Below are positions 1 through 47,372 of a DNA stretch of 47,372 nt, one piece after another. The DNA comes from Clostridiaceae bacterium. GTDB lineage: Bacteria > Bacillota > Clostridia > Acetivibrionales > DUMC01. The stretch spans positions 1-47,372 of the forward strand of contig DUMC01000123.1 of the NCBI GenBank assembly GCA_012840075.1, written 5' to 3'. The notes below the pieces were generated by a model. It searched no databases. It had not been told where the DNA came from and worked only from the letters and a program-made list of their open reading frames with translations. Made by a program: the position numbers and the translations under genes. Every line of letters begins with the position of its first letter. Positions within the stretch are counted from its first letter, which is position 1.

Positions 1-121
1 ACCCTACTGGAATTTGAAAAAAACAATTTTTCGTACCTATTTTAAATTGAAAATTTTCACTAAATTATGGTAAAATCAGCCTGATGTAATTTGAAAATAT
101 TTTCTGATTTAATTTGAAAAT
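1..121. repeat. short AT-rich repeats next to a truncated gene, possible mobile-element end
   Basis: The 17-base string TGATGTAATTTGAAAAT at 82-98 recurs with one mismatch at 105-121, and the shorter AATTTGAAAA also occurs at 11-20. The truncated minus-strand gene stops immediately after the last copy (stop at 122-124). Clustered short repeats abutting a gene truncation would fit the end of an insertion element lying mostly outside the window. No transposase or clear terminal inverted repeat is visible, so this is only a suggestion. Confidence 0.3.
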
Positions 122-1093
122 CTACAAGAAATCTTTTAAGTTTCTGATAGGTTTATAGTGATTTTTGCATAGAACAATAATCAGTAAAAAACCTAAGACA
201 AAAAAAGTTATAATACCTAACACAAAATAAAATCTAAAATTATTTAAATTTGCCATTGCAATATCATATGGAATAAGGGTTAAATAAGAAAGAAATTTTG
301 TGTTTGAAGAAGCATGTTGATATAAATATTTTATTCCGTTAATTTCAATTATGTTTTTACCTTTCTCTAAAAATAAGGCATTTATATCAATAGCTGAAGT
401 GTCAATTGTTCCGCCTATCTGTGAAATGATCCTGTTTTCCTGATCTATAACTAAAGTTATGGAATTATATTTTTTTAACATTTGATTAATTGGTTTTTTT
501 ATAGCATTTTCACTTAATTTATATAGAATCCAACCTTTGGGATATAAGGAATCTATTGGAATAGGAACAACATATAAAATATTGAGAATATTATTATTTA
601 TACAATATAATGTTGGAGTAGAGGTATTATTCAACATATCCTTTAAGGAAAAATTTTCAAGATCTAATTGTAGATTGAACTTTGAAAATATTTCAGGAAA
701 TTGAGTTCCACAATTAGTATACATAATAGGCATATCCTTATAATATAAAGATATAGTTGTTATAAGTTCATTTTGCAGACTATAATTATTTAGTTCTTTA
801 ATAGCATCCATTTGCTTTATTACGCTTGTGCTAAGAGCATATTTTGAGAGATTTGGATTATTAACTATATTCATTGTAATATTTTTCAAACGTAAAAAAC
901 TGTCATCCATTGTATTTAAAGCATATCCTAATGTTGTTTTATATTCAGAGAGTATATTCTCTTTGATAATGTTAAAGAAATATCCCCACAATATAACTGC
1001 AATTATCAATAATGGTATTAGAAGTAGAATTAGATAAGATAGGATATATTTCATTAGTGTATTTGAATACTGTATTTTGTTAAATTTAAACAT
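122..1093 (-). pseudogene. membrane sensor/AraC-type regulator, truncated at the C-terminus
   Basis: The 323-residue product has a membrane segment at about residues 14-38, an extracellular region of about 230 residues with a dCache-like feel, and a second membrane segment at about 288-312, then stops in the sequence KPIRNLKDFL. That ending is the juxtamembrane part of clostridial transmembrane AraC-type regulators or YesM-type sensor proteins, which continue for several hundred residues with a HAMP/AraC or kinase part. No catalytic or DNA-binding domain remains, so the output half is missing. The stop falls exactly where a cluster of short repeats begins. No AGGAGG-like site other than a weak GGGAGTG precedes the ATG. 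It is probably inactive; the exact family (AraC or histidine kinase) cannot be decided from the N-terminus. Confidence 0.6.
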
Positions 1094-1989
1094 TATAGAG
1101 TCACTCCCTAAATTATTAAGGATTAAAATTAAATAGTCTTACTATTTAAGTATGCAAAGGTTGAAAGTAAAATTTCGTTTTCTTAGGTTGTAATTCTCTT
1201 TATGTTTATTTTTGTTATAATTTTTCCAACAGACCAAATCCAGATAATTTTGTGAGATTATTTGAATAAGATAACCTCCTTGTTAAAAAGATCAAAAACT
1301 ATCTTAATCTTTGTTTTTAGTCTGATATTTTTTGTTTTGAGCTTTTTTACTTATAATGTAAAGTAAAATTATTAGTAAATTTTTACATTATAGTGCTAAT
1401 TTAGAACTCAACTATATGTCTAAATTAACAATAACATAAATAATGGAAAAATACAATATTTAGTAAATAATCAATATCATTAAATTACTAAAGGAATCTT
1501 ATATATCACTTCTGGCTAAAATATCGTGAAATATGTTGATGACCTTTCATGAAAATCTACTCAAAACGTTGCTAGGAATAACTTTAATACAAACAACTAT
1601 TTATTTTATTTTTTCAAGATAAAATTACAGAGAAAACATCTATATGCTAATATATTTTAATGACTTTGATAGGAATTATTGATAGTTCAAAGTAATATTA
1701 TTACGTTAAATTTATTTATATAAAGAAGCTAGTAATATGCATTGACTAAATGCATTATATATCATAAAGTATGTATTATAGACATGCACATTGACACTTA
1801 TACATAAAGTAATGTATATAGAAAAATTCATAAATATAACCATATGTACAAAAATAAATATATTAAATACATCAGGCATAATAATTAATCTTATTTAATT
1901 AGCTTTTTTTAAAAAGTAATTTACTAAGCAGATCTTTTAATTTGTTATTGAAGTATCCACCTATGTGGAGAACAGGAGGTATAAAAACT
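1094..1989. other. AT-rich intergenic stretch without a gene
   Basis: About 900 bases with no convincing open frame on either strand. It holds one small inverted repeat (TATAATGTAAA at 1352-1362 against TTTACATTATA at 1382-1392) and the promoter listed at 1791-1820. Its length and lack of coding content next to a truncated gene fit degraded sequence. Confidence 0.5.
1791..1820 (+). promoter_or_regulatory. probable sigma-A promoter for the 4Fe-4S protein gene
   Basis: TTGACA at 1791-1796 is followed after 18 bases by TATATA at 1815-1820. The downstream gene starts at 1990, so the leader would be about 160 bases. No operator or terminator was seen in the leader. Confidence 0.5.
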
Positions 1990-3006
1990 ATGTTAGATTC
2001 AGTAACTGTTAAAAAAATAGCACGTGATATGGGTGCAGATTTAGTAGGAATAGCTCCAATGTCTAGATTTGAAGGGGCTCCCAAGCAAATGGATCCGCGG
2101 TACATAATGCCTAATGCAAAGTCTATGATAGTTGTTGGTTTCCGGATAAATCGTGGTGCTCTACGCGGCATAGAAGAGGGTACTCATTTCAGCAATTATG
2201 CATCTATGGGATATGGAGCTATTAATACTGTATTTATGCCTAACTTCATAATACGGTTTAGTCGAATTTTTGAGGACGAAGGTTATGAAGCTATGCCTTT
2301 TGGATTTGAAAGTACATTCGGAAATTCTGTTGATAGTTGGGTAAAGCCGGATGAGACCAAGCCACAGCCGCCTCTTAGAAATAACATGTTACACAGCAAA
2401 CCTGTTTCTCCTGACAAGCCTGCTCCTGATGTGTTGGTACATGTACGTATAGCTGCATATCTCGCCGGACTTGGTGAAATTGGGTATTCCAAGGTTTTCC
2501 TTACTCCGGAATTTGGACCGCGTCAACGTTTTGCTATGGTCATGACAGAGATGGAACTCGAACCTGACCCGATTTATGACGGACCTCCTCTTTGCACTCG
2601 TTGCATGGCCTGTGTGCGTGAATGTCCCGGCGGTGCTATTAATCCACATAAGACAGTTAAAGTTACTCTTGCCGGACGCCAGATTGAGTGGGGAGAATTT
2701 GATCCTCAAAAGTGCCTGTGGGCTTTTAGGGGTGCCGAACCGGTTAAAGAAGGCGAAGTAGGTTATTATATTGAAGGAAGAGACGACTTTAAACCATCTC
2801 CATATACTCCTTTTTATAAAAAACCAACAAATGTGTTTACACATGGAGAAGCTATCTGTGGAGGACGCGGTTGCATAAGAGCATGCATGATCGGACTTGA
2901 AGCCAGAGGAGTTTTAAAGAATAAGTTCAAGTACCCTTTCCGCAGAGAAAAACCATGGCTTGTAGACTGGTCGGATTATGATCCGAATGATCCTCGTGCC
3001 CGCTAG
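1990..3006 (+). CDS. 4Fe-4S double-cluster protein, reductive dehalogenase/epoxyqueuosine reductase-like
   Basis: This is a 338-residue soluble protein. A bacterial ferredoxin motif CTRCMACVRECP lies at residues 202-213 (cysteines 202, 205, 208 and 212), followed by C242 and a second cysteine group at C290, C295 and C299, giving the 8Fe layout shared by QueG and the C-terminal part of reductive dehalogenases. There is no twin-arginine or other signal peptide, so it should act in the cytoplasm. ATG 1990 is chosen because AGGAGGT at 1974-1980 stands at the right distance; the frame runs open upstream to 1942 but without a ribosome site. Canonical QueG proteins recognise epoxyqueuosine in tRNA; this protein belongs to the divergent group with unknown substrate, and its place beside amino-sugar genes does not settle the role. 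Confidence 0.75.
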   Translation: MLDSVTVKKIARDMGADLVGIAPMSRFEGAPKQMDPRYIMPNAKSMIVVGFRINRGALRGIEEGTHFSNYASMGYGAINTVFMPNFIIRFSRIFEDEGYEAMPFGFESTFGNSVDSWVKPDETKPQPPLRNNMLHSKPVSPDKPAPDVLVHVRIAAYLAGLGEIGYSKVFLTPEFGPRQRFAMVMTEMELEPDPIYDGPPLCTRCMACVRECPGGAINPHKTVKVTLAGRQIEWGEFDPQKCLWAFRGAEPVKEGEVGYYIEGRDDFKPSPYTPFYKKPTNVFTHGEAICGGRGCIRACMIGLEARGVLKNKFKYPFRREKPWLVDWSDYDPNDPRAR

Positions 3007-3092
3007 CAGGACTATAGCAGGACTATATTTTGTTTAGTATAATTTTTGTATAATTATTTCAAGAGCTTTTTATTAGATAAGGTGTGATTGTT

Positions 3093-4175
3093 TTGAATGA
3101 GTACATAGCAGCTATTGATGGCGGTGCTACAAAAACCGATATGGTCTTGTGCACACTTGATGGCAGAGTATTAAATCGTGTAATTGGGGGTTCTACAAAT
3201 CCTAATGATATAGGATTTGAAAAATCTGTGGAAAGTTTAAGAAGCATGCTTGAAAAACTTCTTGAAAATCACGGAGGTTTAAAAGTACATTTGTACTCTT
3301 TTTATGCAGGACTTTCAGGTGGAGGCGGAGGAAATTATATAGAAAGATATAAGATGGCATTCAGAGAAATGCTTGTAAATACGACGAATATTTACAATGG
3401 AAGTGATGCCATTAATGCCCTGAACAGCGGTATAGGCTGTAATGACGGCATGGTGCTGATTGCCGGTACAGGCTCTGTAGCATTTGTCCGCAAGGATGGG
3501 AAGATTACACATGTAGGAGGATGGGGATACCTTTTAGATGACGCAGGCAGTGGTTATGATATAGGACGAAGAGGATTTCGTGCTGCACTTAGAGATTATG
3601 ACGGCAGAGGAGAAAGTACAATAATATTTGATCTATATAGTCAGCACCTTGCCGGACCGGTTTATAAATTTATCCCCGAAATTTATCAAAGAGGTAAGCA
3701 ATTCATAGCATCTTTTGCACCTCTCGTATTCGAAGCAGCAACCAAAGGAGATAAAGTAGCAAACACTATTCTTGATGAATGTGCCGCAGAACTTGCTTTA
3801 TTAGTTAAAGCCGGTGCAAGACACTTAAAAGAATCAGAGGGATTGTATAAGGTTGTACTTGCAGGAGGGTTATGGAAAGCTGGGGATACTTTGATTAACC
3901 GTTTTAAATCCAATCTGAGCAAAGACTTTTTACTCATAAAGCCGGAGCTTCCTCCTGTGTATGGGGCAGTTATCGAAGCTATATCCAGAGCGAATAAGGA
4001 ATATATTACGAGTCACAATTTTTCAGATGATAGTATACCTCATGATGAATGTAATGTATCGAGAAAGAGCAAAGAGAAAGAAAAATACTTGAAGATAGAA
4101 GTTGACAGAAGCTTTTATGAGAATTTTAAAAATTCATTAAATAATGCTGCAATAATTCATTTTCCTGAAAAGTAA
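3093..4175 (+). CDS. BadF/BadG/BcrA-family kinase, probable N-acetylglucosamine/N-acetylmuramate kinase
   Basis: The roughly 360-residue protein has the ASKHA ATPase fold: phosphate-1 motif AIDGGATKTDMVL at the N-terminus, GTGSVAF as phosphate-2, and an adenosine-type AGGLWKAG motif near residue 273. Family members phosphorylate N-acetylglucosamine or, in Clostridium (MurK), both GlcNAc and MurNAc. The next gene is murQ, which consumes MurNAc-6-phosphate, so a MurK-like role is the best inference. Two starts are possible: GTG 3084, which overlaps the AAGGTG ribosome site, and TTG 3093, eight bases after it; TTG is preferred. The last 50 residues are charged and poorly conserved-looking. No promoter is seen in the short gap after the upstream gene, so the two may be co-transcribed. 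Confidence 0.75.
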   Translation: MNEYIAAIDGGATKTDMVLCTLDGRVLNRVIGGSTNPNDIGFEKSVESLRSMLEKLLENHGGLKVHLYSFYAGLSGGGGGNYIERYKMAFREMLVNTTNIYNGSDAINALNSGIGCNDGMVLIAGTGSVAFVRKDGKITHVGGWGYLLDDAGSGYDIGRRGFRAALRDYDGRGESTIIFDLYSQHLAGPVYKFIPEIYQRGKQFIASFAPLVFEAATKGDKVANTILDECAAELALLVKAGARHLKESEGLYKVVLAGGLWKAGDTLINRFKSNLSKDFLLIKPELPPVYGAVIEAISRANKEYITSHNFSDDSIPHDECNVSRKSKEKEKYLKIEVDRSFYENFKNSLNNAAIIHFPEK

Positions 4176-4236
4176 AAAATTAAGAAAAATTTTATTTAAA
4201 TAGCATTATTAACATTTAGAAAACATTTGGAAAAAC

Positions 4237-4290
4237 CTTAACATTTATAACAGTCTTAACATTTATAACAGTCTTAACACTTATAACAGC
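4237..4290. repeat. three tandem copies of an 18-bp unit
   Basis: CTTAACATTTATAACAGT occurs at 4237-4254 and 4255-4272, and a third copy with two changes at 4273-4290. The array sits in the 250-base gap between the kinase gene and murQ. It could be a slipped-strand minisatellite; no protein-binding role is evident. Confidence 0.85.
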
Positions 4291-4425
4291 ATGTGAGAGA
4301 GTTTACACTTTAAGACAATTTATGATTAACTTGTTGGTATTTATCGTTGGTATTTATTCATTTGGTATTAATCGGTGATACATTAAAATATATGAAAAAG
4401 TAGTTTATTAGGAGGAAAAATTAAT

Positions 4426-5007
4426 ATGGAACTTGGACAACTGATAACCGAACAAAGAAATGAAAATACAATGAATATTGATAAACTGGATATTTCGGGT
4501 ATTCTAAAACTCATAAATGAAGAAGATAAAAAAGTTGCTTACTGTGTTGAAAAAGCGATACCGGATATTTCTAAAGCGGTAGAGTTGGTAGTAGAAGCAT
4601 TTAATAAAGGCGGAAGATTAATATATGTTGGTGCAGGGACAAGCGGTAGGCTGGCTATTGTTGACGCTTCTGAGTGTCCTCCAACTTTCGGTGTGCCTTT
4701 TGATATGGTGGTTGGCATTATAGCCGGAGGGGATAGTGCAATACGTACACCTATTGAAAATGTTGAAGATAATGAAGAGCAAGGACGTATTGATATAAGA
4801 AATCTGAACTGCTGTGAAAAGGATGTGGTTATGGGTATTGCCGCCAGTGGCAGAACACCGTATGTAATAGGTGCCTTGAAAGAGGCACGTAAGTTGGGTG
4901 CTAAAACAACATCTCTTGCTAACAATCCAAATTCGGTAACAGGAGTATCCCGGGACATTGCTGAAGAGTATCTTAATAAAGCTGGCAATTCCAAAAGGAT
5001 GCAATAA
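4426..5007 (+). pseudogene. murQ: murQ, N-acetylmuramic acid 6-phosphate etherase, with internal deletion
   Basis: MurQ cleaves the lactyl ether of MurNAc-6-phosphate to GlcNAc-6-phosphate in cell-wall sugar recovery. Residues 1-170 match the SIS-domain half very well: GAGTSGRLAIVDASECPPT carries E83, and E114 lies in ENVEDN; these are the two catalytic glutamates of the Escherichia coli enzyme at the same numbers. After LANNPNSV the reading jumps to TGVSRDIAEEYLNKAGNS, which looks like the helical C-terminal tail of the family. The segment between, about 100 residues including the second part of the SIS fold and the GSTRMKAGT-type loop, is absent, giving 193 residues against the usual 300. 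The ribosome site AGGAGG precedes ATG 4426. The product is probably inactive. Confidence 0.8.
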
Positions 5008-5250
5008 TAATGATTGAAAAACAAAAAGAGAAATAAATAACAAAAATAAAGATGGCATTAAAAAAAGAGGAAGCAGAATTTTGAGTATTCTAGGAAAATT
5101 GAGATTCAAAGAAAATCGAACTGGTACAAAGGTAAGAAAAGAGATCTTCAGATACCTCTTGATATGATATGTTAAAGATATAGTAAGATCAGATAAAATG
5201 ACTATTCAAGGATGCATTTATCAAATCAAATATTAAGGAGGCTGATTTCA

Positions 5251-6369
5251 ATGTCAAAAAGAGTAAAGGCCAGTCATGGTATAATTTGCAGGCTTTCAGA
5301 TGAAGAGATGGGTTACTTTGGGTGGCCGTCTGTAGCAAAAATGGATGACGGCACATTAGTAGTTGCTAGTTCGGGACTCAGAGGGTATCATGTGTGTCCG
5401 TGGGGAAAAACAGTTTTGCATTTCAGCAAGGATAACGGAAATACCTGGTCAGAACCTGTAATTGTGAATGATTCTCCCATTGATGATAGAGATGCAGGTG
5501 TAATTAGTCTTGGTGGTAAAAAGCTTCTTATTTCGTGGTTTACAAGTGACACAAGAATATATTTGAATAATGAGTGGGTACGGAAATCCATGAGCGAAGC
5601 AATGTTAAAGAAGTTTGAAGAAACAGTTGCTTCGTGGAGTGATGAAATGGTATATTCACATCTTGGTTCGTGGATAAGAATTTCAGAAGACGGAAGCAAG
5701 TGGGGTAATCCCATACGGGTACCGGTTACAGCTCCTCACGGTCCAATAAAGCTTTCTAATGGTAATCTTTTATACTTTGGGAAAGCAGCAGTTGCAGATA
5801 GGAATTTTCATTCTGAATTGCAAAATGGAATGATTAGAGCTTCGGTAAGCAAGGATGGAGGACTAACCTGGGAAGTGATTGGAGAAGTACCTATTCCTGA
5901 GGATACGGAAGCAGCCAATTTCCATGAACCTCATGCTGTAGAACTTAAATCCGGTAAAATTATAGGAATGATTCGATATCAACACAGTCAAAAAATAAAA
6001 AACTATGACCGTTTTACAATGTTCCAGACAGAATCTTTTGATGGAGGAAAAACCTGGTCTATCGCAAGACCTACAGGAGTTTCAGGTTCACCGCCTCACC
6101 TTCTGAGACATTCTTCAGGTGCTATTATCTGTGTTTATGGATACCGAGAGATACCATATGGTCAAAGAGCAATGATTAGTTATGATGAAGGTCAAACCTG
6201 GGATACGGATTATATCTTAAGAGATGACGGACCTGACAGTGATCTTGGTTATCCAGCATCGGTAGAGCTTGATGATGGCAGCATTTTTACAATATATTAT
6301 CAGAAATATGCAGCAGGTGAAAAAACTTCTTTACTGTGGACAAGGTGGGAATTACCTTTAAGAAAGTAA
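5251..6369 (+). CDS. BNR/Asp-box sialidase-like protein
   Basis: The 372-residue soluble protein has a six-bladed propeller signature with at least five Asp boxes: SKDNGNTW (from residue 59), SEDGSKW, SKDGGLTW, SFDGGKTW and SYDEGQTW. This is the fold of GH33 sialidases. However, where true sialidases carry the (F/Y)RIP arginine motif this protein reads YFGWPSV, so binding of a sialic acid carboxylate is doubtful; it may hydrolyse or bind another glycan. There is no signal peptide, implying action on imported oligosaccharides. ATG 5251 follows AAGGAGG at 5235-5241; an upstream ATG at 5212 in frame has no such site. It lies between murQ and the GH36 gene on the same strand. Confidence 0.75.
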   Translation: MSKRVKASHGIICRLSDEEMGYFGWPSVAKMDDGTLVVASSGLRGYHVCPWGKTVLHFSKDNGNTWSEPVIVNDSPIDDRDAGVISLGGKKLLISWFTSDTRIYLNNEWVRKSMSEAMLKKFEETVASWSDEMVYSHLGSWIRISEDGSKWGNPIRVPVTAPHGPIKLSNGNLLYFGKAAVADRNFHSELQNGMIRASVSKDGGLTWEVIGEVPIPEDTEAANFHEPHAVELKSGKIIGMIRYQHSQKIKNYDRFTMFQTESFDGGKTWSIARPTGVSGSPPHLLRHSSGAIICVYGYREIPYGQRAMISYDEGQTWDTDYILRDDGPDSDLGYPASVELDDGSIFTIYYQKYAAGEKTSLLWTRWELPLRK

Positions 6370-6560
6370 GCATGTGATTGATTTTAAACCTATTTCTTGT
6401 TAATTTTAACTTTGAAAATGTGACTGATTATAGACATCAATCTGATGTTCGATTTAGTGATAAATAATTGCTTTGGCAAGTTATTGTAAAAATATACCAT
6501 AATATAAAAGGTATTACATGGGCATTTGGTCTAGAATGAAAAATTGAGGAGGTTTACTCA

Positions 6561-8654
6561 ATGGTAAAACAAGAAGATTTTGAGTATTACAAGTTTGGAG
6601 TAAACAGCCGAAGATTTTGCAGCTTTATTAAAACAAGTAATTCTATTCATTTAGATAGGCTATTTGGAATACCTTGTGCTTTATTGAAAGGTAAATCTTT
6701 GGAGATAGCCGGATTAGACATGTTTAATATTGATACTGATTTAGGAAAAGTTCAGGGAAGCAAGTTTACTCTTGTTAAAGAGAAATTTACAGAAAATGGT
6801 TTCTTTATGACATGGGATATTGAAGATCTTAATCTTCGGATAGAAACTTCCTGGGAGTTTTGTACCAGTACATATATACTAAAAAGATCAGACTCAATTT
6901 GTAATACTGGTACAAAACCTGTAACTATTAATAAATGTCTTGCTAGGTTTTCCTTTCCGTCAGGACTATATGAAATATACAGTCAGGCAAGCAGTTGGTG
7001 CAGGGAAAATCAGGGAAGATGGCAAAAATTATATAATGGTACTTTTGAAATTGTATGTGAAGGAGGAAGAACTACACAAGGAAGCACTCCTTTTATATGT
7101 TTGCGCGAGACCGGACATGAACAGGCAGTAGCTTTCCATTTAATACCCAATGGAAACTGGGTAATGAGAACAATGACCAGAACAGGAGAGGGAGATTCAC
7201 TGCCAAGGCTTATTATTGATATAGGCATGTCGGATAATGAGTTTAGATACTGCCTTGAAGCAGGTGAAACGATTAAACTGCCGGAAATACTTATACAAGG
7301 AATTGACGGAGGAGAACCTTATAAATGCGTATCGGATTTGCATGAGTATCTCCTAAAAAATACTTTAAATAGAGATTATAGACCTGCACCTGTCGTTTAT
7401 AACACATGGTTTGACGATTTTGATTATTTGAATGTTAATAGACTTCGTAATCAATTAAAAGCTGCAAAGAAAATAGGATGTGAGGTTTTTGTTATAGACG
7501 CCGGGTGGTATGGAGCAGGAGAAGGAAGCTGGAGTGAAAAAGTAGGAGATTGGCGTGAACGAACAGATGCAGCATTTTGCGGTAAGATGTTTGAGTTTTC
7601 CGAGGAAGTACGCAGTGAAGGATTAGGTTTTGGAATTTGGCTGGAACCTGAACGTGTAAGTATTAATGCTCCGGTTTTCAAAGAACATAAGGATTGGTTT
7701 ATAAAGTCGCAAGAGAACTGGTATTATCCTGATCTCAGCCGCAAAGAAGTGTATGACTACTATCTGGAAGTTATTTCAGGATTGATAGAAAAATACGGGT
7801 TGGCTTGGATCAAGGTGGATTTTAACTTTGAATTGAGCAATGACCCGTATAAGAAAGAGTTATATGGTTATTACAAAGCATGGTACAAACTTCTTGATGA
7901 ACTTCATCGTAAATATCCTCATGTTTTCTTGGAAGGATGTTCAAGCGGAGCCATGAGGCTTGATTTAAGCACATTAAAACATTTTGATTGCCATTTCTTA
8001 AGTGACAATGTGAATCCAAAGGATGTTTTGAGGATATATCAGAATGCGCTTTTAAGACTGCCTCCGGGGCTTTTGGGGAAATGGATTGTACTCCGTTCAG
8101 TGGGAAAGACCATTGCACAATATGGTACTCCAATTGAACAAGCACGGGAAACAATAGTAATTCCCATGGGAGCTACATGGGAAGGCACTGAAAAAGTTGA
8201 TTTGGATTTTGCAGTAAGAGTAGGCTTAGCAGGAGCGGCAGGATTTAGCGGAGATATTTCATCTCTTTCGGAAGAAGTACTGGAAAGGTTAAAGTTTCAT
8301 GTTGACTTTTATAAAGTTTGGAGGAGTAATATTTTTAACTCAAAAGCTTATCTTTTAACGCCACCTGCAGAGCTTAAAGACAATAAAGGTTGGGCTGCAT
8401 ATCAGCTTCAAGATATTAATAGTGATGTTAATTTAGTTTTTATATATAGGTTAGACGATTCAGTAAAGAAAAAATATTTTTATTTGTGCGGACTTAAACC
8501 GGATATGGAATATAAAGTATGGAAGCAGGATGAGTCTGAAGCCGATGCACAAGTTTTTAGTGGAGAACAACTTATGAATGAAGGTATCTGTGTGGAATTA
8601 TCAAATCGTTACAATGGGGAAATATTTATTGTTGTTGGATGCCAGGAGTCGTAG
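6561..8654 (+). CDS. GH36 alpha-galactosidase
   Basis: The 697-residue product has the GH36 order: N-terminal beta-supersandwich (1 to about 270), catalytic TIM barrel beginning at YNTWFDDFDYLN, and a C-terminal beta domain. The barrel shows FVIDAGWYG, GIWLEPERVS, the nucleophile region WIKVDFNFE with D420, and the acid/base region LSDNVNP with D482. The family removes alpha-1,6-linked galactose from raffinose-type oligosaccharides and galactomannan side chains. No signal peptide is present, so it works on imported substrate in the cytoplasm. GAGGAGG precedes ATG 6561. The gap to the sialidase-like gene is 191 bases, with no evident terminator. Confidence 0.88.
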   Translation: MVKQEDFEYYKFGVNSRRFCSFIKTSNSIHLDRLFGIPCALLKGKSLEIAGLDMFNIDTDLGKVQGSKFTLVKEKFTENGFFMTWDIEDLNLRIETSWEFCTSTYILKRSDSICNTGTKPVTINKCLARFSFPSGLYEIYSQASSWCRENQGRWQKLYNGTFEIVCEGGRTTQGSTPFICLRETGHEQAVAFHLIPNGNWVMRTMTRTGEGDSLPRLIIDIGMSDNEFRYCLEAGETIKLPEILIQGIDGGEPYKCVSDLHEYLLKNTLNRDYRPAPVVYNTWFDDFDYLNVNRLRNQLKAAKKIGCEVFVIDAGWYGAGEGSWSEKVGDWRERTDAAFCGKMFEFSEEVRSEGLGFGIWLEPERVSINAPVFKEHKDWFIKSQENWYYPDLSRKEVYDYYLEVISGLIEKYGLAWIKVDFNFELSNDPYKKELYGYYKAWYKLLDELHRKYPHVFLEGCSSGAMRLDLSTLKHFDCHFLSDNVNPKDVLRIYQNALLRLPPGLLGKWIVLRSVGKTIAQYGTPIEQARETIVIPMGATWEGTEKVDLDFAVRVGLAGAAGFSGDISSLSEEVLERLKFHVDFYKVWRSNIFNSKAYLLTPPAELKDNKGWAAYQLQDINSDVNLVFIYRLDDSVKKKYFYLCGLKPDMEYKVWKQDESEADAQVFSGEQLMNEGICVELSNRYNGEIFIVVGCQES

Positions 8655-8831
8655 TCAAAATCCAGGAGCAAAACGCATTTATTTATCTTCCCTAAATTAA
8701 TTATTCTACATAAGCTGCAGGATATATTTTAGTTGTAGTTCAGAATGAAAATGTATATGATGGCAAAAGGTATAGATTAGATGGTATGAAGCATTTATAA
8801 TATTAATATAAAAGTATAAATTTCAAAAATA

Positions 8832-8859
8832 TTGACAAAACATAATATTATATTATAAT
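8832..8859 (+). promoter_or_regulatory. promoter of the GntR/LacI-type regulator gene
   Basis: Perfect TTGACA (8832-8837) and perfect TATAAT (8854-8859) hexamers are separated by 16 bases. The regulator gene starts 150 bases downstream. Confidence 0.7.
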
Positions 8860-8862
8860 ACA

Positions 8863-8877
8863 AGTGTGTAAGACACT
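8863..8877. promoter_or_regulatory. candidate operator overlapping the transcription start
   Basis: The interrupted palindrome AGTGTGTAAGACACT (five-base arms, five-base spacer) sits just downstream of the -10 box, where a repressor would block initiation. Autoregulation by the adjacent GntR-type protein is an inference; no second copy was noticed upstream of the following operon. Confidence 0.35.
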
Positions 8878-9009
8878 AAGACAATATTATAAGTATATAA
8901 GTATATAAGTATAAACAGCATTATATTTAAAAAATTATGAATTCTTATGAACAGATACTAGCTTTTAAGTGACATTAATTTTTATTGATAATTTATTGAG
9001 GTACAAATT

Positions 9010-10086
9010 ATGACTGAATTTAAAACCATAGGAAAGTCAAAACAGTTTTATGATTTTTTAAAGAGCGAAATATTAAGCGGTGAATATAAACCAAATGATA
9101 AATTCCCGTCAATACGTGAACTGGCACAGAAGTATAATATTAGTACTGTAACGGTTAATTCCGTTATATCCAGCTTGGTTGCCGAAGGATACCTCTACGT
9201 GGAACAGGGTAAGGGTACATTTGTGAAAGAGGTTAAAAATGATCGCAGAAAAGGAAAGAAAATGATAGGAGTAATGTTTTTTGATTTCCGTTTGGAGAAT
9301 AATATTGAAGCAACCATGTTTAACAGTATCCAGGAGAATTTAAAGGATGATTACTATTTAATTCCGTATAACACCTATGATGATGTTCAAAATTTCTATA
9401 AAGGCTTGCGGGGGTTTACTGACCTGGAAGTGGACGGGCTTATTCTTGTACCACCTGCATCCGAAGCTTATGATCAAGATATAGTACGCAGTTTAATTCC
9501 GAAAAATATTCCGGTGGTGTTTATTAACAGAAAAATATCTTCTGTTCCTGCGGATTTTTTAGGTATGGACTTTGAAACTGCAACGTATATTGCCGTAAAA
9601 CATATTTTACAACAAGGAAGGCAAAATGTTTTGTTAATACGTTATTCCAGCCCCAGCATCAGTGAAAATATGACCAGGGGATACATTAAAGCATATAAGG
9701 AATTAGGAGTGCCTGTAGATACAAATTTGATTATTGATTGGCCTAAAATAAATGACGGAATTGATAATCGATTTAAAGAAAAATATACTAATATTTTAAA
9801 GAAAAAACAATATGTTAACGGACTGGTTGCATCAGATATTTTAATATATAAATACCGTAAAAGTCTGCATGAAGCAAATAGAGAAGTGCCCAAAGACCTT
9901 TCAATTGTAAGCATCAATGATACAGTATACTCAAGATTTATGGAGCCTCCGTTGACAACGGTACCTTTCCCTTCTGCAGAAATTGGTCAAAAAGCTGTAA
10001 AAATAATTATTGATAGAATTGAAGGGAAAAAATACGAATATATTCATGAGTATATTGTTAAGGATTTAATAAAGCGAAAAAGCTAG
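9010..10086 (+). CDS. GntR-type winged helix fused to LacI-type sugar-binding domain (AraR-like regulator)
   Basis: The 358-residue regulator has an N-terminal GntR winged helix at residues 8-75 (FPSIRELAQKYNISTVTVNS, ending EGYLYVEQGKGTFV) and a LacI/periplasmic-binding-type effector domain from about residue 84 (KKMIGVMFF) to the end, with TTVPFPSAEIGQKAVKIIIDRI typical of the C-terminal lobe. This AraR-like architecture usually means a repressor released by a sugar or sugar phosphate. It is transcribed from its own strong promoter and precedes the Gfo/Idh-aldolase-SDR-AKR operon by about 110 bases, so control of that operon is the likely job. The ribosome site is a weak TTGAGGT. The effector is unknown. 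Confidence 0.85.
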   Translation: MTEFKTIGKSKQFYDFLKSEILSGEYKPNDKFPSIRELAQKYNISTVTVNSVISSLVAEGYLYVEQGKGTFVKEVKNDRRKGKKMIGVMFFDFRLENNIEATMFNSIQENLKDDYYLIPYNTYDDVQNFYKGLRGFTDLEVDGLILVPPASEAYDQDIVRSLIPKNIPVVFINRKISSVPADFLGMDFETATYIAVKHILQQGRQNVLLIRYSSPSISENMTRGYIKAYKELGVPVDTNLIIDWPKINDGIDNRFKEKYTNILKKKQYVNGLVASDILIYKYRKSLHEANREVPKDLSIVSINDTVYSRFMEPPLTTVPFPSAEIGQKAVKIIIDRIEGKKYEYIHEYIVKDLIKRKS

Positions 10087-10200
10087 TTTAAAAACAGAAG
10101 CATAGTTCTTATAATTAGAATCTTCCAAATCAGAGAATTGTCCTATAAAAAATCTCAAATATCCAAAAAATAAAAGTTGGACTAAAAGGAGATGTTAATT

Positions 10201-11169
10201 ATGAAGGCGAGCAATCAATTCCCTTTTGGCGACAAAAAGCTTAAGCTGGCTATGCTGGGAATGGTGGATGGAAATGGACATCCGTATTCGTGGAGTGCCA
10301 TATTTAACGGGTATGATCCTGCAGAAATGGCAAAGTGCCCATATCCTGTAATTCCTGTTTATCTTGCCAAGGAACCGAAAGATACACTTCAAATTCCAAA
10401 TGCGGAAGTGACTCATATCTGGACCGATAACCCTGATGATGCAATTCATGTGGCAAAAGCCTCCAAAATCCCGAATATTGCAGAAAAGGCAACTGACGTC
10501 ATAGGTAAAGTAGATGCTGTGATTATATCAACAGATAAAGGGTACGAACATGTTGAAAGATGTCGTCCGTTTATTGAAGCCGGTATGCCTGTTTTTATTG
10601 ACAAACCTCTTACAGATAATATCAATGATTTGAAGCAATTTGTTGAATGGGAGAGACAAGGTGCAAAAATTATGTCTTCGAGTTGCATGCGGTATTCCAA
10701 GGAGTACGCACCTTACAGAATGTCCACCCATGATCTTGGAGAGCTTCGCTTTGTTACAATAACTACACCAAAATCATGGGAAAGATATGGTATTCATGCC
10801 TTGGAGGGGATTTATCCGATTCTTGGACCAGGTTTTGTATCTGTACGAAATACAGGAACTATAGAAAGAAATATTGTACATATTAAGCATAGCTCAGGAA
10901 CTGATGTTGTAGTTGCAGCTATCAGTGATATGTTCGGTAGCTTCGGAGTTTTGCAGCTTTGTGGAACAGCAGGACATGCAGAGGTAAGTTTTTCTGATAC
11001 ATTTTACTCTTTTAAAGCGCAGCTTATGGCTTTTGTAAATTATTTAAGAACGGGAGTAAGACCTTTTCCCTTTGAAGAAACTGTTGAATTAATGAAGCTG
11101 GTTATAGCAGGTATAAAAAGCAGGGAAGAAGGCGGTAGGAAAGTATTTTTAGATGAAATTCAAATATGA
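10201..11169 (+). CDS. Gfo/Idh/MocA-family NAD(P)-dependent oxidoreductase
   Basis: The 322-residue protein has an N-terminal Rossmann half (KLAMLGMVDGNGHPY, then DAVIISTDKGYEHVERCRPFIEAGMPVFIDKPL, the EKP-type lysine motif of the family in the form DKP) and a C-terminal alpha/beta half, ending in the usual GGRKVFLDEI tail. Such enzymes oxidise or reduce hydroxyls of sugars, inositols or sugar acids. The unusual first strand (GMVDGNGHPYSWSAIFNGYD) marks a subgroup found in carbohydrate loci. ATG 10201 is preferred because AAAGGAGAT stands seven bases before it; ATG 10192 overlaps that site. It begins a five-gene run on the plus strand with short spacing. Confidence 0.8.
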   Translation: MKASNQFPFGDKKLKLAMLGMVDGNGHPYSWSAIFNGYDPAEMAKCPYPVIPVYLAKEPKDTLQIPNAEVTHIWTDNPDDAIHVAKASKIPNIAEKATDVIGKVDAVIISTDKGYEHVERCRPFIEAGMPVFIDKPLTDNINDLKQFVEWERQGAKIMSSSCMRYSKEYAPYRMSTHDLGELRFVTITTPKSWERYGIHALEGIYPILGPGFVSVRNTGTIERNIVHIKHSSGTDVVVAAISDMFGSFGVLQLCGTAGHAEVSFSDTFYSFKAQLMAFVNYLRTGVRPFPFEETVELMKLVIAGIKSREEGGRKVFLDEIQI

Positions 11170-11209
11170 TTTGTTACTTTATTTAGAAAGAAGGTAAGGA
11201 GGAAGAAAT

Positions 11210-11998
11210 ATGGAGCAGAAAATAACTATGAGACCGAGCAGGGTGTTAGCAAAACTTCGTGCCGGTGAGGTTGTAAGTTGTACAAAAGTTAATCTTATGG
11301 ATTCAAGAGTAGTTGAAATTGCAGCTATGGCAGGATTTGATTGCATATGGACAGATATGGAACACATACCAAATGACTGGTCTGCTATTGAAAAACAAGT
11401 ATTAGCCGCTAAAGCATACAATACGGACCTGCTTGTAAGAATATCCAGAGGTGGATACAGTGATTACATAAGACCGCTTGAAATGGATGCAACGGGAATA
11501 ATGGTACCCCATGTCATGAGCTTGGAAGACGCCAGAAACGTAGTCAGAATGACTCGTTTTCATCCTATAGGCCGCAGACCCATTGACGGAGGAAATGCTG
11601 ATGGAGCATATTGTATGCTTGAACTTGATGATTATTTATATCAGGCAAAACATGAAAGATTTGTTATTATTCAAATTGAAGATCCTGAACCTTTGGATGA
11701 GTTGGAAGAAATTGCAGCTTTAGACGGTATTGATATGCTGTTTTTCGGACCGGGGGATTTCAGTCATGGAATTAGAGTTCCGGGTAAATTTGATCATCCA
11801 CTGGTTAAAGAAGCCCGTAAAAGAATCGCAGAAGTTGCAATTGCAAATAACAAATTTGCAGGAACAGTGGGTTCATTATCTAACCTTGATGAATTGATTA
11901 ATTTGGGATATCGCTTTATTTCCATTGGTGCAGATGTGTTAGCATTAACCGCTTATTTCAGGGATATAGCTAAAGGATTTACCAAGATTGTCAGTTAG
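11210..11998 (+). CDS. HpcH/HpaI-family class II aldolase (2-keto-3-deoxy acid type)
   Basis: The 262-residue TIM-barrel protein shows the family features: WTDMEHIPNDW with the catalytic histidine, VIIQIEDPE with the metal-binding glutamate and FFGPGDFSHGI with the metal-binding aspartate. Members split 2-keto-3-deoxy sugar acids or 4-hydroxy-2-oxo acids into pyruvate and an aldehyde using a divalent metal. AAGGAGG precedes the ATG by eight bases. Position between a sugar dehydrogenase and an SDR suggests it ends an oxidative route for an unusual sugar acid; the substrate cannot be read from sequence. Confidence 0.85.
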   Translation: MEQKITMRPSRVLAKLRAGEVVSCTKVNLMDSRVVEIAAMAGFDCIWTDMEHIPNDWSAIEKQVLAAKAYNTDLLVRISRGGYSDYIRPLEMDATGIMVPHVMSLEDARNVVRMTRFHPIGRRPIDGGNADGAYCMLELDDYLYQAKHERFVIIQIEDPEPLDELEEIAALDGIDMLFFGPGDFSHGIRVPGKFDHPLVKEARKRIAEVAIANNKFAGTVGSLSNLDELINLGYRFISIGADVLALTAYFRDIAKGFTKIVS

Positions 11999-12035
11999 GT
12001 AGGAAAGTATGAAACGGACAATAAAGGAGGCATTA

Positions 12036-12833
12036 ATGATGAACATATTGGATAGTTTTTCATTACACGGAAAAGTTGCCGTGATAACAGGCGGGGCCGG
12101 TAAATATGGAAGACAATTGGTAAGAGCTCTCTCACAAGCAGGTGCAAAAACATATGTAGCATCAAGAAATTTAGATAATCTTAAGAAGTTAGCAGCAGAA
12201 ATTAACGAAAATAATATTGATGGAAAATGTGGTACAGTAATACCTGCATATGTGGATCAGGGGGATGAAGCCTCAATTTTAAACTTAAGAGATGAAATTT
12301 TAGAACATGAGGATAAAGTGGACATTTTGGTAAACAATGCAGTATCAAGACCTATGAAAAGCTGGAATGATGATGTTTCCAAATTTGCTGAAAGTATGAG
12401 AATCAATGCTACCGGATTATTTTTGATGACAAGAACCTTTGGAGATATTATGGCCGAGGCAGGAAAAGGGTCAATAATTAATATTGGCTCAATACAGGGA
12501 ATGATAGGTCCGGATGGAACATTATACGAAGGACTGTCCTTCCACGGATTTGTACCTGATTATTTCTTCCATAAAGGTGGAATGATCAATTTTACAAGGT
12601 TTGTGGCAAGCTATTACGGTCCGAGAAATGTGCGTTGCAACTGCGTAAGTCCTGGAGGATTCCTGTCAGGTCAACCGGAAGAATTTATAGAAAGGTATTC
12701 TAGAAGAACATTCCTTGGCAGAATGGCAAATGACACAGATTTAATGGGTGTAGTAGTTTTCCTTGCATCAGATGCCTCTTTGTACATAACAGGAGCAAAT
12801 ATTCCTGTTGACGGAGGATACACAGCAAAATAA
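12036..12833 (+). CDS. short-chain dehydrogenase/reductase (SDR)
   Basis: A classical SDR of about 265 residues: TGGAGKYG nucleotide motif at 18-25, NNAVS structural motif, the serine of NIGSIQG, and catalytic Y176 and K180 in YFFHK. The C-terminus ITGANIPVDGGYTAK is typical. It likely oxidises or reduces a sugar or sugar-acid hydroxyl with NAD(P). The frame is open from 12009, but AAAGGAGG at 12023-12030 points to ATG 12036 or 12039. The gene follows the aldolase after a few bases and is surely in the same transcript. Confidence 0.87.
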   Translation: MMNILDSFSLHGKVAVITGGAGKYGRQLVRALSQAGAKTYVASRNLDNLKKLAAEINENNIDGKCGTVIPAYVDQGDEASILNLRDEILEHEDKVDILVNNAVSRPMKSWNDDVSKFAESMRINATGLFLMTRTFGDIMAEAGKGSIINIGSIQGMIGPDGTLYEGLSFHGFVPDYFFHKGGMINFTRFVASYYGPRNVRCNCVSPGGFLSGQPEEFIERYSRRTFLGRMANDTDLMGVVVFLASDASLYITGANIPVDGGYTAK

Positions 12834-12886
12834 AAAAAAGTGAAATCAGCTGAGGTACTTGAAAAATAGGAATCAAGGGAGTTGTC

Positions 12887-12929
12887 CCCATGCTTCGGTT
12901 CACATTCTGAAATCTATTCGAAGCATGGG
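12887..12929 (+). terminator. hairpin inside the operon, possible partial terminator
   Basis: CCCATGCTTCG (12887-12897) pairs with CGAAGCATGGG (12919-12929) around a 21-base loop, followed by AACTGTTTTTATG. The T-run is short and offset, so it could be a weak terminator or an mRNA stability element between the SDR and the aldo/keto reductase genes. Confidence 0.5.
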
Positions 12930-12970
12930 AACTGTTTTTATGTTCTCTTTTTACGATAGGAGGTATATTG

Positions 12971-13981
12971 ATGAATTATACTAAAATTAAAGGAATGAAC
13001 CTTTCAAAGCTTACTCTTGGTACAGTCCAATTAGGCATGAATTATGGAATTGCCAACAAAAGGGGAAAACCAAATATAGATGAAGCTTTTGAAATTCTTA
13101 CGGTTGCTTTAAGAAACGGTGTTAATTCTTTCGATACAGCAAGTCTTTACGGAAACTCCGAAGAGGTTCTGGGACAGTTTTTTACTTCTGAAGAATACAA
13201 AAACATAACTTTGGAAAAACAAAATTCATCCGTGAAATATGCTGATGAAAAGAATAACCAGCTAATTATAACAACTAAATTTAGAGTTATACCTAAAGAT
13301 AATCTTACAGATGCCGAAACTAATGGAAATATTTCTGATTCAGAAATTGAAAAACAAATATATCAGTGGGTTGAACATTCTCTGGAAAAACTGAAAATCA
13401 AAAAAGTTCCTGTTTATTTATTGCACAATGCAAAAGATATGACACAATATGGTAAAGTCGTTCCGGAGACACTGAAAAAATTAAAAAAAGAAGGATTGAT
13501 AGATAAAGTAGGGGTTTCAGTATATCATCCTGAAGAAGTTGAAGAAATGCTGAAAGAAGATTTATACGAAGCTGTACAATTACCCATGAACTTGTTCGAC
13601 CAAAGGATGATAAATAAGGGAATAATGCAAAAATTGGAAGATAAAAACATTATAGTTTTTGTGAGAAGTGTATTTTTGCAGGGATTATTCTTCCTGGATC
13701 CTGAGAACCTTCCCCAAAAAGTGCAGATGGCCAGGGAACCACTTCTACTGTTAAGAAGACTGGCAGATAAAGAGAGTATGAGTGTCGCTCAGCTTGCTAT
13801 TGCTTATATTCGGGATATGGAAGGAGTTAGCAGCCTGGTACTGGGTGTGGAAACACCGGAACAAATTATTGAAAATGTCAGATTGATGGATGCTCCTCCT
13901 ATAAGTGAAAGAACAAGATATGAAATTGAGGCCGGTTTCAAAAACGTACCTATCCTGGATATAATGGAAGGGTTAAGATAG
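12971..13981 (+). CDS. aldo/keto reductase
   Basis: The 336-residue protein begins in the AKR style (LSKLTLGTVQLGMNYGIANK) and keeps the catalytic tetrad elements: D and Y in FDTASLYGNSEEVLG, K in the TTKF strand and H in YLLHNAKD. The C-terminal SSLVLGVETPEQIIENV is the cofactor-binding end. It belongs to the group with a long insertion after beta-3 (about residues 70-110, charged). It should reduce or oxidise a sugar aldehyde or ketone with NAD(P)H. AGGAGGT at 12958-12964 fixes the start at ATG 12971. It is separated from the SDR by a hairpin but otherwise continues the operon. Confidence 0.85.
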   Translation: MNYTKIKGMNLSKLTLGTVQLGMNYGIANKRGKPNIDEAFEILTVALRNGVNSFDTASLYGNSEEVLGQFFTSEEYKNITLEKQNSSVKYADEKNNQLIITTKFRVIPKDNLTDAETNGNISDSEIEKQIYQWVEHSLEKLKIKKVPVYLLHNAKDMTQYGKVVPETLKKLKKEGLIDKVGVSVYHPEEVEEMLKEDLYEAVQLPMNLFDQRMINKGIMQKLEDKNIIVFVRSVFLQGLFFLDPENLPQKVQMAREPLLLLRRLADKESMSVAQLAIAYIRDMEGVSSLVLGVETPEQIIENVRLMDAPPISERTRYEIEAGFKNVPILDIMEGLR

Positions 13982-14050
13982 GGGATTTAGTATATATGTA
14001 ATATAAGAGCTTTAAAAAGATAAATGTTTTACAGGAAGGAAGTATACAAA

Positions 14051-14704
14051 ATGAGTAGCAAACTTGCGGTTAATCCTACTAAAGTCGAAAATAGCAGAGC
14101 TTTCGGAGGTTTGGATATTGTCAGGATGGCACCGGGAGATCAAAGTATTTACATTGATTTTATCTATAATAATAGAGATGAGGGCGAAGTAAGAAAAAAC
14201 AAATATGAAGTTTGTGTTGAGATCAATGAACTTGAAACGGAAAACAAAGCAGTTAATCTTACACTACCGGCAGATGCATCATATTTTGAATGCACAGGCT
14301 TGAAAAACGGGATAGACTATGAAATTGAACTTAAATTTAAAGAAAAAAGCACAGGTGAAATAAAGGCAAGAAGTCCGGTAAGGTTTTTCAGAACGGGTTT
14401 TGTGCCCGGAGTGGTAATAAATTATATTCATCCTGAAGATTATACTTATAATACTTCAGGTCGTTCACCTGCCAGTCCTTCAATAGTCAGGATTCCTGAT
14501 GGTAGCCTTTTGACATCTCACGATATTTACTGGGGGAAAGGAGGACAGAATCTCAGTAAAGTATTTGTATCAAAGGATAATGGGATGAGTTGGAAATATC
14601 TTTCCGATGTATATCCTTGTTTTTGGGGAAAACTTTTCATTCATAACGGCAACCTTTATATGCTTGGAACGAGTACTGAATATGGAGCATTATTAATATT
14701 ATGA
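14051..14704 (+). pseudogene. sialidase-like (BNR) protein with N-terminal Fn3-like domain, truncated
   Basis: Residues 1-110 look like a fibronectin-III-type beta sandwich (DQSIYIDFIYNN to DYEIELKFKEKSTGEI), followed by the start of a BNR propeller: GRSPASPSIVRIPDGSLLTS and one Asp box SKDNGMSW near residue 178. The frame ends after YMLGTSTEYGALLIL, where relatives continue for four or five more blades, so more than half of the catalytic domain is missing. The sequence after the stop is AT-rich and shows no continuation in other frames. GGAAGG precedes ATG 14051. Last gene of the Gfo/Idh operon; probably inactive. Confidence 0.7.
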
Positions 14705-15039
14705 CTACATTAATTTGCTTATATAATCATAGTTGATTTTTTTTATTATAGTGATGATTAAATTTGTCATAATAACCATATTTAAAATAAAAAAGCTATA
14801 TATTTTTGTGAGAAAACCATTACTCATCCTATAAAAATTGTGATATATTAGTATTGACTGACTCAGGCAGAAGATGACAGTGTACTTTAACAAAAATGTA
14901 ATCGCATCCTTTGGTAAAAAGTTAATGACATAATAATTATACTGAAAATACTATGATAAACTTATAAATACTATTAACAATCTGTAAGGCTTTAGAACAA
15001 CTGCAAATATTATAAAATGTAACTTATGGAGGAATCGCC
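14705..15039. other. AT-rich gap after a truncated gene
   Basis: About 335 bases without a supported gene. No insertion sequence, terminator or clear promoter was found; the downstream gene has a good GGAGG ribosome site at 15028-15032. Confidence 0.45.
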
Positions 15040-15936
15040 ATGAAATCATGTTTATTCCTATGTAGTTTTGGTTCTCGTTTTACTCAGGGATTAAGCCTTA
15101 AGGAGGCAGTAGACCTTGCAGTTGAGTATGGATTCAATGCAGTGGAGCCATACCCTGTAAATGAACTATCTACAGGAAATCTTTCTGCTGCAAAGGAATT
15201 CGGTGAATATTGCAGTAAAAAGGGAGTTGACATTCCATGCTTCTCAATGCTTGGTAGCCTCGAAGGTAAAGATTATAAGGATGAAGTTGAGCGCCTTAAA
15301 GGCTTTGTTGATGTAGCTGCTGCTATGGGAGCCAGGATGTTTCATCATACATTGGTTCCATCTTTAAGACATACCGCAGAGCATATGCCAATTTACAAGC
15401 AGATTTTACCTCAACTGATTTCAGCTTGTGAGGAAATATGCGACTATGCTGCAAAATACAATATCACTTGCGTGTATGAAGATCAAGGTTTCGTGATAAA
15501 TGGAGTACGTGCATATGAAGAATTTTACTTAAGTTTGGATAAACCAAACAAGGGTATTATTGCAGACCTTGGCAACATTCTTTTTGTAGGTGAGAAACCA
15601 CAGGATTTTACTGGACATTTCGCACCTTTTATTAAACATGTACACGTAAAGGATTACTTACTAAAATCCGGAAACAGTCCGTTCCCCGGTAATGAATGGT
15701 ACATAGCAGCTAATGGTGATTACATACGTGGTACTGTCTTAGGGCATGGTATTGTAAACTTTGTGCAGACGATAAATGTATTATTACGTGCTGGCTATGA
15801 CGGATACTATTCCATTGAATTTGACGGCATTGAACCGCCGGAAATCGGAATACAAAATGGTTTGAGAAATCTTCGTTATTATTACGAAGAAGCAGTCCGG
15901 CAGGTTAGTTTATCTAAAGAGAGAGCATTGCTGTAA
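15040..15936 (+). CDS. sugar phosphate isomerase/epimerase (xylose-isomerase-like TIM barrel)
   Basis: The 298-residue protein of the AP-endonuclease-2/xylose-isomerase-like superfamily shows metal-ligand positions on successive strands: E in CVYEDQGFV, D in GIIADLGNI, H in KHVHVKDY and E in YSIEFDGIE. Members epimerise or isomerise ketoses, or dehydrate inosose. GGAGG precedes the ATG by seven bases. It stands alone after the truncated sialidase-like gene and converges with the GHL10-type gene. The exact sugar is not predictable. Confidence 0.82.
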   Translation: MKSCLFLCSFGSRFTQGLSLKEAVDLAVEYGFNAVEPYPVNELSTGNLSAAKEFGEYCSKKGVDIPCFSMLGSLEGKDYKDEVERLKGFVDVAAAMGARMFHHTLVPSLRHTAEHMPIYKQILPQLISACEEICDYAAKYNITCVYEDQGFVINGVRAYEEFYLSLDKPNKGIIADLGNILFVGEKPQDFTGHFAPFIKHVHVKDYLLKSGNSPFPGNEWYIAANGDYIRGTVLGHGIVNFVQTINVLLRAGYDGYYSIEFDGIEPPEIGIQNGLRNLRYYYEEAVRQVSLSKERALL

Positions 15937-16009
15937 CAGGCTGTGAATAAATAGAGTCAGTCTTGAATTATTTACTTCTTTTAAAGAAAACTTTGCTAGG
16001 CAAATAAAT

Positions 16010-16039
16010 GGGTCGGGATTGAAGATTTTACCCTGACCC
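16010..16039. terminator. hairpin between convergent genes
   Basis: GGGTCGGG (16010-16017) pairs with CCCTGACCC (16031-16039) with one bulged base; TGTTTATAAT follows. It is a plausible weak bidirectional terminator for the epimerase and the GHL10-type gene. Confidence 0.45.
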
Positions 16040-16073
16040 TGTTTATAATCGCTTCGTCATTATAATCACTTTA

Positions 16074-17327
16074 TCATGTAATATCTTTCCACGTGTCATA
16101 ATGAAAATAGCATATTCCGTTATTCTTTTGATCGCTGATGCTATTTTGGGTATGTATATTGATATCCATTACAATATTTTTATATTCATCCAGCCTGTTA
16201 GCTGAAATGCTATATTCGTCTGTCCTAAGCAAACCAAAATACATAGGGATTTTTCTTTTAATTTTTTTCAGTTGTTTTGTGACAACATCTTTATAGTTTT
16301 CAGGAGACAGCCAATAATCCATTGGACAAAGGAAATCAACCAGGCCTTCATCTGCCCATTTCCACCATTCCTGTCCAAAATGTTTATACTCACTGGAAGG
16401 AGATAAAGGTTCATTTCTTAATTCATTGCCGTATGGAGAGTTGTACCATATAGCTGCAGATAACTGTGCATCGCTCTTAACTGAACATATGGATGTTTTT
16501 ATACACCTTACAAGGTTAGTTATAGTATCTGCGTGGAACTTATCCCATGAAACCTGGCAGTTGCTCAAAATCCATTTGGCTTTTTCGTTAGTTGTTTTTA
16601 ATTCACCGGGAATTTTTATTTTACTATGTTCCTGAAACAATTCAAGACAGCGGTCGCAAAAACAAAAATAGCACCTTCTGCGCAAAACTACACTTTTACC
16701 TATAGGGGGATCCATGTAAGAATTTTCTACTTTCTCTATAAAATAAGTAGTCTTAGAGCCGTCTGCCATTTCCAATTTAATTGGATATCCTTCTTTTAAA
16801 ATAAGGATAAGTTGTCCTGCATTCTTAGTGTTGATATCCAATATGCTGTCATAATAAAAATATCTTATAAAATCCAAATGAATACCTGATAACTTGTTGA
16901 ATGTTTTAAGAATATCTGAGCAGTAATTTGCTACTAAAGTTTTAACGCCATCGCTTGTTGGATCAAAAAGAAAACCACGGCCGCCAAGTGGTTCTTCCCA
17001 ATTTGATATGCCATGGTAATCCACGCAATAGTGGTTTTTTCCCTGAAGAGGCAGGCTGTTCTTGTCTTGAGTTATGCTTAAAAGGGTAGAGATCATACCA
17101 TGAACTTCGATGTTGTTTTCTGTACACTTATCAACGAGAGCATCAATAATTTTTATGCGAGAGTTATTAGCATGCTCACTTCTAGTTTTTAAATCCATCG
17201 GTGAAAATTGCAGCAGAAGTTTCGCTACATTATTCCTGATGCACCACGATATAAGTTGATCAATATGACCGATGTCCTTAATACTTCGACCTAAATACAG
17301 CCATGCAGCATTTTGTAAGTTTCTCAT
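16074..17327 (-). CDS. GHL10-type putative glycoside hydrolase
   Basis: The 417-residue product resembles the family-10-like glycosyl hydrolases (GHL10/DUF187 relatives): a TIM barrel with an N-terminal AAWLYLGRS strand, SGIHLDFIRYFYYD as the conserved strand with a likely catalytic aspartate, and VDFLCPMDYWLSPENYK as the late barrel strand. A CYFCFCDRCLELFQ cysteine group near residue 220 is unusual and could bind metal. There is no signal peptide. The start at 17327 is chosen because AGAGGGGGT lies seven bases upstream; the frame is open to 17375. It is transcribed divergently from the GH78-like gene from a promoter overlapped by the shared palindromic operator. Confidence 0.6.
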   Translation of the reverse strand: MRNLQNAAWLYLGRSIKDIGHIDQLISWCIRNNVAKLLLQFSPMDLKTRSEHANNSRIKIIDALVDKCTENNIEVHGMISTLLSITQDKNSLPLQGKNHYCVDYHGISNWEEPLGGRGFLFDPTSDGVKTLVANYCSDILKTFNKLSGIHLDFIRYFYYDSILDINTKNAGQLILILKEGYPIKLEMADGSKTTYFIEKVENSYMDPPIGKSVVLRRRCYFCFCDRCLELFQEHSKIKIPGELKTTNEKAKWILSNCQVSWDKFHADTITNLVRCIKTSICSVKSDAQLSAAIWYNSPYGNELRNEPLSPSSEYKHFGQEWWKWADEGLVDFLCPMDYWLSPENYKDVVTKQLKKIKRKIPMYFGLLRTDEYSISANRLDEYKNIVMDINIHTQNSISDQKNNGICYFHYDTWKDIT

Positions 17328-17453
17328 TATTTGTACCCCCTCTGCAATTTGCTTTTTCGTTCCTCTACATTGCAATCTTATTGTACATACTAAATAGTTA
17401 TACGTAAGATTATTAAGATTATCACAAGGTTATCAACATATGCATTATATGCA

Positions 17454-17491
17454 TATTATAATTATACTGACTGGTCAGTATAATTATAATA
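17454..17491. promoter_or_regulatory. 38-bp palindromic TetR-type operator between divergent genes
   Basis: Two perfect 18-base arms (17454-17471 and 17474-17491) flank a central TG. The core ACTGAC-TG-GTCAGT (17466-17479) is identical to the core at 22850-22863 upstream of the TetR gene. A -10-like TATAAT lies three bases outside the core on each side (17457-17462 plus strand, 17483-17488 minus strand), so a bound dimer would block both divergent promoters. Confidence 0.8.
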
Positions 17492-17511
17492 CTTAGTATA
17501 GCAAAAGTCAA
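17483..17511 (-). promoter_or_regulatory. promoter of the GHL10-type gene
   Basis: On the minus strand TTGACT (17506-17511) and TATAAT (17483-17488) are separated by exactly 17 bases. The -10 box lies inside the operator palindrome. Confidence 0.7.
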
Positions 17512-17608
17512 ATTAACAGAAAAAGAAAAAGGAGCTAGTGCACTTCTGTAGAATTATTTATAATATACTCAAAAATATACTCGAAGAAGAGAAAGGTGTT
17601 GAAAGCCA

Positions 17609-20443
17609 TTGAAACGGTATAATTCTTGTAATAGTAGTGAAAATGCTTTTATTAACAGCAAGGCTTCATGGATCTGGTATCATGACATAACAGACAAAGA
17701 AAGCAGGAAACGGTTAAAAAATAAAGATTACATGGCTTGTAGCGAAACAGACAACAAAGAGGGAAATAGCATCGGCAATACAGGAAAATACAATGACAAT
17801 TCAAATCTTAATGAATATGTAGAATTCCTACACGAGTTTTATGTAAGCAGTACAGATGTCAATGTGGACAATACAATACTTTATATATCAGCAGATAGCG
17901 ATTATGCAGTATTCTTGAATGGTAAGTTTATTAATTGTGGTCAATATGATGATTTCCCCGACAGAAAGGTATACGATGTCCTTGATTTAAGTTATAATCT
18001 GCAGCATGGGAAGAATGTACTCGCGATAGCTGTATATTACCAGGGAGAGGGAAGCTTTCAGTACAAGAAAGGAAATCCGGGATTGATTTACCTGCTAAAG
18101 AGAGGAGATAAAGAAATTTGCTACAGTTCGTCTCAGACATTATGCAGAATGTCTGCCGCATGGAAAAATGGTAAAACACCCATGATCACATTTCAGCTTG
18201 GATTTACCTTTCAATTTGACGCAAGAAAATGCGATAATTGGACAGAAGAAGGATATGTTCCTCAAATAGCACAATTTAATAGCAATTGTGATAATAACTG
18301 TGATAGTAATTATGAAGATAATAATGATTTTGAAAATAAAAATTGTTTATTGTGGAATAATGCCCTGGAACTGGCTGACGGCAAGGTATGTCCAAGAGAA
18401 AGGTTGTACAGGCGTCCGATAAAGAAACTTGAATTTTTGAATAAAATAAATGCAAGAATTATTGCCCAGGGTTATTTGATAAGAAAAGGGAATTGCGACG
18501 ATATTCCCGCACAATTAATGCAAACCGATTTTTTGTCGTACTGCAATTCTGTTGATTTCTTTAAGCAGGGAGTAAAAATGGAAGGTTTGACATTTTATTT
18601 GGATGTGAACTCGGAGCCTGAGATAGATTTTGATAAAATTAACTCTGATTTGAATAAAATCAGTAATTATGTCAATGAAAGTATGAATGAAAATATAAAC
18701 GAAAATATGAATAAAATCAATAATGGTGCCAATAAAACAAGAGGTGCTTATATTGTCTTGGATCTGGGAAGAGAAGAAGCAGGTTTGTTCTCTATGGACA
18801 TTCAAGCTTCCGAAGGGACTATAATTGATATTGGGTATGGAGAACATTTAGACGATATGCGGGTAAGAACATGGATTGGACAAAGGAATTTCGCAAGCAG
18901 ATACATATGTAAAAAAGGAAGACAGAATTTTACATATTATTTCAAACGGTTTGGATGCAGGTATATACAGCTTCACATTACAAATGCAAAAGGTTTGTTT
19001 AAAATTTATTATGCAGGTCTTATACCATGGGAATATTCGGTTTCAAGAAGGGGACATTTCAAGTGCAACGATAGTTTACATAATAAAATATATGAAGTTT
19101 CCGAAAGAACCTTACACTTATGTATGCATGAGCATTATGAGGATACTCCCTGGAGAGAGCAAGCACTTTATGCCATGGATTCAAGGAATCAGGCCCTTTG
19201 CGGATATTATTGTTTTGGCGAATATGAAATGCCAAGAGCCTGTTTTGAACTGCTTGGAATGAGCCTTCAGAATGATGGCTTTTTGGAAATTTGTGCTCCA
19301 TGTAATGCTCCCCTTACAATTCCGTCTTTCACAATGGCGTGGATAACTGAAGTATGGGAATATATTTTATATAGCGGTGATTTGGATTATCTCAACTTTG
19401 CCATGCCGAAAGTAAACTATATCCTGGACAAACATATATCAACTATGCAGAATGGCCTTTTGCCTGTCCCTGTAGATAAATATTACTGGAATTTTTACGA
19501 ATGGTCACAAGGTATGGATGGTGGAAATGAATTATATAGAATTGATCCCAGCCGATACAATAATAAAGTTATTCAATATGAAGCTCCATATATTTTGTTT
19601 TTCTGCCTTGCGCTTAAAGCTGCAGCAAACATGGCAAAGCTTAGTAATGATGAATTCATGTATAAAAAGTACATGGATCACTTTAATATTATTAAGGAGA
19701 ATTTTCATTCCACGTTTTGGGATGAACAAGAAGAGGCATATTTAACATTTTATAGAAAGATAGCGCCTGACAGCATGTATGAAGAGATTACACATAGATG
19801 TGATGTTAATAAAGATAATGATAATGTGGACAAAAATGATACTGTGAATCATGATGATGTGGATATTTTTGAAAAATTACGCTCTGATAATAAAAAGATA
19901 AGACATTTCGCCGAATTAACTCAGGCACTGGCTATATGTGCAGGTATATGCTCCGGTGATACAGCTTCAATTCTGAGACGTAAGTTATCTTTAAAAGATA
20001 ATAATATGGTTAAGTGTACAATAAGTCATTCTATTTATAAGTATGAGGCGCTTTTGGGTGAGCCTGAAAAATATGCAAAACAGGTTTTTGAGGAAATTGC
20101 AGAAGATTGGGGTTATATGCTGTATAATGGAGCTACAAGTTTCTGGGAAACCCTGCAGGGATCCCTGGATTTTTACCATGCCGGAAGCCTGAGTCATGGA
20201 TGGTCTGCAGTACCTATCTATCTTTATGGAAGATATATCCTGGGTATAGAACCGATAAGCCCTGGCTTCAGAGAGTTTAGAGCCGAACCGTTATTATCGG
20301 TTTTCGATAGATTTTCAGGTAAAGTTCCAACACCGTATGGTGATATTGAAATAAGATGGGATAAAGATAGCAAAGGAGTTAGCACCTCTTCTAATGTGCC
20401 GGAAATTAAATATCCTAATGAGTTACATCGCATTGGAGATTGA
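17609..20443 (+). CDS. GH78 alpha-L-rhamnosidase-like protein
   Basis: The 944-residue product has N-terminal beta-sandwich domains (ASWIWYHDI, then DYAVFLNGKFINCGQYD, a jelly-roll typical of the family) and a C-terminal six-hairpin barrel. The catalytic region reads EDTPWREQALYAMD at 511-524 (acidic residues E511, D512, E517, D524), and SFWETLQG and GSLSHGWSAVPIYLY form the later active-site strands. The family hydrolyses alpha-L-rhamnosides of pectin and plant glycosides. Three Asn/Asp-rich insertions interrupt it at about residues 224-246, 344-377 and 729-752. The start is TTG 17609 after AAAGGTG. There is no signal peptide. Transcription is divergent from the GHL10-type gene under the shared TetR-type operator. 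Confidence 0.8.
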   Translation: MKRYNSCNSSENAFINSKASWIWYHDITDKESRKRLKNKDYMACSETDNKEGNSIGNTGKYNDNSNLNEYVEFLHEFYVSSTDVNVDNTILYISADSDYAVFLNGKFINCGQYDDFPDRKVYDVLDLSYNLQHGKNVLAIAVYYQGEGSFQYKKGNPGLIYLLKRGDKEICYSSSQTLCRMSAAWKNGKTPMITFQLGFTFQFDARKCDNWTEEGYVPQIAQFNSNCDNNCDSNYEDNNDFENKNCLLWNNALELADGKVCPRERLYRRPIKKLEFLNKINARIIAQGYLIRKGNCDDIPAQLMQTDFLSYCNSVDFFKQGVKMEGLTFYLDVNSEPEIDFDKINSDLNKISNYVNESMNENINENMNKINNGANKTRGAYIVLDLGREEAGLFSMDIQASEGTIIDIGYGEHLDDMRVRTWIGQRNFASRYICKKGRQNFTYYFKRFGCRYIQLHITNAKGLFKIYYAGLIPWEYSVSRRGHFKCNDSLHNKIYEVSERTLHLCMHEHYEDTPWREQALYAMDSRNQALCGYYCFGEYEMPRACFELLGMSLQNDGFLEICAPCNAPLTIPSFTMAWITEVWEYILYSGDLDYLNFAMPKVNYILDKHISTMQNGLLPVPVDKYYWNFYEWSQGMDGGNELYRIDPSRYNNKVIQYEAPYILFFCLALKAAANMAKLSNDEFMYKKYMDHFNIIKENFHSTFWDEQEEAYLTFYRKIAPDSMYEEITHRCDVNKDNDNVDKNDTVNHDDVDIFEKLRSDNKKIRHFAELTQALAICAGICSGDTASILRRKLSLKDNNMVKCTISHSIYKYEALLGEPEKYAKQVFEEIAEDWGYMLYNGATSFWETLQGSLDFYHAGSLSHGWSAVPIYLYGRYILGIEPISPGFREFRAEPLLSVFDRFSGKVPTPYGDIEIRWDKDSKGVSTSSNVPEIKYPNELHRIGD

Positions 20444-20719
20444 TAAACCGGCTGTCAACATGAAAAAATAAAAATAAGTAAATATTTAATGAAGAAAGTT
20501 AAAATAAGCTATAGAAAGATGCAGAGAAATATTGTAAATTTTTAAATTAAAGATGGCTGGTTTGTTATTAACTCTTTGCCAGACATATAGTTCAAGTAAA
20601 AATAATTGGTTTTGCGAAAAATATATAAAGGTTTTGAAAAGCAAATATATAGCTAGTTAATACAAATTTCTTTGTAATACGAATTTTTTAATATAAGCAC
20701 ATGGAAAGAGGGTAAGGGA

Positions 20720-21799
20720 ATGGATTTTAAAATTGCATTAATTAAAGGTGACGGAATAGGGCCGGAGATCATTGATGCTACAGTACCTGTGTTGGAAAAA
20801 GTTGGAAAGGTATATAATCATAAGTTTTATTTTCAGGAAGTACTAGCAGGCGGATGTTCCATAGATAAGATAGGAGTACCGATTACTGATGAGGCTCTTG
20901 ATGTATGCAGGAAAAGTGATGCGGTAATGTTGGGAGCAGTAGGAGGACCTAAATGGGATAACCTTCCTGGGGATAAAAGACCAGAGGTTGCTCTTTTCAG
21001 ATTGCGCGGAGGTCTTGGATTATTCACAAATATACGTCCTGCAATACTATATGACGCATTACGTGATGCATGCCCATTAAAGCCGGAGTTAGCAGATAAA
21101 GGCATTGACCTCGTTATTATAAGAGAATTGACAGGCGGCATTTATTTTGGTGAGAGAGGCCGTTATATCAAGGATAATGTTGAAGTAGCATATGATACAA
21201 TGCCGTATAGCGTACATGAAATAGAAAGAATAGGAAGAGTAGCTTTTGAGATTGCAAGAAAACGCAGAAAGAAGTTGTGTAGCGTAGATAAAGCTAATGT
21301 TCTGGAAACATCAAGATTGTGGAGACAGGTAATGCACAGGCTTAAAGAGGAATATCCTGATGTTGAATATTCCGATATGCTGGTTGATAATGCAGCTATG
21401 CAGCTGGTGCGGGCTCCTTATCAATTTGATGTAATAGTTACTGAAAATATGTTTGGTGATATTTTATCAGACGAAGCGAGTATAATAACAGGCTCAATAG
21501 GAATGTTGCCATCTGCCAGCATAGGTTCTACTTCTTTTGGAATGTATGAACCTATACATGGTTCAGCACCGGATATAGCAGGACGTGGCATTGCTAATCC
21601 TCTTGCAACTATTCTATCTGCCGCAATGATGCTAAGATACTCTTTTAATCTTGAAGCAGAAGCCCAGGCAGTTGAAAGAGCTGTTGCTGATGTATTGGAC
21701 AATGGCTATCGAACCGGGGATATAAAGTGTGAGAATTCAATAGTTGTTGGAACCAAAGAAATGAGCCGGTTGGTTTGCGAAAATATTAAGAAGTTATAA
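20720..21799 (+). CDS. leuB: 3-isopropylmalate dehydrogenase
   Basis: LeuB oxidatively decarboxylates 3-isopropylmalate to 2-oxoisocaproate in leucine synthesis with NAD. The 359-residue length and motifs fit: [80 protein letters not shown] and [14 protein letters not shown]. The gene stands alone; leuA, leuC and leuD are not in this window, which is unusual because they normally neighbour it. GAGGG precedes the ATG. Assignment is firm; alternative family members (isocitrate, tartrate dehydrogenase) differ in the [10 protein letters not shown] region. Confidence 0.95.
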
Positions 21800-21836
21800 A
21801 ACTTTACTTTTTCAGGTACTTTTTCAGGAATAATCT

Positions 21837-21883
21837 CATCCCAGGAGAAGAACGGTATGAAATTTCTGAATTCTCCTGGGATG
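21837..21883. terminator. strong hairpin downstream of leuB
   Basis: CATCCCAGGAGAA (21837-21849) pairs perfectly with TTCTCCTGGGATG (21871-21883), a 13-bp stem with a 21-base loop. No U-run follows, but the position between convergent leuB and nagB fits a terminator or RNA-processing hairpin. Confidence 0.6.
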
Positions 21884-21922
21884 AAGATAACAGTTTATTA
21901 CTGTGATGAAAAATTACTTATA

Positions 21923-21946
21923 ATTGTTATGAAAAATCATAACAAT
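21923..21946. terminator. second hairpin between leuB and nagB
   Basis: ATTGTTATGA (21923-21932) pairs with TCATAACAAT (21937-21946) around an AAAA loop, just beyond the nagB stop. It is a 10-bp perfect stem, AT-rich, usable from either side. Confidence 0.45.
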
Positions 21947-21957
21947 ATAAAATTAAA

Positions 21958-22671
21958 CTATAGTGATATCGGTGTAATTACTGTGCAATCCGGGTGAAGT
22001 TGGAGTATTGATGCAGGAACTTTTGGAGTAATAGGTCCAAAAAGTGCTTTCTTAAGTATTTCTTTTTTATCATCTCCACTGGCAACCAAAACGATTTTCT
22101 TAGCTTGCATTATTGAGAGCATGCCCATAGTTATAGCTTTCTTTGGTACCAAGTCAATACTTTCAAAGAATCTTGAATTAGCTTTAATTGTTTCTTCTGT
22201 GAGAGTCACGCAGTGAGTTCCTTTTTCAAAGTGATCACTTGGCTCATTAAATCCAATGTGACCATCATGGCCTATTCCAAGCAATTGAAGATCTATACCG
22301 CCATAATCACTGATCATTTTATCATAGTTTGCACATTCTTCTTCAATATTAGTTGTTACACCACTTGGAACGTGGGTGTTTTCAATTTTAATATTAATTT
22401 TATTAAATAAATTGTTATTCATATAGTAACGATAGCTTTGATCGTGGCTTGGATCGAGACCAAGATATTCATCCAGGTTAAATGTAACAACATCTGAAAA
22501 GTCAACATGTCCGTTGTTGCACCATTCAACTAATTTTTCATAAGTTCCCAAGGGAGTAGAGCCGGTTGCAAGACCCAAAACGCAATTGGGTTTTAGTATT
22601 ACCTGGGCTGCTATCATTGAGGCAGCTTTTAAACTCATTTCATTGTAATCCTTAGTTTTAATAATTTTCAT
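21958..22671 (-). CDS. nagB: glucosamine-6-phosphate deaminase
   Basis: NagB converts glucosamine-6-phosphate to fructose-6-phosphate and ammonia, the entry of amino sugars into glycolysis. The 237-residue protein shows LGLATGSTPLGTYEKL (phosphate loop), TFNLDEYLGL, HDQSYRYYMNN, LLGIGHDGHIGFNEP with the catalytic histidine region, and RFF in the active-site lid region. It lacks the C-terminal allosteric extension of enteric NagB, as in other Firmicutes. GGAGG precedes ATG 22671. No nagA lies beside it; the kinase and murQ at 3-5 kb would feed the same pathway. Confidence 0.95.
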   Translation of the reverse strand: MKIIKTKDYNEMSLKAASMIAAQVILKPNCVLGLATGSTPLGTYEKLVEWCNNGHVDFSDVVTFNLDEYLGLDPSHDQSYRYYMNNNLFNKINIKIENTHVPSGVTTNIEEECANYDKMISDYGGIDLQLLGIGHDGHIGFNEPSDHFEKGTHCVTLTEETIKANSRFFESIDLVPKKAITMGMLSIMQAKKIVLVASGDDKKEILKKALFGPITPKVPASILQLHPDCTVITPISL

Positions 22672-22763
22672 TGTAGGTAACCTCCAATTTTATTAATTAG
22701 TACAAAATTATTTTGTTCAAAACTAAAGCTAAATACTTGGTTTATATTGGATGCTCCATTTAT

Positions 22764-22791
22764 AGTATAGTACTAATTTTTGAAAAGTCAA
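22764..22791 (-). promoter_or_regulatory. promoter of nagB
   Basis: Minus-strand TTGACT (22786-22791) and TATACT (22764-22769) are separated by 16 bases, about 95 bases upstream of nagB. The TetR-type operator at 22850-22863 lies outside this promoter. Confidence 0.5.
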
Positions 22792-22817
22792 TTATACGAA
22801 GCTGTTATAAAAAATTA

Positions 22818-22846
22818 TTGACATAGAGTTAAAATTTTGATATTAT
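22818..22846 (+). promoter_or_regulatory. promoter of the TetR regulator gene
   Basis: TTGACA (22818-22823) and TATTAT (22841-22846) with a 17-base spacer. The operator core starts three bases after the -10, the same geometry as at 17454-17491. Confidence 0.75.
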
Positions 22847-22849
22847 TAT

Positions 22850-22863
22850 ACTGACTGGTCAGT
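22850..22863. promoter_or_regulatory. TetR-type operator, autoregulatory
   Basis: ACTGAC-TG-GTCAGT, a palindrome with six-base arms around TG, overlaps the expected transcription start of the TetR gene. It is the same core as in the GHL10/GH78 intergenic palindrome, but here the flanking arms are not symmetric. Confidence 0.75.
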
Positions 22864-23076
22864 CAAAAATTTAAAGAATTAAATGTACACATGAAATCAA
22901 CATTCCAGCATGAGTTGCCAATGATGTAATTAGTAGGGTTTGCAAATAAATAAGAAAAAAATATAGGTAAATATAAGAAAGCAAGATTTGCAATAACAGA
23001 AAAATTATAAGAACTAACAAAAGAAATATTAATAAAATAAAAATTATAAATAGTTGTATTGAGGGAGAATGCCAAG

Positions 23077-23643
23077 ATGAGAGAACGTTTAATAAATGCA
23101 GCCGTAAGTGTATTCAGCAAGAAGGGTTTTTATAAAGCTTCTATGGACGATATCGCAGCGGAAGCTGAAGTAGCAAAGGGGACCTTATATTACTATTTTA
23201 AAAATAAATCCGAGCTTTTTAAAACCGTTGTGGTAGAGGGAATCAATTATTTAACAGATGAGCTTATAAAGATTGTTAACAATTCAAATGATTCAATTGA
23301 GAACATTATGAAACTCCTCATAAAAAAGAATATTGACTTTTATCTTGAATATCATGAGCTTGCAAATATAGTCTTGCATGAAATAACAAATGGAATTGAT
23401 GAGGATGTACTTAATGAAATTATAACTGCTAAGGACAGATATATCAGTTTTTTGGCAGATCTTTTATCACAAGGATATGATCAAGGAATAATCCGCTATA
23501 GTAACTTTAACGTGACAGCGGCAGGTATAGTCGGAATGATTGACGGTGTATGTAAGTATTATTTAAGAAACGCCAGCTCAATTGATAGGAAACAGTTGAT
23601 AGAGCACGTTTCTAATATAGTTATTAATGGATTGTTTCCGTAG
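23077..23643 (+). CDS. TetR/AcrR-family transcriptional regulator
   Basis: The 188-residue protein has the classic N-terminal helix-turn-helix RERLINAAVSVFSKKGFYKASMDDIAAEAEVAKGTLYYYFKNK at residues 2-45 (shown here in parts: FSKKGFYKASMDDIA, AKGTLYYYFKNKSELF) and a helical ligand domain with no recognisable specificity. ATG 23077 is preferred because GAGGGAG lies nine bases upstream; a TTG at 23059 is in frame but poorly placed. Its promoter carries the operator core found also between the GHL10 and GH78 genes, so autoregulation and control of those glycosidases is inferred. The ligand is probably a sugar derivative, but TetR proteins also respond to drugs or acyl compounds. Confidence 0.88.
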   Translation: MRERLINAAVSVFSKKGFYKASMDDIAAEAEVAKGTLYYYFKNKSELFKTVVVEGINYLTDELIKIVNNSNDSIENIMKLLIKKNIDFYLEYHELANIVLHEITNGIDEDVLNEIITAKDRYISFLADLLSQGYDQGIIRYSNFNVTAAGIVGMIDGVCKYYLRNASSIDRKQLIEHVSNIVINGLFP

Positions 23644-23823
23644 CTATATACGTTTATTTTCAGGTTAGTTACACATTTAGAGTTAATGACTGTGTATTGC
23701 ATTTAAGACAAAAGAGCATTTATAAAATTACTCGGCCAATCAATTTAAGTTTAATAGTAATGAATTTAATAATAAATTAAATAAATTTATAAATTTATAT
23801 TAAAGAAAGGAGATGTTTTAAAA

Positions 23824-24123
23824 ATGTCAGATTTCAATTACAAACTAAAACTAATTGAAGCTCCAACCGAAGGTTCTCCGGGCTCAAGAATATCACTGAA
23901 AGTTAATGTGGAGGAGGCAACTGAGGAGGTTAGCAGAGTCTACATTTCAGTTCCGGAGTATGGTATTTATGAAGTACTAAGAAAAGAAACTGATACTCTA
24001 TTTAGCCTGAATTACTACATACCATATGATGCTCCATATGGAAAATATGATGTATCAATTTGGGCAGTAAGTAAAAGTAACAAAAGAGGACCGGCTACAA
24101 ATATAATATTTACGGTTAAGTAG
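23824..24123 (+). CDS. small beta-sandwich protein of unknown function
   Basis: The 99-residue protein follows a strong AAAGGAGATG site. Alternating hydrophobic strands (SRISLKVNVEEA, VSRVYISVPEYGIYEVL, FSLNYYIPYDAPYGKYDVSIWAV, ATNIIFTVK) suggest one Ig-like/bacterial adhesin-type sandwich domain, of the kind normally repeated in secreted proteins. Here it stands alone with no signal peptide or anchor. It is 180 bases downstream of the TetR gene and may share its transcript. I do not recognise a specific family. Confidence 0.6.
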   Translation: MSDFNYKLKLIEAPTEGSPGSRISLKVNVEEATEEVSRVYISVPEYGIYEVLRKETDTLFSLNYYIPYDAPYGKYDVSIWAVSKSNKRGPATNIIFTVK

Positions 24124-24223
24124 AAGTGACTTGAAATTTCCTTGTGGCAAAATAGTATAAATGTTTTCATTTTAAAGATCTTTTTCAACACTCAAGACAG
24201 TAATAAGCTTTAGATCTCATAAT

Positions 24224-24351
24224 AAAAAAATACCTCCTAAAGATGATGACTTTTGAACAATTAAAATCTTCAATTAAATATATTTTACGAGATTTATACC
24301 TCTTGTTGGCTTTTACTTAATAATTTATTCATCAAAAGGAGGTATTTTTTT
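24224..24351. repeat. 128-bp segment bounded by inverted repeats; bidirectional terminator or MITE-like element
   Basis: AAAAAAATACCTCCT (24224-24238) pairs perfectly with AGGAGGTATTTTTTT (24337-24351), and after a three-base internal loop GATGA (24242-24246) pairs with TCATC (24329-24333). The interior is about 80 bases, AT-rich. The arms give a stem flanked by A and T runs on both sides, so it could terminate transcription of the small gene and of the convergent M55 gene; a TA next to each CCTCC end also fits a small transposon with TA target duplication. Confidence 0.6.
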
Positions 24352-24368
24352 TAATTATATTATAAATT

Positions 24369-25160
24369 TTACAACCTTGCCAGGGCTTCTTCCATGGAAT
24401 TACCTGTTACTTCATATGTACGCCCGTCAATGATTCTGGCATATGGCTTTGAATGAATATTTGGAATGAGTCCACGCTCTACAAGTTCCAGCCGGAGTGT
24501 TACCGGGGTTGATACCTTATATGGTCTAATTTCCCCTGAAATTGCTTTGCGAACGGCTTCAGCAGCTTTTTCGCGAATTAATTTATGAGCTTTTTCCATG
24601 GGTAAGTGTCTTGCGCCGTAAATAGAGATGCCTTTCTTCACTTGTGCAGTAACTACGCCTGGAAGCAGTTCGGCGGCTTCAGCACATACTTTATCATCTC
24701 CGGAAACCATGATAACCGGCTTATTGTAATCTCCCGCTACAGCTGCATCAATTGCTACCTCACCGCTTTTTCTGCCGTTTATCCAGAAATTTTGCCAGCT
24801 TAATGATGACATAGTGTGCTCTAATACAGCCATTGGTGTACCGGCCATAGCATGATATCCTAACAAAACAACTGCGTCACATTCTTCAATACCAGGCATT
24901 CTTACGGTTCCGCTGTTCCCAATCACATATTCGTATGCGAGTGGCGATAGTTTATGCCAGAGCACATTAGTACCGGAACCATGAGCATCCCTAACAATGA
25001 TTTTGTCAGCTCCACCTGCTTTCAAGCCTTCAACGCAAACATTTATCTCCTGGGTCATATATTCCCTGAGTTCAGCATACAGTGGTCCGCTGGACATTAC
25101 TTGTTCTCTTAGGTGTATACCGCTTATTCCTTCAGCGTCTACCATTACATAAATATTCAT
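24369..25160 (-). CDS. M55-family D-aminopeptidase (DppA-like)
   Basis: M55 enzymes are zinc-dependent peptidases that remove N-terminal D-amino acids from short peptides such as D-Ala-D-Ala and form decameric rings. The 263-residue length fits DppA. The metal ligands are in place: D8 and E10 in VDAEGISG, H60 in RDAHGSG, H103 in GYHAMAG, H115 as the catalytic-site histidine, and E134 in GEVAIDAA. The ribosome site AAGGAGTG precedes the ATG. It lies 80 bases downstream of the DapA/NanA-family gene on the same strand, so the pair is probably an operon, consistent with recovery of cell-wall peptides and amino sugars. Confidence 0.88.
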   Translation of the reverse strand: MNIYVMVDAEGISGIHLREQVMSSGPLYAELREYMTQEINVCVEGLKAGGADKIIVRDAHGSGTNVLWHKLSPLAYEYVIGNSGTVRMPGIEECDAVVLLGYHAMAGTPMAVLEHTMSSLSWQNFWINGRKSGEVAIDAAVAGDYNKPVIMVSGDDKVCAEAAELLPGVVTAQVKKGISIYGARHLPMEKAHKLIREKAAEAVRKAISGEIRPYKVSTPVTLRLELVERGLIPNIHSKPYARIIDGRTYEVTGNSMEEALARL

Positions 25161-25239
25161 TTTTGATTTTCACTCCTTCTTAGAATCATATAATGATAAT
25201 TGTTAAAATTAGCAAGTATTTTTATTGTATTGTATAATT

Positions 25240-26142
25240 TTAGTTAATAAATTTATAAATCTTATCATAGTCATCATTATTTAATTCATAACCTAATTGA
25301 GAATTATAAGATTCACATATTCCTTTTAGTTTTAATGCAGCTTTTATGGAGTGAGTGAAATTTGAAAAACTCTCTTTATATCCTCCCCTTATTGAATTAA
25401 AAATTTCAAATAATTCGTTAATGTTATTTTGTAGTTCCGCAACACCGTCTATATCTTTATTTCTTCCTTTTTCGAGTATATTAGTAAATAATTCAGGGTT
25501 AACAGCTGCTAAGGCATATATAAAATTTCCGCCAAACAATGAAGCATATGCTGCCAATCTTTCAGAACCTGTATAAATCAGAAAATCATCGCGTCCTTTA
25601 AAAATACTTAACAATCTTAATAGCTTATCAGCTTCTGAACTGGTATCTTTTATACCTATGATATTTTTATGCTTACTCAAGTCTTTTACAAGTTCCAGGC
25701 TAATATTGTTAGGTAATCTCATAGGTTGGTTATATAATATAAGTGGTATAGGACTTTTATCGGCAACGATAGTAAAAAATTTATACAACTCATCTTGAGA
25801 ATACTTGTAATAGTAGGGTGGAGTAAGGACTACAGCGTCTATTTTCTTATTAGTATATAAATCTAAGTTTCTTAGGACATTTTCAATACAAGCATCGCTA
25901 ATCATTACCATGACAGGTAACTTCCCGTTTATTTCATCTATGGCCATATTAACAAAATTTAGACGTTTTTCCTGTGTAATAGTAAAATATTCTCCTGTTG
26001 ATGAAAGAAGAAAAACCCCGTTTATACCACAGTTAATATAGTAGCGCATCAGTCTTCTGGTTCCTTCTTCATCTATATCTCTGCTTTTCGTAAAAGGGGT
26101 GGGTGATGCAACAATGACTCCTTTCAATCTACTAATATCCAA
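25240..26142 (-). CDS. dihydrodipicolinate synthase/N-acetylneuraminate lyase family protein
   Basis: The roughly 300-residue class I aldolase shows LKGVIVASPTPFT at the N-terminus, LLSSTGEYFTIT (STGE pyruvate-binding loop), the tyrosine in LILYNQPMR and the Schiff-base lysine in IIGIKDTSSEADK. The family splits or forms 2-keto-acid sugars (sialic acid, KDG) or makes dihydrodipicolinate. Location in a glycan locus beside sialidase-like genes makes a sialic-acid or keto-deoxy sugar lyase attractive, but specificity residues do not decide. The frame is open to ATG 26169, yet GAAAGGATG stands before TTG 26142, which also gives the usual length. It heads the M55 operon. Confidence 0.8.
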   Translation of the reverse strand: MDISRLKGVIVASPTPFTKSRDIDEEGTRRLMRYYINCGINGVFLLSSTGEYFTITQEKRLNFVNMAIDEINGKLPVMVMISDACIENVLRNLDLYTNKKIDAVVLTPPYYYKYSQDELYKFFTIVADKSPIPLILYNQPMRLPNNISLELVKDLSKHKNIIGIKDTSSEADKLLRLLSIFKGRDDFLIYTGSERLAAYASLFGGNFIYALAAVNPELFTNILEKGRNKDIDGVAELQNNINELFEIFNSIRGGYKESFSNFTHSIKAALKLKGICESYNSQLGYELNNDDYDKIYKFIN

Positions 26143-26169
26143 GGCAATCATCCTTTCATTAAAATTCAT

Positions 26170-26480
26170 TTGTTTATTTTTGGTAATAACTATGTAATGT
26201 CTTTAAATTCTGAATTTGATATTATTAGCAAACATTTACATTATGAAAATATTATAACATTGATGAATTAAAATTTAAATTGTTGTGTCATATATTGATT
26301 TACAAATAATACTGAAGATAAATATATTAAGTTAAGATAGAAAAAACAAGTTTACATATACCCTATTATTATGCAAATAGTTCAAAATTTCCTTGTTATG
26401 TGCTAAAATATTTATACATAATGATAATAAATTTTATATGCTTATAGACAGTAAATTGCTTAATTCGGGGGAGAAAAATA
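26170..26480. other. divergent intergenic region
   Basis: About 310 bases between the minus-strand lyase gene and the plus-strand YesN-type gene. A weak plus-strand promoter can be proposed: TTGTTA at 26393-26398 and CATAAT at 26417-26422, spacer 18. No operator palindrome was noticed. Confidence 0.35.
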
Positions 26481-27257
26481 ATGTATACAATTATAATTGT
26501 TGATGATGAAGAATATGCCAGAAATGGGCTTAAAAATACTGTTAACTGGAATAAATATAGTTTTAAAGTAGTTGGTGTTGCTGAAAACGGAAAAGTTGCC
26601 TTCGATCTTATCTCAAAATTTAAGCCCAATGTTGTTTTAACGGATATAATGATGCCTAAAATGAATGGTATAGAACTTCTAAAACAGACCAATGCGCGAT
26701 TCCCTCAAATAAAGTTTATTATGATCAGTGCTTATGACGAATTTAAGTTTGCTCAGGAAGCAATGAAATACGGTGCAAGAGGCTATCTTTTGAAACCCCT
26801 GGATGAACAGGAACTGAGCGAGTTATTGAATAAGGTTGTTCAGGAAATTCAAAACGGACAAAATGTTGCATCAACTATATGCAATAATCCCGATATTGAA
26901 GATACTTCCAAAACAGAAGAACTTATAGCACTAGCCAAAAAATATGTTAACGAGAACTATGATAAAAAAATAGCGCTTAAAGATATTGCAGAATACTTAT
27001 ACATATCCCCGGCATATTTCAGTGTAATATTTAAGAAGTTGACAGGTCAGAATTTCGTAGATTATGTAAATGAAGTGAAAATAAAAAAGGCAAAAGAGCT
27101 TCTTGAGAACTCCATGTACAAGGTTAAAGAAATCGCATACCGGATTGGATTCGATGATTATACTTATTTCTGCAAGGTTTTTAAAAAAATAGAAGGTATT
27201 ACTCCTCTTGAATATAGGTCGAACATAATAAGGAGAATGAATGAAGAATATGTTTAG
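26481..27257 (+). CDS. YesN-type response regulator (receiver + AraC)
   Basis: The 258-residue protein has a receiver domain at 1-120 (IIVDDEEYARNG acid pocket, phosphorylation site D55 in VVLTDIMMPKMNG, MISAYDEF, YLLKPLDE) and an AraC-type double helix-turn-helix at about 150-250 (IALKDIAEYLYISPAYFSVI and VKEIAYRIGFDDYTYFCKVF). It lacks the long linker of full YesN, and belongs to the short class. The gene is followed by a kinase gene overlapping by 17 bases, so they are translationally coupled. Such systems sense extracellular oligosaccharides and switch on ABC transporters and glycosidases. GGGGGAG precedes the ATG. Confidence 0.9.
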   Translation: MYTIIIVDDEEYARNGLKNTVNWNKYSFKVVGVAENGKVAFDLISKFKPNVVLTDIMMPKMNGIELLKQTNARFPQIKFIMISAYDEFKFAQEAMKYGARGYLLKPLDEQELSELLNKVVQEIQNGQNVASTICNNPDIEDTSKTEELIALAKKYVNENYDKKIALKDIAEYLYISPAYFSVIFKKLTGQNFVDYVNEVKIKKAKELLENSMYKVKEIAYRIGFDDYTYFCKVFKKIEGITPLEYRSNIIRRMNEEYV

Positions 27258-29850
27258 AAAAAAGATTAAACTAAAGAGGTTTTTAATAATTGTTTCCCTT
27301 TCATTGGTTATCTTTATATTGTTTATTGTAAGTAGCCTGTTGTATTATAGCTCAAAAAATTATATAGAAGAAAAAATGGATTCAATTAATATGACTAAAA
27401 TGAATCAAGCAGCATCGGATATTGAGGATGTTTTCAGGCAAGTAGAAAAAATTGCCACCTATATAAAAAATAACAAGCAACTCATGAATTATATAGAAAC
27501 ATGTGAAGACGAAAATGTAAATATAGTTGAAAAAGTCAGAGCAAATAATAACATTTCGATATTTTTAGCGAATATAATAAACAGCAATCCTAACATTAAA
27601 AGTATCAATATTGTTACTAAGAAACATAGTTATAATAAAGGTGGTTACATATTAGGTTCTGTTTTAGAAGCTTCACTTTCGGAACAATATATTGGAGAAA
27701 TTAAATTTAATTATCCCCAGGAAATAATTTATGTAAAAGACATTGATAATAATGATTCTAACATAATAGAAAGTTTGGATAACAAATTGTATTATTCTTT
27801 CTCAATTTCGGATATAAGTAGAGTTTATGGCAACGTCTACATATTCCTGGAAAATGATTTTTTAGTAAGAAACTTGAATGATATAGAAAATATCGCTTTA
27901 CTTGATAGCTCTCTAAAAACAGTTTATATCGGAAGTTTATTCAAAGATATTAATATTAACATTGATGACATTAAGAATTTCATGTTAATAAATAATATAT
28001 CAAAAAAGTTTTTATTGACAGACAATAAAATAGAAATATATTTTAAAGAATTGGGTTATAATGATTGGTTACTTTTATATCTGGTTGATATGAATGAGTA
28101 TGTAAAAAAATTTAAAACTCTCTTAAAATTTACTATAGTGTCTTTTTTGTTAAGTTTTTCAGCTTCTCTTTTATTTTCAGGTTACATATCAAGTCATATA
28201 TTAAATCCATTATCTGCCTTAACTAAACTGATTAAAGACTATAGATTAGGGAAAACTGAACATTTTTATTTTGATGCTTCTAAAAAAGTGAGATTATCAT
28301 TCAGAGAGAAAATTTTCTATTATTTCATTGCTACTATATTGATACCGATTTTTATTTTTTCAATTATATTTTATTACCAGTCAAGAAACATAATATCGGA
28401 ACAAATAACAAGGTCTTATTTAACCGTATTCAACAAAACTGCAGATAATATCATCAACTACCTGGAGAGAAAATATTCCATAATGCGAAGCATCATCTAT
28501 GACCCGTTATTACAGAGTTACCTTACAGGTGAAAATGAAGAGGTAACTGTAGAGAGTATATATGAGATTTTTCTGGGAAGTTCATATTTAGGCCTTGATA
28601 GGGATTACATTAATATATACGATATAGGTGGAAACCTTTTAATATCGAATAAATTCCCTAATAAAACAAGTACTACCGCGATGAATTCTGAAAAGGTGAT
28701 TATGGATTCCAAAAAAGCCACTTGCAATTATAGAAAGGATGATCTGAGCCGCTTTGTTATCTCGCTAGATTCACCTATTATATGCATTACAGGTATAAAC
28801 TCGTCCAAAAATATTGGGTTCGCAAGAATAGATATTGACTACGTTTACATGGAAGAATTGTTTTCAGAACTAAAAACAAGCAGCAGCAATACCTTTTTGT
28901 TAGACAGTAGCAAGAATATTGTATTAGGAAATGAGCAAACTTTTTCAATTGAAGAAATAAGGAACACATTCAGTGATATTTCAGGTTCAAAACTAATAAA
29001 TATCGGCAACCAAAAATACTTGTGCTATTTTAAAAAAATGGGAAACCTGCCGTGGTTTCTGGTGTCATTATACAGCTATCTTGATATTACACGGCAAAGC
29101 TCATTTGTTTTTATGAGTAATGTTTATATTTTTATTATCATACTGCTTCTTGTTGCCGTACTCTCATATTATATTTCAATCAGCCTTTTGAAGCCTGTCA
29201 ATACTATTAATAGGTTGTTTGGCAGCCTAGATATTGGGGATTTGGATAAAAGAGTGTCGGAAAATTATTTTATAGATGAAATTAATGACATCGGAATCAA
29301 CTTCAATAAAATGGTTGAACGCATTGAAAATTTAATAGATGAACTTATGGTATCGAATACAAAAAGAAATCAACTTGAAATGGAGAAAAAGAATGCAGAA
29401 ATCATAGCTTTACAAGCGCAGATAAATCCCCATTTTTTGTGCAATACTCTTGATACTACCATTTATATGATAAAAGAGGGGTATAAAGATAATGCTATTA
29501 CCATGATAAAATCCCTGAGTAATCTTTTTAGATATGGTTTAAGCAGAAGCGAGATTATAATTGATATACGAGAAGAAATTGAATATGCAAAGTCTTACAC
29601 GAACATTGTGAGTTTGAGATTTAAAAACAGAATTACTTTTCAATGGAAGGTGGATAAGAAAATATTGGATTATAAAACGATAAAACTTATACTTCAACCG
29701 ATTATAGAAAATGCAATATATCATGGTATAAGCAAGGTTGAGCATCATGGAATAATCGAGATTTCATGTATTGATGCAGGAGAAAACATACAATTTAAAG
29801 TGAAAGACAATGGATCTGGCATTAGCGAAAGTAACTTAGCACTTTTGTAG
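27241..29850 (+). pseudogene. YesM-type sensor histidine kinase with two sensor modules, ATPase domain truncated
   Basis: The product has 869 residues. Membrane segments at about 12-35 and 292-316 enclose one extracellular sensor; after a short HAMP-like stretch a second pair at about 355-377 and 629-650 encloses another. A HAMP domain and the His_kinase box INPHF follow with H731. The HATPase domain begins normally (LQPIIENAIYHGIS, N box; DNGSGIS, G1) and then stops after SESNLALL; roughly the last 70 residues, including the G2 box, are missing. The DNA beyond the stop encodes, in another frame, the C-terminal two thirds of a glycosidase, so a deletion joined two genes. Autophosphorylation should be lost. 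The double sensor could be native or an earlier fusion of paralogues. Confidence 0.8.
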
Positions 29851-30923
29851 GAAGTGAAGACAATAAGCCAAAATACGGTGCTTGGTCTGCAGTAGATTAT
29901 GCAAAAGAAGAAATAAGAGAATTAGCTTTTAAATTTGTAGAAGAAGTATGTCAGAACTATGCAGTAAACGGAATCAACCTTGATTTTTTCAGACACCCGG
30001 TGTTCTTCAAAAGCGTTGCAAATGGTATACCTGCGAGCCAGGCCGAACTCGACATGATGACGGATTTGGTTAGAAGAATTCGTGAAATGCTTGAATTGGA
30101 AGGAGAAAAAAAGGGGGAACCGATCCTTCTTTCTGTAAGAGTGCCTGATTCTGTAGAATATTGCAAGGTAATAGGAATTGATATTGAAAAGTGGCTTTCT
30201 GAAGGATTGATCGACATAATGGTTGTTAGCAGCTATTTACAGCTTAATTACTGGGAATATAGCGTATCCCTTGGCCATAAGTATGGAGTTAAGGTTTATC
30301 CGTCACTGGATGAAATACGCATACCGGATCAGGAAGCAAAAGCATTAAGAAGCTCTCCGGAAAGTTACAGAGGCCTGGCAATGAATGTCTGGAGTTCAGG
30401 TGCGGATGGTGTATTGCTGTTTAATTACTTCTTACATTTGGACAGCAACAGAGTTAAGTTACTCAATGAAGCACATGATCCTGAAATTTTGAAAGGGCTG
30501 GAAAAGTTTTACTTTGCAAGTATGAGAGGTAAAGGAGGAATAGCCGGCGGTGGTTATCCTCATGAACAATTTATGAACATACCAAGTCTTAACCCTGCAA
30601 GTCCTATTAATATAAATCCCGGAGAAGAAGTTACCATACCTATAAAAATCGGCGATGATGTGAAATGGGGAGTAAAAGAGAAGATATTTGCTAATATAAA
30701 GCTTTTCCTCAGATTTAAACAAGTACCGGATGAAAAGGCTGTTATGGTGAAATTTAACGGGAATATTTTAAATAACCCATGCAAAGATTCAGATAAAATT
30801 ATATTTGATGTGAAAGATGATTATGTAGTAAAAGAATCTAACATGGTTTCTTTCCAGTTGGCTGCCGGATATAATAAGACTGCAACTTTGACTGACTTAT
30901 ATGTGAGAATTAGATATAATTAA
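29835..30923 (+). pseudogene. glycosyl-hydrolase-like protein lacking its N-terminus
   Basis: A frame open from 29835 overlaps the end of the truncated kinase gene in another phase and reads FVGSEDNKPKYGAW, then VCQNYAVNGINLDFFRHPV, a TIM-barrel strand like that of GHL10-type hydrolases (compare SGIHLDFIRY at about 16.9 kb), then LIDIMVVSSYLQLNYW and GADGVLLFNYFLHL as late strands and a C-terminal beta domain from about 30600. The N-terminal third of the barrel is missing. The first start codon in frame with any merit is GTG 30000, without a ribosome site. The gene is therefore a remnant created by the same event that cut the kinase. Confidence 0.75.
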
Positions 30924-30991
30924 CTTAAATTCCTGCAAATATTATCATAATTATAAAAAAATTAGGTAAATGATGGAGGTTTCATTTATAC

Positions 30992-32248
30992 ATGGGAATA
31001 AAAATAAAGGAAACCATAGATTCATATCTAAGTTACAAAGATTATTATATCTTAGGTCCTTCAATAGCTTATTGTCCCAATACAAAGGCTAAAGGGTATA
31101 GGGACATGCTTCTAATGGCAGATCTATTTAATGCATCTGACAGCAACACGGGTACAATGCTATGGCGCTCAACAGATGGAGGCAAAACATGGACAATACA
31201 AGATTATATTGAAAAATCCTATGTTTATGATTTCAATAACAGTTGGGTAAAAAGCGGATATGGGGCAATATATTCCGATGAAAAAACAGGTGTTATGATT
31301 TTTTTGGCAAACGATACATACTGGGAAAACAACAAGATTCAATCATTATGGAAGAAAAGAACGCTTTATTATCGCCTTTCATTTGACAATGGATATACCT
31401 GGACGAATAAAAAGTATATTATTCAGAAAGGAAAAGATCCTTTTGGTCAAACTTATGACAAAATACATTTTTTAAAAGATGTGTACTTTGGGAGAAACAT
31501 GGCGGCTTCAGTTTCGCCGTTGATAATAAAGACTTATGATGGAAGTATTTTGGTAAGTGTCCAGGTTCAAATTACCAATGAGAAAGGTGAATTGATAAAT
31601 CCGACGGGATGGGGGTATATGAAAGCCGGGGCAATTAAAGGTAGTTGGAACGAGGAAAATCTTGATTATGAATGGGATCTCGGTGAATATGCATCAGTTT
31701 CACTTAACGAGTCAACTAGAGGTGTGTATGAGCCGGCATTCGGCAAAATAAGAGATAACAAGTTAATAATGGTAATGCGTGGAAGTAATGCGTCAAGAAG
31801 AGATGAAATTATGGGAGTTAAATTCTATTCCACCTCCAAAGATAATGGATATACATGGTCAAAACCCTTGCCGTTAAAATATGATGACGATACTGTTATG
31901 TATTCTTCGTCCTGCATCCCCAAACTTATTAATCATACCAATGGAAGGTTATACTATATCGGTGTGATCAACGATTCGAATCCTGACGGGAATTTACCCA
32001 GGTATCCCCTTTGTATTGCGGAAATCGATATGGAAAATTGCTGCGTAATTAAGGATTCTGTTACAGTTATAGATACTAAACGCAAAAACCAGGATGATTC
32101 AGCCAAAGATTCTCATGTAGTGGATTTCTCCAATCATGGCATATATGAAGACAAAAATACGGGAGATATCATTGTATTTGCTCCTTTTAGACCAAACCTG
32201 AAAAATTATGCATGTGTGCTAAATAAATATGTTATCAGTGTTTCCTAA
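30992..32248 (+). CDS. BNR/Asp-box sialidase-like protein
   Basis: The 418-residue soluble protein has Asp boxes STDGGKTW, SFDNGYTW and SKDNGYTW and a propeller-like pattern throughout; N-terminal YYILGPSIAY stands where sialidases have the (F/Y)RIP arginine motif, and no arginine is present there. YEPAFGKIRDNKLIMVMRGS near residue 250 resembles the blade with the conserved glutamate and a later arginine. It is intact in length. GGAGGT at 30975-30980 precedes ATG 30992 by 11 bases. Substrate unknown; a glycan-active or glycan-binding role in the cytoplasm is inferred. Confidence 0.7.
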   Translation: MGIKIKETIDSYLSYKDYYILGPSIAYCPNTKAKGYRDMLLMADLFNASDSNTGTMLWRSTDGGKTWTIQDYIEKSYVYDFNNSWVKSGYGAIYSDEKTGVMIFLANDTYWENNKIQSLWKKRTLYYRLSFDNGYTWTNKKYIIQKGKDPFGQTYDKIHFLKDVYFGRNMAASVSPLIIKTYDGSILVSVQVQITNEKGELINPTGWGYMKAGAIKGSWNEENLDYEWDLGEYASVSLNESTRGVYEPAFGKIRDNKLIMVMRGSNASRRDEIMGVKFYSTSKDNGYTWSKPLPLKYDDDTVMYSSSCIPKLINHTNGRLYYIGVINDSNPDGNLPRYPLCIAEIDMENCCVIKDSVTVIDTKRKNQDDSAKDSHVVDFSNHGIYEDKNTGDIIVFAPFRPNLKNYACVLNKYVISVS

Positions 32249-32366
32249 AATATTGTATTGTTAGTGTTTATTAAAAAATACATTAAGAAAGACAAATTTG
32301 TACAATTTTTTAGATAAATATGTTATAAGTATAGTATAAGTTTTTTTTAATAAGTTGTAAAAGAAC

Positions 32367-32412
32367 CAGCGTCTGCATTCAAGCAACTTTAGCAATGAGA
32401 ATGCAGACGCTG
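32367..32412. terminator. 14-bp perfect hairpin without U-run
   Basis: CAGCGTCTGCATTC (32367-32380) pairs perfectly with GAATGCAGACGCTG (32399-32412), loop 18 bases, between the BNR gene and the hydrolase gene. A T-run (32340-32348) precedes rather than follows it, so a classical plus-strand intrinsic terminator is not certain; an operator or RNA-stability element is possible. Confidence 0.5.
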
Positions 32413-32513
32413 TAACATTAGTTATTATGATTTGTACAGGTGATTAAATCAAGATAATTTGCAAGAATAGGGTATTCATAAGAGTGAAGTAATCCATAAG
32501 CGAGGTAATTTAT

Positions 32514-33446
32514 ATGACGAGGTATGAAAAAATTGTGCAGACACTTGGTAAGATGCCTGAAAAAGTGGAACCTGAAATAATGGTATCCGAAAAGACTGAT
32601 TTTGGAAACTATTTTATGATGGATGTTATATATTTTGTAGAAGCAGGAGAACGTGTACGGGCGTATTTGCTTGTGCCCAAAAATGCAAGCGCAGAGGCTA
32701 AAGTCCCCGGAATAGTAGCCATACATCAGCACAACGGTATTTACAATATCGGTAAGGCTGAACCGGCCGGCTTGTGTGGAGACCCTTCCTGCTTCTATGG
32801 TAAAGAGCTTGCTGAGCGAGGGTTTGCAGTAATCTGTCCTGACCACCTGGGATTTGAGGAACGAAAGCCTTCAGATGAAGAGTTAAAACGTTTAGGAATT
32901 GACGGATCACTATATGAGCGTGAGCTATTCACTCGTGCTATTTGCAAAGGTTCCACTTTACAAGCAAAGTACTTAAGTGACCTCGTGGTTGCAGTAGATG
33001 TATTGTCATCCTTTGATTTTGTTGACAATTCCCAAATTGGTGCTATTGGCCATTCTCTTGGTGGGCAAGAAACTCTCTGGCTCACGTTTTATGACCACCG
33101 TGTTAAAGTGGGTGTTTCTTCGTGCGGATTTAGTACTGTTCAAGCCGTTTTCAACCATCATGTACCACATAATTTTGCCATGTATACTTTTGGTCTGATG
33201 GAAGCGGGCGATACTCTTGCACTTGTAGAGCAGATGGCGGAGGATGGCAAAGCTTTCATGATGATAAACGGGAAGGAAGACTACGGATTTCCGCTTGAGG
33301 GAGTTTATGCTGTACACAAGTGTGCTGCCGGTGCCTACGCACAGATTCCGGATAAGTTCTTACCTGTAATATTTGAAGGAGGTCATTCTTTCCCTGATAA
33401 TATTAGACATCAGGCATATAATTTTATAGAAAGGAATTTGAAATAA
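32514..33446 (+). CDS. alpha/beta hydrolase of the dienelactone hydrolase/acetyl-xylan-esterase-like type
   Basis: The 310-residue hydrolase has nucleophile elbow GHSLGG with S181, acid D256 in GKEDYGFP and base H291 in EGGHSFPDN, all in the expected order. The first half (VRAYLLVPKNA, GIVAIHQHNG, AERGFAVICPDHLGFEER) is the cap-less fold of cytoplasmic carbohydrate esterases. It may remove acyl groups from imported sugars or open lactones. The stop TAA overlaps the ATG of the next gene by one base, so the two proteins are translationally coupled and probably act in one step series. The ribosome site is GCGAGGT-like. Confidence 0.85.
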   Translation: MTRYEKIVQTLGKMPEKVEPEIMVSEKTDFGNYFMMDVIYFVEAGERVRAYLLVPKNASAEAKVPGIVAIHQHNGIYNIGKAEPAGLCGDPSCFYGKELAERGFAVICPDHLGFEERKPSDEELKRLGIDGSLYERELFTRAICKGSTLQAKYLSDLVVAVDVLSSFDFVDNSQIGAIGHSLGGQETLWLTFYDHRVKVGVSSCGFSTVQAVFNHHVPHNFAMYTFGLMEAGDTLALVEQMAEDGKAFMMINGKEDYGFPLEGVYAVHKCAAGAYAQIPDKFLPVIFEGGHSFPDNIRHQAYNFIERNLK

Positions 33447-34324
33447 TGGGTATGTTAATTGATGTGCATGGTCATATAGGACGTGTTGTTCCGGATAGAA
33501 GTGAATTTATTGATGTAACAAATTTAATTACAAAGATGGATGCCTGGGGGATAGATAAAACTTGTGTCTTGCCGTTGAGCGAGCATCCGGAGGGAGCATA
33601 CCTGGAGTGTGACACAGAGGATGTTATCACTGCGTGTTCCCGGTATCCTGACAGGCTTATACCTTTTTGCTTGATAGACCCGCGTTATGGTAACAGGCCG
33701 GATATGGATTTTTCACATCTTTTAGAAGAATATAAATCCCGTGGTTGCAAAGGGATAGGTGAGCTACTTCCCAAAATGGATTTTGACGATCCGCGCTGCC
33801 TAAACTTGTATCGTCAGGCGGGTAAATATAATATGCCTGTACTTTTTGATATGCAGGATAGGGAATACGGTTATGGTCTTCGTGATGATTACGGACTCCC
33901 AAAGCTTGAGCATGCACTCAGGGAATGTCCTGATACAATTTTCATAGGACATGGACCTACTTTTTGGGCTGAAATATCTTCGGATGTACCTTCAGATAAT
34001 CGCTCAGGATACCCAGGTGGTCCTATTAAGCCTGGTGGAGCTGTGCCGCGCCTTATGAGAAAATATCCTAATCTTTGGGCTGATATCTCAGCTGGAAGCG
34101 GATACAATGCTATGACGAGAGATCCTGTTTTTGCTTTGGAATTTCTTGATGAATTCCAGGATAGGATATTATTTGGAACGGATTCTTGCCTTCGCAGTGA
34201 TGTAAATCATTTATACAGGAATGTTGCGTTTATCAGAGAATTGCGAGAGAAAAAGAAACTTAGCAACGAGGCTTTGGAGAAAATAGAATGGAAAAATTGT
34301 TGCAGGCTGTTGAATCTTTTTTAA
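33446..34324 (+). CDS. amidohydrolase-2 family TIM-barrel hydrolase
   Basis: The 292-residue metal-dependent hydrolase shows the HxH pair H8/H10 (IDVHGHIG), a glutamate in GIGELLPKM, a histidine in FIGHGPTFWAEIS, and the late catalytic aspartate in ILFGTDSC. Family members include lactonases, decarboxylases and uronate-type hydrolases. Coupling to the alpha/beta hydrolase by a one-base overlap suggests consecutive hydrolytic steps, for example ester removal followed by lactone opening; that is inference. Confidence 0.85.
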   Translation: MGMLIDVHGHIGRVVPDRSEFIDVTNLITKMDAWGIDKTCVLPLSEHPEGAYLECDTEDVITACSRYPDRLIPFCLIDPRYGNRPDMDFSHLLEEYKSRGCKGIGELLPKMDFDDPRCLNLYRQAGKYNMPVLFDMQDREYGYGLRDDYGLPKLEHALRECPDTIFIGHGPTFWAEISSDVPSDNRSGYPGGPIKPGGAVPRLMRKYPNLWADISAGSGYNAMTRDPVFALEFLDEFQDRILFGTDSCLRSDVNHLYRNVAFIRELREKKKLSNEALEKIEWKNCCRLLNLF

Positions 34325-34464
34325 TCTTAAGAAATGTAGGGGAAGAAATGAGGGGGAAAAAGAGTAAAATACTTAAAATTTTAGCTTGATTGAAAATAAT
34401 TGGATAGAGATTAATATTAGGAGAAGGTAGAGTTAATAGATAAAATTAGCAGGTAAAATAAAAA

Positions 34465-34545
34465 GCAGGTGAAACAGTGCTTTAACTTCTATAGCATGTT
34501 TTCACCTGCCAAACATCGTTAATATATTTTCACCTGCTAAACATC
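34465..34545. repeat. hairpin plus 19-bp direct repeats at convergent gene ends
   Basis: TTTTCACCTGCCAAACATC (34499-34517) recurs with one change at 34527-34545, inside the end of the radical-SAM gene. An inverted copy of its start, GCAGGTGAAA at 34465-34474, forms a hairpin with the first copy. The second copy includes the stop codon of the minus-strand gene, so the repeat may be a duplicated gene end. Confidence 0.7.
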
Positions 34546-35645
34546 AATGCCAACTTATACAGCCTTTCATAAGCATATTCGAAAAATTCATAGTAGGATT
34601 TGCAGTAATAATTCAGTACAGGAAGTCCGTCTTTGAAAGGTTCCCTTGTTCTTCGGCAGCCCCCTCTGCACATGTTATACCATTTACATTCCTTGCATTT
34701 ATCATCAACATGCAGTGAAACTTGTACAAACCTTTTAGCCGTATCAGTATTTAAAAGATCAGTAAAACCTGCCTTCTTTATATTGCCGAGTTTCCATTCA
34801 TCTAATACATAGAAATCGCAAGGATATACACTTCCATCTGCTTCTATTACAAAGTAACAGCTACATCTTCCTAACATTCCACATGCTTCAGGCGGATATC
34901 CCATTATCATTCCTACAAGATTATCAAAATATCTGATGCTGACAAATTTACCGCTTGAAACATCCCTGTACCAATTATCAAAAATTCTCTTTAAGAAATT
35001 TGCGTACATATCAGGGCTAAGAGAATAAGGATTGCCGCCGGGCTCTTCATCCAAGGGGTCGAGACATTGTATAAATTGAAGATAATCAAATTTTTTTTTT
35101 GTAAAAAAGTTGTATATTTTATTTGCGTGTCTTGCCACCAAATTGTTAACTACGCATAATATATTATATTGGACGTCGTATTTATTAAATATTTCAACGG
35201 TTTTCATTATCCTGGAGAAAGAACCTTCTTCTCTAATGTCTACCCTATAGGCATCATTAATATCCTTTGGGCCGTCAAGGGATAATCCTACAAGAAAATT
35301 GTTCTTAGCCAGGAAATCAGCCCATTCTTCATCAATAACGATCCCATTAGTCTGGATTGCATAGTTTATTTTAATATTCTTCGTATTATATTTATTTACA
35401 AGCTGCACGAAATTTTTATAAAAATCAAGTCCTGCCAGTGTAGGCTCTCCGCCTTGGAAAGCAAAGGTACAGATATTTTCTGCAAAGTCAATAGCGTTTT
35501 TTACAAGTAACTCTGCAGTTTCAATATTCATAATACCGTATGACGGGACAGAACGGTTCTCTGCAATTGAATGATAGAAGCAATATTTGCATCTTAGGTT
35601 ACACAAACTTGATGCAGGTTTTATTAACAAGTTAATCGGCGGCAT
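34530..35645 (-). CDS. anaerobic sulfatase-maturating radical SAM enzyme (anSME) with SPASM domain
   Basis: anSME converts a cysteine or serine of a sulfatase to formylglycine under anaerobic conditions. The 371-residue protein has the radical-SAM motif CNLRCKYC (C15, C19, C22), FQGGEPTLAG, and a C-terminal SPASM cysteine set (YPCDFYVL, CKECKWYNMCRGGCRR and a last YYCKSYYEFF) for two auxiliary 4Fe-4S clusters. ATG 35645 is preferred because AAGGAGT stands eight bases upstream; TTG 35651 is too close. The only sulfatase in the window is a stub lacking the target cysteine, so its substrate must be elsewhere. Other SPASM peptide-modifying enzymes are less likely given QGGEPTLAG and the length. 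Confidence 0.85.
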   Translation of the reverse strand: MPPINLLIKPASSLCNLRCKYCFYHSIAENRSVPSYGIMNIETAELLVKNAIDFAENICTFAFQGGEPTLAGLDFYKNFVQLVNKYNTKNIKINYAIQTNGIVIDEEWADFLAKNNFLVGLSLDGPKDINDAYRVDIREEGSFSRIMKTVEIFNKYDVQYNILCVVNNLVARHANKIYNFFTKKKFDYLQFIQCLDPLDEEPGGNPYSLSPDMYANFLKRIFDNWYRDVSSGKFVSIRYFDNLVGMIMGYPPEACGMLGRCSCYFVIEADGSVYPCDFYVLDEWKLGNIKKAGFTDLLNTDTAKRFVQVSLHVDDKCKECKWYNMCRGGCRRTREPFKDGLPVLNYYCKSYYEFFEYAYERLYKLALMFSR

Positions 35646-35651
35646 TTGCAA

Positions 35652-35955
35652 TAACTCCTTATAATAAAATTCGAAAATGCATTTTGCTTCAATTATTTTA
35701 AAATACGTTTTGCTTTCAGAGGTACAGAGGTTGCAATATTTTTGCTCTTAGGTAAAAATTATACCTTATTTCTTTTAATAATACAATTATTTATTGAGAT
35801 GTTAAGATATTATATTAATGATGAGAATATGAAAACTTGTCAAATCGATAAAAAGTGTATAAAATATCAAGTAGAGTTATAAATATAAAGTTATGCTTAA
35901 TTGAATATCTGATTTTTTGTTAACCTCATTCTATGCATATAAAGTGGGGGCATAT
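35652..35955. other. intergenic region with the promoter of the second YesN gene
   Basis: About 300 bases between divergent genes, AT-rich, without a gene. It contains a good plus-strand promoter at 35837-35865. Confidence 0.5.
35837..35865 (+). promoter_or_regulatory. promoter of the second YesN/YesM pair
   Basis: TTGTCA (35837-35842) and TAAAAT (35860-35865) with a 17-base spacer, about 90 bases upstream of the response-regulator start. Confidence 0.6.
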
Positions 35956-36637
35956 ATGAATAATATTAAGATCTTGATTGCGGAAGACGAGGAATTCATA
36001 CGAAAAAGCCTTGTTAATAAAGTAAAAATGTTTTTTGAACAGGCAATAGTATATGAAGCAGAGGATGGAAGACAAGCAGAGGAAATAATTTTGTCTTTTA
36101 AGCCTGATATTGTTTTAACAGATATTAGAATACCATACCTTTCCGGACTTGAGCTGATGAAGAGGTGTAATGTTAAATGTAAATTTATAGTAATAAGTGC
36201 TTATTCCGATTTTGATTAAAACATCTAAAGAAACCGATTATGAAATTGTCTCTAATTATTCAAAGCAGGATGGTAATATTGAGAAAGACAATAAAGTTAC
36301 CAGTGTTATTACTATTGAGGATATTATTGATAAAGTCAGAAATTATATTGAAAAGAATTACGATAAAGATATAACATTAAACGATTTGGCAGAGAAATTT
36401 GCAGTAAGCGTGGCATACCTTTCGAAGGCTTTTAGAATTCAAACAGGAGTAAGTTTCTCCAGATATCTTATAAACAAAAGGATTGAGCAGGCCAAAAAAC
36501 TTCTTGTCGGTACTGATATTCCAATATCGGATATTTCCAAATCTATTGGTTATGATGATATACAGTACTTTTACAGGATATTTAAGAGAGAAGTAAAATG
36601 TACTCCCGTTAACTTTCGGAGAAGAGTTAGAAATTAG
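35956..36637 (+). pseudogene. YesN-type response regulator with internal deletion and frameshift
   Basis: ATG 35956 follows GTGGGGG and opens a receiver domain with ILIAEDEEF and the phosphorylation site D56 in IVLTDIRIPYLSG. The frame stops at 36217-36219 after FIVISAYSDFD. In the next phase the sequence resumes with a linker and a complete AraC double helix-turn-helix (ITLNDLAEKFAVSVAYLSKAF and ISDISKSIGYDDIQYFYRIF) to 36637. The end of the receiver, including the conserved YLLKP-type lysine, is missing between the two, so a deletion of at least about 100 bases with a phase change occurred near 36205-36225. A short AraC-only product from an internal start is conceivable. Confidence 0.82.
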
Positions 36638-36705
36638 CTTTACCGAAAAACGTAAATTGCGAAAAACTAATACATAGGTAAAATGGCAAGAATGGAGTTT
36701 AAAAG

Positions 36706-38328
36706 ATGAAAACCAATTTTAAACAAAAAAGAATAACTAAGAAACAAACGGATTATATCTTCAAATTTAGTACCAGGAAAGTTCTTATATTTTCACAGAT
36801 TATGCTGCTGTTATTTCCTTTAATAATAATGGTATATTACTCCTATTCTAATATAGAAAAGTCAATAGTAGAAAAATATAACGACAGCCAATTAAGCCTT
36901 GTGCAAAAAATTAACGAAGTTTTGGTGCAAAAGTTTAGTCAATATATTTATATGATAAGATCCATAAGAACTGATCCAATAGTGCTTAAAGGAATAGAAG
37001 ATAAGTTTTCGGTGAGCGAAAAACAGTTTATTGTCAATATGCAGCTAAGAGAACAGATAGAGAGTTACTTACTATCTTCTCCTGTAGGCAAGGATATAAT
37101 TAACATAAGACTTTATATCCCATCTGAAAATAATGTTTTTGACGGAGCGAGAATATTCAAACTAGAGGATGATGAATTCGAATTATGGAAGAGTAATAAC
37201 TGGGTAAGTGAAAAGGATATTATGTTTTTTGTTGATGAGCAATATGAAAGATTAAATAACAAAAAAATAGATTGTTTAAGCTGTATAGTCAAAATCGGAA
37301 GCCTAATGGATAAAGACCGATACGCATACATTAGACTGGATATTATGTTGGAAAGTATTAACAAATTAATTAGCAGCTTCAATATTAATATGGAGCAGGA
37401 AATTCATATAATAGATAATGATTTTAACATTATTGTTTCTACAAATAAGGAAAAAGAAAAAACAAAAGTAAGTTATTATAGGGATTTGCAAGAAAAATTA
37501 AAGGATATGAGTCAGAGAGAATCAAATGGAATACCTGATATACAGGCAGATTCAAGTAGTATTGATATGAGGAATGTCTATAATATTATAATTGAAGATA
37601 AAAACATTATTGCACAAATTAAATACACCGGATTTCAGGATTATACCATATTAATTGAAATGCCGTATAGTTATATGTTAGAGAGCTTAACAGATGCTAA
37701 AATACAGACGGCAGCAGTAATCTTTATAGCCGTGTCTGTTTATATTCTTTTAATGGTTTTATTCTCAAATTTATTTAGCAGGAGAATTCATAAACTTATA
37801 AAGAAGATAGAATACTTTGAAAAAGGAGAGCTGAATGTTAAGCTAAAGATTGGAGGAAATGACGAAATTAGTTTTATCGATAAAAAGCTTAATGAAATGG
37901 CAGCCAGACTGGATAAACTGATAAAGGAGAAATACATTGCCGAAATAGATAGAAACAAACTTAAGCTAGATATGCTTCAAGAACAAATGAATCCTCATTT
38001 TATCAGCAACAGTCTTGAAGTTATAGGGGCCATGGCATCATTACAGGGTTGTGATGATGTTGAGATGTATATAAAAAAATTAGGAAGAATGTTAAGATAC
38101 AATATTACTGCAGACAATGATATGATTGTGCCATTCGGCAAGGAAATTGCTTATATAAAGCAATACATTGCCATACAGCAAATCAGGAATCAGTATAATG
38201 AAAGAGGGGATTCTACTATCAATGGATTAAAATCGGATGTTATCAAAGGATTGGCAAGAGCAAACAGACTGTTGGATGCTATGCTTTTTGAAAGAGATAG
38301 TAAAAAGCAAATTGGAAGTAAATTTTAA
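36706..38328 (+). pseudogene. YesM-type sensor kinase lacking its ATPase domain and carrying an unrelated tail
   Basis: Residues 1-496 form a membrane kinase: segments at about 25-46 and 340-365 flank an extracellular sensor, then HAMP and the phospho-acceptor box MNPHFISNSLE with H431. After YIKQYIAIQQIRNQ the normal continuation (the rest of the His_kinase region and the whole HATPase domain) is missing. Residues 497-540 (YNERGDSTINGLKSDVIKGL, then ARANRLLDAMLFERDSKKQ) are a different, helical sequence that I do not recognise, joined in frame. It looks like the C-terminal end of another protein, so a deletion fused two genes. The stop is 17 bases before the next gene start. Confidence 0.78.
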
Positions 38329-38345
38329 GTGGGAGGATTTTGATT

Positions 38346-41153
38346 ATGACAAAAAGTGTTTTTTTGACCGTTAGCAATAACTACCCTGTTGACAGGATTG
38401 GCTGGCCGATTACACAAGGAATCCCATTTGCAGATAAAACCCTGAGAAGAGATTCAAATATATTTTTATTCGATTCAGACGGAAAGCAAATTCCGGTTCA
38501 ATGGCGCTGTCTGACAACATGGTCAAAAGATTGCCTTTATGTTAAATGGTTGCTAATAGACTTTCAACTTGATATTAAAGCCTTTGAACAGAAAACGCTG
38601 GAACTTAGGTATGATACTGAGACAGAGCCAAATTCTAATGATACAGAGTTTAAATCAAATCCTTTTTATACCAAAACTATGCTAATTAATACTGAAACTA
38701 AACTATATCCTAATGAAGCAAGAATTAATATAAAAAAAGAGAGAAAAAAGACGTGCATAGATACGGGAGTTATGCAGGTTGAAATTAGGCACGACAGTCC
38801 CAATTTCTTTGCTGCCTGCCGTATCAAAAGCGGCGATGAATGGAAAAATGTATTACAGGAAGGCAAAGGTTTATTTTTGTATATGAAAGATCAGTATGAA
38901 ACCTGGTATGATTCCTGTGAATCTGCGCCGATTCCGGTTATAGAAATTGAAGAAGAAGGGCAAATAAGGACCTCAATATGTGTAAGGGGTGTTTATGCTT
39001 CAAGAGACGGAAGAATCTTTTGCCCGTATATTCTTAGACTTCACTTTTTTGCAGGCAAAGCCGTAATAAAAGTCGATAATACTTTTGTTTTTAACCAAAA
39101 CCCTGAAAAAATTGAGTTAAAAGCGATAGGAATGAAATTACCATTAAATATTGGAAATAATCTAAGGTTTGCTGTTGGAGGAGAACAAGGGGCATATCAT
39201 AGGGACAAAACCACAGGGGGTAATATGTCATTAGGTGCCAATATGCTATCGGAGGTAAAAATACTGCAGTTTTCTGATGACAAATATAAAATAGAGACGG
39301 ATGAAATTCCGGTAGAAGAAGGAGCTAAGACATCAGGGTGGTGCAGCCAAAGTGGTGAAAAAGGCAGTGTAACAGCAGTATTATATAATATGTGGCAGGA
39401 ATACCCCAAAGCTTTTATTATGGACGAGTCAGGCATTGATATTCAAATATGGCCTGAATCATTTGGCGAAAATTTAAAATTCTCTACACCATATAAAGAA
39501 GATGCTGTAAGATTCTCAAGGGAGATATTAAAGAATAGAGATGAAGAAGAGTTTAAGAGAAGAGTACAAGAAAAACCAACGGCTCCGCTTAACCTTAAAA
39601 GCTTAAGTGCCGTGACAAAAGAAGAAATTCTCTGGGTAGAAGAAATGATAAAAAAACATGCTCCTGACAGGATTGCCAGCTATAACGATACCGGTTGGGA
39701 AAATGGCTATGGTGCAGCAAAAACGACTGAAATATTCTTAAAATTCGATGATATTGAAGTTTCTGACAGAAGCAATGAAGAGTTTGCTTTTGGCGTTCAG
39801 AATCCTTTAATTGCGGTTGCGGATTTGGAATATATGAGTAAAACCGGAGCCCTAAGATACCTTGCACCAATTTGTCCTGAGCTTTTCCCCGAACCGGCAA
39901 GGGTAATGGAAAAATTGTTTATAGAGGTCATTGAAGAACCACGTGAGAAATTAAGAAATTACGGAATGTTTAACTATGGAGACCTTATTTGCTCTCATTC
40001 TCCTACACCTGCGGCAATATGGCACTTGTTTAAGGATGAAGGAAACATAAACGAAATGATGAAGCATTGCTCCAAAGCATACAACAACGAAGCTAACGAT
40101 CAATTGTATGCTTTATGGGGTTTCTTTTTACACACGGGAAACATAGAATGTTACCGTGCCGCTGAAGCTTATGGGAAGCATATGGCGGATGTTGATTTTT
40201 ATCATGAAGGTCCTAACCGTGGACTCATTCACTATCATAATGCCCATCATTGGACCGGAGGAGGAGCACCGTGCCATAGCACCATTGCAGGTCTGATGCT
40301 CCAATATTATCTTACAGGCAATCGAAGAATCTTCGATGTGTGTAAGGAAAATGCCCAATGGATTCTTGAACGACAGGAACCATGCGGAATCTTTAAATGC
40401 AGAGACGGCTTGTTAATTAGGGAATATACGACGCCAATAGCAAATCTACTGGAAATATACCAGGCTACCTGGGAGTATAGATACGGAATACTGGCTTATA
40501 GGAGTTTAAAGTGGATGTGTAAAGCTTTCCGTGAACCCGGCTGTTTCCCATTGGTAATACGAACAGGAGGATTAATGGGGAATGAAGCATTTATAAAGGA
40601 TAACAGATGGTGTTTACGTCAGGCAGGCGGAATGACCCCTCAAATGCTTTATGATGCTGTAGAGCTTTTTGGAGAAGATGATACAATCTTTAAAGACACA
40701 CTTTTAGGAATGGCAAACAGGTATTTATTTGGCCCGGAACCCGGAGAGTGGTCTCCTATGCTTGTAGGACCTGAAAAGGTCAGTCGTATGGATCCTTTTA
40801 ATAATGTATCCCTAATAGCTTATGCGTACAGGTTGACAGAGGATCCGGTTTATGCAGCTTATTGCAATTATTATCTTACGGAATGGTTTCCTGGATTTGC
40901 AGAAGAAATAATCACCCGAACAGAATTAAGTAGACCTGGGCATTTCACGTCAGTATGCTGGGGCAGCCTTGTTCCGGCGCTGGTCAGAGCAGTGAAGGAT
41001 GCGTATGAAAAGTATGGCATTTGCGCTATTAATAAAGAAAAGGAGAAATACGTGGAATATATAACAAAAGAATTCAAACATGCTGACAAAACTATTAATA
41101 CCGGCAGTACGAATAACAACGAATTTGAATCGGTAGGTATCATCACGATATAA
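38346..41153 (+). CDS. PcRGLX/YetA-like glycan-degrading protein
   Basis: The 935-residue protein starts with a RIFT-barrel-like domain (PVDRIGWPITQGIPFADKTL, IFLFDSDGKQIPVQWRCL, KDCLYVKWLLIDFQ), followed by a beta-sandwich region and, from about residue 440, an alpha/alpha barrel (MFNYGDLICSHSPTPAAIWHL, GLIHYHNAHHWTGGGAPCHS, GLMLQYYLTGNRRIFDV). This order matches the exo-rhamnogalacturonan lyase-like PcRGLX/YetA family. It would act on rhamnogalacturonan-type oligosaccharides, matching the GH78 and GH36 genes. There is no signal peptide. ATG 38346 is chosen because GGGAGG lies nine bases before it. A charged insertion at about residues 80-125 and an Asn-rich end (INTGSTNNNEFE) look non-conserved. 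Confidence 0.72.
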   Translation: MTKSVFLTVSNNYPVDRIGWPITQGIPFADKTLRRDSNIFLFDSDGKQIPVQWRCLTTWSKDCLYVKWLLIDFQLDIKAFEQKTLELRYDTETEPNSNDTEFKSNPFYTKTMLINTETKLYPNEARINIKKERKKTCIDTGVMQVEIRHDSPNFFAACRIKSGDEWKNVLQEGKGLFLYMKDQYETWYDSCESAPIPVIEIEEEGQIRTSICVRGVYASRDGRIFCPYILRLHFFAGKAVIKVDNTFVFNQNPEKIELKAIGMKLPLNIGNNLRFAVGGEQGAYHRDKTTGGNMSLGANMLSEVKILQFSDDKYKIETDEIPVEEGAKTSGWCSQSGEKGSVTAVLYNMWQEYPKAFIMDESGIDIQIWPESFGENLKFSTPYKEDAVRFSREILKNRDEEEFKRRVQEKPTAPLNLKSLSAVTKEEILWVEEMIKKHAPDRIASYNDTGWENGYGAAKTTEIFLKFDDIEVSDRSNEEFAFGVQNPLIAVADLEYMSKTGALRYLAPICPELFPEPARVMEKLFIEVIEEPREKLRNYGMFNYGDLICSHSPTPAAIWHLFKDEGNINEMMKHCSKAYNNEANDQLYALWGFFLHTGNIECYRAAEAYGKHMADVDFYHEGPNRGLIHYHNAHHWTGGGAPCHSTIAGLMLQYYLTGNRRIFDVCKENAQWILERQEPCGIFKCRDGLLIREYTTPIANLLEIYQATWEYRYGILAYRSLKWMCKAFREPGCFPLVIRTGGLMGNEAFIKDNRWCLRQAGGMTPQMLYDAVELFGEDDTIFKDTLLGMANRYLFGPEPGEWSPMLVGPEKVSRMDPFNNVSLIAYAYRLTEDPVYAAYCNYYLTEWFPGFAEEIITRTELSRPGHFTSVCWGSLVPALVRAVKDAYEKYGICAINKEKEKYVEYITKEFKHADKTINTGSTNNNEFESVGIITI

Positions 41154-41164
41154 GGGAAATAAGA

Positions 41165-41182
41165 AATCAGGCTTGAATAATT
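41165..41182. repeat. 18-bp direct repeat, copy 1
   Basis: AATCAGGCTTGAATAATT occurs here and again at 42861-42878. In both places it follows the end of a plus-strand gene and has a downstream partial inverted copy (here TCAAGCTT at 41202-41209). The two copies flank the metallophosphoesterase and sulfatase-stub genes. Confidence 0.75.
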
Positions 41183-41226
41183 TATTTATCGATATAATGG
41201 ATCAAGCTTAAATTGTTTACTTAGAC

Positions 41227-41307
41227 TGGGTGCATTTAATAGTTATGAAGAAATATTCTACCACAGACTTACATTATTTTTTCACATTAAATGCACCCAT
41301 TTTTGTT
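41227..41307 (+). terminator. intrinsic terminator of the PcRGLX/YetA-like gene
   Basis: TGGGTGCATTTAAT (41227-41240) pairs perfectly with ATTAAATGCACCCA (41286-41299), followed directly by TTTTTGTT. The 14-bp stem has a 45-base loop. Confidence 0.75.
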
Positions 41308-41579
41308 AAAAAAATTAATCATTCAATAAAAATTTGAACATTTACTTAAATATGAATATATTATAAAAACTTAATAAAAATTAAATATTTACTTTTTATG
41401 TGAGTAATGATATATTACCTTAAAAGTGCATGATGTATAAATTATGTAAGTACTGTCGCCATCGTCCTATTAAGGAATTTAATGATTATAAACAGAATAT
41501 CCTTTGAAGAAGCTTTTCTGTTGAAAAGTATTTTTATCTGTTATTTAAATATAACTCATAATCCTAGGGGGCAGTCTTA

Positions 41580-42590
41580 ATGACAAGATTTATATTTATC
41601 GCTGATACTCATTGCGGGTCAACGGAAAAAGGTTACCAGCAGCAGAAAAGATACCCGGATAACATTCCAGGAATTATAGAAAAATTAGATGATTGGATAC
41701 GACAGGATGCTTCTATCGACTTTGTGTTACACGGTGGAGATATGATTGATTTCACCAGTAAAGAGAATATTTTAAATGCTGTGAAGTTTTTTAGCCTATC
41801 GGTTCCGGTTTATCTTTGCTTAGGTAATCATGATCTTACAAAAGAGGATGCTTTAGATATGTGGCTTACCTATGCACCGAGTTTTTTTCCTGAAGGAAAG
41901 CCGAATTATGTAATACGTCACAAAGATATTACAGTTTATGTAATCCCTAATCATTGGTGTGAACATCCGTATTATTGGGAGGAAGAGTTATTTCCGCATT
42001 TTAGGGAGGAGCAATTCGAATTTATTACAAACGAAGTAAAAAGGCCAAATAAGCAAAGTGGGAATACTGATTGCTATCGAAATACTAATTGTTGCCAAAA
42101 TGGCAGTAATCAAGATGGTTATAACTATGGCAGTTGTAATCAAGGTAATAGTGGTAATTTCCATCATGACAATGAAACAGAACAAAACAATGAAAAAAAT
42201 AACATAAGCATATTATGCACCCATGGTATTGTTGCGGGAGTTCCGGCAGAACAAACAGGTTATGAAACTGATATTCATGTTCCACCGGAATCATTTCGCA
42301 ATGAAGTAAAAGAAATAATAATGCTGGATCCAAGAATAAAATGCGTGTTATCAGGACATAGCCACATAAACACAAATGTTAGAAGAGACGGAGTATATTA
42401 TGTAACAGCAAGTTCACTTACTGAAGTCCCATTTGAATTCAAACTTATAGAAGTTGATTCAACTATGCTGAAAATCTCAACTATTCCTCTTGCTCCTTAT
42501 GTGAGTTTTTCCTATGAATATAATTATGACCGTACATATGTGCAGGGAAGAGAAAAAGATAGGATGGTGATTTATAAATGGGAAAAATAA
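41580..42590 (+). CDS. calcineurin-like metallophosphoesterase
   Basis: The 336-residue protein carries the five metallophosphoesterase blocks: D9 and H11 in IADTHCG, GGDMIDF, LGNHDL, the histidine in CTHGIV and SGHSHI. The substrate may be a sugar phosphate or phosphodiester; the family is too broad to tell. An Asn/Gln/Gly-rich low-complexity insertion of about 50 residues (about 157-206) lies between the fourth and fifth structural elements, where relatives have a short loop. The gene overlaps the sulfatase stub by 13 bases. GGGGGG precedes the ATG. Confidence 0.83.
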
Positions 42591-42784
42591 ATGTTTTGTT
42601 AATAATGACTGACCAGCACCGTTTCGACTGTCTGGGATGTTATGGCAATGATGTAATTGAAACACCCAACTTAGATTGGATTGCAGCAGAAGGGACAGTT
42701 TTTCATAACGCATACACACCTATAAAAAAATCAGGATTTGACTGGACGAAACTAAATGGAGCCCATGGATATCATATTTTGTAA
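42578..42784 (+). pseudogene. N-terminal stub of a type I sulfatase
   Basis: The first 50 residues are typical of the family: [19 protein letters not shown] with the metal-binding D12, then [20 protein letters not shown]. Exactly where the C-x-P/A-x-R formylglycine motif should come, the sequence turns to an unrelated end ([19 protein letters not shown]) and stops at residue 68, against the usual 450-500. The stub therefore lacks the catalytic residue and almost the whole fold. It overlaps the metallophosphoesterase gene by 13 bases, so they were once an operon. The tail may be out-of-frame or a remnant of the sulfatase's own end. Confidence 0.82.
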
Positions 42785-42824
42785 ACTATAAACATATAAA
42801 GCATGAAGATATAAACTAAGTCAG

Positions 42825-42850
42825 ACATAAGGGCTAAACATAAGGGCTAG
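42825..42850. repeat. two tandem copies of a 13-bp unit
   Basis: ACATAAGGGCTAA at 42825-42837 and ACATAAGGGCTAG at 42838-42850, directly after the sulfatase stub. Confidence 0.7.
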
Positions 42851-42860
42851 ACACAAAAGG

Positions 42861-42944
42861 AATCAGGCTTGAATAATTCGATTATTTCTTTTTGCTTTTT
42901 AGAGATTTAAGAAATTTAAGACTGAACCGTATTGTTCAAGCCTG
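42861..42944 (+). repeat. 18-bp direct repeat, copy 2, with hairpin
   Basis: AATCAGGCTTGAATAATT at 42861-42878 repeats 41165-41182. CAGGCTTGAA (42864-42873) pairs with TTCAAGCCTG (42935-42944) around 61 bases. The position between convergent genes also fits a weak terminator. Confidence 0.65.
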
Positions 42945-42993
42945 CTCCTATTTAATTTATTTATAATTTATTTAATCTAAAATCACTCCTGTA

Positions 42994-43644
42994 TCACTCC
43001 AGTATCAAATCTCCAAAGTACTCGGATCTGTGGAAATCCGGCTCTTTGTTTTCTAATTTATTCCAGCAACCGTAATGTGGGTATTTTGTCTCGTCACCGC
43101 ATTTATAGAAGTTGGCTTTCATCCTATATCCGGATGTTATGTTCAACTTTCCAAAGCTTTCTTCGAAAAATGTAAAAGGAATGGAATATTCTACAGTCCA
43201 GAAATCTCCTTTAAAATCTGCAAAATTTTCCTTAGTTAAAGATGTCTTGATATTGAAAAAATCCCTGAAGTTTTCAATATCAAACCTTTTTCTTCCATGC
43301 CTGTTAATTCCAAGCCCTAAGAGCAAGGTTCCCACCACATTCATTTCAAAATTAAAGTACCTGTCATCTTTATCAGGCTTAGGGTTAACAAAAAATTCCA
43401 CGCAGCTATCTTTATATACATCTTCGTTCATGTTAAAATATGTTGCTTTAATTTCCTTTTCATACGACTTAAAAAAGATATGTAAATGAGTATCCGTGTA
43501 AAATAACTTTGCTTTTGTTATAGGTTCATATCCGTTGTCTACCCATAGGTAATTGTCAATGCTCAGTTCTTCAATATCGTCCCAAACCTTTTCAAGCGGT
43601 GTCTTTGTAAGATCAACCTTTTCCACAATATATTTCCTGTTCAT
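42994..43644 (-). CDS. CBM9-like carbohydrate-binding domain protein
   Basis: The 216-residue protein matches the carbohydrate-binding family-9-like fold: an opening WDDIEELSIDNYLWVDNG, AKLFYTDTHLHIFFKSYEKEI, the conserved acidic segment DVYKDSCVEFFVNPKP, YFNFEMNVVGTLLLGLG, and WTVEYSIPFTFFEESFG near the end. It occupies the whole protein, with no enzyme domain and no signal peptide, which is unusual for a binding module. ATG 43644 removes a 30-residue extension (frame open to 43734) that lacks family similarity; the site GGGGGG with TAGG precedes it. It stands alone between convergent and divergent neighbours. Confidence 0.72.
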   Translation of the reverse strand: MNRKYIVEKVDLTKTPLEKVWDDIEELSIDNYLWVDNGYEPITKAKLFYTDTHLHIFFKSYEKEIKATYFNMNEDVYKDSCVEFFVNPKPDKDDRYFNFEMNVVGTLLLGLGINRHGRKRFDIENFRDFFNIKTSLTKENFADFKGDFWTVEYSIPFTFFEESFGKLNITSGYRMKANFYKCGDETKYPHYGCWNKLENKEPDFHRSEYFGDLILE

Positions 43645-43901
43645 AATCCTATTTCCCCCCGGAACATTTTCATCTTTACAACAGTACCTCCATTTAGACT
43701 TTTGCCAAATATTTCTCCATATAAATAAATGCACTGTTACTGATACATCATGTTGATAATAACGGTTATTTAAATTATACTTTAATTATATGCATTTTAC
43801 AATCATCTAGGTTTATGCAAGTTTTTAGATTACATAAGTTTTGCAATGTGCAAGGTAAAGGCTAAACAGAGAATAAATAGAACGCATAGGAGGAGATTAA
43901 T

Positions 43902-45209
43902 ATAAATAATATAAAAAAGAAAAATTTAAGCTATTGGCAAAAAAGAATTTTCTTGTTATGCTGGACTGCATATACATTTGCATATCTTGGAAGGATCAAC
44001 CTGTCCGTGGCATTGCCGATGATGGATGCAAGCCTGCCTTCCGTGGATAAAAGTAAGTTGGGTATTATAGGGAGCTTGTTTTTTTGGACCTATGCTTTTG
44101 GACAGTTGATCAACGGTAAGCTAGGAGATAGGTTTTCCGGGAGAAGTTTTATATTCACCGGTCTTATTATTTCTGCATTAATGAATCTTTTATTCAGCTT
44201 TTCGGATAATTTGATTTTAATGTATGTTTTTTGGGCTATTAACGGGTATTTTCAAGCCATGCTTTGGGGACCTTTAATGAGAATACTCAATAGGTGGTTT
44301 TCAAAAGAGAAAAAATATAAAATGGCATTGTACATATTTTCTTCAGTTGTGGGAGGATTTCTATTAACCTGGGGCGTTATTGGCCAAATTTCCGCTTATG
44401 CAGGATGGAGAAGTGTTTTTTGGATTCCCGGTATAGTCATACTTTTATACTCCGTTATATGGTACCTGTTTGCCAGAAACAGTCCTGAGGAAGTAGGATT
44501 AAATGTTGAAACAGGATTATCTGTTGAAGATCCAGGGTTAGCCAGTGAAGATTCTGAACCCAAGGATGGTTTGAAAGCTAAAGATATATCGTTTATAAAA
44601 TTTTTATTGCATTCAAAACTTTATTTAGTAGCACTGTCAGGTATACCTTTAGGTTTCATAAGAGAAGGTATAAGCCTGTGGGGTCCGACCATGCTTTTTG
44701 AAACTTTCGGTCTGGATTTGCAATCTACAATGGGATCAGTTTTGCTAATTCCTTTTTTTAACTTTGTGGGGGTTGTTGCTGCAAGGTTACTTATTACGAA
44801 ATTCATACAAAGGGAAGCAAACCTGGGTGCGTTATTCTTTGCCGGGGGTACGATCACTTGTGCTTTAATGTATCTTTCAAAAGATTTCAGCTTGTTAATA
44901 TTTTTATTCATGCTTGCAGCATGCTCAATGAGTTTATATGGAGCGACTTCAATTCTGACATCTGTTATCCCGATGAAATATAACCTGACTTCCTCAATAG
45001 CAGGATTTTTGGATTTTTCAATATATTTGGGAGCAGGCATTTCCGGAGTTGTGTCAGGATTTTTATCGAACGAATTTGGTTGGGGTATAATGGCTTTAAT
45101 ATGGACAATAGTCGGTGTAGCAGGAATTGTATGTATTTACCTGGCAGGGATTAACGAAACAACTCTTAAAAGAATGAAAAGAAAAGAAGAATTTATAAAC
45201 CTCCGATAA
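43902..45209 (+). CDS. MFS transporter (anion:cation symporter/hexuronate-type), probable non-ATG start
   Basis: The transporter has about 12 membrane segments; the opening YWQKRIFLLCWTAYTFAYLGRINLSVALPMM is typical (quoted in parts: CWTAYTFAYLGRINLS, ALPMMDASLP). GKLGDRFSGR is the loop 2-3 signature motif. It likely imports a sugar acid or glycerol-phosphate-like solute. The first conventional start in frame is TTG 43953, inside the first membrane segment and without a ribosome site. A strong AGGAGGAG at 43888-43895 instead points to position 43902, where the codon is ATA. Either ATA is used or an ATG was mutated. It is the only recognisable transporter gene in the window. Confidence 0.75.
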   Translation: MNNIKKKNLSYWQKRIFLLCWTAYTFAYLGRINLSVALPMMDASLPSVDKSKLGIIGSLFFWTYAFGQLINGKLGDRFSGRSFIFTGLIISALMNLLFSFSDNLILMYVFWAINGYFQAMLWGPLMRILNRWFSKEKKYKMALYIFSSVVGGFLLTWGVIGQISAYAGWRSVFWIPGIVILLYSVIWYLFARNSPEEVGLNVETGLSVEDPGLASEDSEPKDGLKAKDISFIKFLLHSKLYLVALSGIPLGFIREGISLWGPTMLFETFGLDLQSTMGSVLLIPFFNFVGVVAARLLITKFIQREANLGALFFAGGTITCALMYLSKDFSLLIFLFMLAACSMSLYGATSILTSVIPMKYNLTSSIAGFLDFSIYLGAGISGVVSGFLSNEFGWGIMALIWTIVGVAGIVCIYLAGINETTLKRMKRKEEFINLR

Positions 45210-45359
45210 ACTTGTTAAGTATTGTTATAATATAAGTGATAAAATATTATAATAATATTCATTGAATTTATAAAAAATATTTATGAAAAATATTGAAAAA
45301 AATAAAATTGGTGACGAATTTTTATAAGCAGAGTTAGTTCAAAATTTTAAATTTTACTC

Positions 45360-45388
45360 TTGTTTTAATCAAAACAATATGTTAGAAT
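45360..45388 (+). promoter_or_regulatory. promoter of rpsF-ssb-rpsR
   Basis: TTGTTT (45360-45365) and TAGAAT (45383-45388), spacer 17 bases, about 100 bases upstream of rpsF. Confidence 0.5.
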
Positions 45389-45430
45389 ATGTTAGTTAAA
45401 AGATAGAATATGTAAATTAAAAAAGACATC

Positions 45431-45462
45431 CTTGCCCTATACTCAGGTTATAGGGCCGTTTA
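45431..45462 (+). promoter_or_regulatory. S6:S18-type ribosomal protein leader hairpin
   Basis: GCCCTATA (45434-45441) pairs with TATAGGGC (45449-45456) and CCG follows at 45456-45458, just before the rpsF ribosome site. A hairpin with a CCG trinucleotide upstream of rpsF is the known binding site for the S6:S18 complex, which represses its own operon. The match is by eye. Confidence 0.6.
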
Positions 45463-45486
45463 GTCCAGGAGGAGGTGAATATTGGA

Positions 45487-45771
45487 ATGGTAAGAAATTA
45501 TGAAGCTCTTTATGTGCTTGATGCTCAGTTGGAAGAGCAAGCTATAAAGGATCTGGTAGAAAAATTTAATAATCTGATAAGTACTTCTGCAGAGCTGAAA
45601 AACACTGAAGAGTGGGGAAAAAGGAAGTTAGCATATAAAATCAACAAAATGAGTGAAGGATATTATGTGTTGACAGAGTTTAGTGCAGATCCTACCTTCC
45701 CACAGGAGTTAGAAAGAATTTTCAAGATAACTGACGGAGTAATCAGATATTTAATTGTTAAAAAGGATTAA
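45487..45771 (+). CDS. rpsF: 30S ribosomal protein S6
   Basis: A 94-residue S6: MVRNYEALYVLDAQLEEQAI, then WGKRKLAYKINKMSEGYYVLTEF and RIFKITDGVIRYLIVKKD at the end. S6 binds 16S rRNA and S18 on the platform of the small subunit. ATG 45487 lies ten bases after AGGAGGT; an upstream GTG 45475 overlaps that site and is less likely. It is the first gene of the rpsF-ssb-rpsR operon. Confidence 0.97.
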   Translation: MVRNYEALYVLDAQLEEQAIKDLVEKFNNLISTSAELKNTEEWGKRKLAYKINKMSEGYYVLTEFSADPTFPQELERIFKITDGVIRYLIVKKD

Positions 45772-45818
45772 AGTTTAGTATTTAACCATATCTTTAAAAT
45801 TAGATAGGGTGTGTATTT

Positions 45819-46262
45819 ATGAATAAGGTTATTTTGTTAGGCCGGCTTACAAGAGATCCTGAATTAAGATATACGACTAATAACACAGCAGTTTGTAACT
45901 TTACTCTTGCTGTTAATCGAAGATTCGCAAAAGCCGGGGAAGAAAGACAAGCAGATTTTATTCCCATTGTAGTATGGGATAAACTGGCTGAATTCTGTGG
46001 GAAATATTTCTTAAAAGGGCGCCAGGTTGCAATTGTCGGCCGCATACAGACAAGAACCTGGGATGACAACGAAGGCAAAAGGCATTATGTAACCGAAGTT
46101 GTAGCAGAAGAAGCATACTTTGCTGATAGCAAGCCGGAAGATGTTTCACGCAAGGCCGATGGCTTTAATTTGGATTATAATGACCAAGTATTGCCGTCAG
46201 AAGACAACGATAGCGATGATGGCTTCTATCAAGATGATGACGATGATGAGCTGCCTTTTTAA
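45819..46262 (+). CDS. ssb: single-stranded DNA-binding protein
   Basis: A 147-residue SSB with the OB fold (MNKVILLGRLTRDPELRYT, VCNFTLAVNRRF, DFIPIVVWDKLAEFCGKYF, KGRQVAIVGRIQTRTW) and an acidic disordered tail ending in DDDELPF, the conserved peptide that recruits replication and repair partners. It lies between rpsF and rpsR as in most Firmicutes. The spacing after rpsF is 47 bases. Confidence 0.97.
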   Translation: MNKVILLGRLTRDPELRYTTNNTAVCNFTLAVNRRFAKAGEERQADFIPIVVWDKLAEFCGKYFLKGRQVAIVGRIQTRTWDDNEGKRHYVTEVVAEEAYFADSKPEDVSRKADGFNLDYNDQVLPSEDNDSDDGFYQDDDDDELPF

Positions 46263-46461
46263 GAGATGATGAACTGCCTTTAAATAATTGGCAAGTGACA
46301 TGGAAAGTTAAATTTATTTTGAAAATTATATTGCTTCATTTGACGACAACAGAAGAATGTTGCTTTAGTCATGTGAGGCTTAAACGGTATTGAAATTTTG
46401 GAATTTAGAATTGATTAAATACAGAAATTAAGATTTGGTTGAGAGGAAGGAGGTTTTTGAA

Positions 46462-46770
46462 TTGACAACGGCGCAGAAAAAGGAAAAGGAGAACAAAGCA
46501 GTAGCAAAGGAGACTCAGGAAAAGGCTGAAACTACTCCTAAAACTCCTGTAAAGATAAGGAGACAAAAAAAGAAAGTTTGTGCTTTTTGTACGGATAAAA
46601 TTGAACATATAGATTATAAAGATGTAGCAAGATTGAAAAAGTTTATCTCCGAAAGAGGCAAAATCCTCCCGAGAAGAATATCGGGTAATTGCGCAAAGCA
46701 CCAGAGAGAGCTGACAACAGCAATTAAGCGCGCAAGACAAATTGCTTTATTGCCTTATACTGCAGATTAG
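46462..46770 (+). CDS. rpsR: 30S ribosomal protein S18
   Basis: A 102-residue S18: [40 protein letters not shown] and [21 protein letters not shown]. The two zinc-ribbon-like C-terminal cysteines (CAFC, NCAKH) are present. The N-terminus carries an extra 35-residue Lys/Glu-rich extension ([20 protein letters not shown]) relative to the usual 75-80 residues. AAGGAGGT at 46447-46454 with TTG 46462 seven bases later defines the start; the frame is open to TTG 46435 without a site. Confidence 0.95.
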
Positions 46771-47290
46771 AACTTTTAAGACAGAGATAGGTGCTTTAAG
46801 AAGACAGAAGAGAGGGTCTTAAGACTTCTTGAGACTATAGAGAAAAGAACCTTAAAGCAAAGGAAAAAACCAATATGGTAGGACGATTTCTAGAAATAAT
46901 GAAAATGAGCAAATAAGCAAAAGAAATAGAAATCGTTTTACCATAATTTTTTCTTAGCAACATATTTATTTCCTTGTATTAAAATTTTTGTGGCGTACAT
47001 AATACATAGCAAACATACTTAGAAAAATTTCTACTCGTATACAAAGCATTATATTTCATCCACGGCATTATGCTTTTCTAACTTATATAAAGATTTTGCA
47101 AACTTGTATAAATAAAGGTTTGCCAAAAACCAAATTTCATTTTACTTAAATATCAACAAAAAGATAAAAAAAGATAAAAAAGATTTGCATAAAGATTTTA
47201 ATTTTATTTTTTTTAGGATTATTGTATGATACAATAAATAAAAAGTACAGTACTTACGCAAAGTTAGCTGAACCTTGACAAGCTCATATA
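46771..47290. other. intergenic region after rpsR
   Basis: About 520 bases without a gene. It contains the rpsR terminator (46874-46954), several AAAGAT/AAAGATTT runs, and from about 47247 a stretch that may be the end of an insertion sequence (see next feature). Confidence 0.5.
46874..46954 (+). terminator. intrinsic terminator of the rpsF-ssb-rpsR operon
   Basis: TATGGTAGGACGATTTCTA (46874-46892) pairs with TAGAAATCGTTTTACCATA (46927-46945): a 19-bp stem with two G-U pairs in RNA, followed by ATTTTTTCTT. Confidence 0.75.
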
Positions 47291-47371
47291 TTAGGCACCT
47301 AATTTGCCCCAAATGGTTGTTGCTGCAGGATCTGTGACATTATTTACCTGTTTACTTTCACACTCTTTTGA
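47291..47371 (-). CDS. C-terminal end of an unidentified protein, possibly a transposase (partial)
   Basis: A minus-strand frame enters from the right edge and ends at TAA 47291-47293 after KQVNNVTDPAATTIWGKLGA. It is followed by TTACGTAAG-like sequence: AAGTACTGTACTTTT and ACTTTGCGTAAGTACTG on the minus strand, resembling insertion-sequence ends. With only 26 residues visible the family cannot be named; an insertion-sequence transposase is a guess from the neighbouring end-like sequence. Confidence 0.3.
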   Translation of the reverse strand, partial: SKECESKQVNNVTDPAATTIWGKLGA

Positions 47372-47372
47372 T

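Follow-up and report, generated by a model that had tools for sequence, protein, structure and literature searches.

A TetR-family regulator and a putative operator shared by its own promoter and a divergent pair of glycosidase promoters in a Clostridiaceae bacterium

The window, i.e. the whole stretch of DNA that was analysed, is contig C103 at its full length of 47,372 nucleotides, with a GC content of 34%, from an assembly of 3.78 Mb in 193 contigs that is 97% complete (genome G000). The gene tetR (23077–23643, + strand) is preceded by an RBS-like GAGGGAG and encodes, read from its ATG, a regulator of 188 aa with TetR_N and TetR_C_24 domains. It is followed by a gene (23824–24123, +), overlooked in the original prediction, for a 99-aa single-domain Ig/FN3-like protein without a Pfam match at E ≤ 0.001. 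A divergent pair of glycosidase-like genes lies 5.4 kb from tetR. One (16074–17327, −) encodes a GHL10-domain protein of 417 aa from its ATG, whose match to PF02638 (E 4.2e-09; 36.4 bits, cut-off 27.9) spans only profile positions 188–291 of 311, and which weakly matches Cwp19 (E 0.0024). The other (17609–20443, +; TTG start, assigned mechanically) encodes a GH78 alpha-L-rhamnosidase-like protein of 944 aa, in which the 6-hairpin, concanavalin-like and C-terminal rhamnosidase domains (PF17389, PF05592 and PF17390) all score above their cut-offs. Its nearest solved relative is RhaB (2okx, E 4.8e-56), presumably from Bacillus sp. GL1, and residues D567, E572, D579 and E841 of RhaB, which we take to be catalytic, align with D, E, D and E of the GH78 protein. 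Further amino-sugar or glycan genes are found nearby (3084–8654, 24369–26169 and 30992–32248); they encode a BadF-type kinase, a SIS-domain protein, BNR (sialidase-like) repeats, GH36, a DHDPS-family aldolase and an M55 peptidase.

The exact 14-mer ACTGACTGGTCAGT occurs at two places only in the whole 193-contig, 3.78 Mb assembly, and both are in the window. Operator 1 (22850–22863) lies 3 nt past the −10 element of tetR, after TAT at 22847–22849. Operator 2 (17466–17479) is in the intergenic region of the divergent GHL10 and GH78 genes; it is flanked by TATAAT-TAT on both sides (17457–17465, +; 17488–17480, −) and is held, together with both −10 elements, in a 38-bp palindrome (17454–17491) that is perfect except for its two central bases. 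The two operators have 19 identical bases in common, ATTATACTGACTGGTCAGT. The original prediction that the order −10, TAT, operator at 22841–22863 is repeated on both strands at 17457–17488 was thus confirmed.

Promoters were scored as matches out of 12 to TTGACA-N17-TATAAT at every position of the 47 kb window on either strand. The tetR promoter (22818–22846, +) consists of TTGACA at 22818–22823, a 17-nt spacer and TATTAT at 22841–22846 (11/12), and the GHL10 promoter (17483–17511, −) of TTGACT at 17511–17506, a 17-nt spacer and TATAAT at 17488–17483 (11/12). With a 17-nt spacer, these are the only two window positions that score at least 11/12, and each ends 3 nt before an operator. Spacers of 16 or 18 nt add three positions of at least 11/12 (8832, 28015 and 582, all +), none of them near an operator. 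The GH78 promoter (17433–17462, +) has TCAACA at 17433–17438, an 18-nt spacer and TATAAT at 17457–17462 (10/12; 6/12 with a 17-nt spacer). The geometry had been called identical: this holds for tetR and the GHL10 direction and, as to the 3-nt distance, throughout, but not for the weaker −35 element and longer spacer of GH78, and the −10 hexamers themselves differ (TATTAT at tetR, TATAAT at the glycosidase genes). Transcription generally starts about 7 nt past a −10 element, which would place the start inside the operator at each promoter; operator 1 is accordingly expected to cover the tetR transcription start. Because the 38-bp palindrome includes both −10 elements, the GHL10 and GH78 promoters lie opposite each other with one operator between them, within which both transcripts would begin. 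The spacer region of the weak GH78 promoter (17433–17470) also contains ATATGCAT twice, possibly the site of a second regulator. No known RNA element was found above gathering score in the leaders between 14500 and 25500.

The protein encoded by tetR belongs to the TetR family: TetR_N (PF00440) scores 63.6 bits against a Pfam cut-off of 24, TetR_C_24 scores 36.8 bits, also above its cut-off, and the AlphaFold model (pLDDT 93.6) has nine helices in the all-helical fold of the family. The sequences for this model came from a scan of named genomes, in which the best 80 of 436 loci were mostly of 22–33% identity, with some short N-terminal matches of 35–48%; 32 of the 80 were used, solely as alignment depth. 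Foldseek gave 666 PDB matches at E ≤ 0.001, the best being FadR, including stearoyl-CoA complexes, with FasR lower down. As is usual in the family, a putative palindromic operator is present at the gene's own promoter, and it also occurs upstream of the homologues in two relatives, G002 and G055. A TetR_N search found five proteins in this genome and eight in G002. The stretch VAKGTLYY, presumably located at the recognition helix, is identical in the tetR homologues of G000, G002 and G055 and absent from the four other TetR_N proteins found in G000, and the best operator match upstream of the 11 other TetR genes of G000 and G002 is 10/14 (322–450 bases upstream of the TetR_N match searched). 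As VAKGTLYY and the operator are both missing from the four other TetR genes found in this genome, the two sites most likely belong to the regulator in the window. Each of those four was considered as an alternative owner and rejected, none having the operator or the recognition helix.

Of 58 genomes of the order, three yielded a close tetR homologue (E ≤ 1e-25), namely this one, G002 (48% identity) and G055 (41%). Among 391 genomes evenly drawn from the class, with at most the best eight candidates per genome, this genome alone passed E ≤ 1e-28. The 14-mer ACTGACYRGTCAGT likewise occurs in 3 of the 58 genomes: twice here, twice in G002 and once in G048. Footprinting upstream of tetR in relatives, as had been proposed for checking the prediction, revealed that the palindrome is retained in every genome with a close tetR (this one, G002 and G055), as the 14-mer in two and as the 12-mer core in the third; none has kept the gene and lost the operator. 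The corresponding Fisher figure (2/3 vs 1/55, p 0.005) rests on three genomes and carries no argument.

The two 14-mers of G002 are on different contigs. One precedes the tetR homologue, and the other precedes a 98-aa homologue of the 99-aa gene, whose promoter reads TTGACA-17-TATAAT-TAT-operator (12/12). The G002 tetR promoter is off-pattern, as the best candidate (11/12) ends 18 nt and not 3 nt before the operator, which counts against the proposed regulon. In G055 the tetR homologue is preceded by TTGACA-17-TATTAT-3 nt-CCTGACCAGTCAGT and followed by an ABC exporter gene. The tetR gene of G002 is again in the company of glycosidase-like genes. The gene divergent to it matches GH20 domain 2 weakly and below cut-off, starts 450 bp beyond the operator behind a weak promoter (8/12) and is followed by a GHL6/GH42M gene. 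The 14-mer of G048 is directly before a 187-aa gene that has no Pfam match, and the sequence 3 nt ahead of it makes a poor promoter (4/12). The TetR gene in the vicinity is not closely homologous to tetR; this type of palindrome is therefore not exclusive to the regulator described here. Other palindromes were seen upstream of other TetR genes: two of these genes, in G002 (L117) and G281 (L149), have TAACGAACGTTA in common, and a third (L115) has TGAATGAACATTCA, which we take to resemble a FadR-type box.

The background level of such sequences was estimated in several ways. With up to two mismatches, ACTGACTGGTCAGT has four strand matches (two places) in the window, where 0.10 would be expected, and a count of four was reached in none of 100 shuffles. 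In the assembly, two mismatches add three places (contigs C27, C91 and C116), and none of the five TetR genes found lies on these contigs. With up to three mismatches, the operator has 86 strand matches in the whole genome and the reversed-pattern control also has 86, so copies looser than two mismatches carry no signal. The 12-mer core CTGACYRGTCAG occurs at 31 places in 23 of the 58 genomes of the order. Most of these (22/31) fall within stop-to-stop frames of 120 aa or more, and the examined flanks of these 22 contain no TetR gene. Four of the nine others adjoin a TetR gene (this window, G002, G055 and G048), another two correspond to operator 2 and to the site before the small gene in G002, and three (L120, L140 and L144) have no TetR gene in the examined flanks and are counted against the regulon. 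Flanks of about 1.1–2 kb on each side were examined for most places and wider ones for L097, L098, L102, L103, L143 and the window, with TetR genes listed up to 3 kb away. The TetR profile applied to the flanks was home-made and built partly from the four TetR proteins found beside the sites, which are therefore not independent finds of the profile; three of the four were also covered by the homologue search, the TetR_N search and the Pfam scan. At L144 (1984–1997, in G003), CTGACCAGTCAG lies outside long frames, with no TetR gene in view, and adjoins TTATTTATA, as in G002.

The 99-aa gene starts 180 bp after tetR, a gap that is long for an operon and counts against a joint transcript. The two genes are nevertheless possibly co-transcribed, and this appears likely because no terminator-like site was found between them and no promoter-like site on the + strand from 23541 to 24130. 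Two promoter-like matches inside tetR (23452–23481, 10/12; 23512–23540, 9/12) could serve the 99-aa gene; the whole scanned stretch contains 15 such matches, compared with 11.4 ± 3.2 in shuffles. An imperfect inverted repeat (24224–24351) with 23-nt arms of 87% identity, 82 nt apart and ending in T runs, lies between the convergent 99-aa and M55 D-aminopeptidase genes and has the look of a two-way terminator; the terminator scan, which covers short loops only, does not list it.

Homologues of the 99-aa protein (E ≤ 0.001) are present in 2 of the 58 genomes of the order, this one and G002 (60% identity), and in 2 of the 391 genomes of the class sample, this one and G281 (42%), a member of another order. 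None was found at this threshold in G055, which counts against the regulon. In G281 the homologue starts 11 bp after a TetR gene, whose product has another recognition helix and scores above the cut-off for TetR_N and below it for TetR_C_24; TAACGAACGTTA, a palindrome except for its two central bases, lies 5 nt after a TATAAT. Two type I phosphodiesterase-like genes adjoin this TetR/99-aa pair (L149, 7535–9385). AlphaFold predicts the 99-aa protein to be a seven-stranded sandwich (pLDDT 86.5, from a two-row alignment). Foldseek matched this model to Ig/FN3-type and other beta-sandwich domains, including the FN3 modules of CbhA, a fold too widespread to point to a function. Inspection by eye showed no evident signal peptide. 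Sequence searches of PHROGs and the PDB gave nothing significant (best E 0.094 and 0.58), and Pfam gave weak hints of DUF4625 and MG2 for the family, the best (E about 3e-4) in the G002 member.

The partner that the regulator and its relatives have in common is thus the 99-aa gene, rather than the glycosidases. It follows the TetR gene in G000 and G281, the latter TetR having another helix and palindrome, and in G002 it stands alone under a copy of the tetR operator. A TetR protein and a small cytosolic Ig/FN3-like protein might on these grounds form a recurring two-gene module, in which the small protein could take part in sensing, for example by binding a glycan or lipid, while the glycosidases would be an output particular to this species; this is a speculation that we consider unlikely as it stands. 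The protein is nonetheless the most interesting part of an otherwise clear but ordinary kind of circuit, as an unstudied Ig/FN3-like protein to which none of the family libraries used gave a match, exposed as the regulator's partner in relatives and a candidate co-sensor or functional output.

We consider it quite probable that the TetR protein is an autorepressor acting on ACTGACTGGTCAGT, and that its regulon consists of tetR, the 99-aa gene and the GHL10 and GH78 genes, all controlled by repression. A TetR dimer would bind the operator and cover the transcription start just past the −10 element, so that three promoters are off. At tetR the protein would repress its own promoter, with the 99-aa gene behind it probably in the same transcript, and a single operator would serve both overlapping divergent promoters of the GHL10 and GH78 genes. 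Release would come from a small molecule that arises in the presence of the enzymes' substrate, and the enzymes, the small protein and further repressor would then be induced jointly. Binding, repression, co-transcription and induction we infer from the DNA sequence. As only two copies of the operator were found in the genome, located at these promoters, the repressor very probably controls itself, the 99-aa protein and the two enzymes. Both central elements of the original prediction, autoregulation of tetR and the link of the regulator to the GHL10/GH78 promoter region, are upheld at this level, the former with an operator upstream of tetR in 3/3 genomes. The glycosidase branch, seen in one genome only, counts against the proposal. 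The claim that the regulator skips leuB and nagB also fits. The start of nagB, the divergent neighbour, is about 405 bp away from tetR. Between this start and the operator nagB has its own promoter-like sequence (22791–22764, −, 10/12), and for this reason it is not favoured as a direct target.

As to the trigger, the original proposal that the ligand is a breakdown product of the GH78/GHL10 substrate, such as a rhamnoside, found no support: fold and sequence point to FadR-like, acyl-CoA-sensing TetR proteins. A rhamnoside ligand is possible, and GusR of E. coli, in the available part of its description, offers a precedent of a TetR protein that answers to a glycoside (PMC9881133). Alternatively, a regulator of a FadR-like branch could be released by a lipid-like or foreign compound, and the rhamnosidase-like enzyme could strip sugar from a glycosylated toxin or a glycolipid instead of feeding on polysaccharide. 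We regard this as possible though somewhat unlikely; it is compatible with the proposed circuit, as the DNA logic is the same and the trigger alone differs. The FadR structures among the best matches, with their stearoyl-CoA complexes and with FasR lower down, the TetR_C_24 domain and the ABC exporter gene after the G055 homologue agree with it, whereas the FadR equivalog model NF053878 stays far below its cut-off (80.5 vs 200 bits), similarity of fold does not fix the ligand of a TetR protein, and tetR of G002 is divergent from glycosidase-like genes.

Control of tetR and the 99-aa gene alone, with operator 2 bound by another regulator or representing a recent passive copy without effect, would agree with the occurrence of GHL10 in 1 of 58 genomes (it was not found at E ≤ 1e-10 in the other 57 of the order) and with the fact that both 14-mer sites of G002 belong to the tetR and 99-aa gene homologues. 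We judge it quite unlikely, however, as operator 2 matches without a mismatch, forms the centre of a 38-bp palindrome and overlaps two promoters, with 3 nt after the −10 element in each as at tetR, and the four other TetR genes found in the genome are all without the operator. Chance repetition of a 14-mer palindrome, for which the many 12-mer cores inside open frames (22/31 places) and the equal numbers of loose copies and reversed-pattern matches (86 each) could be cited, is highly improbable and was rejected in view of the uniqueness of the exact form, the promoter geometry and the association with the same two genes in a relative.

The proposed circuit of tetR, the 99-aa gene and the glycosidase genes resembles several known systems in part. 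Whole-length fold similarity is seen with FadR of Bacillus and FasR of Mycobacterium (TM-score 0.80–0.90), and FadR is also the best NCBIfam model for the window's TetR protein, in line with the TetR_C_24 domain. Unlike FadR proper, the protein has only 23–25% identity and remains below the NF053878 equivalog cut-off; the FadR box, TGAATGA..TCATTCA, differs from ACTGACTGGTCAGT, and the inferred targets are not beta-oxidation genes. RhaB, the closest solved relative of the GH78 target with its acidic residues kept, indicates similarity at the level of the family only. The gene gusR adjoins gusA, in contrast to the inferred targets 5 kb away from tetR here. GusR (UidR) of E. coli is described, in the part of the source available, as a TetR-family repressor of beta-glucuronidase that is released by glucuronides (PMC9881133). 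Both systems would thus combine a TetR-family repressor with operators at a glycosidase promoter, and the enzyme of GusR is, as far as that source goes, induced by a glycoside; the sequence match to UidR (6ayi) covers residues 2–54 only, i.e. the DNA-binding part. In rhamnose and rhamnoside regulons, as far as the available part of their description extends, rhamnosidase genes are under local regulators of the AraC, DeoR and LacI families (PMC3870299); the single occurrence of 'TetR' in that text belongs to the name of a kit. The locus described here would be similar in placing a rhamnosidase gene under a local regulator and differs in that the regulator is of the TetR family. A TetR-controlled GH78 gene, and 'TetR family regulator' together with 'alpha-L-rhamnosidase', were not found in the literature searched, nor were ACTGACTGGTCAGT in print or 'TetR' together with CTGACCGGTCAG. 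A TetR protein can be presented with a precise putative operator, a short list of candidate targets and a promoter layout that lends itself to testing. Streptomyces TetR proteins encoded less than 200 bp from a divergent neighbour are those with the highest likelihood of controlling that neighbour, according to the available part of the study (PMC3511530). The rule as given there does not apply to this locus, with the nagB start about 405 bp and the inferred outside targets 5.4 kb away, and this is a case in which assigning TetR targets by neighbourhood would miss a target pair 5 kb from the regulator.
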